A stretch of 64,000 nucleotides of DNA from Leptolyngbya ohadii IS1 (GTDB taxonomy: Bacteria > Cyanobacteriota > Cyanobacteriia > Elainellales > Elainellaceae). Shown one piece after another: positions 1 through 64,000 of the stretch (positions are counted from its first letter, which is position 1; the number at the start of each line of letters is the position of its first letter). Position numbers and translations under genes: made by a program. The DNA lies in contig NZ_NKFP01000004.1 of the NCBI RefSeq assembly GCF_002215035.1, forward strand, positions 435,726-499,725, given 5' to 3'. Under the pieces are notes generated by a model. That model had not been told where the DNA came from and did not search any database. It saw only the letters and a program-made list of their open reading frames with translations.

Positions 1-1
1 C

Positions 2-286
2 TATTCCCAGTGCGACTCAATGCTGATTGGCGATCGGGCGGGTGCGAATACGTTCCCCTACATCCAAGTGCAGAACAATACCGCCAAAGTGGAGCATGAG
101 GCTTCGACCTCGAAGATCGGGGAAGACCAGCTATTCTACTTCCGGCAGCGGGGTATTTCCCTGGAGGACGCGATCTCGATGATGATCAGCGGGTTCTGCA
201 AGGATGTGTTCAATCAGTTGCCGATGGAGTTTGCCGTGGAAGCCGATCGACTGTTGGCGTTGAAGTTGGAGAATAGCGTGGGTTAA
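2..286 (+). CDS. sufB: SufB, Fe-S cluster scaffold subunit (3' end only)
   Basis: This is the last 94 residues of SufB; the gene begins before the window. SufB, SufC and SufD form the cytosolic SufBC2D scaffold on which Fe-S clusters are assembled. Seen: the segment [19 protein letters not shown], then the VEHEAS motif, then [11 protein letters not shown] near the C-terminus. From family knowledge, the cysteine in SQCDS and the EHE triad match residues studied as functional in E. coli SufB (Cys405 and Glu432-His433-Glu434). sufC, sufD and sufS follow on the same strand, but a 437-base gap holding a repeat element separates this gene from sufC, whereas sufC and sufD are 3 bases apart. Confidence 0.95.
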
Positions 287-330
287 GTCTGGTTTGAAGG
301 GGGTGTTGGAGGAGTTGTAAAGACCCTGCA

Positions 331-469
331 CGCCCCCTAAATCCCCCACTGTTATCTGCCGCTCCTCACGAGCGAGGGGGGACTTTGAACTTCCAAGCTG
401 ACCTATTACAAGCAAAAGGAATGTCTGCATTGGTTCGGTTCCCCCCAGAATTGGGGGGCTAGGGGGGCG
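331..469. repeat. MITE-like inverted-repeat element in the sufB-sufC gap
   Basis: The 287-723 gap holds no gene. Its first half carries an element whose ends are inverted copies: the left end reads CGCCCCCTAAATCCCCCA and the right end, read on the other strand, gives CGCCCCCCTAGCCCCCCA. Inner G- and C-rich blocks (about 375-382 and 440-446) can also pair. From memory, C5TAAATC5-type elements are common dispersed repeats between genes of filamentous cyanobacteria. There is no transposase and I cannot see target-site duplications. The rest of the gap (470-723) is AT-richer and shows only a likely Shine-Dalgarno (GAGAGG, about 709-714) before sufC. Confidence 0.6.
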
Positions 470-723
470 AAGAGCGGTAAGGTTTAATCGGGGCTGAGGT
501 GAGCGATCGAGATATTCCCCGCAAACATCGTCACGTTTCAGGCGATCGCCACAAACAAGATTTTTACTTTTGCTGAGCTGATATTTGGAAGAACGCTACA
601 GTATGGCATCTTTAATCAGCTTGGCATTTAACCTGAATGACAAACTAGACAACGCATTCGGAAAAAGAAAGAAGCATTGAAGCGGATTGAACATTGACAG
701 GCAAGTAGAGAGGAAATCGATCG

Positions 724-1506
724 GTGATCAGTGAAAACAGCGAAGTCATTTTAACCGTCCGGAATTTAACGGCAGAGGTGGACGGGACTCCCATCCTGAA
801 GGGTGTGAATCTGGAAATTCGGGCGGGCGAAATCCACGCGATTATGGGTCCGAACGGTTCCGGGAAGAGTACGCTTTCTAAGATTCTGGCTGGACACCCT
901 GCCTATGATGTGACGGGCGGCGAGGTGTTCTACAAGGGCGAGAATCTGCTGGAAATGGAAGCGGAAGATCGGGCGCGATCGGGTGTCTTCCTGGCGTTCC
1001 AGTATCCGCTGGAAATTCCGGGCGTGAGCAATCTGGACTTCCTGCGGGTGGCGTACAACTCCAAGCGCAAGCATGAAGGCGGCGAAGAACTGGATGCCTT
1101 TGACTTCGATGAACTGGTGCGCGAGAAGCTGGGCGTGGTGAAAATGGATGCCGCGTTTCTGAATCGCAGTGTGAACGAAGGCTTTTCTGGCGGTGAGAAG
1201 AAGCGGAACGAGATTCTGCAAATGGCTCTGCTGGAACCGACGCTGGCAGTCTTGGACGAAACGGATTCTGGTCTGGATGTGGATGCCCTGCGAATCGTGG
1301 CGGATGGCGTGAATCAGCTTGCTAAGCCCGATAACGCGATGCTGGTGATTACCCACTATCAGCGATTGCTCAACTACATCGTGCCGGACTACGTTCACAT
1401 CATGGCGAGCGGTCGGATTCTGCGGACGGGCGACAAGGCTCTGGCGCTGGAAGTCGAAAATCGCGGCTATGACTGGGTGCTGGAAGAAGCGGCAACGGGA
1501 GTTTAA
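724..1506 (+). CDS. sufC: SufC, Fe-S assembly ATPase
   Basis: SufC is the ABC-type ATPase of the SufBC2D complex; ATP hydrolysis drives the conformational change that exposes the assembly site. The 260 residues are the normal family length. Seen: Walker [10 protein letters not shown] (42-50), the SufC-type signature SGGEKKRNE, Walker B ending LDETDSGLD, and the switch histidine in VITHYQRLL. The start is GTG at 724, preceded by GAGAGG; no in-frame ATG gives a better fit. sufD begins 3 bases after the stop, so the two are surely cotranscribed. There is no transmembrane part, as expected for a soluble ABC ATPase. Confidence 0.97.
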
Positions 1507-1509
1507 TCG

Positions 1510-2865
1510 ATGAGTATTCAAGTATCTTCCGTTCCCGAACAGACTGGACTGAGCAATGCAGCACAGCAGCGGCTCGATTTTGCCAATCATCTGATTGACC
1601 TGGCGAAGCAATCCCCGTCAGCAGAGTGGCTAAAACCCTTGCGCGATCGCTCCCTTGCCCTTATTCAAGAGCAATCCTTTCCCACCACAAAAGACGAAGA
1701 GTGGCGGTTCACGGATTTGTCCGATCTGGTAAAGGTGCGGTTTGAGCAGATCGATCGCCATTCCGCCGTCAATGTGGATGCCGTCACCCAGTTTGCGCTG
1801 ACAGAGGAAAGCACGCGGCTCGTGTTTGTGAACGGGATGTATGCCCCGGAACTTTCGACGATCGCCCCTGAAACCGGATTAACGGTCAGTAACCTGTCTG
1901 GCATTTCTGAAGCTCAGCGGGGTTCGCTGGAAAACTATCTGGGACAGCAGCCCGGTTCTGAGGAGCTTTTTACAGCTCTGAATACGGCAGGAATTAGCGA
2001 TGCCGCTGTGATTAAGGTGGCGAAGAATCAGGCGATCAAATCTCCGGTTCATCTGCTGTTTGTGTCCACAACGCGCAGCAAGCCGACCTTTATCCAGCCC
2101 CGGACGCTGGTGATTGCAGAGCCGAATAGCAGTCTGACGATCGTGGAAGAGTATGAGTCGATCGGGGAGGAGCAATCCTTCACCAATGCCGTTACGGAAA
2201 TCTTCCTGGCAGAGAACGCCCAGATCAGTCACACTAGAATTCAGAGGGAGAGTGTTGCCGCATTCCACATTGGCAAGACTGCCGTTTCCCAGGCGCGTAC
2301 CGCTCGCTACACCTGCAATGCGATTGACTTAGGCGGCAAGCTGGCGCGGCATCATCTAGAGATTTACCAAACGGGCGAGCAGACCGAAACTTACCTGAAT
2401 GGACTGACCTTCATTCGCGGCGAACAGCTCAGCGACACCCACAGCACGATCGCCCTCACCCAGCCCTACGGTACGACGCGACAGTTGCATAAATGTATCA
2501 TCGATGACCGGGCACACGCTGTCTTTAACGGTAAGGTGTATGTACCGCAGGCAGCACAGCAGACCGACGCTGGACAGTTGAATCGCAATTTGCTGCTTTC
2601 CTCTAAGGCGCGAATCGATACCAAGCCGCAGTTAGAGATCGTGGCGGACAACGTGAAATGTACCCACGGTGCGACGGTGAGCCAGCTTGACGAGGATGAG
2701 ATCTTTTATCTCCAGAGTCGTGGTATTGATGCGGCGAGTGCAGAACGTTTGTTAGTCTATGCCTTTGCCTACGAGGTTCTCGATCGCATCCCCGTTGAGT
2801 CACTTAAACAATCCCTTGTGGATTTCGCGAGAAACTATCACAGCCGTCCCTGCGGCATTCGCTAA
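1510..2865 (+). CDS. sufD: SufD, Fe-S assembly scaffold subunit
   Basis: SufD is the beta-helical partner of SufB in the SufBC2D scaffold and is needed for iron entry. The 451 residues match cyanobacterial SufD. Seen: the N-terminal KDEEWRFTDLS motif typical of SufD, a long beta-strand-rich middle, and near the C-terminus the conserved block with CTHGATVSQLDEDEIFY. His386 in CTHGAT corresponds to the histidine (E. coli His360) implicated in cluster assembly. The ATG lies 3 bases after the sufC stop, which implies translational coupling. sufS follows 78 bases later. Confidence 0.96.
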   Translation: MSIQVSSVPEQTGLSNAAQQRLDFANHLIDLAKQSPSAEWLKPLRDRSLALIQEQSFPTTKDEEWRFTDLSDLVKVRFEQIDRHSAVNVDAVTQFALTEESTRLVFVNGMYAPELSTIAPETGLTVSNLSGISEAQRGSLENYLGQQPGSEELFTALNTAGISDAAVIKVAKNQAIKSPVHLLFVSTTRSKPTFIQPRTLVIAEPNSSLTIVEEYESIGEEQSFTNAVTEIFLAENAQISHTRIQRESVAAFHIGKTAVSQARTARYTCNAIDLGGKLARHHLEIYQTGEQTETYLNGLTFIRGEQLSDTHSTIALTQPYGTTRQLHKCIIDDRAHAVFNGKVYVPQAAQQTDAGQLNRNLLLSSKARIDTKPQLEIVADNVKCTHGATVSQLDEDEIFYLQSRGIDAASAERLLVYAFAYEVLDRIPVESLKQSLVDFARNYHSRPCGIR

Positions 2866-2888
2866 CTGATTCACCCACTGATTCACTA
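2865..2888 (+). repeat. 12-bp tandem repeat before sufS
   Basis: Two near-identical 12-mers, ACTGATTCACCC and ACTGATTCACTA, start at the sufD stop codon and are followed by a pyrimidine-rich run up to the sufS ATG at 2944. No clear Shine-Dalgarno is visible in that leader. It is one of several repeated, C/T-rich leaders in this window. Confidence 0.55.
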
Positions 2889-2943
2889 ACTCGTCTTCAC
2901 TCTCTTCCTTTCCCTATCACCAGACTCCTTACCTGAACCAGCC

Positions 2944-4206
2944 ATGACCCTTGCACAAGAGATCACCCTAGCTGCAAAAGTGCGATCGGACTTCCCCATC
3001 CTGGCGCAGAAAGTCCACGACAAGCCTCTGGTTTATCTCGACAATGCGGCAACCTCTCAGAAGCCGATCGCCGTTCTGGATGCGCTGCGATCGTACTACG
3101 AGAACGACAATGCCAACGTGCATCGCGGGGTGCATACCCTGAGCGCAAGGGCGACGGATGCCTATGAGGGCGCAAGGGATAAGGTGGCGGCGTTTGTGAA
3201 TGCGGCTTCACGGCAGGAGATCGTCTATACGCGCAATGCTAGCGAAGCGATTAACTTGGTGGCGTATGCCTGGGGCAATGCGAATCTCCAGCGGGGCGAT
3301 GAGATTATCCTCACCGTGATGGAGCATCACAGCAACCTGATTCCCTGGCAGTTGTTGGCGCAGCGGACGGGGGCAGTGCTGAAGTTCGTGGAATTGACCG
3401 AGACGCAGGAATTTGACCTGGATCATTACAAGTCGCTGCTGTCGGACAAGACGAAGCTGGTGTCATTCGTTCACATCTCGAATACGCTGGGCAGCATTGC
3501 TCCGGTGAAGGAGATCGTGGCACTTGCCCATCAGTACGGCGCGAAGGTTCTGGTGGATGCCTGCCAGAGTGCGCCTCACATGAAGCTAGATGTGCAGGAC
3601 ATGGGCTGCGATTGGCTCGTGGCTTCCGGGCATAAGATGTGCGCTCCCACGGGCATTGGCTTCCTCTACGGCAAGCTGGACATCCTGCGATCGATGCCTC
3701 CTTTCCTGGGCGGCGGTGAGATGATTGCGGACGTATTTCTCGATCATTCCACCTACGCAGATCTGCCTCACAAGTTCGAGGCGGGAACCCCTGCCATTGC
3801 AGAGGCGATCGGTTTAGGGGCTGCGGTCGATTACCTGACGGCGATCGGCATGGATAAGATTGCAGCCTACGAGCATGAGCTAACGGCGTATCTGTGGCAG
3901 GAGATCGGTCAGATCCCCGAAGTGACGACCTATGGCGCGAAGCCGAACGCAAAGGCAGACAATCGGGCGGCGCTGGTTTCCTTCACGACGGGATCGGTTC
4001 ACCCCCACGACCTGTCTACCATCCTCGACCAGGCAGGTATTGCGATCCGGGCAGGACACCACTGCACCCAGCCGCTCCACCGTCATATCGGCGCACAGTC
4101 TACCGCACGGGCAAGCCTTTATTTCTACAACACGAAGTCCGAGGTTGATGCGTTCATCAAGTCGCTGAAAGAGGCGATCGATTTCTTTGGCAGTATTTTT
4201 GGTTAG
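2944..4206 (+). CDS. sufS: SufS, group II cysteine desulfurase
   Basis: SufS takes sulfur from L-cysteine as an enzyme persulfide and supplies it for Fe-S assembly. The 420-residue protein is a PLP fold-type I enzyme. Seen: [11 protein letters not shown] near the N-terminus, the HHSNLIPW motif with the cofactor-stacking histidine, DACQSAPH, the PLP lysine Lys231 in [11 protein letters not shown], and the persulfide-forming Cys374 in [11 protein letters not shown]. The short loop around Cys374 is the group II (SufS/CsdA) form rather than the IscS form. It is the last gene of the suf operon here, and an intrinsic terminator follows about 40 bases after the stop. No SufE or SufR gene lies in the window. 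Confidence 0.97.
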
Positions 4207-4246
4207 GTTGCCAGGATTCTCATTATTTGGATTTCCTCAAGGTGCG

Positions 4247-4276
4247 AAGGTCGTCTCTTAACGGGGGCGACTTTTT
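4247..4276 (+). terminator. Intrinsic terminator of the suf operon
   Basis: A 9-bp stem (AAGGTCGTC at 4247-4255 with GGCGACTTT at 4266-4274, including G-T pairs) closes a short loop and runs into a T-rich tract (4272-4280). It lies 40 bases after the sufS stop. Confidence 0.7.
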
Positions 4277-4383
4277 CTTTTGGGTTTTCTGCCCGATCGC
4301 AGGACGGAAACTACACCCGATCGGCACAACACAATTCAAAATTGACACGTTAAATTAAAAATCATCGAGCAAAAATTAGAACT

Positions 4384-4797
4384 ATGGCAGAAGAGAAGAG
4401 TCAGTCTTCAGAGCAGTATTCCGAGCAGAATTTTTGGAACAAACTCAAAGGTGTTGCCGTCTTTGCAGGGCGAGAAGTGGTTGAAAAAGCGTTAACGCTA
4501 TTCTATGCAGCCCAACGACCGGAAACGCCGCTGTGGGCAAAAATGACGATCTATTCTGCTTTGGCATATTTTATTTTGCCTGCCGATGCCATTCCCGATT
4601 TTCTGCCAATTTCTGGTTTTACAGATGATTTAGGCGCACTAGCAGCCGCATTTGGTGCAGTCGCGATCGCGATTACGCCCGAAGTAAAAGACCAGGCAAA
4701 ACAGCAGGTTAGACAGTGGTTTAAAGACGACGAAACCGCCGAGCCACAGTCTACCCCCGGTGCGAACGATACGATTCGCGAAATTGCGATCGACTGA
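4384..4797 (+). CDS. YkvA / DUF1232 family small membrane protein
   Basis: The product has 137 residues. The middle (about 56-100) carries the DUF1232 signature: YSALAYFILPADAIPDFLP followed by GFTDDLGALAAAFGAV, two hydrophobic helices around a P-x-D-x-IPD turn. The function of this family is not established; members are small, probably membrane-associated proteins. The N-terminus is polar and Ser/Glu/Gln-rich, and the C-terminus is acidic. The gene stands alone between the suf terminator and the ABC substrate-binding protein. The call rests on the motif alone. Confidence 0.85.
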   Translation: MAEEKSQSSEQYSEQNFWNKLKGVAVFAGREVVEKALTLFYAAQRPETPLWAKMTIYSALAYFILPADAIPDFLPISGFTDDLGALAAAFGAVAIAITPEVKDQAKQQVRQWFKDDETAEPQSTPGANDTIREIAID

Positions 4798-5074
4798 GCA
4801 TTTATTAGCTGTACGTCACTTTTTTGGATTTCTCGCATCGTTGTTGACTGATCAGCCCTATCAGGTCAAAAGGCTTTTCCTCTGTGTGAAAAGTTCTCCT
4901 GGATCACTTTCTTTGAATTAATTTAATTGGTTTAGAGAAAAAATCAGGTCAATATCAACAGTTTCACTGGCTTTATGACCCAATAGAGCGGTCAAATTGT
5001 GCTGCGTAAACGATCTTTTCTGAGGCAATTTTGTACTCTGAATTCAACTTCCAACCACGACAGTAAATTCTACG

Positions 5075-6226
5075 ATGAACAGTAATAATCCGCGATCGAT
5101 TGTGAGTAGATCGACCCGTCGAAAGTTTCTGCAATTTTCGGCTGCTGCAATTTCAACGATCGCCCTTTCTAACTGCGCTCGCAACCTGGAGGGAGGGGGT
5201 ACAGCAAATTCTACTTCGCAGGCTTCGGGGACATCGGGCGGCGGATCGAGAGACTCTAAAACGCTCTACGTTTACACCTGGGGCGACTATAGCAACCCGG
5301 AATTCTTCAAGCGGTTCACAGAAAAAACGGGCATTGAGGTCGTCGTGGATGTTTATGACTCCAACGAAGCCATGCTTGCCAAACTTCAGGCAGGGGGCGG
5401 TGCCCAGTACAGCGTCATCTATCCCTCCGACTACATGGTGCGGCAGATGATTGACATGAACCTGCTGACCAAACTCGACCAAAGCAAAATCCAGGGGCTT
5501 AGTGGATTAATGGATCGCTGGCAGAGTCCACCCTATGACCCCAGCAACGCCCACAGTATTCCCTATGCTTGGGGAACGACAGGCATCATCTACAACAGTA
5601 ATTTGGTCAAAACCCCGCCCCAGGACTGGAATTTCTTCTGGGATAACAAAGAGGCGCTGGCAGGCAAATTTACCCTAGTAGACGATGTGAGGGAAACGAT
5701 GGGGGCAACGCTCAAATCCCTCGGCTATTCCTACAACGCCACTGATCCCGCACAAATCGAAGCCGCCTACCAAAAACTGCTGGAGCTGAAACCGTCGATC
5801 GCCGCCTTTCGTACCTTTGGCTGGGAAGATCAGCTGATCAGCGGGGACTTAGCTGCCTGTATGACCTACTCAACCCTGGGCAACCTGCTGCCAAAAGACA
5901 ATCCCCAGTTGACTTATGTGATTCCTCAAAGCGGCAGTTCCGTGTGGACGGATACCGTTGCCATTCCTGCCTCTGCACCGAATTTAGAGGCAGCTTACGC
6001 CTGGATTAATTACGTGCTTGATCCAGAAAACGCGATCTACGGGGTTGAAAAGATGAACGTGATTACCCCCAACAAGCTTGCTTACGATAAGTTGCCAACT
6101 GAGATTAAGAGCGACGAGAAGCGATATCCTACAACGCAACTGCTGTCTGTATCAGAGGGAATTACTCCCGTGGGCAAAGCACTCGACCTTTACGACAAAT
6201 ACTGGAACGACTTGAAAGGCGCGTAG
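5075..6226 (+). CDS. Spermidine/putrescine-type ABC substrate-binding lipoprotein
   Basis: This 383-residue protein resembles the PotD/PotF family, which binds polyamines outside the cytoplasmic membrane and delivers them to an ABC importer. The N-terminus has a twin-arginine-like motif (STRRKFLQF, about 13-21), a hydrophobic stretch and a lipobox LSNC with the acylated cysteine near residue 34, so it is probably a Tat-exported lipoprotein. A Gly/Ser-rich linker follows. The mature domain starts TLYVYTWGDYSNPEFFKRF, the characteristic first strand of PotD-like proteins, and includes IPYAWGTTGIIYN and a C-terminal WINYVLDPENA block. No permease or ATPase gene is adjacent, so the importer must be encoded elsewhere; substrate specificity is inferred only from the family. 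Confidence 0.88.
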   Translation: MNSNNPRSIVSRSTRRKFLQFSAAAISTIALSNCARNLEGGGTANSTSQASGTSGGGSRDSKTLYVYTWGDYSNPEFFKRFTEKTGIEVVVDVYDSNEAMLAKLQAGGGAQYSVIYPSDYMVRQMIDMNLLTKLDQSKIQGLSGLMDRWQSPPYDPSNAHSIPYAWGTTGIIYNSNLVKTPPQDWNFFWDNKEALAGKFTLVDDVRETMGATLKSLGYSYNATDPAQIEAAYQKLLELKPSIAAFRTFGWEDQLISGDLAACMTYSTLGNLLPKDNPQLTYVIPQSGSSVWTDTVAIPASAPNLEAAYAWINYVLDPENAIYGVEKMNVITPNKLAYDKLPTEIKSDEKRYPTTQLLSVSEGITPVGKALDLYDKYWNDLKGA

Positions 6227-6342
6227 ATTTTCCTGAGTTCTGTTCTTCAATAAATTCGGTCAGAGTTAGTTTTGGTGCTGACTCTCGATCGCCTCTAACG
6301 CTCCCGATTTCGATGGTCTGAACTGTGCTGATTTGAGCAGGG

Positions 6343-6365
6343 ACGATCTGAGCGGGGGCGATCGT
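6343..6365 (+). terminator. Possible terminator after the substrate-binding protein gene
   Basis: Inverted repeat ACGATC (6343-6348) and GATCGT (6360-6365) with an 11-base G-rich loop, followed only by TTAT. The stem is built on the CGATC/GATCG core seen in other terminators here, but the U tract is poor. Confidence 0.3.
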
Positions 6366-6411
6366 TTATGCTGAATAGTATTCTTGTTCTTGAGTCTTGT
6401 CCTTTAAGGGT

Positions 6412-6456
6412 CGCTGTACTTCTTGTCGCCGTATTTCCTGCCGCTGTAATTCTTCC
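6412..6456 (+). repeat. Three imperfect 15-bp pyrimidine-rich repeats
   Basis: CGCTGTACTTCTTGT, CGCCGTATTTCCTGC and CGCTGTAATTCTTCC follow each other without gaps, 30 bases before the likely ATG of the Uma2 fragment (6487). The frame through them is open, so they could be read as an N-terminal extension from a TTG at 6397. I favour a non-coding leader because the Uma2 homology starts after 6487. Confidence 0.6.
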
Positions 6457-6486
6457 CACTCTTTTGCAGCAACGAGGTCTGCTCCC

Positions 6487-6765
6487 ATGACTTCCACTGT
6501 CTCCCCCGCCCAGAAGTCCACCGAAATTTTCTATCCCAGCTCAGATGGAGAACCTTTCGCGGAAACGTATTTTCCCATCGACGCGATTATCAATACGGTC
6601 GTGATTTTGAAACAGCATCTCGCAAACCAGCAGGCGTTGCGAAGCACTTCCCCGCAAGGGGTAGCCGTCCTGAGCAATCAGTTTCTCTACTACGCTCAAG
6701 GTTTTCTCAAACTGCGCGTCGCGCCGGATGTGATGGTGATTTTCGATGTGCTCCTTGGAGGATGA
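6487..6765 (+). pseudogene. Truncated Uma2-family nuclease-like gene
   Basis: Uma2 proteins (formerly DUF820) are PD-(D/E)xK-fold, nuclease-like proteins of about 180-220 residues that are highly multiplied in cyanobacteria. Seen: the family N-terminal block FYPSSDGEPFAETYFPIDA, then FLYYAQG and the core VAPDVMVIFDV motif, after which homology stops and the frame closes within four codons. Everything after the PDV motif is missing, so the catalytic core cannot be complete. An extra in-frame segment (about ALRSTSPQGVA) interrupts the usual spacing before the FLYY motif and coincides with a small palindromic insertion. I find no continuation in the other frames up to 6900, so this is a decay remnant rather than a single frameshift. 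Confidence 0.75.
6634..6666. repeat. 33-bp palindromic insertion inside the Uma2 remnant
   Basis: A segment containing CCCC-GCAA-GGGG (hairpin with a GCAA loop) adds 11 codons in frame exactly where Uma2 proteins normally run straight from the helix to the FLYY strand. It is probably a short interspersed palindromic repeat of the kind found in many cyanobacterial genomes; I cannot check copy number elsewhere. Confidence 0.45.
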
Positions 6766-6901
6766 GACAGTCCTGATTAGGGTCAAATTGTACTGTACGA
6801 TAGCAACTGTTCTAGGACGATCGCCGCAACCCTGAATACTAAGCGAACCGCGATCGAACCTGTCCAGGAATGTTGCTATGTGAGGGTGGGAGAAAGCTGA
6901 A

Positions 6902-8503
6902 ATGAAAGACCAATTTGCGCGGGAGGCTCTGGCTCAGATTCCCAAAATTTTGACCCTGCTCGATCGCAATCCCCACAGTCCCACCTACGGCTGCTTCGAT
7001 CGCAACTTCTGGCACTACAAAATTATTGACTTTCCCTCCGGGATGTCCCAGGAATTTGTGCTGCCCCTGACGCTGGCGTACGAGACGAATCTGCCGGATA
7101 ACCCCTACTACCAGCAGCCCGCGATCCGTGAGTGGGTGAAGGCAGGCATTTTGTATGCGGCAAAGAGTGCCCATGCGGACGGCTCCTGCGATGATTACTT
7201 TCCGTTTGAGCGGGCGGGGGGGGCGGCGGCATTTTCGCTGTTAGCCTGTCTGGAGAGCTATCGGCGGCTAGGCTTGCAGGATGACCGAATGCTGGAGTTC
7301 TTTAGCCTGCGGGCGGATTGGCTGGCGCACCATCAGGAAAGCGGACGGCTGACCAACCATCAGGCGTTGATTGTGCTGTGTCTGGAACTGCTGTCCCGTT
7401 TGCTCAAGACCAATCGGTGGGATCGGGCGAAGGCGCAGCGACTCGAACAGGTTTTGTCATGGCAGCACGAAGAAGGCTGGTTTCAGGAATACGAAGGCTG
7501 CGATCCGGGCTACCATACGCTGACGATTTCCTGCCTCGCCTGGCTCTATGACCTCACCCCCGATCCAAGACTGGAGGCATCCCTCAAGAGGGCGGTCAAA
7601 CTGGCGGCAGAATTTGTCCATCCTGACGGCTCCTACGGCGGCGAATATACCAGCCGCAACACCTATAATTTCTTTCCGGATGGCTTTGAGCGAGTCGGGC
7701 GTTGGCTGCCAGAGGCTCTAGCCATTAACGATCGCTTCCTTCAAGGACTGGCAAATGGCAAAGCGCCCTGCTACGCAGACGATCACATCATTGGGCACCA
7801 CACCTGGAACTATCTGCTGGCATGGCAGGATTTTGTACCCTCCCGTCCTCCTGTTCCGCCCCGATCGCCCGGTCAATTTTACCTGAAGCAGGCGGGACTG
7901 CTGATCGATCGCCGTGACAATACGGAACTCTATCTGGCATTGAATAAGGGCGGCGTGTTTAAGCTGTTTCGCGACGGGCAACTGATTGCGTCCGATACGC
8001 AGTTCTCGCTTCAGGTGCGGCAGGGTGGCAAGCTCAAGAATGCAGTAGGGCACTTGGTAAGCGACTACACGATCGATCTCTCCCCTCAGGAAAATCCCAA
8101 CGGAATTACCATTCGCGGCAGACTGGGCTGGGCAAAACAGAAGCAAATGACTCCCCTGAACCTGATGATTTTGCGCGTGGTGATGCTGACGATCGGGCGA
8201 TTTTTTCCCAACCTGATCCGCAAGATTCTGCAAAAGGTGCTGATTGTGGGCAAGAAGGATGCGCCGTTTCAGTTTACGCGCCGATTGGTTTGGCAGTCGG
8301 GACAGTGGCAGGTACAGGATCAGCTTCAGGCACAGGACTGGTCCGATGTGGTCAGTGCCGGAATTGGCGTCGATCAAACTTCCATTTATGTTGTCGCGAG
8401 CCGTACGTTTCAGGTGGGACAATTGCAGCCCTGGTTAGACTTGACGGAGAAAGTGCGATCGCTCAAATCCGGGGAGAGTTTGCAGCTTGAGCGGCGGCTT
8501 TAA
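6902..8503 (+). CDS. Toroid-fold protein, possible polysaccharide lyase/heparinase-like
   Basis: The 533-residue product has no signal peptide that I can see. The N-terminal two thirds (about 1-330) is helix-rich with repeated aromatic and Gly-Asp motifs (HADGSCDDYFPFERAGG, EYEGCDPGYHTLTISCLAWLYD, HPDGSYGGEYTSRNTYNFFPDGFE), as in alpha/alpha-toroid glycan-active enzymes. The C-terminal third is beta-rich (KAGLLIDRR-type strands, GRLGW, VQDQLQA), as in the beta-sandwich of heparinase-like lyases. From this I infer a carbohydrate-active enzyme or glycan-binding relative, but cannot name substrate or catalytic residues. The start ATG at 6902 is preceded by GGGAGAAAG. The nearest carbohydrate-related gene is the glycan protein at 14.6-15.5 kb. 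Confidence 0.55.
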   Translation: MKDQFAREALAQIPKILTLLDRNPHSPTYGCFDRNFWHYKIIDFPSGMSQEFVLPLTLAYETNLPDNPYYQQPAIREWVKAGILYAAKSAHADGSCDDYFPFERAGGAAAFSLLACLESYRRLGLQDDRMLEFFSLRADWLAHHQESGRLTNHQALIVLCLELLSRLLKTNRWDRAKAQRLEQVLSWQHEEGWFQEYEGCDPGYHTLTISCLAWLYDLTPDPRLEASLKRAVKLAAEFVHPDGSYGGEYTSRNTYNFFPDGFERVGRWLPEALAINDRFLQGLANGKAPCYADDHIIGHHTWNYLLAWQDFVPSRPPVPPRSPGQFYLKQAGLLIDRRDNTELYLALNKGGVFKLFRDGQLIASDTQFSLQVRQGGKLKNAVGHLVSDYTIDLSPQENPNGITIRGRLGWAKQKQMTPLNLMILRVVMLTIGRFFPNLIRKILQKVLIVGKKDAPFQFTRRLVWQSGQWQVQDQLQAQDWSDVVSAGIGVDQTSIYVVASRTFQVGQLQPWLDLTEKVRSLKSGESLQLERRL

Positions 8504-8789
8504 GGATATCCAGTGGGGAGTACGTCGGAAGCGACTGCATAGGGCAGGTATCTGGAGTTTACGGGCGAAATCTTCACAGATAGCCGGGTTCAACGGGCAG
8601 CGGTAGAGCGCGTCTAATAAACTTTATTGGAGAAGGTTTTTTAAGCGGACTTCACCTGCTGATAAAGGGGCAGTAAATTCCCCTGTTTTCCTGGGAAACA
8701 TCAATTGTTGTCATTACCATTAACGGTTAATAACGATTGGCATCTACCTTCGTGAGTTCTGGTATTTACTAAACGAAGGGAGTTTTTTC

Positions 8790-9371
8790 ATGTTGAATCT
8801 GAAGTCCTTGCTGGTTGCCGGTGCTGGAAGTGCTGCCCTGACGCTAGCGATCGGAGCGGGGTCTGCCGAGGCACTCACCTTTGGAGGACAGCTTTTCTCG
8901 ACAGGTGGCAATGTGCAGGTCAAAATTCTGGGAAATCCGGATGTAGCCTTTACCTCCACGATCGGTCTTTATGCGAACACTGCTTCGTTGCTTACCCCGA
9001 TTGGCACAAATGAAGAGGTGGATAAGCTGGTGAATCTGGGCAGTTTTGCCGCAGGGCAGGAATTGCTATTCGGAATTTTCGTGCAGAATACCGAGCAAAC
9101 TTACTTCATGGGTTCCGCATTCCGCAACCCGGACAATGTAATACACAACACGTTAGAACAGCTCGCACCGGGTGTCTTCAAAGTTGCCTTTGAGGATACG
9201 GCTAACGGCGGGGATGAGAGCTATAGCGATGTTGTGTTTGAGGTGAGCGGGGCAGTTGATGATATCACGCCTGTACCCACGCCTGCCCTGTTGCCGGGTT
9301 TAGTCGGTATGGGAATCGCAGCTTGGAGAAAGCGACACCAGGAAACTGCCGAACCGACGGAAGTGAAATAA
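8790..9371 (+). CDS. PTPA-CTERM exported protein with DUF4114-like domain
   Basis: A 193-residue exported protein. Residues 1 to about 28 are a signal peptide (hydrophobic, ending GSAEALT). The middle is a beta-rich domain resembling DUF4114 (ELLFGIFVQNTEQTYF ... FKVAFEDTANGGDESYSDVVFEV). The C-terminus has the tripartite sorting signal of the PTPA-CTERM type: VPTPALLPG, a hydrophobic helix, then the basic tail RKRH. Proteins of this class are thought to be processed by a cyanobacterial exosortase and displayed on or released from the surface; no exosortase gene is in the window. A good Shine-Dalgarno (AAGGGAG) precedes the ATG, and a strong terminator follows. Confidence 0.88.
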   Translation: MLNLKSLLVAGAGSAALTLAIGAGSAEALTFGGQLFSTGGNVQVKILGNPDVAFTSTIGLYANTASLLTPIGTNEEVDKLVNLGSFAAGQELLFGIFVQNTEQTYFMGSAFRNPDNVIHNTLEQLAPGVFKVAFEDTANGGDESYSDVVFEVSGAVDDITPVPTPALLPGLVGMGIAAWRKRHQETAEPTEVK

Positions 9372-9443
9372 TTCCGGTGAATGTCCGTTCTCCAGTCCGT
9401 ATCCACAACTAATTCAAAATCCATCTACAGTTCATCTACAGTT

Positions 9444-9483
9444 AAGGCGATCGTTTTGGTTTGCAGCCGGGCGATCGCTTTTT
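9444..9483 (+). terminator. Strong intrinsic terminator built on a HIP1 palindrome
   Basis: AAGGCGATCGTT (9444-9455) pairs over 12 positions with GGCGATCGCTTT (9470-9481), with G-T pairs at the flanks, and runs into TTTTT. The stem core is the CGATCG of HIP1. The rest of the 9372-9788 gap holds only C/T-rich sequence and the tandem repeat described next. Confidence 0.8.
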
Positions 9484-9691
9484 GCTGGGTTGCATCTGCT
9501 GGTTGAAGCGGGTCTGTCGAATTGCTGGGCAAATGCACCTGCACACTGTTTCGTCCGTCGATTCCTATCAGTTTCCTATTTTATTGTCATAGCCTGAAGG
9601 TCGAATTTCCTGGTTGATGCTCGAAGTCAGCCCAAAGGATCTTCGCTGGCTTTTCCTTTCTGACTTCTCCTTCCTGGCTTTTCTCTCCTGG

Positions 9692-9748
9692 ATAATCTTC
9701 TCTCAATACTCTTATCCTCAATAATCTTCTCTCAATACTCTTTCCTCA
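9692..9748 (+). repeat. 29-bp tandem repeat, two copies, pyrimidine-rich
   Basis: The unit begins ATAATCTTCTCTCAATACTC and recurs at 9692 and 9721; the second copy lacks one base. It ends 40 bases before the ATG at 9789, where no strong Shine-Dalgarno is present (GTTGAGCAATC). It shares the TCCTCAATA flavour of the repeat at 29634. Confidence 0.75.
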
Positions 9749-9788
9749 ATACAATGACAGGGAAACTGACGCATCAAGTTGAGCAATC

Positions 9789-10655
9789 ATGAATCAGCCG
9801 TCGAGCCAAAATGTGCTGAATGCCCGTGCCCGACTGGGAGAATGTCCGGTGTGGGATGCCGATCGCCAAAAACTGTTCTGGGTGGATGTGTACAACTACC
9901 GCGTTCATGAATTTGATCCGGCAACCGGGAAGGATCGCTTCTTTGAATTGGATGCGCCGACGAGTGCGATCGTTTTGGCAAAGAACGGCAGAATTCTGGT
10001 GGCATTGGGCAATCGGATTGCGCTGCTCGACCTGGAAACCGGAGACGTAACGACCCTGCATCAGGTGAATTTTCCCTATTCCAACACACGATTTAACGAC
10101 GGCAAGTGCGATGCTCAGGGACGGTTCTGGATTGGCTCCGTCAGCGAGGAACCCCAACAGGCAGAACTCTACCGCTACGATCCCGATGGTTCTCTGCACG
10201 TCATGGAAACTGGACTGACGATTTCAAACGGTTTGGGCTGGAGTCTCGATGGCTCTACGTTTTATCTGACGGACTCGGCTCCCCATCTGATCTACGCCTA
10301 TGATTTTGATGCAGAGGCGGGCACAATTCGCGATCGGCGGGTGCTGGTGGATCTAAGCCAGGAAGGGGTTGAGCCGGATGGACTGGCGATCGATAGTGTG
10401 GGAAACCTGTGGTCTGCTCTGTGGAATGGCTGGTGTGTTGCCTGCTTTAGCCCCACCGGGGAGGAACTTCAGCGCATCAAGCTGCCCGTACAGTGTCCCA
10501 CGAGCGTTGCATTTGGAGGTGCGGAATTAACGGAGCTGTACATTACTTCGGCATCGGTTGGCTTGAGCCAGAAGGAGATTCAGCAGGGATTTTATGCAGG
10601 CGATGTGTTTCGCTGTGCCATGAATGTTTCTGGACGGTTAATTTATTCGTTTTAA
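9789..10655 (+). CDS. SMP-30/gluconolactonase family protein
   Basis: The 288-residue sequence is a six-bladed beta-propeller of the SMP-30/gluconolaconase/LRE family, enzymes that open sugar lactones such as gluconolactone with a divalent metal. Seen: LGECPVWD near residue 15 with the metal-ligand glutamate, FNDGKCDAQGRFWIGS with the conserved Asn-Asp and blade signature, SNGLGWS with the conserved Asn, TFYLTDS, and GVEPDGLAIDSVGNLW with the catalytic-region Asp. All expected metal ligands (Glu, two Asn, Asp) appear to be present. Length is normal. It has no signal peptide and no operon partner; the gene downstream is an unrelated exported protein. Confidence 0.9.
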   Translation: MNQPSSQNVLNARARLGECPVWDADRQKLFWVDVYNYRVHEFDPATGKDRFFELDAPTSAIVLAKNGRILVALGNRIALLDLETGDVTTLHQVNFPYSNTRFNDGKCDAQGRFWIGSVSEEPQQAELYRYDPDGSLHVMETGLTISNGLGWSLDGSTFYLTDSAPHLIYAYDFDAEAGTIRDRRVLVDLSQEGVEPDGLAIDSVGNLWSALWNGWCVACFSPTGEELQRIKLPVQCPTSVAFGGAELTELYITSASVGLSQKEIQQGFYAGDVFRCAMNVSGRLIYSF

Positions 10656-10751
10656 TTGCCAGGTTCCGATCGAAATTGATTTATTCTTCTGTCTAGATTT
10701 ATCAAATGATCCAGATTCGTCGAGTTGATTGATTCAGTCAGGAGTAAGGAA

Positions 10752-11408
10752 ATGATTTTTCAAACTCGTTATTCGATCGGCTTTACATCGCTGATTGCCG
10801 CAGCGGGGGCTGTTGTAGCAGGACTATCCTGGATGGCTCCGGCGATCGCCCAACCGCAGGAACAGAACTCCCTTCTAGCAGAAACCCCTGTTCAAATGGC
10901 GCAAACCTCTTCGCTCACCGGAAGCTGGAAATTGGCAAATATGACCGCAGGCAATTCCCCGATGCCCATGCTGCCTGCCTCGGATACTGTCCCCACCGCA
11001 GAATTTCGGGACGGCAGAATTGCAGGATCGGGCGGCTGCAATCGCTTTATGGGCGGCTACGAAACCGAGGGCAATCAGCTTAAGATTGGTCCTCTGGCTT
11101 CTACTTTTATGGCTTGTCAGCCTGCCGTCATGAGTCAGGAATCTACCTACTTGAAAGCACTGCAAGGGGCACAGCGGTACGAAATTACGGACGATGGACT
11201 AACCATTTTCTATGAAACGGAGGAAGGGGAAGGCGTTCTGCGCTTCGTGGCTCAGACAACTGATGAAACAGGAAGTTCGTCTACCAGTGAAACGGTAAAT
11301 GAAACGACCAGTGAAACGGTAAATGAAACCACCCGTGAATCCGAGAGCCAGCCGACCCGTGAAACGACCAGCCCACCTGCCGATCAGCCCGTAAGAGGAC
11401 TGTGGTAG
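10752..11408 (+). CDS. META/HslJ-domain exported protein with repetitive Thr/Glu tail
   Basis: I place the start at the ATG at 10752 because GGAG sits 7 bases upstream; an in-frame TTG at 10725 would only add nine polar residues. The 218-residue product has a signal peptide (cleavage after APAIA, about residue 34). A META (HslJ-like) domain covers about 58-165: GSWKLANM, then GSGGCNRFMGGYE, the TFMACQPAVMSQE block with a conserved cysteine, and a final strand. META proteins are periplasmic or envelope proteins of unclear function. The C-terminal 50 residues are low-complexity: SETVNETT occurs twice, from a 24-bp tandem repeat in the DNA around 11280-11335, and more Thr/Glu/Ser/Pro follow. The tail could be an unstructured envelope linker. 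Confidence 0.85.
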   Translation: MIFQTRYSIGFTSLIAAAGAVVAGLSWMAPAIAQPQEQNSLLAETPVQMAQTSSLTGSWKLANMTAGNSPMPMLPASDTVPTAEFRDGRIAGSGGCNRFMGGYETEGNQLKIGPLASTFMACQPAVMSQESTYLKALQGAQRYEITDDGLTIFYETEEGEGVLRFVAQTTDETGSSSTSETVNETTSETVNETTRESESQPTRETTSPPADQPVRGLW

Positions 11409-11646
11409 AAAAACTTCTTTGAGTCCACAATCTTCATCACCTCCTTGAACCGATCGGAATCTCGATGATCCCCATCTGCACATGAAACCGATCGCGTTCT
11501 GCAACGGGATATTGCAAAAAACAACCTGACCTCTAAAAAAATCAATGAAGTCCCAAAGACTTTTCAGGGTTTGAAACCGCAGCGTTAGAGGCAGGACACA
11601 GTGTTGTAATGCGAAATACCTAAGATAATTCCAGAATAGATGCTTC

Positions 11647-11670
11647 AACCGATCCTTTAAGCGATCGGTT
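11647..11670. promoter_or_regulatory. Perfect 8-bp inverted repeat upstream of the polyferredoxin fusion gene
   Basis: AACCGATC (11647-11654) and GATCGGTT (11663-11670) are exact inverted copies around an 8-base spacer. The site is 50 bases before the ATG at 11721 and has no T tract, so it looks more like an operator than a terminator. The rest of the 11409-11720 gap shows nothing I can name. Confidence 0.4.
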
Positions 11671-11720
11671 AATCAAGTTATCGAATCCGCAAATCGACCG
11701 CTAGCTGGGGAGTTCTATCC

Positions 11721-14567
11721 ATGTTTGCACAACTGCCAGAACGCCAAATGCACTGGGTTCGCTGGGGATTGACGATCGGCTGGCTGCTGGTGATTGCCTC
11801 CCTGTTTTACGACCCCTGGACGGCAGCCCTAACTGAGTCAGATCATTCCTGGAGTCCACTGCGGTTGGTGGAAGAATGTGTGCAGGTGCAGGGCAACTGT
11901 GTCGAGCAAGCGCCCTACCCGATCGGTGCCACGCTGTTCTGGGGGGCGATCGTCCCTTCGGGGATCTTCATTCTGCTGGTATTTGGGCATGAGCTGTGGC
12001 GGCGGATCTGTCCCCTCTCCTTCCTGTCCCAGATTCCCCGTGGGCTGGGTCGGCAGCGGCAGTTTAAGCGGGAAAACGCCAAAACGGGTAAGGTGCGCTA
12101 CGAGTTAGCAAAAGTGAAGTCCGATTCCTGGCTGGGCAAAAACTATCCCTATGTGCAGTTTGGCTGGCTGTTCGTGGGGCTGTGCGGACGCATCTTGTTC
12201 TTCAATGCCGATCGGCTGGTGTTGGGGCTATGGCTCGTGTTTACGATCGTGGCGGCGATCGCAGTGGGCTACTACTACGGCGGCAAATCCTGGTGTCAGT
12301 ATTTTTGTCCGATGGCTCCGGTGCAGACGATTTTTAGCGAGCCGAGGGGTTTGCTGGGCAGCAAGGCACACATGAGCGATCAGAAAATTACTCAGTCGAT
12401 GTGCCGTACTGTGGAAGCCGATGATACTGGAAAAATTAATGAGCAAAGTGCCTGTGTTGCCTGCCAGAGTCCCTGCATTGATATCGACGCAGAAAGGACG
12501 TACTGGGATGGCTTGAACAAACCAGAAGAATCGCTGATTCGCTATGGCTATGTCGGTCTGGTCATCGGCTATTTTCTCTACTACTACCTGTATGCGGGTA
12601 ACTGGGACTACTACTTTTCCGGTGTCTGGAACCGCGATCCCAATCAGCTTGCTTCGCTCCTGAGTCCCGGACTCTACCTATTTGGACAGCCGATTAACAT
12701 CCCCAAGCTGATTGCTGTCCCCCTGGTGCTGGGCGGATTTACGGCGATCGGCTATTACGGCGGGCTGTGGATTGAACGGCAGATCAAGTCCTACCATCGG
12801 CGGCACCATGTCAATCCCAACCTGGATCTGATTCGGCATCGCATTTTTGCCGTTTGCACCTTTGGTATTTTTAATTTCTTTTTCTTTTTTGCGGGTCGTC
12901 CTTTGCTGCGGCTGACGCCTTTGTGGGTACAGGCTGGCTTTGATATTTTGATTGTGTTTCTCAGTACGCTGTGGCTGCAAAAAAGCTGGCGACGCAGTTC
13001 CGATTTGTATTCCCGCGAGAATCTGGCAAGCCGTTTCCGGAAGCAGCTCGAAAAATTAGAGATCGATGTCTCCCAGTATCTTGATGGACGTTCCCTGGAC
13101 GATCTCCACACGAATGAAGTGTACGTTCTCGCTAAAATTCTCCCCGGATTCACCCGTGAGAAACGACATGAGGCATACAAGGGCGTGGTGCGCGAAGCGT
13201 TAGAGGAAGGTTACGTGAATACTTCTAGCAGCCTGGAAGTGCTTCAGCAGATGCGGCAGGAGTTGGGCATCTCAGACGAAGAACACCGGGATGTGCTGGA
13301 AGAATTGGGCGTAGAAGACCCGGAGCTGCTAAATCCCAACCGCAAACGATCGCTGGAAAATCAGATCCGGCTCAGCGGCTACCAAAAATCCCTGGAGCGG
13401 TTTATGCGGCTTCAGCAGACTGTCCAAACAAATGATTCCGATGACAGTTTTTCCAGTAGTCCTTCTTCCAATAACAATGCCCTGCGTGCCCTCCAGAGTG
13501 AGTATTCCATTACCCCCCAGGAAGAAGAATTCATCCTCAACGGCTTTGAGGCAAAGGCAGGCAGTCCCCAAAAGGCGGAGGCATTACTGGCGCGTTTACA
13601 TCAGTGGACAGACTGCGATCGATCCCTGCATCATCCGGCTCTCCAGTCCCATCCCGCTATTCTAAAACTGCTGCAAGAGGGCGTTCACCATAAGCAAGAG
13701 CTAATTGTTCGATCGATTCTGGAAACCCTGGTGTCGCTCAAAGATCACTCGAGTGCAATGCCAATCGCCCAGTCCCTTAAACAGCTTGCTCCACAGCTGG
13801 CGGCAGAAAACGCAAACCGGGATTACTGGCGTACCCAGCTGCCTCAGGAGACTGCAAACCTGCTGATACAGCCTCAGACCGCCGAACTGTCCTCCCCAGA
13901 ACCCTCAACGCCGGACACACTCAGTCATCTGGAACATCTGCTGCACCACTACAGCCCGCTGATGCAGTCCGCTGCTCTGTTTGCGATCGCCCAACTGGAT
14001 GCCGAGCGTGCCCGAAATAATGCTCAGAGAATTAGCAGCGATTCTGCCGCCACCCTGCTCAAAGACACGGCAAAGGCGATTCTGTCCCAGCCCCATGTTC
14101 CCGATCTCAAAGCGTTGCCGACCCTGGAAAAACTGGTGTATTTGTCTAACAGCGACTTCTTTCATCGTCTGGAAATTCATACGCTGATGGCGTTGGGCGA
14201 TCGGGCAGAGGTGCGAACCTACAAGAATGGCGACGCGATCACCGAGGCGGGAGATACCTGTCGGGAACTGCTGCTGCTCATTGAAGGAGATGCCGGGATT
14301 CATTACAAATCAACCGACGGAGAATCGGCAGACGGCACCCGTGTCAAGCGGCTCCATCCGGGAGAAACGCTGGATGAGCTGGAGGTTTTAACCCACAGCA
14401 GCTCAGAAAATACCATCCTGGCAGAGAGCGAAACGACCCGTATTCTGGCAGTTCCGGTGGATGCGCTGGACGACCTGCTAGATCATGACCCAGATTTTGC
14501 CCGACGCATTCTGGCTCTTGAAAGTCGGCAGCTTCAGCGGCTTGTGAAAACGGGAGGACGCCTCTAG
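11721..14567 (+). CDS. Membrane 4Fe-4S polyferredoxin fused to a cNMP-binding-like domain
   Basis: A 948-residue multidomain membrane protein. Residues 1-460 have about six to seven hydrophobic segments and NapH/CcoG-like iron-sulfur motifs: RRICPLSFLSQIPR (Cys97), WCQYFCPMAP (Cys192, Cys196) and SACVACQSPC (Cys245, Cys248, Cys252). Such proteins move electrons across or along the membrane. About 460-810 is soluble and helical, with HEAT-like stretches. About 822-930 is a cyclic-nucleotide-binding-like beta barrel (YKNGDAITEAGD ... LIEGDAGIHYK ... HPGETLDELEVL). The phosphate-binding cassette lacks the usual PRxAT arginine, so cAMP/cGMP binding is doubtful. Redox partners are unknown. The gene has its own upstream palindrome and no obvious operon partner. 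Confidence 0.8.
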   Translation: MFAQLPERQMHWVRWGLTIGWLLVIASLFYDPWTAALTESDHSWSPLRLVEECVQVQGNCVEQAPYPIGATLFWGAIVPSGIFILLVFGHELWRRICPLSFLSQIPRGLGRQRQFKRENAKTGKVRYELAKVKSDSWLGKNYPYVQFGWLFVGLCGRILFFNADRLVLGLWLVFTIVAAIAVGYYYGGKSWCQYFCPMAPVQTIFSEPRGLLGSKAHMSDQKITQSMCRTVEADDTGKINEQSACVACQSPCIDIDAERTYWDGLNKPEESLIRYGYVGLVIGYFLYYYLYAGNWDYYFSGVWNRDPNQLASLLSPGLYLFGQPINIPKLIAVPLVLGGFTAIGYYGGLWIERQIKSYHRRHHVNPNLDLIRHRIFAVCTFGIFNFFFFFAGRPLLRLTPLWVQAGFDILIVFLSTLWLQKSWRRSSDLYSRENLASRFRKQLEKLEIDVSQYLDGRSLDDLHTNEVYVLAKILPGFTREKRHEAYKGVVREALEEGYVNTSSSLEVLQQMRQELGISDEEHRDVLEELGVEDPELLNPNRKRSLENQIRLSGYQKSLERFMRLQQTVQTNDSDDSFSSSPSSNNNALRALQSEYSITPQEEEFILNGFEAKAGSPQKAEALLARLHQWTDCDRSLHHPALQSHPAILKLLQEGVHHKQELIVRSILETLVSLKDHSSAMPIAQSLKQLAPQLAAENANRDYWRTQLPQETANLLIQPQTAELSSPEPSTPDTLSHLEHLLHHYSPLMQSAALFAIAQLDAERARNNAQRISSDSAATLLKDTAKAILSQPHVPDLKALPTLEKLVYLSNSDFFHRLEIHTLMALGDRAEVRTYKNGDAITEAGDTCRELLLLIEGDAGIHYKSTDGESADGTRVKRLHPGETLDELEVLTHSSSENTILAESETTRILAVPVDALDDLLDHDPDFARRILALESRQLQRLVKTGGRL

Positions 14568-14583
14568 CGATCGGCTCAGCGTT

Positions 14584-14640
14584 GGATATAGGCGATGCCA
14601 ACGGATATGGGCGATGTCAACGGATGTGGGTGATGCCGAC
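14584..14640. repeat. Three 19-bp tandem repeats between convergent genes
   Basis: GGATATAGGCGATGCCAAC, GGATATGGGCGATGTCAAC and GGATGTGGGTGATGCCGAC fill exactly 57 bases. They start 17 bases after the stop of the polyferredoxin gene and end on the first base of the stop codon of the convergent gene. There is no T tract. Confidence 0.85.
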
Positions 14641-15482
14641 TAACAGGCATTTGCCCTATGGGCATAGGCGGCTTGAAACCGGATATCCCCTTCTGGAATC
14701 GTCCACTTCTGTCCCGCTCTATAGAAAAATTCGGGAAAGCTGCTGCTGCGGATGCCCAATCCTGCCTGGAGAACTCTGGTGCTAATTCCCACTTCTCCTT
14801 GTTCAACCAATTCATTCTTATCCACAATGTTTTTTCCCTCCAGCAATCCATTGGGAAAAACTTTTTCCAGCACAGCCATACTGGTGTAGATAAAAAACGA
14901 CTGGACGTGAGGCAAAAAAAAGAACCTGGCATCGGGAGCCTGATAGTGGGAGTTGAGGGAAATTCCGCAGAATCCTGTATCCGGTTCCGCCTCAAAGAGG
15001 GTTTTGTACTTCCGCAGCCAGCCGTCTTCCTGGGGTCCCCGCACAGAGGAATTTATAAAAACTACCTGTCCGCTGTACTTTTGCTGACGCAGATAGGCAT
15101 AGAAGTAATCGTATGCGCCAATGTCCTGGTTAATGTTGTCTCGATAAAAACACTGTTGAACAAACGGATATTGCCCGATGAACTGCTCGTATTTTTCTGG
15201 AGAATTGGTTTGTGGATAGTTCAGGAGGAAGGGTTTGAGAACTGGAATTCGATCGATCGCGGTGAATAGAGAATTGGCTTTTGGGTTCTGGGAGCGACCT
15301 TGAGGGCTGTTTTGAAAACGATTAATCACCACGCTGCATTCAAAGTCAACGCCTGCGTCATATCGGCTGATATTTTTGAGCAGATTGCCTAAGCCACAAG
15401 AAATTTGAGTTGCCCCGATCGCCTTTTTCCTGAATAACGGGTAACCCATCCACTCCACAAGTACAACCTGTATTTTTGACAT
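14640..15482 (-). CDS. Glycan-related protein, possible glycosyltransferase-like
   Basis: A 280-residue protein without a signal peptide. The sequence starts with a short beta strand (KIQVVLVEWMGYPL), then has VVINRF, RDNINQDIGAYDYFYAYL, VVFINSSVRGP, FCGISLNSH and HVQSFFIYTSMAVLE. The DxGAYDYF stretch followed by FINSSVRGP and a hydrophobic block resembles proteins of the rhamnan-synthesis (RgpF-like) and capsule glycosyltransferase group. I infer a sugar-transfer or glycan role with modest confidence; no clear DXD metal motif can be assigned. It is divergent from the PlsY-fusion gene and convergent with the polyferredoxin gene. Confidence 0.55.
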   Translation of the reverse strand: MSKIQVVLVEWMGYPLFRKKAIGATQISCGLGNLLKNISRYDAGVDFECSVVINRFQNSPQGRSQNPKANSLFTAIDRIPVLKPFLLNYPQTNSPEKYEQFIGQYPFVQQCFYRDNINQDIGAYDYFYAYLRQQKYSGQVVFINSSVRGPQEDGWLRKYKTLFEAEPDTGFCGISLNSHYQAPDARFFFLPHVQSFFIYTSMAVLEKVFPNGLLEGKNIVDKNELVEQGEVGISTRVLQAGLGIRSSSFPEFFYRAGQKWTIPEGDIRFQAAYAHRANAC

Positions 15483-15790
15483 GGTAGGGTTTCAGAATGT
15501 CGCTGAGACTGGGTTTCAGAAAAAACAATTACGGGAGAATTATAAAAGCTTTTTCAATCAAAATCTTAATACGTTAATTGCCCTGCTACAGTCTGGAATG
15601 ATTGGGTTCCCGCTAGGTTTACGATAGAGTTCCATACGGGAGATCCCCCAACACTCACCAAGTACCCGATAAGCCTGCAACAGAGACTTTCAGTTTTAAC
15701 CAGGATGGAATTCCCGCCTTCCCCAACCGCTTTCCAGATCTTCTTCTAAGATGATTTTGTAGCCTGGAATCGTTTCCTTCCTTACCGTTC
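15483..15790. other. 308-base divergent intergenic region
   Basis: This is the shared upstream region of the glycan-related gene (minus) and the PlsY-fusion gene (plus), AT-rich around 15520-15580. I see no repeat, hairpin or small gene in it; the longest open frames are under 30 codons. Confidence 0.6.
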
Positions 15791-18703
15791 ATGCCGCCAT
15801 TACTCGGTGCATTGCTGATTTTGATCGTCTGTCCCACCCTGGGCGGGCTGCCGCTGATTCGCTGGATTGTGCAGATCTTGACGGGGCAAAGGCTCGATCG
15901 CCTGGGAACGGGGAACGTCAGCGTTTCGGCAGCGTTTTATCACGGCGGGAGAACGGCGGGCATTCTGGCGGTTTGCTCGGAGGCGCTCAAGGGCATTCTG
16001 GCGGTTTTGCTGGCGAAGTTTTGCTTTCCGAACAGTCCTGCCTGGGAAGTGGTGGCGCTAATTGCGCTTGTGATCGGACGCTATGCTATTGGACGCGGAG
16101 CCGGAACCACCAACGTCACCTGGGGCTGGATTGTGCATGACCCGATCGCCTCTGGTCTGGTTTTCCTGCTTAGCGGCATTAGCTTTACCCTGTTTCGCGA
16201 AAAGAAAACGGGGCGGCTCAGTGTACTGGTGTGGATGGTGCTGATCGCGATTTTGCGCCATCCTTTCGAGCGGGGACGAATTGCGGCAACGGTGCTGCTA
16301 GTGCTACTGATTGCCTGGATCTATCGCCAGATTCCCGATGATTTAGACCTGTCTGCTACGACTGCCCATTCGGAAGCTCAGCCCATGTTTCGATTTTTTC
16401 GCGGCGATCGTGCCCTGCTTTCCCTCACGCAAGTCCTGGATGCGAATCAGGTGGGACAAAAGGCGGCAACGCTCTCTCAGCTTCATCGGTGGGGCTATCC
16501 CATTCCTCAGGGGCGGGTGCTGCCTCCGGGGGATGATCCGGCTCCTCTGATTGAATCGCTTGATCCCAGTCCAGAGCATCCGGTGATTGTCCGATCGTCC
16601 GCCATTGGAGAGGACACGGAAACGGCATCGGCGGCGGGGCAGTATGAATCGATCGCGAATGTCACCAGCCAGCCTGCCTTAGAACAGGCGATTTTGCGCT
16701 GCCAAGCATCCTATAACGCTTCCCGTGCGGCTCAGTATCGCAGCGACAGAGGAATTGCCGAAAGCGGCATGGCAGTGATTGTGCAGCAGCAGATCCAGGG
16801 CGTATTCTCTGGGGTGGCGTTCAGTCGCGATCCGGTGGCGCGGCAGGGGGATGCGATCGTCATTGAAGCTTTACCGGGAGGAGCGGATCAGATTGTTTCG
16901 GGTCGAGTAACGCCGGAGCAGTATCGGGTCTGGATGGAGGAAAGCCCGATCGTGGATGGGAATCAGTCCTTGGGCTGGGTGTTGCCGGACGAGATGAAGC
17001 TGAATATGACGGGTGAGGGAGACGTGCCGCCCCGACTGATTCAGCAGGTAGCGTACCTGGCAAGGCATCTAGAAGCCCGATACCACGGCATCCCGCAGGA
17101 TATTGAATGGACGTTCGACGGTCAGCGGCTCTGGCTGTTGCAAGCACGCCCGATCACGACGCTAATCCCCCTCTGGACGCGCAAAATTGCCGCCGAAGTG
17201 ATTCCCGGCTTTATTCGTCCGCTCACCTGGTCAATCAACCAGCCTTTAACCTGCGGCGTGTGGGGCGAGATTTTTACGATCGTCCTCGGCAATCGATCGA
17301 AGGGATTGGACTTCACGCAAACCGCCACCCTGCACAATTCCGCTGCCTACTTTAACGCCTCCCTGCTGGGCGAGATTTTCCTGCGAATGGGACTTCCCCC
17401 TGAAAGCCTGGAATTCCTGACCCGTGGCGCAAAGTTCAGCAAACCGCCGATCGCCTCCACTCTCAAAAACCTGCCCGGACTCACACGATTGGCAAAGCGG
17501 GAATTTCAGCTAGAGCGGGACTGGCAGCGGGACTGGCAGCAGCACTTACAGCCCGGATTGGCAGAGCTATCTCAGCGCTCAGTGGATTCTCTCAATCCAG
17601 AGGAACTGCTGAATCGGATCGATCGCATCTTAGACCTGCTCCGACGCGCCACCTACTACAGCATTTTTGCGCCCCTCAGTGCGGCTCTGCGGCAAGCGAT
17701 CTTTAAGGTAAATCCTGCCGATCTGGACAATGGTCTAACTCCCGAAGCAGCTTCTCTGCGATCGCTCCAGTCCCTTGCCGATCGGACTCGTCCTGTTGTC
17801 CCAGCCCCTTTTACCGACAGCGACACGCTATTTCATCAACTCGCTGCAATTCCCGCAGGCAAACCGATCTTAGAAGAATTCGATTGCCTCCTCACAGAAT
17901 ACGGCTACCTCAGCGAAGTTGGAACCGATATCGCCGTCCCTACCTGGAAAGAAGACCCCCATCCCATCCGCGAACTGTTCGCTGCCCTGGTTCAGCAGCC
18001 TCCTAGCAATTCCACAAATGGGCAGGGTAAGGTCACACCTGGAAAAGTTCGACGAGTCCAGCGACGAATTGACCTCAAAGGACAGGTGACAGAGGTTTAC
18101 AGCAAACTCCTGGCAGAACTGCGGTGGAGCTTTGTCGCACTGGAACGGCAGTGGCTTGCCTCAGGATGGCTAAAAGAATCCGGCGATATCTTCTACCTCA
18201 CCTTTGCCGAAATCCGCCAAGCCGTCGAAGATACGACCGGACAGGATCAATTTTCGCGTCGCATTGCCGATCGCAAACAGCAGCTTGAAGCCGACCGCCA
18301 GCTTACCCCACCCCTCCTCGTCTACGGCAACGATCCCCCCCTGCCCCAACTTCAGCCTGCCTGGGAAGACAAAGCCACCGCCCAAACCCTCCAGGGCATT
18401 GGAGCCAGCGCCGGACGCGCCGAAGGAACGGTTTTAGTATTGCAGGATTGGCGTAACCTACCCCCGATCGATCGCGCTACGATTCTCGTCGTCCCCTACA
18501 CCGATTCTGGCTGGGCACCTCTCCTGGCACGGGCAGGCGGACTAATTGCTGAAACGGGAGGACAGCTATCTCACGGAGCGATCGTCGCCAGAGAATACGG
18601 CATCCCCGCAGTCATGAACGTCAGCCGCGCCACCCAAAGATTTCAAAACGGGCAGCAGGTGAGGATTGATGGACAGCAGGGGACGATCGAGGTTTTGGCG
18701 TGA
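15791..18703 (+). CDS. PlsY-like acyltransferase domain fused to ATP-grasp/swivel-His domains
   Basis: A 970-residue fusion. Residues 1-185 are a polytopic membrane domain resembling PlsY, the acyl-phosphate:glycerol-3-phosphate acyltransferase (GTGNVSVSAAFYHGGR, CSEALKGILAVLLAK, then WGWIVHDP and RHPFERGR); the first motif differs from the classical SGNxGxTN. About 210-455 is a PEP synthase/PPDK-type ATP-grasp domain (NQVGQKAATLSQL, VIVRSSAIGEDTETASAAGQ, DIEWTFDGQRLWLLQARP). A variable middle follows. The C-terminus is the phosphohistidine swivel domain with His928 in GGQLSHGAIV. The PEP/pyruvate TIM barrel of PEP synthase is absent. The order ATP-grasp, variable domain, terminal His domain is that of rifampicin phosphotransferase-like enzymes, so it should form phosphohistidine and phosphorylate an unknown acceptor. 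The membrane fusion suggests a lipid-linked one. Confidence 0.82.
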   Translation: MPPLLGALLILIVCPTLGGLPLIRWIVQILTGQRLDRLGTGNVSVSAAFYHGGRTAGILAVCSEALKGILAVLLAKFCFPNSPAWEVVALIALVIGRYAIGRGAGTTNVTWGWIVHDPIASGLVFLLSGISFTLFREKKTGRLSVLVWMVLIAILRHPFERGRIAATVLLVLLIAWIYRQIPDDLDLSATTAHSEAQPMFRFFRGDRALLSLTQVLDANQVGQKAATLSQLHRWGYPIPQGRVLPPGDDPAPLIESLDPSPEHPVIVRSSAIGEDTETASAAGQYESIANVTSQPALEQAILRCQASYNASRAAQYRSDRGIAESGMAVIVQQQIQGVFSGVAFSRDPVARQGDAIVIEALPGGADQIVSGRVTPEQYRVWMEESPIVDGNQSLGWVLPDEMKLNMTGEGDVPPRLIQQVAYLARHLEARYHGIPQDIEWTFDGQRLWLLQARPITTLIPLWTRKIAAEVIPGFIRPLTWSINQPLTCGVWGEIFTIVLGNRSKGLDFTQTATLHNSAAYFNASLLGEIFLRMGLPPESLEFLTRGAKFSKPPIASTLKNLPGLTRLAKREFQLERDWQRDWQQHLQPGLAELSQRSVDSLNPEELLNRIDRILDLLRRATYYSIFAPLSAALRQAIFKVNPADLDNGLTPEAASLRSLQSLADRTRPVVPAPFTDSDTLFHQLAAIPAGKPILEEFDCLLTEYGYLSEVGTDIAVPTWKEDPHPIRELFAALVQQPPSNSTNGQGKVTPGKVRRVQRRIDLKGQVTEVYSKLLAELRWSFVALERQWLASGWLKESGDIFYLTFAEIRQAVEDTTGQDQFSRRIADRKQQLEADRQLTPPLLVYGNDPPLPQLQPAWEDKATAQTLQGIGASAGRAEGTVLVLQDWRNLPPIDRATILVVPYTDSGWAPLLARAGGLIAETGGQLSHGAIVAREYGIPAVMNVSRATQRFQNGQQVRIDGQQGTIEVLA

Positions 18704-18730
18704 AATTGATTTGCCTATTGCGATCGAACT

Positions 18731-18757
18731 AGGCGGGCAAGATGCCTACTCCACAAG
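18731..18757. repeat. Short GGCGGGCAAGATGCC-type repeat between convergent genes
   Basis: The 57-base gap contains AGGCGGGCAAGATGCCTACT followed by CCACAAGAA. I recall very similar GGCAAGATGCC-CCACAAGA strings as small dispersed repeats in filamentous cyanobacteria. The inner GGC-AAGAT-GCC can form a short hairpin. Only one copy is in the window. Confidence 0.4.
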
Positions 18758-18760
18758 AAT

Positions 18761-19993
18761 CTATTCGTTCGGCAGCTGATACTGGCTCACAATCCGCTTC
18801 GCATACTCCGGCACATGCGCTTCCAGCTTCTCCGGATGGTTGCGCTTCGTGTACAGATAGTTGCGCGTAAAGTGGGAGTCGATCGAAAAACGCGCATATT
18901 CCAGCCCCTTCGGACCAATCTTCTCGATCACCACGCCCATCAGCTTCGCCGCCCACATCGGCAGGGTCACGCCCTTGTCATACGCCGGAATGCTTTGCTG
19001 GACTGCATTTTTACGATCGCCCTGCGACATCACAGGCTGCGTCTCAATCTGATCCATCACCAGATCCAGCATTTCCTGACCGCGATCGTTTCGCACCACG
19101 ATCCACTGCCAGCCAAAGGGCGCGCCCATGTAGCCCACCACCAGATCCGCCAGGGAATTTACATAGTCAAAGCAACTCATACAGGAGGGCGCAAACACAT
19201 CCTTAAGCTGATTCGTTTTCAGTCCAAAGAACGGCACCTTCTCGATCGACCCATCCTCGTGCTTAAAATGCACCCGGAAATCCTGCATGAATTCGTAATG
19301 CACCACTGTTTCGGGCGATCGGCTCGTGGTATCCAGGAATTTTTGCAGTCCGGCGCGGGTCACGTTATCCACGCAGGGTGTTCCCAGCACATAGAGCTTT
19401 TCCAGCCCCAGCTGCTTTTCCACGGCGCGAAGTGCCTGAATCTGACAGCCTACCCCAATGACTAATAGCCGCTTCATCCCCGACTGTTCAATCTGCTCCA
19501 GCACCGACAGATTGGGCGATAGGGTCGGCTTATTTACCCTCGCTGCCAGGATTTCCTCCGGCGTGCGGGCAATCACGGGCTGCGGCTGGAACCTATCTTC
19601 TTTCGTATTCTGAACACACACTACGCCTTCTACCATGCCCCGATTCAGCATTTCGATGGCGATCGAACTCACAATGCCCGTCCACTGTGCCCCCTCGATC
19701 GGCTGATGCTTCCGGGCTGCCATCATGTCCTGCCGCACGCCAAAATACCAGTCGTCCTGATCGTCCAGATTGCGCGATCGTCCGTGGGTCTGCTCCTCTA
19801 GTTCCGGAATCTGCTGATTAATAAAGGCGCAGGCTTCTTTGACGTAATGGATATAGTAGGTGTCGCACAGACCGCATTCGCTGCACAGTTCCTTCGCCGG
19901 ACGGCGGCTACCGGGTTTCAGTGCCTTCGCTTTCAGATGTGTATCCTGAGGCTTGTTCTGATTCTGGGAGGAATCGGGGGTAATGGCAGTCAT
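18761..19993 (-). CDS. bciB: BciB-type ferredoxin-dependent 8-vinyl chlorophyllide reductase
   Basis: BciB reduces the 8-vinyl group of divinyl chlorophyllide a, giving the monovinyl pigment used for chlorophyll a; electrons come from ferredoxin. The 410-residue protein belongs to the coenzyme F420 hydrogenase/dehydrogenase beta-subunit (FrhB) family. Seen: the N-terminal cluster motif ELCSECGLCDTYY (Cys37, Cys40, Cys43), the GVGCQIQALRAVEKQ segment, LGTPCVDNVTR, and APSCMSCFDYVNSLADLVVGYMGAPFGWQW with further cluster cysteines. Length and motif order match cyanobacterial BciB (Synechocystis slr1923 type). The N-terminal 30 residues are polar and variable. It stands alone and is convergent with the fusion gene. 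Confidence 0.9.
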   Translation of the reverse strand: MTAITPDSSQNQNKPQDTHLKAKALKPGSRRPAKELCSECGLCDTYYIHYVKEACAFINQQIPELEEQTHGRSRNLDDQDDWYFGVRQDMMAARKHQPIEGAQWTGIVSSIAIEMLNRGMVEGVVCVQNTKEDRFQPQPVIARTPEEILAARVNKPTLSPNLSVLEQIEQSGMKRLLVIGVGCQIQALRAVEKQLGLEKLYVLGTPCVDNVTRAGLQKFLDTTSRSPETVVHYEFMQDFRVHFKHEDGSIEKVPFFGLKTNQLKDVFAPSCMSCFDYVNSLADLVVGYMGAPFGWQWIVVRNDRGQEMLDLVMDQIETQPVMSQGDRKNAVQQSIPAYDKGVTLPMWAAKLMGVVIEKIGPKGLEYARFSIDSHFTRNYLYTKRNHPEKLEAHVPEYAKRIVSQYQLPNE

Positions 19994-20221
19994 TGAAAAA
20001 AAATTATTAACTCAGCGACTCTTTCAATCACAATACCGTAGAGGCTGGCGATCGGGGGGCATCCGAGACAAAATTCAGGGTTATCTCTCCCGCTCCGGCA
20101 GGACTTCCTCCTTCCTGGTATCTTGGAAATAAAAGCGCGTTGCTTGCCTCCAGGCATTCAATATTTAATCAAACAGCTCTTTGATCAGACATTATCGACG
20201 CCGATATTTTGATAGATAGAT

Positions 20222-20737
20222 ATGAACTACGTCATCGCTGTTCTTCCCGATCGTATTCAAGCCGAAGCTGCCTATTCCCAGCTTGAAAAAGAAGGCATTC
20301 CCCAGAGTCAAATGAGTATCCTGGGACGCGGCTACAAAACCGCCGACGAGTACGGCTTTATCGACCCCCAACAGCCCGCCCGCAAACAGGCACGATTAAT
20401 GTCCTTCTGGCTGGTTCCCTTTGGCTTTATTGGCGGCGTTGCCTTTAACCTTGCAACCAATTATGAGGTGTTTCCCGAAATTGGACTCCTGGGCAACCGG
20501 ATTCTGGGCGGCGTCCTGGGAGCGATCGGCGGCGCAATGGGCAGCTTTTTTGTCGGTGGCTTCACGGGCGCAGCAATGGGCAGCGGTGATGCTCTCCCCT
20601 ACCGCAATCGGCTGAAGGAAGGCAAATACATCGTCGCAGTCAGCGGCGCACCCAATATTACAAATAAAGCCTCCAGCATCCTGAAAGGATTTAAGCCGGA
20701 ATCTCTCCAGGGCTATGTTGATCCCAATGTTAATTAG
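20222..20737 (+). CDS. Conserved cyanobacterial protein with Gly-rich membrane hairpin
   Basis: A 171-residue protein of no established function that I recognise as a type common in cyanobacteria. The N-terminal 45 residues (NYVIAVLPDRIQAEAAYSQL ending in SILGRGY) look like a small alpha/beta domain as in general-stress proteins of the YflT/DUF1269 sort. A Gly/Ala-rich hydrophobic region follows (SFWLVPFGFIGGVAFNLA; GGVLGAIGGAMGSFFVGGF), probably a helical hairpin that inserts in membranes. The tail (LPYRNRLKEGKYIVAVSG) returns to a soluble strand. The ATG at 20222 has no strong Shine-Dalgarno. A G-rich repeat array begins at the stop codon. Confidence 0.75.
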   Translation: MNYVIAVLPDRIQAEAAYSQLEKEGIPQSQMSILGRGYKTADEYGFIDPQQPARKQARLMSFWLVPFGFIGGVAFNLATNYEVFPEIGLLGNRILGGVLGAIGGAMGSFFVGGFTGAAMGSGDALPYRNRLKEGKYIVAVSGAPNITNKASSILKGFKPESLQGYVDPNVN

Positions 20738-20998
20738 GGGGAGTAGGAGAGTGGGGGAGTGGGTTGATGAGTCGGTGGGTTGATGAGTAGAATCCTTGGG
20801 ACAAATCCGGCTGAAGCGCCTAACCCAGAGACTTAAAGGCAACGGCAAAGTCATTTATTAAATGACAACAGTTATTAAATGACAACAATCCGCTCACCCC
20901 TCCAGAATTCCCATTCCCTCACCTGCCTACTCATCCACTCATTCACTCATCCACTCATTCCCCCCTCTACTCCCTACTCATCCACTCATCCATCCAAC
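20738..20998. repeat. Inverted pair of G-rich and C-rich octamer arrays filling the gap
   Basis: Right after the stop, 20738-20793 is a G-rich array of GAGTGG-, GATGAGT- and GGGTT-type units. At 20926-20998 the complementary type appears, with repeated ACTCATCC/ACTCATTC units, and it touches the ATG of the next gene. The two arrays are imperfect reverse complements and could pair in RNA across the gap. Between them is an exact 16-bp repeat (TTATTAAATGACAACA at 20855 and 20872). The same octamer array precedes the HDAC and trpC genes. Confidence 0.8.
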
Positions 20999-21736
20999 AT
21001 GACCACCCTCCCCAAAACCCTCGAAGAAGCGATCGAACAGGCAAAAGTCTCTACCCAGGCGGCGATCGAAGACGGCTACAAGCGGGTTCAGGTTGAAATT
21101 GTCTTTCCTGAACTGAAGATAATGCCGATCGCGGCTCAGTTTTTGGAACCGTTTGAGGCCCTGGGCGAAAAGCTACGCGTCTATTTCACCGATGCGGGGG
21201 CGGCGGCATTAGCTCGGCGGGACTGGGGCGAGAAGCCGTTTGCGATCCGGGGGTTGAGCGATATGCGATCGGAGATTCAGCCAGAGGAGGAGCTATTGCT
21301 GTTTGTAGAGCCGTCCTCCGTGGAGGTAAATGAAGTTGAGCAGCTTTGCCAGCAGGCGGGCGATCGGGCGGTGGTGCTGCTCAATCCAAAAATGGAAGAC
21401 ATTGTGACGATCGGGATTGGTTATGCAGGGCGGCAGCTGCGGGAGCGATTCCTGAAGCAGTTTGATGCGGCGTACTATCTTCAGCCGATCGAAGGGGCAG
21501 CAATTCTGCGGGCGTATCCCTCTCCCTGGCAGGTCTGGGTGGAGAAGGCAGAAGATGACTACGAATTAGCAGGCGAATTTCCGCAGAAGCCGAACAGCGA
21601 GATGATTGAAGGGCTGTTATTGGGCACAGCGGAGACAGAAGAAGCCACAGCGGAACCTGCAACATCCTCCCGTCCGGCTCAGCGTAAAGGAATTTTGTCT
21701 TCGCTTCAGCAGTTCCTGCGGGCGTTAAGTCAGTAG
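20999..21736 (+). CDS. DUF1995 family protein
   Basis: The frame is open from 20879, but the first 40 codons read through the CCACTCAT repeat array and give low-complexity sequence (Ser/Thr/Pro/His), so I take the ATG at 20999. The 245-residue product begins TLPKTLEEAIEQAKVSTQAA, typical of the DUF1995 family found in cyanobacteria and chloroplasts; it continues VQVEIVFPELK, LRVYFTDAGAAALARRDWG, and later VVLLNPKMED, GYAGRQLRERFLKQFDAAYYLQP and a WQVWVEK strand. The function is not known; the fold is probably alpha/beta. The C-terminal 25 residues are Ala/Thr/Ser-rich and basic. No Shine-Dalgarno is visible because the repeat array fills the leader. Confidence 0.85.
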   Translation: MTTLPKTLEEAIEQAKVSTQAAIEDGYKRVQVEIVFPELKIMPIAAQFLEPFEALGEKLRVYFTDAGAAALARRDWGEKPFAIRGLSDMRSEIQPEEELLLFVEPSSVEVNEVEQLCQQAGDRAVVLLNPKMEDIVTIGIGYAGRQLRERFLKQFDAAYYLQPIEGAAILRAYPSPWQVWVEKAEDDYELAGEFPQKPNSEMIEGLLLGTAETEEATAEPATSSRPAQRKGILSSLQQFLRALSQ

Positions 21737-22259
21737 ATCCTCAGTCGATTTTTGGATCTTTAAATTCCTTTCTCAGACTCTTCATCCTGGGACGATTATC
21801 TTATTGGAATAGTAGGTCATATTTTTAACATAGCTTTAAGGTAGAGGCGGTTATAAGCCCAGAAGATTGGGCACAATAGAATTACGATAGATGTTGCGAA
21901 ATGTAAAATTAATCGGCTACAGCAGTGGTCTTGTATCGCAAAGCCTGCTCCTGGGACAAAAATAGTTCTGGGGTGTCAGAACCTCGATTGCCAGGGCTTT
22001 TCTGCTGAGCAATTTCGATCCAGAACAAAACAGGAACCTTGCTGTTGTCTTTGCAGGTGCCCTGGCTGAATGGCTCTGTTCTGTGGTTCTATAGATGCTT
22101 CTACTGATTTGCTTTTAATCTGCTTCGATAGTCTTTGTCTTGATGGTCTTTCTCTAAGGGTGAAATCGAGTCAATTGGCTCAGCTTTTTAGGATTGTGCT
22201 TGATCTACTGGGTTTGATTAAGTTTATAAATTGGTTTGTCGAGCGTCTTGAGGGGATGG
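21737..22259. other. 523-base gap with a structured segment (possible ncRNA or leader)
   Basis: No credible ORF. About 21930-22070 can fold: GTTCTG and CAGAAC form a 6-bp hairpin (about 21966-21983), and GCCAGGGC (about 21991-21998) is an exact reverse complement of GCCCTGGC (about 22059-22066), with an inner CTGC/GCAG pair and a small apical hairpin. Upstream, TAGAAT near 21879 could be a -10 box. This could be a small RNA or the structured leader of the phosphatase gene. I could not match it to 6S, tmRNA, SRP or RNase P RNA. Confidence 0.35.
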
Positions 22260-23021
22260 ATGCGCGTGTCTAGCAGTCGGCGAATTTTTGTGGGCGATGT
22301 TCATGGTCATTATGATGCCCTGATGCGACTTCTGGAAACGATCGCGCCTGGTGCCGAAGATCAGGTCTATTTTGTAGGGGATTTGATCGATCGCGGACCG
22401 AAGAGTGCTCAGGTCATTCAGTTTGTGCGGGAACACGGCTACGGCTGTGTCATGGGCAATCATGAACATATGCTGCTGGAAGCATTTCCGGAAAGCAAAG
22501 TCTCTCAGCATCTTCTGCAAATCTGGCTGCAAAGCGGTGGCTATACAACGATCGCCAGCTACGCGACGCCAGAACTGCTGATGGAAAACCTGCAATGGCT
22601 GCAAAGCTTACCGACCCATCTGGACTTGGGAGATATTTGGCTTGTCCATGCGGGGGTGCATCCCCATCTGCCGCTTGATGCCCAGACGGTGCAGCAGTTT
22701 TGCTGGATTCGGGAGGAGTTTCACGGGACACCGGAGCCTTACTTCTCCGATAAGCTGATCATTACGGGACACACCATTACCTTCACGCTGCCGGGTGTGC
22801 CTGCGGGGGCAGTGGCAAAAGGGCGAGGCTGGCTAAATATTGACACGGGGGCATATCATCCCAAGAGCGGCTGGCTGACTGCGGTGGATATGACTCAGGA
22901 GCAGGTGTATCAGGTCAACGTCTTTCAGAACACGGTGCGATCGATGCCTTTGGCGGAAGCGGCGGTAGAAATTGAACCGGGGCAGATGTATTTGCGGCGG
23001 CAGCTAATTCAAACGCTGTAG
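22260..23021 (+). CDS. PPP-type metallophosphatase (Ser/Thr phosphatase-like)
   Basis: A calcineurin-like metallophosphoesterase of 253 residues. Seen from the ATG at 22260 (AGGGG just upstream; an in-frame TTG at 22236 is less likely): GDVHG (12-16), GDLIDRG (40-46) and GNHE (66-69), the three metal-binding motifs of PPP phosphatases, then LVHAGVHP and GHT, which supply the last histidine ligands. The spacing is that of bacterial PrpA/PrpE-like protein phosphatases. The substrate could be a phosphoprotein or a small molecule such as a dinucleoside polyphosphate. It is soluble and has no operon partner. Confidence 0.9.
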   Translation: MRVSSSRRIFVGDVHGHYDALMRLLETIAPGAEDQVYFVGDLIDRGPKSAQVIQFVREHGYGCVMGNHEHMLLEAFPESKVSQHLLQIWLQSGGYTTIASYATPELLMENLQWLQSLPTHLDLGDIWLVHAGVHPHLPLDAQTVQQFCWIREEFHGTPEPYFSDKLIITGHTITFTLPGVPAGAVAKGRGWLNIDTGAYHPKSGWLTAVDMTQEQVYQVNVFQNTVRSMPLAEAAVEIEPGQMYLRRQLIQTL

Positions 23022-23068
23022 GCAGCCTTGGACTGAAGAGGTTCTGTGATGGGCTGTGACCAAAAGAG

Positions 23069-23218
23069 TCAGCGATTAGACTGAGAACGCTCGACCTCCA
23101 TCATTGAGGGATAGCTAGTGTTTGATGCCAGCAAAAAGTAGGTTAACGACACCACAGAACCCACCGTCAAAAACGTGAGCACCGCGGCAAATAACTTTTC
23201 AGCCCGTGAAGATTGCAT
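23069..23218 (-). CDS. 49-residue single-pass membrane protein
   Basis: A small frame on the minus strand with an ATG at 23218 and TGA at 23069. The product starts MQSSRAEKLFAAVLTF, continues with an uninterrupted hydrophobic helix (about 9-31, ending SLTYFLLAS) and ends in a polar tail with EVERSQSNR. AGG lies about 14 bases upstream of the ATG. One-helix proteins of this size are often accessory subunits of photosynthetic or NDH complexes in cyanobacteria, but I cannot assign it. The clean topology (basic N-terminus, one helix, polar tail) argues for a real gene. It lies between the phosphatase (convergent) and hisG (same strand). Confidence 0.65.
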   Translation of the reverse strand: MQSSRAEKLFAAVLTFLTVGSVVSLTYFLLASNTSYPSMMEVERSQSNR

Positions 23219-23385
23219 CCCTAATTCACCTAACTTCTTGAACCCTTTAGATATAGATAGGGTTTATAACAGCTTTAATCTGTCAATTTACGGACAAAGT
23301 AGGAGAAAGTGGGGAAATTACGCAAAAATCCTTCTTGGGACAGAGGGGTTGTAGATTGAATGGGTGATGTCGGTGACAGGTAAAC

Positions 23386-24033
23386 CTAAACGCGGGCAGA
23401 ATCCACAGCGCCACGAATCCGATCGATCCACTGACCCAAACCGTCCTGATTGAGCCGATAGCTTAACGGGTGAGCAATCAGGCGAGCGGTGCTTTCAAAC
23501 AGCTGGTCAATTTCGATCAGGTTGTTTTCTTGCAGGGTGCGCCCAGTTGCAACCAGATCGACGATCGCCTCAGACATTCCCGTGATTGGACCCAACTCCA
23601 CCGAGCCATAGAGCGGCACGACATCCACAGGCAAATCCAGATCGTTGAAATACTCGTTGGCACACTGAACAAATTTAGAAGCAACGCGGCAGTGGGGTGG
23701 CAGTTCCAGCGCCGAACGATAGGGGCTTGAGGCTTTGACTGCGACCGACATCCGACAGCGACCAAATCCCAGATCCACCAGGTGCGCCACACGGGGGTTT
23801 TTCTCGCGCAGCACGTCGTAGCCCACAATGCCTAACTGCGCCTGCCCATATTCCACATACACGGGCACATCGTAATTTCGCACCAGCAGCGCCTTTGCAA
23901 TGTGTTGGCTGTCCCAAATTTCAAGCTGACGATTGCTGTCGTCCAGGAATGCACTGAAGTCTAACCCGATCGACTGGAGCAGCCGAATACTGTCTTTGAG
24001 CAACCCGCCCTTTGGCAGCGCAACCGTGATCAT
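23386..24033 (-). CDS. hisG: HisG, ATP phosphoribosyltransferase (short form)
   Basis: HisG joins ATP and PRPP, the first step of histidine synthesis. I start at the ATG at 24033 because GAGAGG sits 6 bases upstream; the frame is open 22 codons further but that part is not conserved. The 215-residue product is the short form, which lacks the C-terminal regulatory ACT-like domain and works with a HisZ subunit (not in this window). Seen: [16 protein letters not shown] at the start, [34 protein letters not shown], the PRPP-binding block [24 protein letters not shown], and SRANQ-equivalent downstream sequence STARLIAHP. Confidence 0.93.
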
Positions 24034-24382
24034 GAATTCCTCTCCAGAAAGCCGCAACGAACTATTATCGCGCAGAATCGCCCATGCAGAACCGCTCATG
24101 TTGTGGCAGCGTCGATCGTGCCGCGTAGGATTCAGTCTTCTGTCTAGGACTCTGTTTGAGGCTCCGTAATTTCGCGGATGAGGCTTTAAATTGCCTCGGA
24201 ATGCTCATGAATTTGTTTATGAATTTGTTCATCAATAATTTATCCGGATAGGGATGAGGAAACTAGAAAAAGTCGAATAAGCACCCCTTAGACTCCAGAG
24301 GATTTCGATCCAGTTTGTCTGGTTGTCATTACGCCCCTTGATTCTTTTCGCTTTTGCGACCTTTCGTTCTACCATCTTCCGG

Positions 24383-24412
24383 TTCTACTACTCTCGCTTC
24401 TACTACTCTCGC
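24383..24412 (+). repeat. Exact 15-bp tandem repeat before the coiled-coil/TPR gene
   Basis: TTCTACTACTCTCGC occurs twice in a row, ending 10 bases before the ATG at 24422. If translation began at the TTG at 24323 it would encode FYYSR twice; I think it is leader. The 24034-24421 gap also holds a 12-bp tandem repeat (ATGAATTTGTTT/C, 24207-24230) and otherwise nothing recognisable. Confidence 0.7.
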
Positions 24413-24421
24413 TTAGCTGCA

Positions 24422-27016
24422 ATGAAAAAGCGTCCCTTTTTAGATGTTTTAGAGAATGCTTCGCTGGTTGGCTTGGGGGTTGGCTCGGTGGCGTCCCTCG
24501 TGACTCAGCAGGCTTTCTACGCCACGGGTCCGCTCTCGCTGCTGGTCGTTTTAGGTTTATTCAATCGACGACAGTTTGAAAAACAAATTGGGCAGGACAA
24601 CCAGAATGCGCTTGCCAGTGCCGATCGCCGTCTGTCTCAAAAAATTGACAGGCTGACCGCTCAGGTCGAGCAAATGCCCAGTCCAGAAACGATTCATAAA
24701 CTGAAGCGGGGTGTGCTGCTCAAGAATCGGCAGCTTGCAGAACATTTTTACAGCGAGATGGCTTCCCTTCAGGAAAGGCTGGAGCAGCAGCTCAATTCTC
24801 TGGAACAAAAGCAGCTGTTTGGAATGCAGCTAGAACTGCAAAGCCTCAGCGAACAATATCAGCAGCTTGTCGAGGGCATGGCACTGCTCAACGCCGATAT
24901 CTCGCAACTGCAAAATCGGGACGATCGTAGTCCAGAGCTGTTTGAGGAGATGGTCAAGGGGGTTCAGCATCAGGTTAGCGAACTGCGGAGCGAGCTGGAT
25001 GGACTGGCATATCAGGCAAAAGCCAATTCATCGGGCTTGCTAGAGCGAATTAACCGGATCGATCGCCACCTGAGCAATCTGCCGCCTTCAACGGATACGG
25101 GTGTAACCCAGCAAGAGCTAGCAGAACTGGTAAAAACGATCGGCGATCTGGTGTCTAAGCGCGAATTTGGTGCCGTCGCGGGGGATGTACAAAACCTTCA
25201 GCGCGATCAGGATGCATTAAAGCAGTCTCTTCAGGCGATCGAAGCTGCCGCAATTAGCCTCAGACGCAGCCTGCAACCGCTATCCGCCGAAGCCCCACCG
25301 CAGGAGCGAACGATCGAATCCGAGCTGGCGTCCCTGATTTCCCAGCACAGGGTATCTCAGAATTCGAGTGAAGCATTTCTGGCACCGACCAATCTTTATC
25401 CTGAGATCCAGCAATTAGCGGCGGGCTACCTGAAAAATCTTCGATCGCAGCTCCGCACCGTCCATCAGTTCACAGAACAGCTTGCCCAACAGCAAAAAAA
25501 TCTTCAGGAGCAGATTCATCGCCTGCCAAAATCGCTGGATATGGTTGCCCTTCAGCAGCAGCTCAAGGAGCTGGCACACCGCATTCCGTCTACCGAAAGC
25601 ACCTATGCAGCCTTTGAATCCAGAGTACAGGCAGTGCTTCAGCAGGAGCTACAGGCAATCAACGAACAGCTACAGGCACTCCCGCCAACGCCCCAGAATG
25701 AGCTGCTGTTTGACTTTAACGAAGAGAATGCTGCCGCCAGCCCCGTTGCTGTAACCGATCGCGCGCTGCTGGAAGCTGCCCTCAACCACACACAGGAGCG
25801 ACTGATTCTGATCTGGTCTTGGTCGGAGCAGGACACCCTGGATGACGAACTGCTGCAAAAGCTGGAAACCTTCCTCAGCCAGAAGCGACGTCTGGATCTG
25901 GGCTGGTGCCATCTAGCAACCGCTGATGTGGAAAGTGACCCTCGCTCCCAGGAACGTCTGCTGGCGAGAATCCGCCGGGGCTGGAACAATCAGCCTGAGC
26001 AAACGGCGCTACAGGAGACGCTAAAAAAGCTGCTGCAACTAAAGCGTGCCTACCCGGAGTATTTCCAGTTCAAAATTCTGGGAGCCAGCGAAAGCTTCCT
26101 GGTGTCCGATCGCACCTTTGCTGTGCTGGGCATTGCCGACCCGCTCAAAACGACGGCGGCATTTACAGAACTACAGCTTAAGCTTCGCACCACAGAGCCG
26201 GAGATGATTCAGCGGCTCATCGATCGCTTCGATAATCCAACGATAGACCCGGAGGATCTCACTGCCTACTGGAACCGTGCCGTAACTCGCTATGACTTGG
26301 GGGATAAAGCGGGGGCGACCGAAGATTTTCAGCACATTCTGGCGTTTCAACCTAACGATGCCGCAGCCTTGAATGCACTGGGGGTGGCGCTCTATGACCT
26401 AGGCGATCGAGAGGGGGCACTGCTGGACTTTAGCCAGTCAATTCAGGCAAATCCCCACCAAATTGCCGCCTATCTCAATCGAGGGTTTATCCGATCGGAG
26501 CAGGGCGACCTGTGGGGGGCTATCAGTGACTACACAGTTGCGATCCAAATGGCTCCAGAGCGGGCATTGGCGTATTTCTATCGCGGTCTGGCGTGGCAAA
26601 AACAGGAGCAGCACCGCGAAGCCGTCACGGATTTTAGTCATGCCATTCGGCTGGCTCCCGATACGGCGCTGGTTTGCTACTACCGGGGGTTGGCTCGCCA
26701 TCGGCTAGGACAGCTTCAGGAGGCGATCGAAGACCTGCAAAAGGCGGTGGACTACTTTACGGCAAGAGGCAGCAAAACCAACGCGGCAAAAGCGATAAAA
26801 CATCTGGCGAGACTGCGACGCGAAATTGAACAGCGAGCGCAATCTGCTCCAATGCCGCTCATGGATGACACAGAGCCAACCCTGCCTCTGATGGATGCGA
26901 TCGGGTTTTTCCCATCCAGAGCCAGTGATTCTGAGAATGGTCATTACCAGGGGAGTCAGCCCGTTGTCGTGGTTACAGCGGTTCCAGAGGGGCAGGACGG
27001 AGATCCGATCGATTAG
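24422..27016 (+). CDS. Membrane-anchored coiled-coil protein with PLD-like and TPR regions
   Basis: The start at ATG 24422 gives 864 residues; the frame extends 33 codons upstream through a tandem repeat. Layout: an N-terminal hydrophobic segment (about 20-45, LVGLGVGSVASLVTQ and SLLVVLGLF), a long Gln/Glu/Leu-rich coiled coil (about 50-440), a folded region (about 480-620; LILIWSWSEQDTLDDELLQ, LDLGWCHLATADV, FKILGASESFLVSDRTFAVLG) reminiscent of degenerate phospholipase-D-like modules, and four TPR units (about 635-770; NRAVTRYDLGDKAGATEDF, ALGVALYDLGDREGALLDF and so on). It looks like a membrane-anchored scaffold; no catalytic HKD motif is visible. Cyanobacteria carry many TPR proteins of this build. 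I cannot assign a partner. Confidence 0.75.
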   Translation: MKKRPFLDVLENASLVGLGVGSVASLVTQQAFYATGPLSLLVVLGLFNRRQFEKQIGQDNQNALASADRRLSQKIDRLTAQVEQMPSPETIHKLKRGVLLKNRQLAEHFYSEMASLQERLEQQLNSLEQKQLFGMQLELQSLSEQYQQLVEGMALLNADISQLQNRDDRSPELFEEMVKGVQHQVSELRSELDGLAYQAKANSSGLLERINRIDRHLSNLPPSTDTGVTQQELAELVKTIGDLVSKREFGAVAGDVQNLQRDQDALKQSLQAIEAAAISLRRSLQPLSAEAPPQERTIESELASLISQHRVSQNSSEAFLAPTNLYPEIQQLAAGYLKNLRSQLRTVHQFTEQLAQQQKNLQEQIHRLPKSLDMVALQQQLKELAHRIPSTESTYAAFESRVQAVLQQELQAINEQLQALPPTPQNELLFDFNEENAAASPVAVTDRALLEAALNHTQERLILIWSWSEQDTLDDELLQKLETFLSQKRRLDLGWCHLATADVESDPRSQERLLARIRRGWNNQPEQTALQETLKKLLQLKRAYPEYFQFKILGASESFLVSDRTFAVLGIADPLKTTAAFTELQLKLRTTEPEMIQRLIDRFDNPTIDPEDLTAYWNRAVTRYDLGDKAGATEDFQHILAFQPNDAAALNALGVALYDLGDREGALLDFSQSIQANPHQIAAYLNRGFIRSEQGDLWGAISDYTVAIQMAPERALAYFYRGLAWQKQEQHREAVTDFSHAIRLAPDTALVCYYRGLARHRLGQLQEAIEDLQKAVDYFTARGSKTNAAKAIKHLARLRREIEQRAQSAPMPLMDDTEPTLPLMDAIGFFPSRASDSENGHYQGSQPVVVVTAVPEGQDGDPID

Positions 27017-27049
27017 CTCGATGAGTGAGTCGATTAAAAAATTATTTCA

Positions 27050-27125
27050 ACGCAGAGCGTTTGTAGCGAGGAGATCTCTACGCTCTATCTTTGCGTTCTT
27101 TTGCGTTTGCTGCGTTTCTGACAAG
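27050..27125. repeat. Degenerate AACGCAGAG ... TTTGCGTT repeat
   Basis: The gap before hemE contains CAACGCAGAGCG, a palindromic GAGATCTC, and CGCTCT followed by CTTTGCGTTCTTTTGCGTTT. The outer parts are inverted copies of an ACGCAGAG-type unit. I recall ACGCAGAGGCGCAGAG-style repeats as dispersed elements in filamentous cyanobacteria; this looks like a worn copy. Confidence 0.45.
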
Positions 27126-27313
27126 GCGAAACAGAGCCATGCGCTGCCATTCTATGAAGCTGTTTTACGGGCTTTGCTAAAGTTTTGTTGCCGGGTTTTT
27201 TGCTGCTCTAACGTTTTGTAACGGTTCTGCAAGTTACCACTCCAGGCAGGGGATCGGGGAGTGATAAGCTAGCAAACGTGCCGAACGATCGATTTAACAA
27301 AAGTGGAGTTGAG

Positions 27314-28375
27314 ATGACCGGATCACAACAAGTTCCTTACTTGCTGCGGGCTGCGCGAGGTGAAGTGTTAGATCGTCCGCCCGTGTGGATGATGCGGCAG
27401 GCAGGACGCTATATGAAAGTCTATCGGGATCTGCGCGACAAGTATCCCTCCTTCCGTGAGCGGTCGGAAAATCCCGACATTGCCGTTGAAATTTCGCTTC
27501 AGCCCTGGCGTGCCTTCCGTCCAGATGGCGTGATTCTGTTCTCCGACATTCTGACTCCGCTGCCGGGCATGGGTATCCCCTTCGACATCATCGAAAGCCG
27601 GGGACCGATCATCGACCCGCCCATTCGCTCCCAGGAGCAGATCGACAAACTCACTCCCCTCGATCCGGATGCCTCCCTGCCCTTTATCCGCCAGATTCTC
27701 CAAACTCTGCGGCATGAAGTCGGCAACGAAGCGGCTGTATTGGGATTTGTGGGCGCACCCTGGACGCTGGCAGCCTACGCGATCGAAGGGAAAAGCTCGA
27801 AGGACTACACCATCATCAAGAGCATGGCTTTCTCCGAGCCTGCAATGCTCCACACCTTCCTGGGCAAAATCGCAGATTCGATCGCCACGTATGTCCGCTA
27901 CCAGATCGACTGCGGCGCACAGGTGATCCAGATGTTTGATTCCTGGGCAGGTCATCTTAGCCCGCAGGACTACAAGGAGTTTGCTCTGCCCTATCAGCAG
28001 CGCGTGGTGCAGCAGGTGAAGGCAACCCACCCCGATACGCCCATGATTCTCTACATCAGCGGTAGTGCGGGTGTGCTGGAACTGATGGGTCAGTCGGGTG
28101 TGGATATCGTCAGCGTAGACTGGACGGTGGACATGGCGGATGCTCGTCGTCGTCTCGGTCCCGATATCGGTGTTCAGGGCAATATTGACCCCTGTGTACT
28201 GTTCGGCTCGCAGCCGTTCATCCGCGATCGCATTATCGACACGATCAAGAAAGCCGGAAACCGGGGACACATTCTGAACCTGGGACACGGAATTCTGCCG
28301 AAGACGCCAGAAGAAAATGCGGCTTATTTCTTTGAAACCGCTAAGCAGATCGATAAGCTGCTGGTGAGTGCGTAA
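27314..28375 (+). CDS. hemE: HemE, uroporphyrinogen III decarboxylase
   Basis: HemE removes four carboxyl groups from uroporphyrinogen III to make coproporphyrinogen III, on the shared route to haem, chlorophyll and bilins. I start at ATG 27314 (GGAG 6 bases upstream, and the protein then begins [17 protein letters not shown] as in other cyanobacteria); a GTG at 27278 is in frame. The 353 residues have the full set of signatures: [12 protein letters not shown] near the N-terminus with the substrate-binding Arg, [12 protein letters not shown] with the catalytic aspartate, [37 protein letters not shown], and [15 protein letters not shown] terminator follows. Confidence 0.97.
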
Positions 28376-28411
28376 GCAGGTTTTCTTCAACTAAAACTCA
28401 ATTCTTCACGT

Positions 28412-28445
28412 TCCCTCTCCCCAATGCGGGTGGAGGGATTTTTTT
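28412..28445 (+). terminator. Intrinsic terminator after hemE
   Basis: TCCCTCTCC (28412-28420) pairs with GGTGGAGGGA (28429-28438) with one mismatch around a CCAATGCG loop, followed by seven T. It is 37 bases after the hemE stop. Confidence 0.75.
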
Positions 28446-28578
28446 AAAGACCCTGCGGCACAGGGTTAGATCTCATGGTTAGATGTCAATGAGTGGCACA
28501 GGATGACAAGATTGCCGTCTTGTTCTTCAGGTGTTCCTTGTTCTCATCGTTTATTCTGGGATTTCCTACGGGTTTCGC

Positions 28579-29532
28579 ATGGTCAAACGCATTTTTGTTA
28601 CGGGCGCAAGCGGCTGCATCGGTCACTATCTGGCGGAGGCACTGATCCAGCTAACGCCGCACGATCTGTTTTTTCTGGTGCGCGACATCAATAAGCTGAA
28701 GTTTGACTACAATGCGCGTCCCGGCATCACTGTCATTGAAGGGGATATGCGGGAGATCGATCACTTTGCCGACCTGCTGAAGACGATCGACTGTGCGATC
28801 CTGACGGCAACTTCCTGGGGTGGGGCAGCCGAGGTGTTTGACGTAAATGTCACCAAAACAATGAGGCTGATGAGTTTGCTCGATCCCGATCGCTGTGAAC
28901 AGGTGCTTTACTTTTCCACGGCAAGCATTCTCGATCGCCAGAATCAGCCCCTCAAACAGGCAGGTGAAATCGGTACAGACTATATTCGGTCGAAATATAT
29001 TTGCTACAGCCAGCTTTCCCGGTTGCCGATCGCCTCTAAAGTGACGGTTCTGTTTCCGACGCTGGTGTTTGGCGGCGATGATCAAAAGCCTCTATCTCAC
29101 CTGACTTCTGGCATCCGGGAGGTGCTGCGCTGGGCGGGCTTAATTCGTTTCTTCAAGGCGGATGCGGGGTTTCATTTCCTTCATGCCAGAGACATTGCAC
29201 AGGTGACGGTGCATCTGGTGGATCATCCTTTGCCAGTCGAAAGATCGCGGGATGTGGTGCTGGGGAATGGAGCAATGACGGTAAACCAGGCGATCGAGGA
29301 AGTTTGCGACTATCTGCATCAGCCGATTCTGTTTCGGATTCCGCTCTCTGTTCAGCTTGCCAATTTCTTCATTAAGGTCTTTCGGATTCAGATGGCAGCA
29401 TGGGATCGGTTCTGTATGCAATATCGCCACTTTACCTACAGCGATCCGGTGAATCCTTCGACCTTTGGCTTATCCACCTACTGTCCGACCTTGGCAGATG
29501 TCCTGAAGGTGAGTGGCGTTCCGCCTCGTTAA
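28579..29532 (+). CDS. NAD(P)-dependent epimerase/dehydratase (extended SDR)
   Basis: A 317-residue extended short-chain dehydrogenase/reductase. Start at ATG 28579 puts the dinucleotide-binding motif GASGCIG at 9-15, as expected; the frame is open 16 codons further upstream. Other features: ILTATSWGG, LYFSTASILDR (serine of the catalytic triad) and YIRSK (YxxxK, catalytic Tyr-Lys). The substrate is unknown; extended SDRs of this kind act on nucleotide sugars, sterol-like compounds or flavonoid-like metabolites. The C-terminal half has a hydrophobic stretch (IPLSVQLANFFIKVF), so it may touch the membrane. It lies behind the hemE terminator with its own promoter region. Confidence 0.85.
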   Translation: MVKRIFVTGASGCIGHYLAEALIQLTPHDLFFLVRDINKLKFDYNARPGITVIEGDMREIDHFADLLKTIDCAILTATSWGGAAEVFDVNVTKTMRLMSLLDPDRCEQVLYFSTASILDRQNQPLKQAGEIGTDYIRSKYICYSQLSRLPIASKVTVLFPTLVFGGDDQKPLSHLTSGIREVLRWAGLIRFFKADAGFHFLHARDIAQVTVHLVDHPLPVERSRDVVLGNGAMTVNQAIEEVCDYLHQPILFRIPLSVQLANFFIKVFRIQMAAWDRFCMQYRHFTYSDPVNPSTFGLSTYCPTLADVLKVSGVPPR

Positions 29533-29633
29533 TTCAAGCATAGACCGGGGGTGGGTAAATTTGCGGATGGGCGATCGTGAGAAGCAAATGTTTTGATGGA
29601 AAAGGCTCTTTTGCCCTTCCTCAGCGCCCTTTC

Positions 29634-29685
29634 TCAGCACTATTCCTCAACGTCATTCCTCAGCACTATTCCTCAACGTCATTCC
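29634..29685 (+). repeat. Exact 26-bp tandem repeat, pyrimidine-rich
   Basis: The 26-base unit beginning TCAGCACTATTCCTCAACGT occurs twice without a change, followed by a partial third (TCAACATCGTTC). It ends about 50 bases before the ATG at 29738, and there is no clear Shine-Dalgarno. Confidence 0.85.
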
Positions 29686-29737
29686 TCAACATCGTTCTTC
29701 AACTGTAAATTCCTCGACCATCAATTCATTAACCCTA

Positions 29738-30400
29738 ATGGAAACCTCCCTGCTCGAAAATCGCGACTATACGGTAATCCTGGCAAAGCGACGGTTAGAC
29801 CCCACGATCGCCCCACCCGGTTTTGCGTCACGATGGACGGCAGCGGCAGAGTCCGTGCTGAATTTGGTCAAGAGATGCGAGAGCTTTGATCCGGATGGCA
29901 TTACGCTCTACGTATCGCGGCAGCCCAATTCGGATGAGGCAAACGCGCCGTGTGAATCTCAAAAATGTGAATTTCAAAAATACGATCGGATTACCAGTAC
30001 ACTCCTGGAGCAGGTCATTCGGGAGAATCTGCCTCCTGAGAAAATTGACCTAAAACAGGGACTGGAACAGGCGTTGAAAGACTATTTCGATCGCAAAGCA
30101 GCAGGCAAAACCAAAGCAAACGGTGAAATTGTGCTGGTGCTGGTTGATGGCGAACCGGACGATCGGATGGCGGTTGTCAAGGCAATTCGGGAAGCGACTC
30201 ACCAGATAGACAATGATGAAGAACTGGGAATTGGCTTTGTGCAGATCGGGCAGGATCTAATTGCCAAAGGATTCTTAACGGCGCTGGATGACGACCTGAA
30301 GGGGATGGGTGCAAAATTTGATATCGTGACGACGATGATGCTGGACGAAATTTCGCCCGATGCCCTCACGGATTTTCTGCTCAGTACGTTAAACGACTAG
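29738..30400 (+). CDS. von Willebrand A-like protein with a lost metal site
   Basis: A 220-residue soluble protein that aligns by eye with cyanobacterial VWA proteins of the form DYTLIIDKSGSMS...SRW. The scaffold is kept (ENRDYTVIL near the N-terminus, FASRWTAAAESVL, CESFDPDGITLYV, IVLVLVDGEPDD, GIGFVQIGQD, GAKFDIVTTM), but the MIDAS sequence DxSxS is replaced by AKRRL (Ala16, Arg18, Leu20), so Mg-dependent ligand binding should be lost. A Cys-rich insertion encoded by a 15-bp tandem repeat (29951-29980; CESQK then CEFQK) sits where the family has a short loop. It is either a decaying paralogue or an adapter that no longer needs metal. The intact reading frame argues for function. Confidence 0.75.
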   Translation: METSLLENRDYTVILAKRRLDPTIAPPGFASRWTAAAESVLNLVKRCESFDPDGITLYVSRQPNSDEANAPCESQKCEFQKYDRITSTLLEQVIRENLPPEKIDLKQGLEQALKDYFDRKAAGKTKANGEIVLVLVDGEPDDRMAVVKAIREATHQIDNDEELGIGFVQIGQDLIAKGFLTALDDDLKGMGAKFDIVTTMMLDEISPDALTDFLLSTLND

Positions 30401-30947
30401 CCTTCAAGAATGACAAGCTTCAAAAATTACTAGCCTCAACCCTTAACACCATCATTTTGAGTGGAAGTAGAAAGATGAGGGGAAATAGTATAGGGGCGCA
30501 GAAGAAGGGGGAATAATAAAGGGGAGCATTGGTGGAGGAGAATTGCAGCTACAAGAGAAGTCAGGAGAATCACTCAAGACTCTCCGATAGCCCCTCTGGA
30601 CAGTAGCAGGCTTCAGAATGAAGTAGCGAATGTCACTTTTGAACGCTTTAAGCTACGGAAGGTTCTGCCTATGGAGATATTCCTGAAGAATCTCAACTTG
30701 CGTAAAATAAAGTCAACAAACAATAAAGCATTTACCCGGACAAACCTTTGGAAACAGATATGCCCTGCTGAAGGAGTTATTTGGCTTCAGTCTGTTGATG
30801 CGTCTGAACTTTTTTCTGAAGGTGAGTCGTTCGCTAGATTTGTCTAATTTCTTTAGCTTTTTCTTCAACTTCTATTTGTCGTCATCTGCTGCAATAGTAT
30901 CACCCTTACCGTTGCCAACAGTTTATTAAGGAATCCCGATCGTCTCA
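30401..30947. other. 547-base gap without a recognised feature
   Basis: AT-richer than the flanking genes, with a purine-rich stretch around 30460-30560. No frame over about 25 codons, no convincing hairpin with T tract, no tRNA-like T-loop. The last part (about 30900-30947) presumably carries the promoter of the next gene. Confidence 0.5.
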
Positions 30948-31301
30948 ATGACTGCATCTATTCCCCAATTTTCAGATGAAGAACTTCAGGAAATCTGCAA
31001 TATATCCGATGTGATTTCCTGCGAATGTCCTGCCTATCTGGTAGGTTTACTTCGAGAAGTCCGCAAATTTCGTCAGTACACGGCAAACTGCCCCCAGGAA
31101 GATCCTCAAGCGGTCGAAATTCATCAGTGGCTCGCTGGAGAAACCATGCGAATCGACCGCCTCATGTCCGAAATCATCTACGAATTCATGCAGCGCGAGA
31201 ATCTGCTGGATGAGAATGGGCAGCTTGTTCTAAAGCGTTTATCCGATCGCAGCTATGCGGCAGCGCTGAAACAGCAGGAGTACGACGAACTCAACCCATA
31301 G
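30948..31301 (+). CDS. Small conserved protein with CECPAYLVGLL motif
   Basis: A 117-residue, acidic, soluble protein. The central part reads VISCECPAYLVGLLREVRKFRQYTANCPQED, then HQWLAGETMRIDRLMSEII. From memory, a CxCPxxLxxLLxxLxxFxxYSxxC pattern occurs in other bacterial proteins, sometimes fused to MerR-type regulators, but no function is established and no DNA-binding domain is present here. The two or three cysteines might bind a metal or act in redox; that is speculation. The gene is convergent with the GH13 gene, 13 bases away. Confidence 0.65.
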   Translation: MTASIPQFSDEELQEICNISDVISCECPAYLVGLLREVRKFRQYTANCPQEDPQAVEIHQWLAGETMRIDRLMSEIIYEFMQRENLLDENGQLVLKRLSDRSYAAALKQQEYDELNP

Positions 31302-31314
31302 TTTCTGGCATTCC

Positions 31315-32955
31315 TCATCGATGATTCCAGGCGCGAAACCACCGGAAGCCAAATCCTTCTAGGTGAATTTCGCGTGAGGCACCTGCTAGCGGCTCGTAGG
31401 GACAGTCGCCCATGAGTTCAAGAAAATGGCAGTCTTGGTCGCGATCGCCCTTGAGGGTCACTGTACAGGGCTGCCGGGAAAAATTGTGAACCGCATACAC
31501 AATCCCCTTCTTCCACTCGCAGCGGTGCGCCATCACTTGAGGATTGCCAGTTTCTAAAATTTCCCACTTGCCCCAGCCAAATTCGGGACATTCTTTTCTC
31601 ATTCGGATTGCTCGCTCCATCCAGTTCAGCAGGGATTCTGGGTTGCGCCGCTGATTCATCACGTTCACTGTCGGATAGCCAAACTGCCCGTCTTTAATCA
31701 CAGGACGAATTAACCGATCGGGGGGTGCATCGGAAAAGCCCCCATTCGGTTCGTCAGTCCACTGCATTGGAGTTCGGGTCGAGTTGCGCTCATCGAGGGA
31801 TAAATCTTCGCCCATGCCAATCTCTTCGCCGTAGAACAGCACGGGCGTACCCGGCAGAGTAAACATGAGGCTGTAGGCAAGCTGGATACGTCGCAAATCC
31901 CCTTTCACCATCGGCGGCAGCCGTCTGCGAATTCCCCGATCGAAAATCCACATCTGCTCGCGGTTGGGTGCAAACTGGTCGGCAACCTCTTCCTGTTCGG
32001 TGGGGGTGAGCTTGTCGAGGGTCAGTTCATCGTGGTTTCGCACAAACATTGCCCACTGTCCAATCTTAGGAATGGGCGGCAGGGATTTGAGGGCATCGAT
32101 CAGCGGAGTTGCATCCTCGCGGACAAAGGACAGCATCATGTATTGGTTTGGAATAAAGCCAAACAGCATTTGCATCCGATCGCCGTCACCAAAGTATTTC
32201 GGCAGTTCCTCAATTCCGATATTTGCCTCCGCCAGAACGATCGCATCGCCGCGCCGCCAGGATAGGAAGTCGCGAAATTCGCGCAGATAGGTAAAGGGAT
32301 CGTTGGTTTCTGCCTGGTCTTCCACACCCTGTAGCTCAATCAGGAAGGGAGCCGCATCCACCCGGAAGCCCGATACTCCTAGCTGAATCCAGAAGCCCAT
32401 AATTTTACAAATCTCGCCCCGAACCTTGGGATTAGCAATATTCAGGTCTGCCTGATGCTCGTAGAAGCGGTGGTGATAGTAGGCGTTGACCTGCTCCTGA
32501 TACGTCCACGTCGTTTCCTGCCGTCCTGGAAACACAATGCCTTCCTCGGCGTTCTCTGGCTTCTCGTCTTCCCAGACGTAGTAGTCCCAGTATTTCGAGT
32601 TGCGATCGCGACTGGCAGATTGAAACCAGGGATGATCGGTCGAGGTGTGGTTCACCACTAAATCAACAATGACGCGAATTCCCCGATCGTTTGCCTGTCG
32701 GGTAAATTCAACAAAATCGCCCAGCGTGCCCAGACGCGGATCGACGTTATAGTAGTCCATCACGTCGTAGCCGTTATCGCGATTCGGACTGGGATAGAAG
32801 GGCATCAGCCAAATGCAGGTAATTCCCAAACCCGATAGATAATCGAGCTGGGCAGTGAGTCCTGGAAAATCACCGACCCCATCTCCATCACTGTCCCGAA
32901 AGGTTTCTACATCCAGACAGTAAATAATGGTGTTTTTGTACCAGAGATCCAGCAT
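31315..32955 (-). CDS. GH13 alpha-amylase-family enzyme, trehalose-synthase-like
   Basis: A 546-residue (beta/alpha)8 enzyme acting on alpha-glucosides. Seen: YKNTIIYCLDVETFRDSDGDGVGDF with the calcium-type loop (21-30), VNHTSTDHPWF (region I, with His103), GFRVDAAPF with the nucleophile Asp200, LAEANIG with the acid/base Glu243, and VRNHDE with the transition-state Asp309. The WYK-N-Y start and the FYPSPNRDNGYD segment are close to trehalose synthases (TreS) and related GH13 enzymes, but the protein lacks the fused maltokinase and the exact TreS motifs cannot be proven by eye. It acts in the cytoplasm (no signal peptide). Glycogen-derived maltose/trehalose conversion or sucrose hydrolysis are both possible. 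Confidence 0.9.
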   Translation of the reverse strand: MLDLWYKNTIIYCLDVETFRDSDGDGVGDFPGLTAQLDYLSGLGITCIWLMPFYPSPNRDNGYDVMDYYNVDPRLGTLGDFVEFTRQANDRGIRVIVDLVVNHTSTDHPWFQSASRDRNSKYWDYYVWEDEKPENAEEGIVFPGRQETTWTYQEQVNAYYHHRFYEHQADLNIANPKVRGEICKIMGFWIQLGVSGFRVDAAPFLIELQGVEDQAETNDPFTYLREFRDFLSWRRGDAIVLAEANIGIEELPKYFGDGDRMQMLFGFIPNQYMMLSFVREDATPLIDALKSLPPIPKIGQWAMFVRNHDELTLDKLTPTEQEEVADQFAPNREQMWIFDRGIRRRLPPMVKGDLRRIQLAYSLMFTLPGTPVLFYGEEIGMGEDLSLDERNSTRTPMQWTDEPNGGFSDAPPDRLIRPVIKDGQFGYPTVNVMNQRRNPESLLNWMERAIRMRKECPEFGWGKWEILETGNPQVMAHRCEWKKGIVYAVHNFSRQPCTVTLKGDRDQDCHFLELMGDCPYEPLAGASREIHLEGFGFRWFRAWNHR

Positions 32956-33007
32956 AAGCCTTGCCCATAGACAGCGCGATCGATTCCCTCATCTGTTTCC
33001 CTCACCT

Positions 33008-33049
33008 GTTTTCCAAACTGGCTTCCCAAGCTAGTGTTTTCCAAACTGG
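33008..33049. repeat. Two GTTTTCCAAACTGG copies, 28 bp apart
   Basis: An exact 14-mer at 33008 and 33036, upstream of the GH13 start. The 32956-33408 gap otherwise contains only the terminator at 33288-33334. Confidence 0.5.
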
Positions 33050-33287
33050 TATTTCCCAACCTGGAATGAGCGGGTTTAGCAGGTTGAACAGGATGCTCCA
33101 CAAGTTTTTAGAAAACGCTGAAGCAATGAATGGGGGATTCACGTTTATCAGAGCAAATAAAATTGCTTTTTTAAACTGTCTTAAAGGCGTTTAACGTTTC
33201 ATCCTCTCGGCAGAGGCAGGTATGCTGTACAGCGAATTTCTGTAGATCGGCTGCGAATCAAACTGCAAATCAAACTGAAAATTAAAA

Positions 33288-33334
33288 CACTGCCGGATTA
33301 TGTTGATCGGTGATCCGCATAATCGACGGCAGTG
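33288..33334 (-). terminator. Two-part hairpin terminator after the Wzz gene
   Basis: CACTGCCG/CGGCAGTG (8 bp) and an inner ATTATG/CATAAT (6 bp) form a long stem. On the minus strand it is followed by TTTTAATTTT. It lies 75 bases after the stop of the Wzz/GumC gene. Confidence 0.7.
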
Positions 33335-33408
33335 AAAGACCTCCCTTGTTAGGGAAAAGAAGCCTGGAAAAGAAAATGCTGGGGAAAGGAATACTGCGCT
33401 TTGAGAGC

Positions 33409-34878
33409 CTAAACGCGCTCCTTCTCCGGATACTCCTCCGGTTCTTGACCGTTGCGAACAGGAGCGGGCAGGTTCGTTGCGTAGAGCTGCCGACGATGAG
33501 GCGCTTGCTGGAGATCCGTCAAGATCACGATCGCGATCGCTAACATCGCACCGCCAACGACCCCCAGACCCAGGAACATAATTCTTGAACCCTGGGCAGC
33601 TTCCTTCGGTTCAACCGCAGGTTCAATAATCTGGATGTTGCTGTTTGCCTGACGTTCCTTCACCTGAAGCTCCTGAAGGCGGGTCAGCAGCGTTTCATAG
33701 GTGCTTTGGGCAGCTTCTAGCTTACGCTCCAGTTCCCGCTGTTCCTGTTCCAGTCGGGGGAAGCCCGTTAGCCGTTGCTGATATTGGCTTCTGGAAGACA
33801 CCAGTGAGTTAAGCTGTTTCCCCAGGGCAACCCGATCGACTTCTGCTTCGAGCGCATCCTTCATCAGATTCAGCCGCAAATCCCCAACCTGCAATAGCCC
33901 ATCCGGTAGCGTGACCGATCGACCCGACACTTCCCGAACTTTCTGCCGAAGAAGCTGTCGAAGGGACTGCTGCCGCTCCTTTAAGCGACTGACGATCGGG
34001 CTACCTGCGTTAAAGCGAACCTGCTCTGTCGCAAGCTCCCGTTCTACCTCCTGCAAATCCGTGAAGACCTGCTGTACCGCAGGGGACTGGTTCACAGCGC
34101 TGATCAGGACACTTTCATCCAGCCCGATCTGGGTTTGCTGGCGCAGGGCAAGGGCGCGGGCGTTTGCTTTCTGGTATTCTGCCTGAGCTGCTGTAATTTG
34201 GTCATTGAGTGACCCCAGCGAGGTTACAGCGGTTTCGGCTTCTGTGGTTAGCGCCACCACCCCGTTTGCTTCCCGGAAGCGACGCAGCTGAGTCTCAGCC
34301 TCACGTACATTTCTCTCGGTGGTAGGCAACTGCTCTGCAATGAATTGACGGGCGCCTAACGCTTCGCTCTGACTTTTCAGCGCTTTCTCATTGACATACA
34401 GTTCCGTCAGCGTGTTGACCACTGCCGCTGCGGTTTTCGGATCAGCGTCCTCGTAGGCAACCTGAATGACATCGGCTGCGCCCACCATCTTCACGGTCAG
34501 GCGAGATTCAAGGTCTTCTGGGTCGAGCGGTTCTCCTTCTTCATTCCGCAGATTGAGCCGATCGATTGTTTGCTGAAGCAGCGGTCTGGAGGTCAGAATT
34601 TCGATCTCCGAGTTCAGAGGACTTTGATCCACCAGCAGCGATCGGAGATCCCAGGGTTGCTGATTCTGGTTCTGGTCATCCAAGCCCGTCAACATCGAGG
34701 TTTTGTCGATCCGGTAGAGCAGTTTTGCATCTGCTTCATAGGTGTTTTTAAGACGTGAGCTATAGGCAAATGCAAGCAGCACAACGGCGAAAAACGCTCC
34801 TGCGGCAAACAGCCAGGAACGCTTCAAACTGAACCAATATCGTTCCAGGTTAATGTCGAACGCTTCTCGTGATTCCAT
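33409..34878 (-). CDS. Wzz/GumC-type polysaccharide chain-length protein
   Basis: Proteins of this family sit in the inner membrane and set the length or export of exopolysaccharide or capsule chains. The 489 residues show the classic build: an N-terminal transmembrane helix (about 20-40), a periplasmic domain with a long coiled coil (about 185-420, many Gln/Glu/Leu, RQFIAEQLPTTERNVREAETQ), and a second helix near the C-terminus (about 437-460, IMFLGLGVVGGAMLAIAIVIL) preceded by an Ala-Glu-Pro-rich loop. There is no fused tyrosine kinase (no Walker motifs after the second helix); a separate BY-kinase may exist elsewhere. It is followed by its own terminator, with no capsule genes directly beside it. 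Confidence 0.9.
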   Translation of the reverse strand: MESREAFDINLERYWFSLKRSWLFAAGAFFAVVLLAFAYSSRLKNTYEADAKLLYRIDKTSMLTGLDDQNQNQQPWDLRSLLVDQSPLNSEIEILTSRPLLQQTIDRLNLRNEEGEPLDPEDLESRLTVKMVGAADVIQVAYEDADPKTAAAVVNTLTELYVNEKALKSQSEALGARQFIAEQLPTTERNVREAETQLRRFREANGVVALTTEAETAVTSLGSLNDQITAAQAEYQKANARALALRQQTQIGLDESVLISAVNQSPAVQQVFTDLQEVERELATEQVRFNAGSPIVSRLKERQQSLRQLLRQKVREVSGRSVTLPDGLLQVGDLRLNLMKDALEAEVDRVALGKQLNSLVSSRSQYQQRLTGFPRLEQEQRELERKLEAAQSTYETLLTRLQELQVKERQANSNIQIIEPAVEPKEAAQGSRIMFLGLGVVGGAMLAIAIVILTDLQQAPHRRQLYATNLPAPVRNGQEPEEYPEKERV

Positions 34879-35500
34879 GACGACTTCAGTGCGTAGTTGT
34901 TAGGGAACGGTTTCATCCAGCTGCGAAACCTGGCTTTGCCAAGGGTCGATGTCCTGTAGATTCTGGATAGGGCTGAACCCAGAAGGCAAAAGATTTAAGG
35001 CAGAATGCTTAAGGACAGAAGCTAGATGCTTAGACAACCCTTCATAGTAGATAGTAGCGATGTCCAGCTTCAGTGCAATATTCCGGGTTGCGGGTTCACA
35101 AGTTCTTTAGAGAAGAGGCTGCAATGGAGTTTTTCAATTAACTCGTGCTTTCTTTCCGGAAAAAGGCAGCGTGAGTTTTTCATGTCCAAGTAGAAAAAGG
35201 TGTTAATGGTTGGGGAAATCCTGATATTACTTTCATTCAGCAGCAACTACGCTTCATCCCCATCCTCATTTCCGTCTTCTAAAACGCTTTCATTTTGGTT
35301 TTCTACTCGTAGCAAATAGCATCCGTAATTGCCGATCGAGGCGGAGTTCAAGCTTTACTTGAGCTTGATGAATTTCCTGTTAAGAGGCTTTCAAGGGAAC
35401 GGTTTAGGATCTTTTGCTTTATTCCTTCGTCCTATTCTTTTCGTTCTATGCGGGTTTGCTTCATTATTCCCGAATAGGTAATTAAAGATCGCCTTCAGTT
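34879..35500. other. 622-base gap without a recognised gene
   Basis: Between the Wzz start and the ABC exporter stop (both minus strand). It is AT-rich with several T runs. One plus-strand frame of 55 codons (35026-35193) has no good Shine-Dalgarno and no recognisable product, so I do not call it. No terminator stands out after the exporter gene. Confidence 0.5.
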
Positions 35501-37405
35501 CTAATCGTTGCCGAGCATTTGCAGCTTGTACAAACTGGCGTACAGGCCATTGTGCTCCAGCAGTTCCTCATGGCTGCCTGCCTCTGCAAGCTGTCCCTGT
35601 TTTAGAACCAAAATGCGATCGACGCTGCGGATCGTGGAGAGACGGTGGGCAATAATAATTGCGGTGCGATCGACCAATAGGGTTTCGAGTGCCTGCTGAA
35701 TTCGGGCTTCTGTCACCACGTCCAAATTTGCCGTTGCCTCATCAAGGATGAGAATACTGGGATTGCGGATGGCTGCCCGTGCAAAGGCAAGCAACTGTTT
35801 CTCGCCTGCGGAAAGATTAGTGCCCCGCTGCCGCAGTTCCGTATTGTAACCCTGGGGCAATCGCTCAATAAAATCTGCGACGTTGGTTTGCGCTGCTGCC
35901 TGTTGCACCTGATCGATCGAGTAGGATTCGCCCAGCGTGATGTTGCTTTTCACATCGCCCGCAAACAGAAAGCCGTCCTGCAAAATCACAGCCATGCGTC
36001 GGCGTAGCTCTGCCTGGGGTAAATTGCGAATATCTTCCCCATCCAGCAGGATGCGTCCTTCGCTGACCTCATACAGCCGACAAAGCAAGCGAATAATCGA
36101 ACTTTTTCCCGCCCCGGTGGGACCGACCAGCGCTACTTTCTCTCCCGGATGAATCGTGAAATTGAGGTCGCGCAGCACATATTCGTTCGGCTTGTAGCCA
36201 AACCAGACGTGATCAAACTGAATTTCGCTCGGCTTGGGTTTATTGCTGGCTAAGCCGTTCCCGCCGATCGCCGCTACGCGGGTTGTGCCGCTGCCATTAA
36301 TCGACCCTCCAATCGACCCTCCGGAATGGGCTGCCCCTGCAAACGGCTTGACTTCCGGATCACGGATTTCGATCGGCTCCTCAAAAATATCGCTCACCCG
36401 TTCCAGTGCCGTCAGCCCTGCCTGAATGGAGGTGAATCGCTCAGCAAACTGGCGCAGCGGGTCAAACAACCGTTGAGCAAACAAAATAAACGAAGTCAGA
36501 ATTCCCAGCTCTAGGGACTGCTGTAAAACCAGCAAGCTGCCCAGCCACAATACTCCCGCGATCGCCGCCAGGGCGACCCATTCCAGGGTGGCAGACACCG
36601 CAGAATCATAAAAAATCGTGCGATCGACTTCGGCAACGTAGCGTTTATTAATCGTGCGAAACTGCTCCGCGTTAAACCGTTCCCGCCGGAAGAGCTGCAC
36701 CACGTTAATTCCCACAATGTTTTCTTGCAGGGTCGCATTCAGAGCAGACAGCTCATCCCTGGCGCGATAGTTCGCCTGCCGATACTGCTGCTGAAAGTAA
36801 ATTACCAGTGCCGTCACCGGAATCAAAAACACCACTAGCAGAGACGCCAACTGCCACTGAAGCCGAAATGCCACCCCAATCAGCACCAAAATCGAAATAA
36901 AGTCGCTGATGATGCCGATCGCCCCCGTGGAAAACACATCTCCCAGCGCATCTACGTCGCTCGTCAAGCGGGTAATGAGCCTGCCAACGGGAGTGCGATC
37001 GAAGAAGCGAGTCGCCAGAGACGTCACATGAAAAAACAGGTCATTGCGAAGATTCGCCGTAATCCGCTGCCCTACTTTTTGAATCAAATAACCCTGAACG
37101 CCGCCCAGAGACAGCTGCACCACCAGCGTCAGTACCAGCAACCCAATCAGAATCTGCGACCCGTCCGCCAGCGATTGTCCCTGTAAGAATCCCATTACGG
37201 GTTCCTGATTTGCCAGCGCCACCGCCTGACCAATGATGATGGGCTGTGCCGCGTTTGCCAGTGCTAGAGGCAGCATCAGCAGCAGCGAAAGGCTCAACAG
37301 CCGCCAGTCTCGCCGCACATAGGGAAACAAAATCTTAAACAGTCCCAGGTCAGTGGGTCTAGCACCGGAGGCAGGGCGATTAGCGATCGGCTCAGCAGAA
37401 CTCAT
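35501..37405 (-). CDS. ABC exporter, fused permease and ATPase (MsbA/LmrA type)
   Basis: A half-transporter of 634 residues from ATG 37405 (the frame extends 17 codons further; the internal ATG gives the usual N-terminus). About 30-320 is the six-helix ABC exporter membrane domain (LSLSLLLMLPLALA, VGQRITANLRNDLFFHVTSL, FDRTPVGRLITRLTSDVDALG). A Gly/Ser-rich linker of about 25 residues (GGSIGGSINGSG) is unusually long. The nucleotide-binding domain has Walker A GPTGAGKSS (428-436), LSAGEKQ signature (about 531), Walker B ILILDEATANLD and the H-loop IIIAHRLS. It dimerises to export lipids, peptides or drugs; the substrate cannot be told from sequence. Confidence 0.93.
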   Translation of the reverse strand: MSSAEPIANRPASGARPTDLGLFKILFPYVRRDWRLLSLSLLLMLPLALANAAQPIIIGQAVALANQEPVMGFLQGQSLADGSQILIGLLVLTLVVQLSLGGVQGYLIQKVGQRITANLRNDLFFHVTSLATRFFDRTPVGRLITRLTSDVDALGDVFSTGAIGIISDFISILVLIGVAFRLQWQLASLLVVFLIPVTALVIYFQQQYRQANYRARDELSALNATLQENIVGINVVQLFRRERFNAEQFRTINKRYVAEVDRTIFYDSAVSATLEWVALAAIAGVLWLGSLLVLQQSLELGILTSFILFAQRLFDPLRQFAERFTSIQAGLTALERVSDIFEEPIEIRDPEVKPFAGAAHSGGSIGGSINGSGTTRVAAIGGNGLASNKPKPSEIQFDHVWFGYKPNEYVLRDLNFTIHPGEKVALVGPTGAGKSSIIRLLCRLYEVSEGRILLDGEDIRNLPQAELRRRMAVILQDGFLFAGDVKSNITLGESYSIDQVQQAAAQTNVADFIERLPQGYNTELRQRGTNLSAGEKQLLAFARAAIRNPSILILDEATANLDVVTEARIQQALETLLVDRTAIIIAHRLSTIRSVDRILVLKQGQLAEAGSHEELLEHNGLYASLYKLQMLGND

Positions 37406-37512
37406 GCATTCAGCAGCGAAAAACGATCTCCACTGTAGCGTAAGGCACGAATACAAATCATAGACAACAAGAGAGATCCCCCGCTTCCCTGCTCCTCTGC
37501 TCCCCTGCTCCC

Positions 37513-38427
37513 CTACCCAAACTGCCGATACACATCACTCGCCGCCCGATGCAGCAGTGAATGCCGATACACCAGCGCACTCATATCCTCCGCGTAGCCC
37601 CCCCCAATCACACAGGCGACCGGATAGCCCAGCGACAGACAGGTGCTTAAAACCTGCATTTCCCGGCAAAACACCCCTCGATCGCTTAACGCCAGCTTCC
37701 CCAGCCGATCGCCCAGATGCACATCCACTCCTGCATCGTAGAACACCAGATCGGGCTTGACCTGCGAGAGGAGATCGGGCAGGTAGGCTGCCAGAGTTTG
37801 CAGGTACTCGTCGTCCTCCATCCCTTCGGGGAGGGGCACATCCAGATCGCTTTGCTGCTTTGTGCCGGGAAAATTCACGCCGCAGTGCATCGAGAAGGTG
37901 AACACACGCGGATCGTTTTGAAAGATAAAGGCAGTGCCGTCCCCCTGATGCACATCCAGATCGACAATCAGGATCTTCTGAACCAGACCCTCCTGAAGCA
38001 GCACTCGTGAGGCGATCGCCAGGTCGTTAAAAATGCAAAAGCCAGAACCATAGTCCGGAAACGCATGATGGGTTCCCCCTGCGGTCTGACAGGCTAATCC
38101 TCGCTGTAATGCCAGCCGTGCCGTGAGAATCGTTCCACCCACTGCAATACAGGTACGGTTCACCAGGGCAGGACTCCAGGGTAGCCCAATCCGTCGCTGT
38201 GCCTTGGGGTCGAGGGTTCCCTCTCGATAAGCCTGGACGTATTCCGATGTATGCACGGCTTGAATCCAGTCGATCGGCGGCAGTTCGGGCTGATGAAACT
38301 GGGAAGGATGGGCAACCCCATCGGCGATCAGCGCCTCGTAGAGGAGCCGAAACTTCTGCATCGGAAATCGATGTCCGGGAGGCAGGGGGGCGATGTAGTT
38401 GGGGTGGTAGATGAGGGGGAGATCCAT
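37513..38427 (-). CDS. Histone-deacetylase-family zinc deacylase
   Basis: An arginase/deacetylase-fold zinc hydrolase of 304 residues from ATG 38427; the upstream open frame reads through the octamer array into low-complexity Thr/His/Pro sequence and is not part of it. Seen: the catalytic His pair His120-His121 in AGGTHHAFPDYGSGF, zinc ligands Asp158 and His160 in VDLDVHQGDGTAF, the third ligand Asp235 in YDAGVDVHLGD, and the GGGYAED loop with the stabilising tyrosine. Bacterial relatives remove acetyl groups from polyamines, acetoin-pathway metabolites or proteins. The polyamine-binding protein at 5.1 kb is too far away to support a link. Confidence 0.92.
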   Translation of the reverse strand: MDLPLIYHPNYIAPLPPGHRFPMQKFRLLYEALIADGVAHPSQFHQPELPPIDWIQAVHTSEYVQAYREGTLDPKAQRRIGLPWSPALVNRTCIAVGGTILTARLALQRGLACQTAGGTHHAFPDYGSGFCIFNDLAIASRVLLQEGLVQKILIVDLDVHQGDGTAFIFQNDPRVFTFSMHCGVNFPGTKQQSDLDVPLPEGMEDDEYLQTLAAYLPDLLSQVKPDLVFYDAGVDVHLGDRLGKLALSDRGVFCREMQVLSTCLSLGYPVACVIGGGYAEDMSALVYRHSLLHRAASDVYRQFG

Positions 38428-38487
38428 TTGGGGTGGATGGGTGGGCGAGTGGATGAGTGGATGAGTGGGGAGTGGGGAGTAGGAGTT
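38428..38487. repeat. Octamer array directly before the HDAC start codon
   Basis: Read on the coding (minus) strand, CCACTCAT- and CCACCCAT-type units follow each other right up to the ATG at 38427, with CCACTCCCC units before them. This is the same family as the arrays before 20999 and 57309. No Shine-Dalgarno is present. Confidence 0.8.
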
Positions 38488-38678
38488 TGGGCAGGGCGAT
38501 CGAACTTCAGTTAAGAGACGTAGTTTGGGTGGAGGTTTGGCTCTCAAACGATGCAACGATTCCCCCAAGCGAAGATGCTGAGGAGAGCGAATTAAATGCC
38601 CTAAATGTTTTGTGGACTGGGTGTCTTCCCCTGCCCTTCGGGATCTGCACCGTTTTCAGCGAGATTGAAGCTACAACC

Positions 38679-39242
38679 CTAAAAGACAAGATAGTGCATC
38701 AGGTCTGCGGTGAGGGAAGCGGGGAGGTTGAGGCGCTGCTGGAGGTCAGCGAGATTGCGGTAGGGGCGGGATTGACGCTGCTGGACGATCGCTTGTGCCA
38801 GGATAGGGTCGATCGCAGGGAGGCGCAGGAGCTGTTCTAGGGAGGCGGTGTTGGCATTGAGGCGGGCAATCTGATCCAGGCGATCGGGGTCGTAGTAGCA
38901 GAATTGCAGGACGGGTTCCAGGGGGCGAAGGCGCTGAATGGGAAGATTTAAAGCCGCAGCGATATCCTCGATGCAGTGGAACGCAACGCCGGACTGAGAG
39001 AGGGCAACCAGCGATCGTGCCTGATGGATTGAAAGTCCGGGAAGCCGCAGCCAGTCATCGACGCAGGCTTGATTTACGTCAATCCGAATGCCTAAAGCCG
39101 CAGCCAACCTCACTTCTTCAAGGGACTGCATCCGGTAATAGGGGTCGTTTAACAGACGCGATCGCGTGGGCTGTAGCGCACCTTGGAGTGATTTTCCCCG
39201 CGTCCTATTGTTGAACCATTCCGAAAGTCCCATTGTCCGCAT
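38679..39242 (-). CDS. Helix-hairpin-helix (ComEA-like) protein
   Basis: A 187-residue soluble protein with two HhH units: about 52-95 (IDVNQACVDDWLRLPGLSIHQARSLV) and about 125-175 (LNANTASLEQLLRLPAIDPILAQAIVQQRQ followed by RNLADLQQRL). The second matches the ComEA/DNA-polymerase-beta type motif LNxNTAxxxxLLxLPxI, which usually binds DNA or mediates protein contacts. It has no signal peptide or membrane helix, unlike ComEA itself, so a cytoplasmic role is likely. An alternative start at the fourth codon (39233) is equally possible. The stop is about 60 bases before the frame of the next minus-strand shadow; no operon partner is certain, though the TM2 gene lies 66 bases upstream on the same strand. 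Confidence 0.82.
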   Translation of the reverse strand: MRTMGLSEWFNNRTRGKSLQGALQPTRSRLLNDPYYRMQSLEEVRLAAALGIRIDVNQACVDDWLRLPGLSIHQARSLVALSQSGVAFHCIEDIAAALNLPIQRLRPLEPVLQFCYYDPDRLDQIARLNANTASLEQLLRLPAIDPILAQAIVQQRQSRPYRNLADLQQRLNLPASLTADLMHYLVF

Positions 39243-39308
39243 TTCCCGTCAGTACATCCAGCGACTTTACATTCCAGTCACTTTACATCCCAGTTACCTG
39301 GCATTCAG

Positions 39309-39731
39309 TTATTTTGCATCCAGGAGCTGTCGCCGCTTTTGTTCAAATTCATACTCTGAGATTAAACCTTCCTGCCGCAATTCTTCTAACTCCCTCAGTG
39401 CATCACCGATGGCTGAAATCTGCTGAGCTGTCTGCACAGAACGATTGGCTTCGGAGCCGATCCCGCTAAACGGAAAGCGAGCTTGCCCAGCCTCCAGCGG
39501 TAGGGATAATCCTTGCTCAAATCCTTCTGAATGAAATAAATACCAGACGGCTTCAATCAGGCTGGCGATACGCGGAACGGGATTCCACGGATTTACCAAC
39601 GAGAGCGTCAAATAAAGACAGCCCCAGCCCGGTTGCCCCAGATAAAACTTATGCCAGCCCGAAATCGGCGAGACAGCCCCAGCCAGCGCCAGCAGTGCCG
39701 CAACGCGACGATCCTTCGATTTTCCCACCAT
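39309..39731 (-). CDS. TM2-like membrane protein with SHOCT-type tail
   Basis: A 140-residue protein. The N-terminal part (about 8-68) is hydrophobic and resembles a TM2 domain: AALLALAGAVSPISGWHKFYLGQ, then GCLYLTLSLV, with the Gly-x-His-Lys-Phe-Tyr-Leu-Gly turn between two helices. The C-terminal 35 residues (ALRELEELRQEGLISEYEFEQKRRQLL) are a SHOCT motif, a short helical hairpin found at the ends of many bacterial proteins. The cellular role of either domain is not established. It is probably cotranscribed with the HhH gene. Confidence 0.85.
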   Translation of the reverse strand: MVGKSKDRRVAALLALAGAVSPISGWHKFYLGQPGWGCLYLTLSLVNPWNPVPRIASLIEAVWYLFHSEGFEQGLSLPLEAGQARFPFSGIGSEANRSVQTAQQISAIGDALRELEELRQEGLISEYEFEQKRRQLLDAK

Positions 39732-40422
39732 GAAGCAGTTTAGCCCTTGAAAAATCTATCTGAACAGATCTACTTACGGATCTACTTGAAGATACTGTAT
39801 GTTTCTCAAAATGTTGTTCGAGCATCTGGAGACTTCCAGAAAATTCCCTGAAGAGAGCAAACGGGGGGAGGGCAAAGAAATCCTTTTGACTCGATCGCCA
39901 GCCATACTCCCTACGTTGAAGTCACCCATTCGCTAAAAAGCCTGTAATAATGACATCAGATCGAATTCTTATTCTTCTAAAGATACGGTAAACTCCCTGA
40001 GCCATTGTGTCGGACAGAGAAAAACAGCTGTAGACTACCTAAAGATACGGAGATGAGGACAGCTATTCCTCAGTCAAGGTTGTAGAAACGGTTTTTCAGG
40101 AGGAATAAATTTAAGGATCAAGTCTTAGGGAAAGGTAGCGATAAAGGTATAAGTCCCCCTAGTGGACTGCCGCTCACTATCTTACCCACACAGTTCACCC
40201 AGATAGTCTGCTATTAACGGTCTTCTGTTTGAGATTTTGGTTCTAAGGGATTCTTTGCATCTGCCAATTCTGGTGTTCTGCCGAGTTGAATTTGTTCACA
40301 GCCCCCCATGAACAAGCTTCTACTCCATGTCCATATCGGTGAGAATTGCTTGAGTGTTAGTGGAGTTTGAACTCCGTTTCTGCCTCTTCTCGCCCCCTCT
40401 TTAAACATCCGAAATTGAGTCC
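39732..40422. other. 691-base gap with a 12-bp direct repeat
   Basis: Divergent region before the J-TPR gene. CTAAAGATACGG occurs at 39977-39988 and 40039-40050, 62 bases apart, about six helical turns, which would put two copies on one face of the DNA. A small hairpin AGTCCCCCTAGTGGACT lies near 40150. A 64-codon minus-strand frame (40214-40408) has no recognisable product. No tRNA or known RNA found. Confidence 0.45.
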
Positions 40423-41343
40423 ATGTCGCAGACCTCCTTCTCTCCAGATTGGCTAACCCAGTTTTCCGATCCCTACGCGGTGCTTGGCTTATCCCTTAGC
40501 TCAGACGATACCCGTGTTCTTAAGCGATATCGAACTGTAGCAAAAATACTGCATCCCGATAGCTCTTCCCCCTCATTGAGCGATCGAGACTTGGCAGTGC
40601 AGCTGTTAACTCGCCTGGTTAATCCTGCCTACCAGCAGCTCAAGCAAGGAAAAACTAGAGCTGAAGTAGTCGCAGCGCTGCGGTTTCGGGTTCGTCAGCT
40701 TAACGGCGATCAGCCCCTTGTGCCCCAAACAGAATTTGGACGGCGTTTAAGTCAGGCACCTGCCCCCCAAGTCGATGTATTTTATGAGCAGGCAGTAACG
40801 CGCCTGTCCGAATCTCAATTTCAGCCCCTCAGTAACTTTGAGTCAGTCACGCATCAACTCATTGAACTCAATTTAATCTATATGCTTTTGAAAATAGGAC
40901 AGCCGCTTGTACAGGAAAAGCGCACTGGGATTGTTGCTGCTACTTCTACCTATCGATCGGAACTCCAGCTGAAGCCGGAAGAAACCCCTGAGAATGCTGT
41001 TAATTATGCTCAGCGCCACTACCAGAGAGCGCAGCAGTATGGTCGAAAGGGCAACTGGGCGCAGGCGATCGCAGAACTCCGCGATGCAGTGCGTCTGGAG
41101 CCAGCACGAGGAGAATACCATTCTCTGTTGGGTAAGGCATATTTGATGCAAAACCTGCCGGGTATGGCAAAGGTTCATATTCGGCAAGCCCTCAAATTCA
41201 ATCCGAAAGACCCACTAGCGGTTCACTATGCAGTGAAGCTGGGCGTTCCGGTGGAGATTGGGGCTGCTTCTATGACACCGTCGGAAAACGGCAAAAAGCC
41301 AGCGAATGGAGGACTGTTCAGCATCTTCGCTCGGAAGCGCTAG
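40423..41343 (+). CDS. J-domain protein with C-terminal TPR
   Basis: A 306-residue protein beginning with a J domain (about 14-80): DPYAVLGLSLSSDDTRVLKRYRTVAKILHPD with the HPD triad at 44-46, which stimulates the ATPase of an Hsp70 (DnaK) partner. After a spacer comes a TPR pair (about 195-275: YAQRHYQRAQQYGRKGNWAQAIAELRDAVRLEPARGEYHSLLGKAYLMQNLPGMA... in shorter runs), suited to bind a client or the chaperone tail. The Gly/Phe region and zinc fingers of DnaJ are missing, so this is a class C J-protein. Unlike classical J domains, the QAY...L-segment includes an insertion. It is a likely client-specific co-chaperone. Confidence 0.88.
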   Translation: MSQTSFSPDWLTQFSDPYAVLGLSLSSDDTRVLKRYRTVAKILHPDSSSPSLSDRDLAVQLLTRLVNPAYQQLKQGKTRAEVVAALRFRVRQLNGDQPLVPQTEFGRRLSQAPAPQVDVFYEQAVTRLSESQFQPLSNFESVTHQLIELNLIYMLLKIGQPLVQEKRTGIVAATSTYRSELQLKPEETPENAVNYAQRHYQRAQQYGRKGNWAQAIAELRDAVRLEPARGEYHSLLGKAYLMQNLPGMAKVHIRQALKFNPKDPLAVHYAVKLGVPVEIGAASMTPSENGKKPANGGLFSIFARKR

Positions 41344-41373
41344 AAAGCGTGGATTAGCCTGCTCAAGATTTGG

Positions 41374-41760
41374 TTATCCGGCATCAGTTCGCCGGAGCTG
41401 CTTAAACACAAGCTGAATTCCGAGTGCCAGCAGCCCAACTGCTGCGATCGCAAAAATTCCTGTGCCCAAGGTGCTAATGCCGACAACCAGGGTTCGCACT
41501 GCCGCTCCAATTCGTGCTGCCAGCATGTTGGTTGAAGAGAGCGGTTTTGCGGCAAAGGAAGTAATGATCGACTGAGTCAGCAGGTACAGCACGTAAGCAA
41601 ATCCGCCTGCAATTGCTGAGCCAGTAAAGCAGCGGAGCGGGGTAGGTGGCACATAGCTCGAATCGCCGCTAGCACTTCCGGACGGTTTGCTTCCTTCCGC
41701 AGGAGAGCTACTCTGCACGGCGCTTTCAGGAGTGGGTTGGGCAGGGGTTGGGTCTGTCAT
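41374..41760 (-). CDS. DUF3082 family membrane protein
   Basis: A 128-residue protein with a long Pro/Ser/Thr-rich N-terminus (1-40), then PLRCFTGSAIAGGFAYVLYLLTQSI and IGAAVRTLVVGISTLGTGIFAI, two hydrophobic segments typical of the DUF3082 family in cyanobacteria and plastids. Function unknown; probably two helices in a thylakoid or cytoplasmic membrane. It is convergent with the J-protein gene 30 bases away, and ispE lies upstream on the same strand. Confidence 0.82.
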   Translation of the reverse strand: MTDPTPAQPTPESAVQSSSPAEGSKPSGSASGDSSYVPPTPLRCFTGSAIAGGFAYVLYLLTQSIITSFAAKPLSSTNMLAARIGAAVRTLVVGISTLGTGIFAIAAVGLLALGIQLVFKQLRRTDAG

Positions 41761-41888
41761 GGCAGCATCTCCAGATCAATAATTCAAATCAATATGAAAA
41801 GAATCCTGCACAGATCCTCAGCAAATCTATCCTTCCATCTTAAGGAATGTGCGGGAATAGAAGCCGAAATTTACGGATGAAGAACGAC

Positions 41889-42833
41889 TCAGGCAAGCAC
41901 CTGGATTCCCTGACTGATTAAGCGGGTCGTCCAGATCTCTAGATTCGGCTCAGGTCTGCGATCGCGTAGCCGTTGTTTAACTCGATCGGCTTCTGCCTGG
42001 GAGTCCAACAGCGCAAACACTGTTGAGCCGGAGCCAGACATCATTACCCCCAGGGTTCCTAGCTCCTCCAGAATTGCCCGTAATTCCGCTACAGCAGGAT
42101 AGGCAGGCAGCACCACTTTCTCCAGGTCATTGTGCAACAGCTGTCCGATTCTCTGGCTATCGTGGTGGCAAATCGCCTGCACCAGCTCCCCAGAATGCAC
42201 ACTTTTTCGGCGTCCCAGCAGCGTCTCGCGATCGGGCGCATAGGTGTGCTGAAACTGTTTGCGGTAGGTCTGGTATGCCCAGACGGTGGAGACGGGCAGA
42301 TCTCGATACTTTGCCAGCACGGCATAAAGGGGATTGGGGCTACTCAGGGGGGCAAGCTGTTCTCCTCGACCTGTGGCAATGGCTGTCCCACCCGTGACGC
42401 AGAAGGGAATATCGGAACCGAGTTTTGCGGCAAGTTCCTGAAGCTCAACTCGCGTCAGTCCCAGATTCCAGAGCAGATCAATTCCTACCAAAACGGCTGC
42501 GGCATCGGCAGATCCACCCGCCAGCCCTGCCCCGATCGGGATATTTTTCTCTAGCGTGATCTCAACGCCGCCAAATCGCTGAAAGCTATTGGGGAACTGG
42601 TCTGCCATTAACGCCGCTGCCTGGTATGCCAGGTTTGTCTGATCAAGCGGCACCTCCGCATTGCTGCACAGTACCTGAATCCGATCGGTTCCGTTTGCCC
42701 GCAGAGTGAGGCGATCCGCAAGGTCAATACTTTGCAAAATCATTGCCAGCTCGTGAAACCCATCCGGACGATCGCCGATGATTTCCAGGTACAGATTGAT
42801 TTTGGCAGGAGCCAGCAGGGTATAGGTTTGCAT
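41889..42833 (-). CDS. ispE: IspE, 4-diphosphocytidyl-2-C-methylerythritol kinase
   Basis: IspE phosphorylates CDP-methylerythritol in the MEP route to isoprenoids (carotenoids, phytol, quinones). It belongs to the GHMP kinase family. I start at ATG 42833 (MQTYTLLAPAKINLYLEI), four codons inside the longest frame, to match the family N-terminus. The 314 residues show Lys11 in the APAKINL motif, the ATP-binding GHMP loop PIGAGLAGGSADAAAVL (about 99-115), the catalytic aspartate in LGSDIPFCVTGG, and a C-terminal VMMSGSGSTVFAL motif. Length is normal. Confidence 0.96.
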   Translation of the reverse strand: MQTYTLLAPAKINLYLEIIGDRPDGFHELAMILQSIDLADRLTLRANGTDRIQVLCSNAEVPLDQTNLAYQAAALMADQFPNSFQRFGGVEITLEKNIPIGAGLAGGSADAAAVLVGIDLLWNLGLTRVELQELAAKLGSDIPFCVTGGTAIATGRGEQLAPLSSPNPLYAVLAKYRDLPVSTVWAYQTYRKQFQHTYAPDRETLLGRRKSVHSGELVQAICHHDSQRIGQLLHNDLEKVVLPAYPAVAELRAILEELGTLGVMMSGSGSTVFALLDSQAEADRVKQRLRDRRPEPNLEIWTTRLISQGIQVLA

Positions 42834-42951
42834 TGCGAGCAGCAATCGCCTCCAGTGGGAAGTTGGCGCAAGTCAGCATTTTAGAATTTATCACTGTCTT
42901 GCCTGAGGTGCGTCATGAGTCTTGCCGAGCTAACGTTCCGACTTTACCTTC

Positions 42952-43887
42952 CTAACCCTGCCCGGAAGCCGATAGATTTTGCTGCGCTGTCCGTCCTTGA
43001 CTTGCTGTGAGGCTGCGGAGGTACAGTCCACCCACAATCGCCAAAAACAGAACGTAGGCGATCGCCTGTACGAGATACAGCGTTTGCGTATAGCCAAAGA
43101 GTGCCTTCAGCAGAATTCCAGGAAACTGCCGATCGGGCAGAACATGGCTCAAATCCCAAACTAGTGGACCCAGAACACACGACGACCCATGACTGATACA
43201 CCAGTTGGCATCCGGGTTGACCTGCGCCAGAAGTCCGATCGCCTTATCCAGATGCCGCAGAGCAGACACCACCAGCCCGGACACAATCAGCAGCAGCAGC
43301 ACCCCCATTGTCTGGAAAAACTGCCGTAGATTGATTTTGACGCCCAACCGAAACAGCAGCATGCCAATCACCGTTGCGCCAACCAGCCCTGCCACCGCCC
43401 CAACTGCCGGAAGCCAGCCCTGCTGAAACTTTGCTGCGATAAACAGCACCGTCTCAAAGCCTTCACGCAGCACCGCAATCGCAATTAGCCCAAACACCCC
43501 CCAGCCCGCTTTGCCGTCCTTCAGCGCCGCCGTAATCGCGCCTTCCACATCTGACTTCAAAGCCCTTGCCTGCTGCGTCATCCAGATCAGCATCCAGCTG
43601 AGCAAGCCGATCGCCAGCACCCCAAATCCGGTCTCCAGCAATTCTTTTCCAATTTTGGCACTGGGCTGATTCGCCGCCTCCAATGCTGCCAGCACACTGC
43701 TCAACAGAACGCCGATCGCCACACTTACCGTAACCCCTGCCCCAATCCCTGCATAGACCCAGCGATTCAGGTGAGATTGTCCCGCCTTACTGAGATACGC
43801 CAGCACAATACCGACCACCAACGCTGCCTCTACACCTTCCCGCAGAGTCACCACAAACGTCGGCAATGCCGCACTCAAATCCATCAT
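42952..43887 (-). CDS. FTR1-family iron permease
   Basis: A 311-residue polytopic membrane protein of the FTR1/EfeU family, which imports iron after oxidation. Seen: both REXXE motifs used for iron passage, REGVE (16-20) and REGFE (141-145), each within a hydrophobic helix, with about seven helices in all. The length is typical for a stand-alone bacterial permease; no EfeO/EfeB (cupredoxin or peroxidase) partner is next to it. The start could be either of two adjacent ATG codons (43887 or 43884). hrcA lies upstream on the same strand but is separated by 123 bases with a heptamer repeat, so cotranscription is uncertain. Confidence 0.94.
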   Translation of the reverse strand: MMDLSAALPTFVVTLREGVEAALVVGIVLAYLSKAGQSHLNRWVYAGIGAGVTVSVAIGVLLSSVLAALEAANQPSAKIGKELLETGFGVLAIGLLSWMLIWMTQQARALKSDVEGAITAALKDGKAGWGVFGLIAIAVLREGFETVLFIAAKFQQGWLPAVGAVAGLVGATVIGMLLFRLGVKINLRQFFQTMGVLLLLIVSGLVVSALRHLDKAIGLLAQVNPDANWCISHGSSCVLGPLVWDLSHVLPDRQFPGILLKALFGYTQTLYLVQAIAYVLFLAIVGGLYLRSLTASQGRTAQQNLSASGQG

Positions 43888-43973
43888 GCCAATTCCTGAC
43901 TGAGATTAAAGAGTCTACTCTTCCAGCCTAAAGACTCCACCCCAAAAATCAAGCAAATTCATAACTTCCCATT

Positions 43974-44001
43974 CCCTACTCCCTACTCCCTACTCCCTAC
44001 T
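43974..44001. repeat. Four heptamer repeats CCCTACT at the hrcA 3' end
   Basis: Four exact CCCTACT copies in a row, flanked by related ATTCCCT and CCCCGCTCC. On the hrcA coding strand they read as AGTAGGG units just after its stop, that is, the G-rich kind of array seen after other genes here. This is like the short tandemly repeated (STRR) heptamers known in filamentous cyanobacteria. Confidence 0.8.
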
Positions 44002-44010
44002 CCCCGCTCC

Positions 44011-45099
44011 TCAAGTCGTCTGACTAATTGCCTCCGACAAATAATCCGCCGCCGCTTCCACCATCGCGATCGCATTCTCATACACCATGCGCGTTGGACC
44101 CAACATTCCCACACTGCCAACGGGAACCGAACCGCGCTGATAGGTGGCAGATACCAGGGCACAGGAACGCATCGGCTCCAGGGGATTTTCTGCCCCGATT
44201 CGGACTGTGACTCGCTTGCCGCTTCCGTCCGGTTCTGCCGATTCAAAAATGAGCGACCAGAGCTGATCCTGCTCCGACTCTAGTAGATGGACGATCGGCT
44301 GCACCTGCTGAAGTTCGGAAAATTCGGGCTGACGCTTCAGGACTTCGGCAACGCCATTGATTAATATCTGCGTCGAAAGGGAGAGACGCCGCCGCTGGTT
44401 GAGTTCCAGCAGAGAACTTTGCAGCAGTGTAGCGTAGTGATCGAACTCTCGTCCCAACTCCGTCCAGTCCAGGGTGGCGATTTCACTCAGGGTTCTGCCC
44501 CGAAGCTGACTGTTGAGGAAGTTGGAGAGAATTTGCAGTTCCCGATCAAGGCGATCGCTGTCCAGTTGCTCCTCCTCCAGGAAAGGCAAATCGACCAGGG
44601 TGGACTGGGTTTCGTAGGTATCGAGTACCACAATCACCATCAACCGTGCCGGATCAAGCTGAACGAGCTGTAAATGCTTAAGCTGGGCGGTACTGGATTG
44701 GGGGAGTGTAACCAGGGCAATGTAGCCGCTGAGGGTCGATAGAATCTGGGCAGCGCTGCGCAGCAGAGCCTCCAGGCTCAGTTCCTCCCGGTTCAACTGC
44801 TCACTCAGGGTTTGGGCAACCTGACGCGCCTGGGTGTCCGACGGAGTCACAATTTGATCGACATACAGCCGATAGCCAGAGTCTGAAGGAATCCGTCCCG
44901 CTGAGGTGTGGGGCTGATACAGCAAGCCCGCCTTTTCCAGGTAGCCCATTGCATTCCGGATCGTTGCAGAGCTAACTCTAGGGTTAAATTCTTCCAGAAG
45001 GGCTTCTGAGCCGACGGGCTTAGCAGTTGCAATATAGTAGCGAACTGTTGCACCCAGAACCTGCTGCTGGCGAGGGTTAAGTTTCACGGGGAAAGACAT
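44011..45099 (-). CDS. hrcA: HrcA heat-shock repressor
   Basis: HrcA binds CIRCE operators and represses groEL-type chaperone genes; it is activated by GroEL and released on heat stress. The 362 residues show the N-terminal winged helix ([68 protein letters not shown], in parts) and the GAF-like dimerisation core and C-terminal [10 protein letters not shown] and [19 protein letters not shown] motifs. Length is normal. No CIRCE sequence (TTAGCACTC-N9-GAGTGCTAA) is visible near it, and dnaK/groEL genes are not in the window, so its targets lie elsewhere. The rhodanese gene lies 99 bases upstream on the same strand. Confidence 0.95.
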
Positions 45100-45198
45100 A
45101 GCGGAAATTCGCGCAAGGGAAGAATGAATAGGGAGTCAATACAGGAGCGATAAGCCGGATCGAAGATGCTCGACAGCATGGAGGCTTAGTATCGTGGG

Positions 45199-45555
45199 TT
45201 AGTATCGCGGAATGGAAGGATCAACCAGCATGGAATAAGCGTCAATACCGCCTGTGACATTTTTGACTTGGGAAAACCCCTGATGCTGTAACCACTGGCA
45301 CATCTGCGCCGATCGAATTCCATGATGGCACAGCACGATCGTCTCCGTATCTGGATCAAGCTGGCTGAAGATCTGCCCAGACCACTCGCCAAACCGACTG
45401 AGGGGCAAATTCAGGAAGCCGTCCAGCGAGGCAATTGATACTTCCTCAGGTTCGCGGACGTCTACAAACTGCACCGGAGCGTTGCTCGATCCGAGACGCT
45501 CTGCCAGTTGCTCTACTGTGATTACGTCGAGAGGTTTATTAGAAAGGTTGGTCAT
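45199..45555 (-). CDS. Single-domain rhodanese-like sulfurtransferase
   Basis: A 118-residue rhodanese domain. Seen: ITVEQLAERL at the start, VQFVDVREPEEVSIASL with the conserved Asp-Val-Arg-Glu, and the active loop LCHHGIRSAQMCQWL, where Cys76 carries the persulfide. The CxxGxRS loop with two histidines is of the GlpE/PspE-type six-residue class, so it should transfer sulfur (for example from thiosulfate). The gene is on the same strand and 99 bases upstream of hrcA. No signal peptide, so cytoplasmic. Confidence 0.93.
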   Translation of the reverse strand: MTNLSNKPLDVITVEQLAERLGSSNAPVQFVDVREPEEVSIASLDGFLNLPLSRFGEWSGQIFSQLDPDTETIVLCHHGIRSAQMCQWLQHQGFSQVKNVTGGIDAYSMLVDPSIPRY

Positions 45556-45880
45556 ATTTTTAATGTTAATTATCTAAAAACAGCACCCGGAGCAGAAACG
45601 ACTCCCCAAGCAGCGATCGTTAAGCAAGTCTTTGAAAAATCTTAAGTTCAACTTACCCGGAACCCTCTACTTCCGCAACCCCACTCCCTAGCCCTCATCT
45701 CCCCATTTCCTCCTCTCGCCGCCCCCCACTTCCCCCGCCGTGTATCAGCACGATCGCGGAAATTTTACAGTGTCTTCTCAAAAACTTTAAACAGGCGATC
45801 GGTAAACTGCTGATGGCGATTCCCTTCCAGTTGTCAACAATAGCCTCAGGGATGAGCAATATGTGTGAGGGAGCACGACC
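45556..45880. other. 325-base divergent gap
   Basis: Between the rhodanese gene (minus) and a small plus-strand gene. It contains a C-rich, imperfectly repetitive stretch at about 45675-45740 (CCCACTCCC, CCCCATTTCC, CCCCCCACTTCCCC), the same sequence flavour as the octamer arrays but without a regular period. No ORF or terminator seen. Confidence 0.5.
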
Positions 45881-46078
45881 ATGACTGCTAAGGTTTCTGA
45901 GAAAAGCATCACTGCCCGCTGGCTTCAAGCAATTGTCATTACCTGTGTGATGTATCTGGTGATGGGCATGAACCAGTCCGAATCAACTTCCAGTACCCTA
46001 TACCAGTGGCGATCGGCTCAGTCTGAACCAGAATCTCTGTTCATCAAGCCCCTTGCTCAGCCGCCTCTCATCCGATAA
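45881..46078 (+). CDS. 65-residue protein with one hydrophobic segment
   Basis: ATG at 45881 with a good Shine-Dalgarno (GAGGGAG, 8 bases upstream). The product starts MTAKVSEKSITARWLQ, continues AIVITCVMYLVMGM (hydrophobic, about 17-30), and ends in a Ser/Pro/Glu-rich tail. One transmembrane helix or a small exported peptide is likely. I do not recognise a family. The Shine-Dalgarno and the basic-hydrophobic-polar layout make a real gene likely. Confidence 0.6.
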   Translation: MTAKVSEKSITARWLQAIVITCVMYLVMGMNQSESTSSTLYQWRSAQSEPESLFIKPLAQPPLIR

Positions 46079-46171
46079 AGCCTTGGGGCAACTTACGGGG
46101 TGCTGCATCAAACTGCATCAACATAGAGATGAGACTAGAGATGAGACTTTTTTCCTGAATGGCAGAGACAT

Positions 46172-46301
46172 CCCTCATCCTCCAACCCCTTGTCTCAGTT
46201 TGGGAGAAGGGGAGCCAGAATCATTAGAATCCTTTGTGAGCAAAAGAAATTTGTGCATCTCAAAGTCCCTCTTCTAGCATTAGCAGGGTTTAGGGTGAGG
46301 G
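46172..46301. repeat. MITE-like inverted repeat that ends inside a gene
   Basis: Left end CCCTCATCCTCCAACCCC (about 46173-46190), right end GGGTTTAGGGTGAGGG (46286-46301); these are imperfect inverted copies. Inside lies CCCCTTGTCTC ... GGGAGAAGGGG, a hairpin. I recall CCCTCACCCTAAACCCC-type elements as frequent in filamentous cyanobacteria. The right end overlaps the 3' end of the TPR gene and encodes its last residues and stop. Just before the element, 11-bp GAGATGAGACT and ACTGCATCAA tandem repeats occur (46100-46150). Confidence 0.65.
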
Positions 46302-47600
46302 CAATGACTGTCCTGCTGAATTCAGGGATTGGATCTGGGTGTTGAAATAATCCACCTTGTAGCGCAATTGCTGTGCCAGTTGAAGTCCCTGCTGGAAGGC
46401 AATTAACGCCTGGGATGGATTACCCCGCTCCTTAAGCAACTGTCCCATCTGGTCATAGGTATTCATCATGCCCAGCGTGTTGTAGGACTGCTGCTCGACG
46501 TCCAGCAATAGCCGATACACTGCCAGGGCTTCGTCTACGCGATTCTGCGATCGATACAGGTTAGCCAGTCGCTGAAGGGCATCGCTGCCATAGGCAAGCT
46601 GTTGAACCGATCGAGCAATGGCAAAGGCTTCCTGGTAGTTAGCAATTGCGGCTTCCGTTTGTCCTAAAGCGGCGTAGCTGTCTCCGATCGCCAGTTTGAG
46701 TCCGGGAACGGGTTGCAGGTTGCGCTGGCTGCGGTAGAGGTCAACCAGTTTTTGCTGAGCAGCGATCGCCTCGGTGGGCTGATTGTTGTCCGTGTAGATG
46801 CGGGCAAGCTGCTGGAGGGCGGTTTCCTGCGTGGTGCGATCGCCCTTTGCCTCTGCCACCTGGTTTAGCTGCTCGTAGGCAACGGCAGCACGGGGATACT
46901 CAAACCAGGACAGATGGAGATTGCCCAATGCCGAGAGTACCTGGATTTGGCGATTCACATCCTGCTGCTGCTGTGCCTGGGTAAGCAGTTTGGTGTATAG
47001 CACAACCGCCTGATCCTTTGCCCGTACCGTCTCATATGCCTGGGCAATCCGCACTGGTAGGTTGGGGTTACTGGCGGGATTTGCTTCTACCTGCTGTTCA
47101 ATTTGCTGGAGCCGTTCGGTGATCAGCCGCAGCTCAATGATTTGGCTTTGCCGCCATGCCACTTCCCCGACGCGAGCTAGTGCCGTCACTTCCTCCGGAA
47201 TGCTCAGGTAGCGCCGCAGCCGCAGTTCCCGATTAAAAATTTCAAATGCACCTGGAATATTGCCTGCCTGAAGCTGAGCCGTTGCCTGACTCTGAAGCTC
47301 GGTTAGGGCGGCTCGCAGGACGTCTTTTTCCTGAGGGTTCAGCGGGCGATCGACCGTCATCGTCGGCAGCAGGGGATCGGGTTGGGGTTCCAGGGCATTT
47401 TCCGGAATAGCAGGTGGTGTAACATTCTCCGGAGTGTCGGCTGGCTCAGTGGGCGCAGCATCTGGTGTTTGTGCCAGGGCATTGAAAGGAACGATCAGCA
47501 GCATTGGAAGCCCGACCAGAAAGGCATAGCAATAGCTCCTCAAAGAGATCCCTAAAGAGAACTGCGATCGATCGCCCATGGTTTTGATAGCCCCATTCAT
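46290..47600 (-). CDS. Exported TPR protein
   Basis: ATG 47600 has AGGAGAAG 8 bases upstream, so I start there rather than at the longest frame (47675). The 436-residue product has a signal-like N-terminus (hydrophobic CYAFLVGLPMLLIVPFNALA, about 24-43), a Pro/Glu-rich linker, and then a helical array of about seven TPR-like units (AQLQAGNIPGAFEIFNRELRL, ALGNLHLSWFEYPRAAVAYEQ, IGDSYAALGQTEAAIANYQEAF, ALQRLANLYRSQNRVDEALAVY). It is probably periplasmic. The final residues (SLPSP) and the stop are encoded by the end of a repeat element, so the ancestral C-terminus may have differed. Confidence 0.82.
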   Translation of the reverse strand: MNGAIKTMGDRSQFSLGISLRSYCYAFLVGLPMLLIVPFNALAQTPDAAPTEPADTPENVTPPAIPENALEPQPDPLLPTMTVDRPLNPQEKDVLRAALTELQSQATAQLQAGNIPGAFEIFNRELRLRRYLSIPEEVTALARVGEVAWRQSQIIELRLITERLQQIEQQVEANPASNPNLPVRIAQAYETVRAKDQAVVLYTKLLTQAQQQQDVNRQIQVLSALGNLHLSWFEYPRAAVAYEQLNQVAEAKGDRTTQETALQQLARIYTDNNQPTEAIAAQQKLVDLYRSQRNLQPVPGLKLAIGDSYAALGQTEAAIANYQEAFAIARSVQQLAYGSDALQRLANLYRSQNRVDEALAVYRLLLDVEQQSYNTLGMMNTYDQMGQLLKERGNPSQALIAFQQGLQLAQQLRYKVDYFNTQIQSLNSAGQSLPSP

Positions 47601-48145
47601 TTCAACTTCTCCTGTTGCTCTGCTGCCATTAGAACCTTGACCAGAAACACTCACTGATACTCGTGACTGGTACACTGATGGTTGTTCTGTGCCGTTTGTT
47701 TCTGAGTTGCTTCCTCAGCTTGTCTAGCCTAAAAGCTTTTCTAGCCTAAATTTGTCAGGACGACCAGACTCTAGTGTACTCTCTGCGCGGATAGCAGCTA
47801 GTTGTCAAATCGATCGAGATCGACTATGCGTTATCAAAAGTATATTTTTTGCTCCTAAGATGAACTGTGTGTTCTGTGCTGCGAATCCTTGTTATGAGCA
47901 GATTCCCCGGTACAGATAGAAACGTCACAGATATGGAGACGCCGGAAATGGGATAGTTAAAATCGACCTCAGATCGATAGTCGCTATCGTTATGGATAAC
48001 TGGCAAAGCTCAAAGTAGTGCGGTTTCTTGAAGTTTTTGTCTGGATAGGGCGAGGTCAGCAAACTGCCTAGTCTAGATGGCATCTACCGGTAAATGTGGG
48101 CAGGTTAATTGTCACGGGTAAGTTAATTGTAAGGGTGAGTCAGGC
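47601..48145. other. 545-base divergent gap before purD
   Basis: Regulatory region for the TPR gene (minus) and purD (plus). A perfect hairpin CGATAG-TCG-CTATCG lies at 47975-47989. Just before purD is a short tandem repeat, GTTAATTGTCACGGGT and GTTAATTGTAAGGGT (about 48105-48137). No gene recognised. Confidence 0.5.
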
Positions 48146-49417
48146 GTGAAAGTTTTAGTCATTGGCAATGGCGGACGCGAACACACGATCGCGTGGAAGC
48201 TGCTCCAGTCGAAGCGGGTGCAGGAAGTCTTTTGCGTTCCGGGCAATGGAGGCACGGCAAAGCTGGCAAAATGCCGCAATATCGCCATGTCGGTGACGGA
48301 CTTTGAGGGCATCGGTCGGTTTGCTCTGGTTAACAATGTGGCTCTGGTGGTGGTGGGGCCAGAAGTGCCGCTTGCCGCCGGAATTACAGATTATTTGCAG
48401 GAGCAGGGACTCACGGTATTTGGTCCCACCCAGACAGGTGCCCAAATCGAAGCCAGCAAAGCCTGGGCGAAAGAACTCATGCAGGAGGCAGGCGTTCCCA
48501 CAGCAAAATCAGCCGTTTTTACGGACGCGGACACCGCGATCGACTACGTGAAGCAATCCGGCGCGCCCATTGTCGTGAAAGCAGACGGACTGGCAGCGGG
48601 GAAAGGGGTCACGGTTGCAGAAACCGTTGAGCAAGCGATCGAGGCGATCGAAGCCGCCTTCGGAGGACAGTTTGGTGCAGCCGGACAGACGGTGGTGATT
48701 GAGGAATGCCTGATCGGAGAGGAAGCCTCTGTGCTGGCGATTACCGATGGGATCACGATTCGTCCCCTGCTTCCGGCACAGGATCACAAGCGGATTGGCG
48801 AGGGCGACACGGGCGCAAATACCGGTGGGATGGGAACTTACGCTCCTGCTCCGATCGTTACCCCAGCGCTCATGGAGCGCATCCAGCAGGAAATCCTGGA
48901 GCCAACGATTGCCGCCCTCCAGAAGCGAGGCATTGACTACCGGGGTGTTCTCTACGCCGGACTGATGATCACACCAGAGGGCGACCCAAAGGTCATTGAA
49001 TTTAACTGTCGGTTTGGCGATCCAGAAACCCAGGTGGTTCTGCCCCTGCTGGAAACCCCTCTGGAAACCGTTATGCTTGCCTGCACACAGCAAACCCTGG
49101 CACAACTTCCGCCGCTGGGGTGGAATCCGGGAGCCGCCATTTGTGTGGTAATTGCGGCAGCAAACTATCCCGACAGCTATCGCAAGGGAATGCCGATCCA
49201 GGGCATTGAGCAGGCAGAGGCATCGGGGGCGGTCGTCTTCCACGCAGGCACGAAGTTTAATCAGCAGCTTTTGGCGGATGGGGGTCGTGTTCTGGGCGTT
49301 ACGGCGATCGGGGATTCCCTGACAGATGCGGCGAAGAAGGCTTACGCGGCGGTAGACTGTATTCAGTTTGAGGGAATGTACTATCGGCGCGACATTGGAC
49401 ACCGTGCCCTCAAATAG
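48146..49417 (+). CDS. purD: PurD, phosphoribosylamine-glycine ligase
   Basis: PurD joins 5-phosphoribosylamine and glycine with ATP, step two of purine synthesis. The 423-residue ATP-grasp enzyme starts at GTG 48146 (GGGTGAG upstream) with MKVLVIGNGGREHTIAWKL, the family N-terminus. Seen: GPTQTGAQIEASKAWAKELM, the ATP-grasp core VVKADGLAAGKGV, the metal-binding loop IEFNCRFGDPETQVVLP, and HKRIGEGDTGANTGGMGTY. Length is normal. It is monocistronic here; nblS follows after a 269-base gap. Confidence 0.97.
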   Translation: MKVLVIGNGGREHTIAWKLLQSKRVQEVFCVPGNGGTAKLAKCRNIAMSVTDFEGIGRFALVNNVALVVVGPEVPLAAGITDYLQEQGLTVFGPTQTGAQIEASKAWAKELMQEAGVPTAKSAVFTDADTAIDYVKQSGAPIVVKADGLAAGKGVTVAETVEQAIEAIEAAFGGQFGAAGQTVVIEECLIGEEASVLAITDGITIRPLLPAQDHKRIGEGDTGANTGGMGTYAPAPIVTPALMERIQQEILEPTIAALQKRGIDYRGVLYAGLMITPEGDPKVIEFNCRFGDPETQVVLPLLETPLETVMLACTQQTLAQLPPLGWNPGAAICVVIAAANYPDSYRKGMPIQGIEQAEASGAVVFHAGTKFNQQLLADGGRVLGVTAIGDSLTDAAKKAYAAVDCIQFEGMYYRRDIGHRALK

Positions 49418-49686
49418 TGGCGTTTAAGCGGCGTAATTAACCAAGATTACCCAGTGAACAACAGTCAGGAAAAGTATCCCGGAATACCAGAGACTTTGCG
49501 GGTTTGACAAAACTTTGCAAAAATTAAGAGAGGGGGCGTTAATCTAGGAATAACCTGCCTGATTAGAAGCTTCACTTTAATCCCATCCAGTCTCATGCCA
49601 GTCTCATTCGAGAGGGAGCGGAACTGGATAAACTGAAAGCCAAATCCGAAAGCTAAGTCCGTCAAGCCTGACAAGTTGAGCGACCC

Positions 49687-51693
49687 TTGCTAAAGCTGCT
49701 TTACCAAATCAAAGCAATCATCGATCGCTGGTGGTCTGAGTTCACCCTTCAGACGCGCCTGATGGCGGCAGCAACGCTGGTCGTCTCGCTGATCATGAGC
49801 GGCTTGACCTTTTGGGCAGTCAACACGATTCAGCAGGATGCCCGCCTGAACGATACCCGTTTTGGCAGGGATCTGGGTCTGTTGCTGGCGGCAAACGTTG
49901 CGCCGCTGGTGGGCGAAAATAACCGTACTGAACTGGCTCGCTTTTCCCATCGCTTCTACAGCAGCACGTCGAGCGTTCGCTATATGCTCTACGCCGATGA
50001 GGATGGCAATATCTTCTTTGGAATTCCCTTCTCCGAGTCCGAGGTGCAAAACTCGCTGACAATTCGCCGCCGGATGCAGTTGCCTGACAACTATGCGGCT
50101 AATTTGGATGCGCCAATGGTGCGTCAGCATCTCACGCCCGCCGGAGAAGTCACCGACGTTTTTGTGCCGCTGAACCACGACGGCAAGTATTTAGGCGTAC
50201 TGGCGATCGGGATTAATCCCAACCCCACAGTTGTTAATTCTTCCCACCTGACGCGAGATGTGACGATCGCCGTATTCGTCTCGATCTGGGTGATGGTGAT
50301 TCTGGGGGCGGTCTTTAATGCGCTGACTATTACCAAGCCGATTAAGGAACTGCTGGTGGGCGTAAAAAACATTGCCGCCGGGAATTTCCGACAGCGAATC
50401 GATCTGCCCTTGGGCGGCGAACTGGGCGAACTGATTCTCAATTTCAACGAGATGGCGGAGCGTCTGGAACGCTACGAGGAACAGAATATTGAAGAACTCA
50501 CCGCCGAGAAAGCCAAGCTCGAAACGCTGGTTTCCACGATCGCTGATGGTGCAGTTCTGCTCGATACGAGTATGCAGGTGATCCTGACCAACCCAACCGC
50601 CGAGCATATTTTCGGCTGGGAGGATGCTCAGGAGCTGCTGGGGCAAAATGTGCTGTACCATCTGCCCAATGCGGTGAGCGCAGAATTAACCCGTCCCCTG
50701 TATCAGCTTGCGTCGGGACATCCGCCAGCAGAATTAAAGGATGGCGCAGAGTTCCGAATTACCATTCCAGAGCCGATTAATCGAACAGTGCGGATTCTGC
50801 TGACCACTGTGCTGGATCAGTATCGCGAAGCGGTCAAAGGCATTGCGATCACTGTGCAGGATATTACCCGCGAAGCCGAACTGAACGAGGCAAAGAGTCA
50901 GTTTATCAGCAACGTCTCTCACGAACTGCGAACGCCCCTGTTCAACATCAAGTCTTTCATCGAAACGCTGCACGAGTACGGCGACGACCTGAGCGAAGGG
51001 GAACGGCGAGAATTCCTGGATACGGCAAACCGGGAAACCGATCGCCTCACCCGCCTGGTCAATGATGTTCTCGATTTATCGCGCCTGGAATCCAATAAGC
51101 GATACAGCATGGAGCCGGTGGAGATCGTGCAGCCGATCGAGCAAACCCTCCGCACCCATCGCCTGAACGCAAAGGACAAGGGCATCGAACTCTGCCAGGA
51201 AATCGAGCCGAATCTGCCGCCTGTCCTGGGCAACTACGATTTGCTGCTGCAAGTCTTCTCGAACTTAATGGGCAACGGACTTAAGTTCACTCCCGCAGGC
51301 GGCAAAGTCACCATTCGCGCCTATCTGCCTCAGCCCGAAGAAGGGTTGCCACCGACCCATGTGCGTGTAGAGGTTTGCGATACGGGTATTGGCATTGACC
51401 CCGAAGATCAGGAAGCCATTTTCGATCGCTTTTTCCGCGTCGAGAATCGAGTCCACACGCTGGAAGGGACGGGACTGGGACTGTCGATCGTCCGCAACAT
51501 CATCGAGAAGCACCACAGTCGGGTGAATCTGGTGAGCGAAGTCGGCGTAGGCACAACCTTCTGGTTTGATCTGGCAATCTTCAAAGAAGGGGGAATTTTG
51601 CCCCACGAGTTGCCCACCGCTGAGCAGCGTAAATTAGAACATCATTCGATCGAGCAGAAAGCGGAAGAGGCGATCGATGCTTATGTAAGCTGA
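49687..51693 (+). CDS. nblS: NblS, light/nutrient-stress sensor histidine kinase
   Basis: NblS (Hik33, DspA) is the sensor kinase that, with RpaB, controls high-light, nutrient and cold responses and phycobilisome breakdown in cyanobacteria. The 668 residues start at a TTG at 49687, the only in-frame start, giving the family-typical beginning (WWSEFTLQTRLMAAATLVVSL). Layout: first transmembrane helix (about 26-45), a periplasmic region, second helix (about 190-212), HAMP (to about 265), PAS (about 280-395), HisKA with the phosphorylated His412 in FISNVSHELRTPL, and HATPase with N box NLMGNGLKF, VCDTGIGIDPED and GTGLGLSIV. It overlaps the next gene by 13 bases (convergent). Confidence 0.96.
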   Translation: MLKLLYQIKAIIDRWWSEFTLQTRLMAAATLVVSLIMSGLTFWAVNTIQQDARLNDTRFGRDLGLLLAANVAPLVGENNRTELARFSHRFYSSTSSVRYMLYADEDGNIFFGIPFSESEVQNSLTIRRRMQLPDNYAANLDAPMVRQHLTPAGEVTDVFVPLNHDGKYLGVLAIGINPNPTVVNSSHLTRDVTIAVFVSIWVMVILGAVFNALTITKPIKELLVGVKNIAAGNFRQRIDLPLGGELGELILNFNEMAERLERYEEQNIEELTAEKAKLETLVSTIADGAVLLDTSMQVILTNPTAEHIFGWEDAQELLGQNVLYHLPNAVSAELTRPLYQLASGHPPAELKDGAEFRITIPEPINRTVRILLTTVLDQYREAVKGIAITVQDITREAELNEAKSQFISNVSHELRTPLFNIKSFIETLHEYGDDLSEGERREFLDTANRETDRLTRLVNDVLDLSRLESNKRYSMEPVEIVQPIEQTLRTHRLNAKDKGIELCQEIEPNLPPVLGNYDLLLQVFSNLMGNGLKFTPAGGKVTIRAYLPQPEEGLPPTHVRVEVCDTGIGIDPEDQEAIFDRFFRVENRVHTLEGTGLGLSIVRNIIEKHHSRVNLVSEVGVGTTFWFDLAIFKEGGILPHELPTAEQRKLEHHSIEQKAEEAIDAYVS

Positions 51694-52673
51694 AGAATTA
51701 CAAACACTGTAGCTCCTCCAACTAATAACCCAATTAAAAAGCTTCTAACAGATTTTCTTCTAGAGGCAACTCGTTCTACTTCCTTTCCCTGGTAGAAGGA
51801 AGTTGCTTTAAGTATCTCCCTGTCTAGTTCATTAAATCTGTATTCCTGGCTGTCATATCGCTGCTTAAGGTAGTTGTATAGTTCCCCCATAGCAATTAAC
51901 TTCAGCTTGAGGAGAGGTGCTTTGGGAGCCGCCGTTTTATTTAATAGAATTGACGCTTCAAACCTTGCAGCATTCCTAATCATTTCATCGCTGTCACCAT
52001 AGTTCTTATCTGAAAGCTCATTGAATTGCTGCTTATTAGAGGCAAGATTGTCCCTCTGAGCTTTAGCATTTTTTACAATATTGAATGAATTTATAGCATT
52101 TTGATAGTTGTCGAGATCGCTATTACTCTGAAAAAGCTGTGCTGCTTTCTCGAGATCTATAATTGCCTCTTCAAAGAGATGCAAGTCAGCTTTTGTATTA
52201 CCACGGCTAAAATGCGCCATAGCATGATTTGGATTAAACTGCAAAGCAATTGTGTAACACCGAATTGCTATATCAAGTCTTTTATGCTCTGAGAGCGAAA
52301 CACCTAAGAAATTTAAGTAGTCAGATAACTTACCATAGGATTCATGCCATACCTCTTTAGCCAACTTTCTTGCCGTAGCTTCTGCAGCTGAATTTGAAAG
52401 TGCAATATCTAGCCGTTCCTGCGCCTCCTTCGCAATTTGAGCGAAACATGTGCAGTAATGCTTGTTTGCTGGAAGGAAACCAGTACCCGCAGCCGTTAAA
52501 AATCTGACAATAGCCTCAGCATATTCTCCTTCTTCTGCATAGTCAATTGCTTCAATAACTCTATGAAGATGTCGATCTTCAAAGCTTTGAGCAAGATCAG
52601 AGCCTAAAGCCTCATCCAAGCTTCTTAAATGTTCTCTAATCAATTGATTAGGGTTATTGTTTTGACTAGTCAT
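51681..52673 (-). CDS. AT-rich TPR protein with C-terminal membrane helix
   Basis: A 330-residue protein. The middle has TPR-like helices (YGKLSDYLNFLGVSLSEHKRLDIAIRCYTIALQFNP, in parts; AHFSRGNTKADLHLFEEAIIDLEKA). The last 25 residues are basic then hydrophobic (RSFLIGLLVGGATVFVILQL), a likely tail anchor. Base composition and codon use (many TTA, ATT, AAT, AGA, AAG) are clearly AT-richer than the neighbours, which suggests recent acquisition. Its 3' end overlaps the end of nblS by 13 bases, tail to tail. I do not recognise a family beyond TPR. Confidence 0.8.
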   Translation of the reverse strand: MTSQNNNPNQLIREHLRSLDEALGSDLAQSFEDRHLHRVIEAIDYAEEGEYAEAIVRFLTAAGTGFLPANKHYCTCFAQIAKEAQERLDIALSNSAAEATARKLAKEVWHESYGKLSDYLNFLGVSLSEHKRLDIAIRCYTIALQFNPNHAMAHFSRGNTKADLHLFEEAIIDLEKAAQLFQSNSDLDNYQNAINSFNIVKNAKAQRDNLASNKQQFNELSDKNYGDSDEMIRNAARFEASILLNKTAAPKAPLLKLKLIAMGELYNYLKQRYDSQEYRFNELDREILKATSFYQGKEVERVASRRKSVRSFLIGLLVGGATVFVILQLT

Positions 52674-53024
52674 AACTTTTCAGGTTCAATCCTCTTTGTC
52701 TACACACATAAAATATAGAAAATTATTGAAAACAGCAGATTTGACAGATGCAATGCTGCTATTTGTTCGACATGCTCAATAGTTACATCGACTGCAAGAT
52801 TTAGAAAATGTTTCTAGTCTGCTCTTCTGTAAAACAGCATACCCACAATTCTCATATTGATAGCGTGTCTACCGACAAATCAATCCTTCCTTATTTTTGA
52901 GAATTTATTTTTTAGAACTGCCTGAATCGTTAAACTTATGTTACTGGCTTCAGCAATTGTGCTTCTTTTAGAAAGAATTATATAAATGCTCAGATAATCA
53001 TTGAAACAAATGTCATTAGACAAT

Positions 53025-53049
53025 AAAAAAGGGTGAATTAACTTCACCC
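53025..53049 (-). terminator. Intrinsic terminator of the aminotransferase gene
   Basis: GGGTGAA/TTCACCC (7 bp) around TTAAC; on the minus strand it is followed by TTTTTTATTG. It lies 32 bases after the aminotransferase stop. The rest of the 52674-53080 gap is AT-rich and shows nothing else. Confidence 0.85.
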
Positions 53050-53080
53050 ATGTCCTAATTATTAAAAAAGTTAGGCTTGC

Positions 53081-54235
53081 CTATCCCTGAGCTAAAACCT
53101 GAGCCGCCGCCGCAACTCCTGCCCCAGCATTGAGGTTTTCGTAGTTTAGCTCTTGCAGTGCAGCCTCGATCGCACTAACTGCCGTCAGAATATCCCGATC
53201 GCTGACAAAGCCCAGGTGTCCGACGCGGAAGATCTTACCCTTGAGCTGATCCTGTCCGCCTGCGAGGATGATGTCGAATTTCTTCTTCAGAATCGATCGC
53301 ACCTGCTCGGCTTCCACGTTCACCGGAGCAACCGCAGTAATCGCAGGGCTGGCGTTGGCATCGGCGGCGAAGAGGGGCAGTCCCAGCGCTTTCATGGCGG
53401 CGCGGGTTGCCTGGGTGTGGCGACGATGGCGGGCAAAGATATTTCCCAGACCTTCTGCCTGCATCATCTTCAGAGCGACCTGAAGCGCAAAGAACATATT
53501 CACGGGCGGCGTGAAGGGGCTGCTGTTTTCCTTAGCCGACTTGCGGTATTTGCCCAGATCCAGATAGAAGCGGGGCAGCTTCGCGGTTTCGTAAGCTTTC
53601 CAGGCTTTCGGACTGACTGCCACAAAGCCCAATCCGGGGGGCACCATGAAGCCTTTCTGCGAACCCGATGCCACGACATCCAAGCCCCACTCATCGATCG
53701 GCACATTCGCTGCGCCCAAGCTGGTGACGGCATCCACCATAATTAATGCTTCGCCATGCGCCTTCACGTAGCGGTTAATGGTTTCCAGGTCGTTCAGGAC
53801 TCCGGTAGAGGTTTCGCTGTGCGTCACAACGACGGCTTTAATCTGCTTTTCCGTATCGGCTTCCAGTCGTTCGCGGAATGCTTCTGGGTCGAGCGCCTTA
53901 CCCCACTCGGCTTTAACTTGCTCGACGTTCACACCGTAAGCCTGACAAACCTTTGCCCACCGTTCGCTAAATTTGCCGTTATTGCCTACCAGGACGCGAT
54001 CGCCCGGACTCAGGAAGTTGATCATCCCGGCTTCCATTGCCCCAGTGCCGCTGGCGGTCAGAATCAGCACGTCATTTTGGGTCTGATGCAGCCACTTCAA
54101 GCCATCCACTACTTCTGCCGTAATTTTGGAAAAATCGCCGCTGCGGTGCCCGATCGGGTGCTTTGCCAGTGCCAGCAATACCTGCTCCGGCACGGGGGTT
54201 GGACCCGGAATCATCAACATTAACTTGTCGTCCAT
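53081..54235 (-). CDS. Alanine/serine-glyoxylate aminotransferase family protein
   Basis: A PLP fold-type I aminotransferase of 384 residues. It matches the family that includes serine- and alanine-glyoxylate aminotransferases and the cyanobacterial protein once named soluble hydrogenase 42-kDa subunit. Seen: MIPGPTPVPEQVLLALAKHPIGHRSGDF at the start in pieces, LTASGTGAMEAG, HSETSTGV, VDAVTSLGA with the PLP-binding Asp, and the PLP lysine Lys194 in GSQKGFM. In cyanobacteria the likely role is photorespiration (glyoxylate to glycine). The first ATG at 54235 gives the family N-terminus. The C-terminus is Ala/Gly-rich (AGAGVAAAAQVLAQG). Confidence 0.93.
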   Translation of the reverse strand: MDDKLMLMIPGPTPVPEQVLLALAKHPIGHRSGDFSKITAEVVDGLKWLHQTQNDVLILTASGTGAMEAGMINFLSPGDRVLVGNNGKFSERWAKVCQAYGVNVEQVKAEWGKALDPEAFRERLEADTEKQIKAVVVTHSETSTGVLNDLETINRYVKAHGEALIMVDAVTSLGAANVPIDEWGLDVVASGSQKGFMVPPGLGFVAVSPKAWKAYETAKLPRFYLDLGKYRKSAKENSSPFTPPVNMFFALQVALKMMQAEGLGNIFARHRRHTQATRAAMKALGLPLFAADANASPAITAVAPVNVEAEQVRSILKKKFDIILAGGQDQLKGKIFRVGHLGFVSDRDILTAVSAIEAALQELNYENLNAGAGVAAAAQVLAQG

Positions 54236-54545
54236 TGCTCTGTCCTGCTAGTCTGTCCTGATCTGTGGATCGTAATTTACGTAATTTATTGATCTGTGTA
54301 GCTTGATACTGTTTTGAGTCTGACAATATCCAAAGCACGATCATACAACTTTTCAGCTTATCCAAGTTTTCGTGGGGCGATCGGGCTGATAGCAATCCTC
54401 TGACATTGCAGATGTCTCGACCAACGATGAAATTTGGGATCTTGAAATCTGAAAATTCAGTGTCAAGAAGTCTGGTATTAAATCCGGTGCCTGGACTGCT
54501 GCTTGAACACGGGTCGGGTGCAAAACCTCCGTTTCTATCAGAGCT
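54236..54545. other. 310-base gap between minus-strand genes
   Basis: No gene or hairpin with T tract found. It should hold the aminotransferase promoter. A plus-strand frame here (from 54406) is a shadow that runs into the coiled-coil gene. Confidence 0.5.
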
Positions 54546-55925
54546 TCAGGAAGGATTCGTTCCCGCATCTTTGGCAGGATCTTTGACGGTTTGGGCACGG
54601 CGGCGCACCAGGAAGTCCGGTAGTTCGATCGTCGGCAGTCTGGGGGAACCAACGCTAGAGGCTGAAGGTTCCACTGAGTGAACCATGACCGATTGGAATG
54701 CCTGCATCAGTTCGGGGGGCAGGGAATGGGCTGCGGCAGGATGGGTTAAAAGCTGCTGAATCAATGCCTTCATCTGGGCAATTTGTCCCTGTCCGCGATT
54801 GTAGTGATCCTTCCAATACTGCACAGCGGTTTCGTACTCTGCGCCCTGCTGCGCCTGATGCAAAATTTGCTCCTGCATCTCTGCCATGCGCTGCTCTAAC
54901 ATCTCCAGCCGCTCCTGAAGCTGCTGGCGATCGGCTTCGAGTTCCTGCTGCTGCTGCTGCCAGCGACTCTGCTGAATCGTGTACTGAACGAGCTGCTGTT
55001 CTAGATTTTCGACCTGACGATGGGCGGCTTCCAGGTCACGTTCTAGGGTCGTTTTGTCCTGTCTTTCGGGAGCGTATTCGGGTGAGGATTCCAGTGAAAT
55101 ATCAGTCGGGGTTTCCGTTGAGCGCTCCGCTGGATAAATTACCTGCTGCCAGTGGGCAATGCGCTGCTGCTGTTCGACCAGGGAAGCCTGCATTCGCTTA
55201 AGCTGCGTTTCGAGCTGGGAATAGCTGCTCTGCTTCTGGCAAAGGTGCGCCGAGAGTTCGTGGATCTGCTGCTGGGCAACTTCGAGCTGTCCCTGAAGCG
55301 TGACCGAAAGCGATCGCGCCGCCAGCGTTTCCGACTCCAGTTCTACCATCCGCTGCTGCCGGGAATCGAGGGCGTTTTGCAAATCCTGAATCTGCTTAGC
55401 AAGCCGCTGCCGTTGATTCTGGTTTTCGAGCTGATCCTGGGATAGTCGGAGTCTGAGCCGCTCGACTTCCTGCTGCTGAAGCCGGGTCATTCCCTCGATC
55501 GCCTGCAAGAGTTCCTGAATTGCCTGATCCCGCTGCTGAGTTTCGAGAACCTGCGCCTCAAGGGATTGTTGCTGTTCTGCAAGCTGGAGTTTCAAACGGG
55601 CGATCGCCTGCTGCTGCACCTGGGAAAATTCTTCGGTGGCGGCAAGCTGGGTTTCTAAAAGGCTTTGCTCCTGCACCTGCACCTTCATCTCTTCCAGGTA
55701 GACCAACGCCTGGTCAAGCGCCTGCTCTAGGTGATGAATGCGGGTTGTGCGTTCCCGATCGAGGTCGCGTGCCTGGGTCAACTCATCTAACAGAGCTTGA
55801 TAATCCGCAGGCGTAATCGATAGCCCCTGATCACCAGAGCTGAGCGAGTCGGTCGTTGCAGAGGACGGTGAAATGATGCTGTGCAGCGCGTCGGACTGGG
55901 ACACTCCCAACCTCCAGGGAATCAC
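54546..55925 (-). CDS. Gln-rich coiled-coil protein
   Basis: A 459-residue protein, almost all helical: about 45-270 and 300-405 are a heptad-rich coiled coil with very high Gln, Glu and Leu (QVQQQAIARLKLQLAEQQQ, LQQQEVERLRLRLSQDQ). A short Ser/Thr/Pro linker (about 275-300) breaks it. The C-terminal part (HSLPPELMQAFQSVMVHSV ... LPTIELPDFLVRRRAQ) is more varied and looks like a small conserved tail. I do not recognise a function; a structural or scaffolding role is plausible. The DUF5340-like gene lies 134 bases upstream. Confidence 0.75.
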   Translation of the reverse strand: MIPWRLGVSQSDALHSIISPSSATTDSLSSGDQGLSITPADYQALLDELTQARDLDRERTTRIHHLEQALDQALVYLEEMKVQVQEQSLLETQLAATEEFSQVQQQAIARLKLQLAEQQQSLEAQVLETQQRDQAIQELLQAIEGMTRLQQQEVERLRLRLSQDQLENQNQRQRLAKQIQDLQNALDSRQQRMVELESETLAARSLSVTLQGQLEVAQQQIHELSAHLCQKQSSYSQLETQLKRMQASLVEQQQRIAHWQQVIYPAERSTETPTDISLESSPEYAPERQDKTTLERDLEAAHRQVENLEQQLVQYTIQQSRWQQQQQELEADRQQLQERLEMLEQRMAEMQEQILHQAQQGAEYETAVQYWKDHYNRGQGQIAQMKALIQQLLTHPAAAHSLPPELMQAFQSVMVHSVEPSASSVGSPRLPTIELPDFLVRRRAQTVKDPAKDAGTNPS

Positions 55926-56059
55926 GCACGAAGGAATCCGGTCAATTTCTGTCGAAAAGAAGCTGCCAACAGTCTACCGGATGAATTGCGAAGTGGCACT
56001 CTTCCGCGCTAATTTTCTTGAACTTTTTCTCAGTGGTCGATCGCCGCTCGTTTGCTAGG

Positions 56060-56326
56060 TCAGGACTGAGGCTGACAAAGATCAGGCGGCATGGGATTGG
56101 CTGGAGCCGCATTCAGCGACCAGCGGTAATCGATCGCCAAATTTGCTCGCTGACAGCTTTCCTCCAGATGCTTCTGCTGGGACAGGGCTTTGCGGAGGGT
56201 GACAATTAGATCGTGAACCTGCTCCTGCTGAGGAGACTGGTATCCAACTGCCTGCATCGTCTGGCGCTCAAGCAGCTGTAGCAACAACTCATAGTGAATA
56301 TGAGAAGGAAGAGGGATAGGCTCCAT
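56060..56326 (-). CDS. Small conserved cyanobacterial protein (DUF5340-like)
   Basis: An 88-residue soluble protein starting MEPIPLPSHIHYELLLQLLE, followed by QEQVHDLIVTLRKALSQQ and a Pro-rich end. I associate the first block with the cyanobacterial DUF5340 family, without being certain of the number. Function unknown. It is in a minus-strand run with trpC (89 bases upstream) and the coiled-coil gene downstream, probably a loose operon. Confidence 0.7.
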   Translation of the reverse strand: MEPIPLPSHIHYELLLQLLERQTMQAVGYQSPQQEQVHDLIVTLRKALSQQKHLEESCQRANLAIDYRWSLNAAPANPMPPDLCQPQS

Positions 56327-56415
56327 GCAACCTACGGGTTTAGAAATTGTAAATAAGCTGAAACATGACTTATAGTATGCACTTAAATCGCTAAAAACGC
56401 GAGGCGATCGGGCGT

Positions 56416-57309
56416 TTACCGACGAGAATTCACCAGAATCGCCGCTGCTGCCTCTCCCGGATCGGGCTGCTTTACCAGAGATTCACCAATCAGCACTGCC
56501 CCTGCCCCTGCTTGCCGCACACGCTCCAAATCCGCTGGCGTATAAAGTCCAGATTCACTGACCACCAGAATTTCCCGCGATCGAATTTCCTCACCTCGCG
56601 CCGCCAGCAGATCCTCCGTGGTTTGCAGATCCACCTTAAAGTCTTCCAGGTTGCGGTTATTGATGCCGATCAGCGTCACGCCCTCTAGCTGTAACACCCG
56701 ATCGAGTTCCGCCAGGGTATGAACCTCCACCAGCGCCGTCATGCCCAGCACCCGCGCAATTTTGAGGAAATACTGCAAATCCTTGTCCGACAAAATCGCC
56801 GCAATCAGCAGGATCGCATCCGCCCCGTGGTTCCGCGCCAGATAGATTTGATAGGGATAGATGATGAACTCTTTGCAGAGCAGCGGCAGATCAACCACCT
56901 CCCGAATCCGCTTCAGGTTGTTAAAACTGCCCTGAAAAAACTTCTCGTCCGTCAGCACCGAAAGGCAGGCGGCACCTCCCTGAGCATAGGATTTTGCGAT
57001 CGCCACCGGGTCGAAATCCTCCCGCAATACTCCCTTACTGGGCGAAGCCTTCTTCACCTCCGCAATCAGGGCAGGGTTGCTGGAAGCCGACTTCAGGGCA
57101 ACCAAAAAATCCCGCACGGGCGGCGCAGTTTTCGCTTGAGTCTGCAATTCAATCAGCGGCACCCGTTCCCGCAGCCGATCGACTTCTTTCTCCTTCTGCC
57201 AAACAATCTCCTCCAGAATATTCTGGGGCACGGCATCGTCTAGCGGCACTTGGTATTGAACGTACTCAACTCCGATCGCAGGGTTGGGTTGGCGGCGGCG
57301 GATTTGCAT
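56416..57309 (-). CDS. trpC: TrpC, indole-3-glycerol phosphate synthase
   Basis: TrpC closes the indole ring, the fourth step from chorismate to tryptophan. The 297-residue (beta/alpha)8 protein starts at ATG 57309; the longer frame reads through the octamer array. Seen: the catalytic lysine region [15 protein letters not shown] (Lys86/Lys87), [35 protein letters not shown] with the second catalytic Lys, [26 protein letters not shown] and [13 protein letters not shown] (phosphate site). The N-terminal 30 residues ([10 protein letters not shown]...) are an extension typical of cyanobacterial TrpC. lpdA lies upstream on the same strand across a repeat-filled gap. Confidence 0.96.
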
Positions 57310-57542
57310 GGGGTGGATGGGTGGATGAGTGGATGAGTGGATGGGTGGATGGGTGGGCGAGTAGGGGGATGGGTGGGCGAGTAGGGGGTGAGTGAGTAGG
57401 AGGGTGGGTGAGTGATCAGGATGGGGATTGGAAGAAGACGATCGCTTCAAGTCCAAATCGAGCTAAGTATGAAAATCTCCCCTGCTCCCTGCTCCCCTGC
57501 CCCCCTGCTACTCATCCACTCATCCACTCATCCACCCATCCC
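57310..57542. repeat. Inverted pair of octamer arrays in the lpdA-trpC gap
   Basis: On the coding (minus) strand, the gap begins after the lpdA stop with a G-rich array of GGATGAGT-type units (57503-57542) and G/C runs, and ends with repeated CCACTCAT/CCACCCAT units that touch the trpC ATG (57310-57415). The two ends are imperfect reverse complements, as in the 20738-20998 gap. Confidence 0.85.
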
Positions 57543-58976
57543 CTAGTGCGCCACAACCGCCCGCTTATACGCCTCATCCAGCACTTCGGACAGCGTAGGG
57601 TGAGTATGAACGGTGAAGGCGAGATCTTTGATTGATCGTCTCTCGGCAATGGCGTTGGCGGCTTCCTGGATCAGGTCGGAGGCGTGGAGTCCAAGGATAT
57701 GGACGCCCAGAACTTCCCCGGTGTCTTCGCGATAGACTACTTTTGCTAAGCCGTCGGTTTCGCCTTCGGCGATCGCTTTGGAGTTGCCCTTAAAGTACGA
57801 TCGCGTCGTGGCAACTTTGAAACCTTCCGCTTGAGCAAGTTCCTGGGCGGCGGGTTCGGTGAGTCCCACAAAGCTGACTTCGGGATGGGTAAAGGCGGCG
57901 GCGGGAATACTGCGATAGTCCACCGTGCGCGATCGTCCGCAGATGTTTTCTATAGCTACAATGCCCTGCGCCGAAGCCGCGTGAGCCAGCATCATTTTGC
58001 CCGTGGCATCGCCAATTGCCCAGAGATGGGGCACGGGTTGACCGTCTACCAGGACTTCCATCCGATCGTTGACAGGAATAAATCCTCGGCGGTCAAGTTC
58101 CACGCTAACCGCGTCTAAGCCCAGATCTTTGGTGGCGGGAATGCGTCCGGTCGCGACCAGGCAGGCATCCACTTCCAGGACATCGACCACTTCTTTGGTT
58201 TTGGCGTCCGCCAGTTCGATCACCACAGGCGATCCCGGAATTACCCGCTTTGCTAGAGTACTGACCTTCGTTTCAATGTCGCGCGGCGCGATCAGGACTC
58301 GCTGTGCCTGCTTGGCAATGTCGGGATCAAAACCGGGCATGAGCTGATCGAGTGCCTCAATCATAGTGACTTCGCTGCCCAGTGCCGTGTAGACATCGGC
58401 GAACTCCAGTCCAATGTAGCCGCTGCCAATAATTGCAATCCAGTTGGGCAGGGATTCCAGGCGCACCCCATCGTCGCTGGTGAAGACCGTTTTATTGTCG
58501 ATTTCAATTCCGGGCGGCACAAAGGGCACCGATCCGGGTGAGAGAATAATGTCCTTGGCGGTGATTGTCTTCTCGCCCTCGCTGGAAGTCACCGTCACTT
58601 TTTGCGGTGCTGCAATCCGACCCCGACCGCGAATCGTTTCTACCTTCAGTCGTTTCAGGCTGTTTGTCAGGTCATCGCGAATCTTGGCAACCAGATTGTT
58701 GGCGTGGGAAGCGATCGCCTCTCGCTCAAAGGAAACCTGCTGAACCTGAATTCCCAATGCTTTCAAATGGTGGGCATTTCGCAGTTCTCGTACCCGACCG
58801 GAAGCTGCCAGCAGTGCCTTGGAAGGGATACAGCCGCGATTGACACAGGTTCCCCCCATGTCTTCCGCTTCGATGATGGCAGTCTTCAGCCCACAGGCAA
58901 CAGCGTGCAGTGCGGCTCCATGCCCACCGACGCCCGCCCCAATAATCACTAAATCGTAGTCGAATTCGTGACTCAC
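57543..58976 (-). CDS. lpdA: LpdA, dihydrolipoamide dehydrogenase
   Basis: LpdA reoxidises dihydrolipoamide with NAD+ in pyruvate dehydrogenase and related complexes (including glycine cleavage). The start is GTG 58976 with GGGAGAG 8 bases upstream; the 477-residue product begins [20 protein letters not shown] (FAD motif GxGxxG). Seen: the redox disulfide [13 protein letters not shown] (Cys44, Cys49), NAD motif [35 protein letters not shown], and the C-terminal catalytic base HTHPTLSEV (His-x4-Glu dyad region). Length is normal. An in-frame TTG at 58994 is less likely. Confidence 0.96.
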
Positions 58977-59093
58977 TTCGCTCTCCCTCTGCAATGCTCA
59001 GTCTTCCATTTTCCTTGTTTGGGGGACGATTAGACAACTCCCTCCCCGATTTGCACCGATCTGCTGCGGGTAGAGGCTGGGCAAAAATCCGTA

Positions 59094-59405
59094 ATGGTAC
59101 GCGATGCAGCCGTCTCTACCTATGCCATTCTGGACAAAATTGCAGTTACTCCTATGGGTTCGCAGGATCAGCTTTACCAGAAGGCAATCGAAGGATTCCT
59201 CACTTCGCTCGATCGACTAGGGGAAGCACAGACGCCGCGATCGCCCAATTGCCCCAGCACCGATTTCCATGAATTCCAGGAAAACGAAGCTTTCCCATCT
59301 CCCCAGTCTGCTGCTTCGCTCAACGATCGGGAAAGCCAGATGCTTGAGGAGGCAATGGCGGATATTGAACAAATGATGCAGCAGAACCCGCCGCAGGAGC
59401 CGTAA
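59094..59405 (+). CDS. Small hypothetical protein, acidic
   Basis: 103 residues: MVRDAAVSTYAILDKIAVTP, LYQKAIEGFLTSLDRLG, then a Pro/Ser/Asn-rich middle and LEEAMADIEQMMQQNPPQ at the end. No domain recognised and no membrane segment. It is on the plus strand between lpdA and the SpoU gene, convergent with the latter at 19 bases. The well-formed N- and C-terminal helices suggest a real gene. Confidence 0.6.
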   Translation: MVRDAAVSTYAILDKIAVTPMGSQDQLYQKAIEGFLTSLDRLGEAQTPRSPNCPSTDFHEFQENEAFPSPQSAASLNDRESQMLEEAMADIEQMMQQNPPQEP

Positions 59406-59424
59406 TATTTGCCGATTAATCTCG

Positions 59425-60213
59425 TTAATCCCGCGTTAGTTCCCGCTGGCGACGGGCTTCGTACAGAATGAGGGCAGCGGAAATTGCCACGTTCAGGGAC
59501 TCTACGCCGGGTGCAAGGGGGATTTGTACCGCCACATCTGCGAATTCTGCCAGATCAGCCGTCAGTCCTGCCCCTTCGTTTCCCAGCAAAATCAGGCTAG
59601 GCACCGTGAGATCTAGTTCCCAGTAGGTGAGCCGAGCGGTGGGCAGCGTCGCGACAATTTGCACCCCCTGCCGCTGAAACGCCTGCAAATCTGCTTTGAG
59701 ATTAGAAGTCACAGTCATTGGCAGACGAAACCACTGTCCCGCTGTTGCCCGCAGCACCTTCGGATGATCCAGATCCACGCTGTCTTCTGTCAGCCAGAGT
59801 CCTTCTGTCCCTGCTGCTGCTGCTGTGCGAATGATGGTGCCCAGGTTGCCCGGATCTTGCAGTCTGTCCAGGGCGATCGACAAAGACAGGTCATAGCCGA
59901 TCGGCACAGGCCGATTTCGCCGCACCGTTGCCACAACTCCATCGGGGTTCACGGTCGTTGCAATTGCCGCCAGAACTTCTTCGCTCACCAGTTCCGATCG
60001 CGTTGCCTGCTGGGAAACCTGCTCCCAGAGCTGGGGATGTGTCTCTTGCCAGGTGGGAGTACAGCACACGACAACCAGATCTGCCTGGGTCGCACAGGCT
60101 TCTTCCAGCAAATGGGTTCCTTCCAGCAAAAAGACCTGCTGTTCTCGTCGCTCCTTCGCCCGATGCAGCTTGCGGAGTTGCTTCACGAGGGGATTTTGCA
60201 CACTGGTCAGCAT
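59425..60213 (-). CDS. SpoU/TrmH-family RNA 2'-O-methyltransferase
   Basis: A 262-residue SPOUT methyltransferase that modifies ribose 2'-O in rRNA or tRNA with S-adenosylmethionine. N-terminal substrate-binding part (about 1-100: SVQNPLVKQLRKLHRAKERR, FLLEGTHLLEEA) is of the RlmB/TrmH-with-L30e-domain type. The catalytic trefoil has motif 1 ALDRLQDPGNLGTIIRTAAAAG (with the catalytic Arg), motif 2 LILLGNEGAGL, and motif 3 QIPLAPGVESLNVAISAALILYE (knot). The exact RNA target cannot be told. Confidence 0.94.
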   Translation of the reverse strand: MLTSVQNPLVKQLRKLHRAKERREQQVFLLEGTHLLEEACATQADLVVVCCTPTWQETHPQLWEQVSQQATRSELVSEEVLAAIATTVNPDGVVATVRRNRPVPIGYDLSLSIALDRLQDPGNLGTIIRTAAAAGTEGLWLTEDSVDLDHPKVLRATAGQWFRLPMTVTSNLKADLQAFQRQGVQIVATLPTARLTYWELDLTVPSLILLGNEGAGLTADLAEFADVAVQIPLAPGVESLNVAISAALILYEARRQRELTRD

Positions 60214-60395
60214 AAGTCTGGCTTTTACCTGGTTTTGACTTGGCTTTGATTCGGGTCTGGAATTCCGTTCTGGAATTGAACTGCGAAGCGTATTGCAGTA
60301 TCGATCAGGCTATCATCTTTGCTTTCTGCCGAACCGATCGGGTTCTGGCAAAATCGCAGTCAGAACGGGAGAATGGGGAACAGGGAATAGGGCAA

Positions 60396-60438
60396 TAAAA
60401 AACGATCGCCCGTTACCCCTCAGTGCTGGACGATCGCC
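60396..60438 (-). terminator. Intrinsic terminator built on CGATCG
   Basis: AACGATCGCCC (60401-60411) and GGACGATCGCC (60428-60438) form an 11-bp stem with G-T pairs. On the minus strand it ends in TTTTTTATT, 35 bases after the stop of the 755-residue repeat protein gene. Same design as the terminator at 9444-9483. Confidence 0.8.
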
Positions 60439-60472
60439 ATAAATTCTAGAAATCAAGGATTGCCTGCTTAGG

Positions 60473-62740
60473 CTATGCGGGTAGCAGAGTTAGCGTGTAG
60501 GCTGCGTTGCTATAACCTGTGCGGCTCCGACCATCTCCCAGATCGGCGTCGAACCCGGCTCTCTCAATTTCAATGTAGTAGGTTCCAGGATCAAGCTGAG
60601 CGTAGATGTCAGTCGCTACACTGGTCACCCAGCCATTATCAATTGGCAGGTTAAAGAACGGAGCCGCGTCATAGTAGGGCGGTAGGGGCGAGTAAATCAC
60701 ATCTGGAGCAGTGCCAAAGTATTTACCCAGGCTAGGCTGGAAAACTTCCCCTTCGTCCTGGTCGAGTTTCCCGTTGCCGTTGGTGTCAAACTCTGGCAGT
60801 ACGTCGCCTGCCGAATCCACGGCAAAGTCAATCATGCCGTTGCCGTTTAGATCCCTCGCAAAGCGAACTTCTACCTTGTCCGTAATTCCCGCGAGCTTGA
60901 CGACCATATTCTGTGAGGTTGTGCCGTCAATTGTGAACCGATACACATCCTTTGCGTCGGTGGAGCCAACGAATTGACTGTAGGTTGTGCCGTTGATTTG
61001 CAGAGGGGTTGCCTGACCGAGGTAGGAGCCAAATAGAGCTTCAGGTCCACTCGTTACGGGGTCAGGAGCAGCGTAGGTGCCCGTTAAGCCTTGAGCAAAG
61101 ACATTCAGGTCGTATACCGTGTTCTCGACCGTCTCCTTCTGAGTGACCACCAGGAAGTAAGTGCCTGCACCCAGCGTTTTCTCAATCGCCGCCTTGTCCT
61201 CCTGTCCGGGCGAAAGGAATGTACCGCCAATAAAGTCTCCTGGAATCACGCGATCGCCCACACGCTCACCCAGATCCATGAAGTTGTCGCCATCGCGATC
61301 GTAGATCAGTGCCATGGTCACATCATCGGATAAGCCGCTGGCGTTCAGGGTTGCCTTAAAGGTATTGACCTGATCGGTTAGCTCAAAGCGGTAAACGTCG
61401 ATAGAATCTCTCGAACCGATGACTTGCCTGAGCTTGACCTCACTCCGGGGGCGTCCTGTCGTCGTGCTGGTTAGATTGCCAATGTCCGTTGCCGTGCCTA
61501 ACCCCGCACCGGGATCGGGAATTGGATTTAATCCAGAGACTCGCGTCGCAGTCAGGTTGAGATTGTAGAGGGCATTGCTCTGGGGATTTTGACGAGCGAC
61601 TTCAACGAAATATCCTCCTGCCAGCAGCGTTTTGACCTGGGAAGCAGCGAAATTGCTGCCTTCTGCATCCCAAATTAAGGGATCGCCAGCGTCGATCAAG
61701 CCGTTGTCGTTGATGTCATAAACCAGGCTGAAGCGCCCTTCGCCCGCGAGTCCGGATAAGCTAACCCCCACGCCGCTAATATCATTCAGACTGAAGCGAT
61801 AGGTATCGCGCAGATCAACAGTGCCGACAAACTGCTTCAGGCTCACGCTGCCGTTCAGACTGCCTAAATCAAACGCAGTTCCAGGAATCTCACCCGGATC
61901 ATTGGTGGGATTTAAATCTGTGACCGCTTCTGATCCAAAGAACAATTCGTAGTTTGTCGTGCGCCTTGCTCCAGCAGGCTGGGGGGTAATGCCGAGTAGA
62001 TAGCTGCCCGCACCCAGAGGCGTTTCAATGGAGTCGGTTTTTTCTAGAAGTTCGCTAGCGTCTACTACGCCGTTGCCATTAGCGTCGTAAATCAGCTCTA
62101 GCTGGACATTGCCATCCGTAACGTTTTGCGTTCTGGCGCGAAAGATGCTGGTGCGAGTCAGATTAAAGCGATAGTAGTCTGCGGTGTCTGTGCCTCCTAC
62201 CGTAGCTCGGTAAAGGCGATCGCCCGTCAAATCCCCCACATTAAAAGCACTAGGAATCGTATTGCCTAAATCAGGCGGCGTCACGGCACTAACCTGACCT
62301 TCTGGACTATTGGGATCTGGGGGTGCAGCGGAGAGGCTAGGGCTAACGGTCAGGGAATAGCGAGTGCGATTGATGCCCTGACTGGCACGATTGCCGCGCG
62401 AATTTTTGGAACCTCGCCCCCAGCGAACCTGAACAAAATAAAGACCGGCTTCGAGGGTTCTGCCGATCGCATCTTCCTCACGATCTGGATTCTGAGAGGT
62501 AGCAACAACTTTGCCATTCTCATTGAGCAGTCTCAGATCAACGTTGCGCTGAAATTCTGATACGGCAACAGAGGCACTGCTGCGAGCGCGTAGCCTGAAC
62601 TTATAGAAGTCGTTAAAGTCCTTTCCTCTAGAGCTAAGGCTGCCCTGAACCGTTCTGGTCTCTGTGAGAGCGCCGAGATCGCGTGCTCCGTTGGATTCGT
62701 TATCGAGGATATCTCGAATAATTCTGCCAAGATTCGACAT
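60473..62740 (-). CDS. Multi-PPC-domain protein with calcium-type DxNxNGxxD loops
   Basis: A 755-residue, beta-rich, acidic protein of five to six repeated units of about 110-130 residues. Each unit resembles a bacterial pre-peptidase C-terminal (PPC) domain (DxYRFxL..., GxYFVxV..., NLxLT). Most units contain a dockerin/EF-hand-like loop: YDANGNGVVDASEL, YDINDNGLIDAGDP, YDRDGDNFMDLGER, RDLNGNGMIDF, FDTNGNGKLDQDEG. These suggest calcium binding. There is no N-terminal signal peptide, no GGxGxD RTX repeats and no PEP-CTERM tail; export could use a C-terminal type I signal (YTLTLLPA), as many cyanobacterial calcium-binding exoproteins do. It is probably extracellular. It lies alone, with a strong terminator. 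Confidence 0.82.
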   Translation of the reverse strand: MSNLGRIIRDILDNESNGARDLGALTETRTVQGSLSSRGKDFNDFYKFRLRARSSASVAVSEFQRNVDLRLLNENGKVVATSQNPDREEDAIGRTLEAGLYFVQVRWGRGSKNSRGNRASQGINRTRYSLTVSPSLSAAPPDPNSPEGQVSAVTPPDLGNTIPSAFNVGDLTGDRLYRATVGGTDTADYYRFNLTRTSIFRARTQNVTDGNVQLELIYDANGNGVVDASELLEKTDSIETPLGAGSYLLGITPQPAGARRTTNYELFFGSEAVTDLNPTNDPGEIPGTAFDLGSLNGSVSLKQFVGTVDLRDTYRFSLNDISGVGVSLSGLAGEGRFSLVYDINDNGLIDAGDPLIWDAEGSNFAASQVKTLLAGGYFVEVARQNPQSNALYNLNLTATRVSGLNPIPDPGAGLGTATDIGNLTSTTTGRPRSEVKLRQVIGSRDSIDVYRFELTDQVNTFKATLNASGLSDDVTMALIYDRDGDNFMDLGERVGDRVIPGDFIGGTFLSPGQEDKAAIEKTLGAGTYFLVVTQKETVENTVYDLNVFAQGLTGTYAAPDPVTSGPEALFGSYLGQATPLQINGTTYSQFVGSTDAKDVYRFTIDGTTSQNMVVKLAGITDKVEVRFARDLNGNGMIDFAVDSAGDVLPEFDTNGNGKLDQDEGEVFQPSLGKYFGTAPDVIYSPLPPYYDAAPFFNLPIDNGWVTSVATDIYAQLDPGTYYIEIERAGFDADLGDGRSRTGYSNAAYTLTLLPA

Positions 62741-63097
62741 GGGAGGCTGAGGGGTACAATTCTTCAGCTTCAGTATATTTTGGCACTTTAGGTAGCACCC
62801 TCAGCAATTTCACGGTTGCAACGACTTTAAGCTAGGGAGAACCTGTAAAACTACTGATAGGTCGAGATGGGTTGATGGGTACGGATTTCAGGAGTTAAAT
62901 CAAGCTGGTCTGGTTCTCTGTAGCAAGATTAACATCGGACATTCAATAGAAGCGAGTAGTAGACAGAATGAGATCCAGCCGCGCACAATTTTCGCTCACA
63001 GCCCTCCAAAGCTAATCAGGTGAGGGGGCAATACAGAATTTCAAACACTAACAGCCCCCGATCGCTCCACAGTTCTCCTGCGGGATAATCGCCCCAA
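62741..63097. other. 357-base gap at the start of an accessory cluster
   Basis: Upstream region of the PPC protein (minus strand) followed by the 3' side of the small-gene cluster. No hairpin, repeat or ORF that I trust. Confidence 0.5.
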
Positions 63098-63304
63098 CTA
63101 TGCCCCCTGCCGCAACTCCCGCACAATCTCCTGAGCCAGATTCCTCGCCCACAGCCCATCAAACGGACAAAGGATCTGTCGGTTTTCGGGACTCGTCCAG
63201 ACCAAAGCATCCTCCACATCGGACAGGACGTAGGTTTCGTTCAGCAGAATACAGGTGAGTAGGCGATGAACCACCATTGCCTGAGCATCAGTGAGCACAA
63301 TCAT
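63098..63304 (-). CDS. 68-residue protein, second gene of a coupled pair
   Basis: Starts MIVLTDAQAMVVHRLLTCIL and continues NETYVLSDVEDALVW, then a TSPENRQILCPFDG segment. The start overlaps the stop of the upstream small gene by ATGA (63301-63304), a classic translational-coupling arrangement. It is mostly helical; no family recognised. A two-gene unit with such an overlap could be a toxin-antitoxin or other accessory module, but nothing in the sequence proves that. Confidence 0.55.
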   Translation of the reverse strand: MIVLTDAQAMVVHRLLTCILLNETYVLSDVEDALVWTSPENRQILCPFDGLWARNLAQEIVRELRQGA

Positions 63305-63432
63305 AGTTTTGCGCCTCGCTCTGCTTTGGACAGGATGACGAGAGCTTTATCGATATCGCGAATTTTGATGCCCCGAAGTGCGGTGAGGATGGATTTCAGG
63401 ACGGCAACCTCATCGGCGGATAGCGTGATCAT
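63301..63432 (-). CDS. 43-residue protein, first gene of a coupled pair
   Basis: ATG at 63432, TGA at 63301. The product, starting MITLSADEVAVLKSILTALRG and ending in LVILSKAERGAKL, is a short amphipathic helix-rich peptide. It overlaps the next gene by ATGA. It was too short for a usual ORF search. Confidence 0.55.
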   Translation of the reverse strand: MITLSADEVAVLKSILTALRGIKIRDIDKALVILSKAERGAKL

Positions 63433-63477
63433 AGGCAGTGCCTCTTCTAGTAATAATGTTTACTTGCTGTCAGTAGC

Positions 63478-63509
63478 GCAGTATGGCAGTAAAGCAGTAA
63501 GTAAGTAAA
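63478..63509. promoter_or_regulatory. Four 8-bp direct repeats between divergent small genes
   Basis: GCAGTATG, GCAGTAAA, GCAGTAAG and TAAGTAAA stand head to tail, 41 bases before the ATG at 63551 and 45 bases before the minus-strand start at 63432. A partial inverted copy (TACTTGC, about 63461-63467) lies just upstream. Direct 8-bp spacing suits cooperative binding by ribbon-helix-helix dimers, so this may be the operator of the genes on either side. Confidence 0.5.
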
Positions 63510-63550
63510 TGCTATGGCATTATTGATGCCTTGTCTATAGCTGTTCCAGA

Positions 63551-63775
63551 ATGTCCCCTAATCCTGTCGGAAAATCTAATCTACGAATCACGATCGATAC
63601 TGCCGACATCACCCTCTTGAGACGGTTGAGTGGTGTTACGGAACGATCGATCAGTAGCCTAGTCAGTGATGCTCTACAGGACTACTTCGCCAGAGAAGAC
63701 ATCCAACAGCTAATAGACCTCTACAATCTCGAAGCTGAGGTTACTGATCCAGGTGATGAGTCTTCCCCTAGCTGA
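63551..63775 (+). CDS. Ribbon-helix-helix-like DNA-binding protein (1)
   Basis: A 74-residue protein. NLRITIDTADITLLRRLSGVTERSISSLVSDALQDYF fits a CopG/MetJ-type RHH: a strand (RITID) followed by two helices. Such proteins usually bind DNA as dimers and often regulate their own operon or partner a toxin. ATG at 63551, 41 bases after an octamer repeat. Confidence 0.65.
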   Translation: MSPNPVGKSNLRITIDTADITLLRRLSGVTERSISSLVSDALQDYFAREDIQQLIDLYNLEAEVTDPGDESSPS

Positions 63776-63788
63776 TGTTTATCACGCC

Positions 63789-63974
63789 ATGCCCAAGCGC
63801 AAACCTCAAATTAGAGCGTATGTCGATGAACACACCGATAAACTCTTGAAGGCACTTGCAGGAGTCATGGATAGTAATGTCAATGCGATCGTGGTAGAGG
63901 CGATCGAGCAATGGCTCAGCAAACCTGAAATTCAGGAAAAAATTGAGAATCACGGGTTAGACGATCTTGACTAG
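63789..63974 (+). CDS. Ribbon-helix-helix-like DNA-binding protein (2)
   Basis: 61 residues from ATG 63789 (the frame opens at 63753): MPKRKPQIRAYVDEHTDKLLKAL, then NVNAIVVEAIEQWLSKPEIQEK. Same strand-helix-helix layout as the upstream gene, so the two are probably duplicated paralogues; they sit 13 bases apart and should be cotranscribed. Its real target is unknown. Confidence 0.6.
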   Translation: MPKRKPQIRAYVDEHTDKLLKALAGVMDSNVNAIVVEAIEQWLSKPEIQEKIENHGLDDLD

Positions 63975-64000
63975 CCCAGCACCAGCATCGCTACAGATTG

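Follow-up and report, generated by a model that had tools for sequence, protein, structure and literature searches.

Tandem arrays of seven- or eight-base-pair units that adjoin coding sequences are oriented by one rule, shown here for the canonical units of four genomes, and what these otherwise different units retain in common is that the strand pointing away from the gene bears G and almost no C. The window, that is the whole 64-kb stretch of DNA analysed, corresponds to positions 435726-499725 of contig C4 in the 7.9-Mb genome of Leptolyngbya ohadii IS1 (8 contigs; G000 in the following). G026 is a genome of the same genus, and G017, G028, G030, G015, G005, G016 and G029 are the other genomes compared. 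Counts of the form a:b give arrays that follow the rule, with the G-bearing strand outward, and arrays that run against it, 3' ends being listed before 5' ends.

Arrays and genes in the window

As the initial annotation had described, octamer arrays adjoin the starts of three genes, from which they end 6 bp (DUF1995), 5 bp (HDAC) and 1 bp (IGPS) away, and in the gaps ahead of DUF1995 and IGPS a complementary G-rich array lies past the stop of the preceding gene. The same three starts are picked by a simple ORF caller when the arrays are masked. The features are as follows.

20222-20737: gene for a 171-aa protein, stop codon TAG at 20735-20737
20737-20790, plus strand: G-rich array past the stop codon of the 171-aa gene, regular at 20737-20763, with degenerate TTGATGAG units to about 20790
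20791-20928: core between the arms of the DUF1995 gap, holding a 17-bp direct repeat
20929-20992, plus strand: C-rich octamer array (ACTCATCC), ending ahead of the DUF1995 ATG at 20999
20999-21736, plus strand: DUF1995 gene (Pfam PF09353, E 5.4e-64)
37477-37514, minus strand: G-rich octamer array (GCAGGGGA), on and past the HDAC stop
37513-38427, minus strand: HDAC (histone deacetylase-family) gene (Pfam PF00850, E 1e-58)
38433-38480, minus strand: C-rich array ahead of the HDAC start at 38427
43973-44010, minus strand: G-rich heptamer array (GTAGGGA), directly past the HrcA stop
56416-57309, minus strand: IGPS (indole-3-glycerol phosphate synthase) gene (Pfam PF00218, E 7e-88)
57311-57413, minus strand: C-rich octamer array ahead of the IGPS start at 57309
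57414-57476: core between the arms of the IGPS-Lpd gap, 63 bp
57477-57541, minus strand: G-rich octamer array past the Lpd stop, 1 bp from the stop at 57543
57543-58994, minus strand: dihydrolipoamide dehydrogenase-type gene (Lpd; Pfam PF07992 and PF02852), called start 58976, longest-ORF start 58994

The regular part of the first array starts on the last base of the TAG stop of the 171-aa gene. In G026 this gene ends in TAA, and Lpd, whose stop is TAG here, ends in TGA, the position of the C-terminus being identical in both cases. Of the 34 family genomes with an IGPS match, the own genome counted, 28 have a best match that begins at residue 1. HDAC had been credited with a 5' array only. The gap ahead of this gene does hold a single array, and its opposite edge is without a partner, but the G-rich GCAGGGGA array sits on the HDAC stop. 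The heptamer array past the HrcA stop had also been overlooked. Likewise, a Shine-Dalgarno sequence is missing ahead of the three genes as had been noted, but this is no special trait, since GGAG, GAGG or AGGA occurs at -18 to -4 in just 176 of 596 called genes.

Other repeats are present in the window as well. The core of the DUF1995 gap contains 1.9 copies of the direct repeat TTATTAAATGACAACAG at 20855-20887, and a C-rich array of 13/26-bp repeats at 29613-29703 lies 34 bp ahead of a called start (29738) in the same sense as the octamers. The window furthermore carries 33 copies of GCGATCGC, which we take to be the cyanobacterial HIP1 motif.

Orientation at the borders of coding sequences

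The unbiased sample of G000 consisted of the window and 40 regularly spaced 20-kb stretches (864 kb in all); a further 37 stretches (389 kb) were chosen around listed probe matches outside this sample. A 17-base probe with up to 2 mismatches gave 429 matches genome-wide versus 42 for a reversed-pattern control, and the probe-chosen stretches were drawn from the approximately 100 of these 429 matches that were listed, so that the array total in G000 is a lower bound. Arrays were detected with Tandem Repeats Finder. Genes were called by a simple ORF caller based on hexamers, with the sample as training set and the arrays masked; the result is no standard annotation, its stops being exact and its starts approximate.

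Within 15 bp of the end of a coding sequence (CDS), the octamers of both sets of G000 stretches had their G-bearing strand outward in ratios of 27:1 and 14:0 (6:0 and 4:0 in the unbiased sample alone). At 16-50 bp the counts were 1:1 and 5:1, and farther out 0:3 and 4:0. The constant orientation relative to genes that had been claimed at the outset thus holds in the sampled stretches, which do not contain the random genome-wide orientation set against it there; as a whole, the original reading of the arrays is partly supported. When every G-skewed array of period 7 or 8 in the unbiased sample is counted, 16:4 and 5:0 are obtained. Heptamers within 15 bp gave 5:2 and 5:0. G-skewed arrays outside the three canonical families of G000 (octamer, heptamer and GCAGGGGA) gave 8:6 and 2:1 within the same distance and do not follow the rule; this class includes the rule-following G-rich array at 20737 and three heptamer- or octamer-like exceptions. 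Canonical arrays that obey within 15 bp number 34 at 3' ends and 19 at 5' ends, and those ahead of starts end no more than 12 bp from the ATG, which 2 of the 19 reach or touch.

The same polarity is apparent when gene calls are dispensed with: opposite-sense neighbours within 400 bp of each other stand in the order G-then-C in 26 cases and never in the reverse order. This order is also found in all 20 G000 gaps with arrays of both senses. One sense only is present in 45 of the 65 array gaps, and no outward G skew indicative of a hidden partner was found at the opposite edge of one-armed gaps (pooled -0.11, n=22). A general skew of gaps was rejected as the cause, as the GC skew of array-free gaps is at most 0.105 in absolute value. 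A boundary element, one of the functions initially suggested, is possible, but the arrays have no clear gap-type preference in the unbiased sample (14 of 277 tandem, 3 of 76 convergent and 4 of 102 divergent gaps); in the probe-chosen set, they occupy 9 of 37 convergent and 8 of 51 divergent gaps. Arrays occupy both edges of 5 gaps, where independent events would predict 0.37.

At up to one mismatch, the octamer probe has 187 matches in G000, 3 in G026, 119 in G017 and 167 in G028, and none in 16 of the 36 family genomes. The octamers of G000, G017 and G028 form a pool of 138 arrays, of which 17 intragenic ones and 12 at stretch ends were excluded from the orientation counts. Those within 15 bp of a CDS end gave 34:2 and 17:1, the contributions of G017 and G028 being based on a G000-type caller that assigned 53% and 62% of bases to coding sequence and missed some genes there. 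Beyond 50 bp the pooled octamers have no preference (6:11 and 13:8, 19:19 in total). Far octamers of G017 (8:10) behave like those elsewhere, so they carry little weight as an internal control.

The rule extends to units of quite different composition. Purine arrays of the GGAAGAG type in G030 gave 13:1 and 4:1 within 15 bp, with a G-then-C pair order of 16:4, and AT-rich GAGTTTT arrays in G017 gave 11:1 and 6:0, with a pair order of 7:1. The latter run purine-poor outward yet obey, and a purine-outward rule was therefore discarded. In the three array sets measured, the fraction of C on the G strand is 0.01-0.06. The G030 stretches were selected via plus-strand probe matches only; the apparent one-strand bias of these matches is a listing artefact, 18 minus-strand matches being present in the same fetched stretches. 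Counted without gene calls, opposite-sense neighbours within 400 bp are in G-then-C order in ratios of 35:3 in G028, 7:0 in G017 and 4:0 in a mixed sample of five genomes (72:3 with G000 included), and G026 has no such pairs within this distance. Among gaps with both senses, all 22 of G028 are G-then-C; in G017 seven have this order, one is C-then-G and one G-C-G. In the lightly sampled genomes, for which all arrays of period 7-9, 14-16 or 21-24 with a skew of at least 0.5 were counted, results within 15 bp were mixed: 3:2 and 1:1 for G030, 1:0 and 0:1 for G029, and, at 3' ends, 5:0 for G015 and 3:1 for G005. No intergenic array was found in the light sample of G016.

Turnover of the arrays and explanations for their sense

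Twenty-four orthologous adjacent gaps shared with G026 were compared, five of which hold canonical arrays in G000. Among seven array gaps of G000 set against the nearest relative, one (L163) keeps octamers beside the CDS and one (DUF1995) a short octamer run. In the L140 gap (4445-4673) the core is ancestral and an array has been added at one edge only, and the IGPS gap of G026 contains a different array of longer period. Of four further two-armed gaps traced in G026 (L163, L158, L150 and L142), L158 has lost homology at the CDS ends. At L163 the layout is common to both species and the right-hand arm next to the CDS aligns better than the core, an alignment pattern that would suit either turnover or maintenance. 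The orthologous DUF1995 and IGPS gaps of other genera have the same layout made from different units (GGGGAGT in G028, GAGTTTT in G017, AAGAAAA/CTCTTCC in G030 and GTCAATG in G015), and many other genomes are without an array there.

Several array contexts deserve mention in their own right. L142 (5199-5405) and L150 (4721-4952) are two-armed gaps whose flanking genes are not adjacent in G026; the arrays at these sites may indicate points of rearrangement, in contrast to the description of Xanthomonas by Rehm et al. In G017, octamers lie inside a dispersed MITE-like element of approximately 105 bp with the ends TTACAGC...GCTGTAA (L168-L187, e.g. L172 4803-4841). An 80-bp palindromic core occurs six times in G028, each copy flanked on both sides by octamer arms, and the G-side arm of five copies has GGTGACAGGGTGGATGGG (L190 4792-5029, L198 12334-12527, L200 4556-4738, L201 4676-4875, L204 3362-3601 and L205 4953-5164); a second family with cores of roughly 190-310 bp appears by eye to be present in the same genome.

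We tentatively prefer to explain the arrays as tandem repeats with a propensity for turnover that owe their sense to transcription and translation at the CDS border. Lineage-specific repeats of 7-8 bp would lengthen and undergo turnover within intergenic gaps up to the point of contact with the adjacent CDS, and at every border one sense would persist or expand, namely that in which G is present and C almost absent on the outward strand. Given this outward strand, the RNA leaving a gene (sense past the stop, antisense past the start) is G-bearing and C-poor, and the leader RNA is therefore poor in G. The inverted repeat that spans a two-armed gap would be a by-product of one rule acting at both edges and not a maintained hairpin. 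We infer that transcription and translation at the border are the cause of the sense, the half that concerns 3' ends being the weakest step. At 5' ends, selection would act against G-bearing leaders on account of structure or false ribosome sites; without G, a leader has little scope for self-folding or for imitating a Shine-Dalgarno sequence. For 3' ends, the candidates are an expansion of G-skewed untranslated RNA driven by hybrids and the retention of a polar pause. RNA:DNA hybrids could form where RNA past a stop is G-skewed and untranslated, which would favour expansion. The constraint on leaders accounts for the 5' ends and gives no reason for the rarity of C-rich arrays after stops. The non-canonical arrays of G000 and the heptamers at its 3' ends speak against the preferred explanation, as do the lack of preference among octamers beyond 50 bp and the slight likeness of the arms of a gap in G028, and the excess of gaps with arrays at both edges is not fully explained by it.

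A polar transcription gate, which we consider rather unlikely, would cover the sense at both 3' and 5' ends as well as the independence of quadruplex motifs. Polymerase leaving a gene would produce G-rich RNA, form an RNA:DNA hybrid and stall, polymerase entering would produce C-rich RNA and pass, and the gaps would thereby be insulated. The layout common to two species at L163 is in line with such a gate, as is the report by Rehm et al. (2015; PMC4692102) that in Xanthomonas the starts or stops of transcripts fall on G4-forming repeats with a higher frequency than on control repeats. On the other hand, arrays occupy only the small share of tandem, convergent and divergent gaps given above, and octamers beside the CDS have been kept in so few of the seven gaps compared with the nearest relative.

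A transcript hairpin or terminator, with two arms selected to pair, had been among the original proposals and is weakened by the analysis. The RNAs of the two full gaps of the window do fold well (z -6.6 each), although the gap ahead of HDAC does not (z -0.55), and the excess of gaps with arrays at both edges would suit such structures. The strong folds, however, arise because the units are complementary. In the 20 two-armed gaps of G000, the mean longest shared word is 12.05 for arms of the same gap and 12.06 for permuted arms. Arms are thus no better matched within gaps than across them, and pairing therefore does not look selected. A weak excess is present in G028 (17.3 versus 14.5, n=22, p 0.05; three scores 0.03-0.11). 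Moreover, in most array gaps of G000 a single sense is present, divergent gaps bear arrays too, and a hairpin alone would give no preference of G-then-C over C-then-G, so that we regard this reading as quite improbable.

We attach the same low probability to a filter by codon content, according to which the G strand, as a supplier of stops, is tolerated at 3' ends and the C strand, which is without stops or starts, ahead of starts. Canonical arrays that follow the rule reach into the CDS end in 24 of 34 G000 cases, and the adjoining stops are TAG in 23, TGA in 9 and TAA in 2 of these 34, as compared with TAA in 335 of 884 over all called genes (Fisher p 2e-5). With TAG or TGA at 32 of the 34 stops, and with this frequency of overlap, the repeat therefore often supplies the stop. 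Stop-codon supply was nevertheless rejected as the sole cause, as orientation is independent of stop codons in one genome, G030, where GGAAGAG-type arrays lacking stop triplets follow the rule 10:0 and 4:0. Perfect GGGAATC and GGGGATT repeats (Rehm et al., 2015) contain no stop triplet either, yet follow the rule. The corresponding arrays of G000 are very few (2:2 and 1:0).

Less probable still is that the arrays are terminal repeats, whether of small mobile elements or of exchangeable cassettes. The six bracketed cores of G028 would agree with this, as would the fact that an end of the MITE-like element lies within 70 bp of 17 of the 26 octamer arrays of G017, and of the six two-armed gaps compared with G026, two have flanking genes that are not neighbours in that genome. 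Neither the 80-bp core of G028 nor the element end of G017 has a match in the G000 stretches, however, and no conserved core or ends were seen among the gap cores of G000, which look mutually unrelated apart from short pieces of other repeats. A single conserved element of the MITE or REP kind was consequently rejected for G000, although such elements exist in G017 and G028. Furthermore, insertion alone would hardly place the arrays so exactly against CDS ends, and at L140 an array was added at one edge of an ancestral core.

A G-quadruplex element, an idea already raised for the Xanthomonas and Nostoc heptamers, is very unlikely. A G3+ quadruplex motif is present in 30 of the 78 octamer arrays of G000, which is near the shares of repeats with quadruplex capacity in Xanthomonas, 56% in Xcc and 42% in Xac (Rehm et al., 2015; PMC4692102). 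The rule is equally strong without this motif, with 46:4 and 20:2 pooled over four genomes (G000 22:1 and 9:0; G028 2:1 and 1:1; G030 11:1 and 4:1; G017 GAGTTTT 11:1 and 6:0), so that quadruplexes were rejected as a general cause, two-tetrad quadruplexes lying outside this test.

Least probable of all are sites of translational control at which C-rich leaders bind an RNA-binding regulator, as PMC4679880 suggests for Beggiatoaceae TAACTGA repeats of similar placement: the arrays do end close to the ATG, but a leader site leaves unexplained that 3' ends bear more arrays than 5' ends, and from genus to genus the unit at a given gene changes. The slippage-tunable leader that had also been envisaged is unsupported here, the neighbours being genes of the DUF1995, HDAC, IGPS, Lpd and HrcA type.

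Known repeat systems and meaning of the rule

REP or BIME palindromes and MITEs are dispersed, palindromic and intergenic, with a core and ends conserved among copies. The arrays of G000 are alike in the first three respects and differ in that no conserved core or end was seen in this genome; the octamer-carrying elements of G017 and G028 have both. The STRR sequences of filamentous cyanobacteria, reportedly described by Mazel et al. in 1990, are said to be short degenerate tandem heptamer units in dispersed positions. By this definition, the arrays studied here are likewise short degenerate tandem units in many dispersed copies of a cyanobacterial genome, the unit being an octamer instead of a heptamer.

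According to PMC4679880, TAACTGA direct repeats occur in Beggiatoaceae, some Cyanobacteria and Bacteroidetes, no farther than several nucleotides from the start codons of genes without a common function. They resemble the present arrays as short tandem arrays close to start codons and in the lack of a common gene function, but their unit is a single invariant heptamer that has G as well as C on each strand, and the abstract gives no gene-end or strand rule.

The orientation rule itself is not new. Rehm et al. (2015; PMC4692102) report it for the G-rich heptamers GGGAATC in Xanthomonas and GGGGA(C/T)T in Nostoc PCC 7120, which are dispersed, mostly intergenic, and lie no more than 50 bp from a CDS end, in the sense strand past stops and in the antisense strand ahead of starts. 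They sometimes overlap the stop, have neighbours of any function, vary in length between relatives, are fewer between divergent genes and form convergent inverted pairs, 70 in Xcc, 75 in Xac and few in Nostoc. Their orientation was framed in terms of G-quadruplexes; no function was found and the question was left open (PMC4692102). The arrays described here are alike in placement, strand sense, stop overlap, inverted pairs, neighbours of any function and length change, and their share of quadruplex motifs lies near the published ones. They differ in their period of 8 with mostly GG tracts, heptamers occurring alongside (43973-44010), in the obedience of sister-genus units with hardly any quadruplex motif, and in that two-armed gaps are common in this cyanobacterium; in G000 the occupancy of divergent and convergent gaps is as counted above for both sets. 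What is new is that the rule holds without a G4 motif, in G030 without stop triplets, and in the AT-rich GAGTTTT unit. A search through literature listings yielded no report of the octamer or of a rule for units without a quadruplex motif, and the passages of PMC8619395 and PMC4666352 examined do not report an orientation rule.

The same orientation without a quadruplex motif, with or without stop codons, and in GC-rich and AT-rich units alike argues against a structural explanation as the general cause, and its persistence across units points to strand-specific transcription at gene borders. In a bolder and improbable version, bacterial gene borders would bear a polarity mark that is independent of any one sequence, with lineages building anew different arrays of 7-8 bp units with G, but hardly any C, on the outward strand, to act as a one-way transcription gate. 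If this were true, the RNA leaving a gene would be prone to form hybrids and the RNA entering it would not, and the mark would be built from whatever repeat is at hand.
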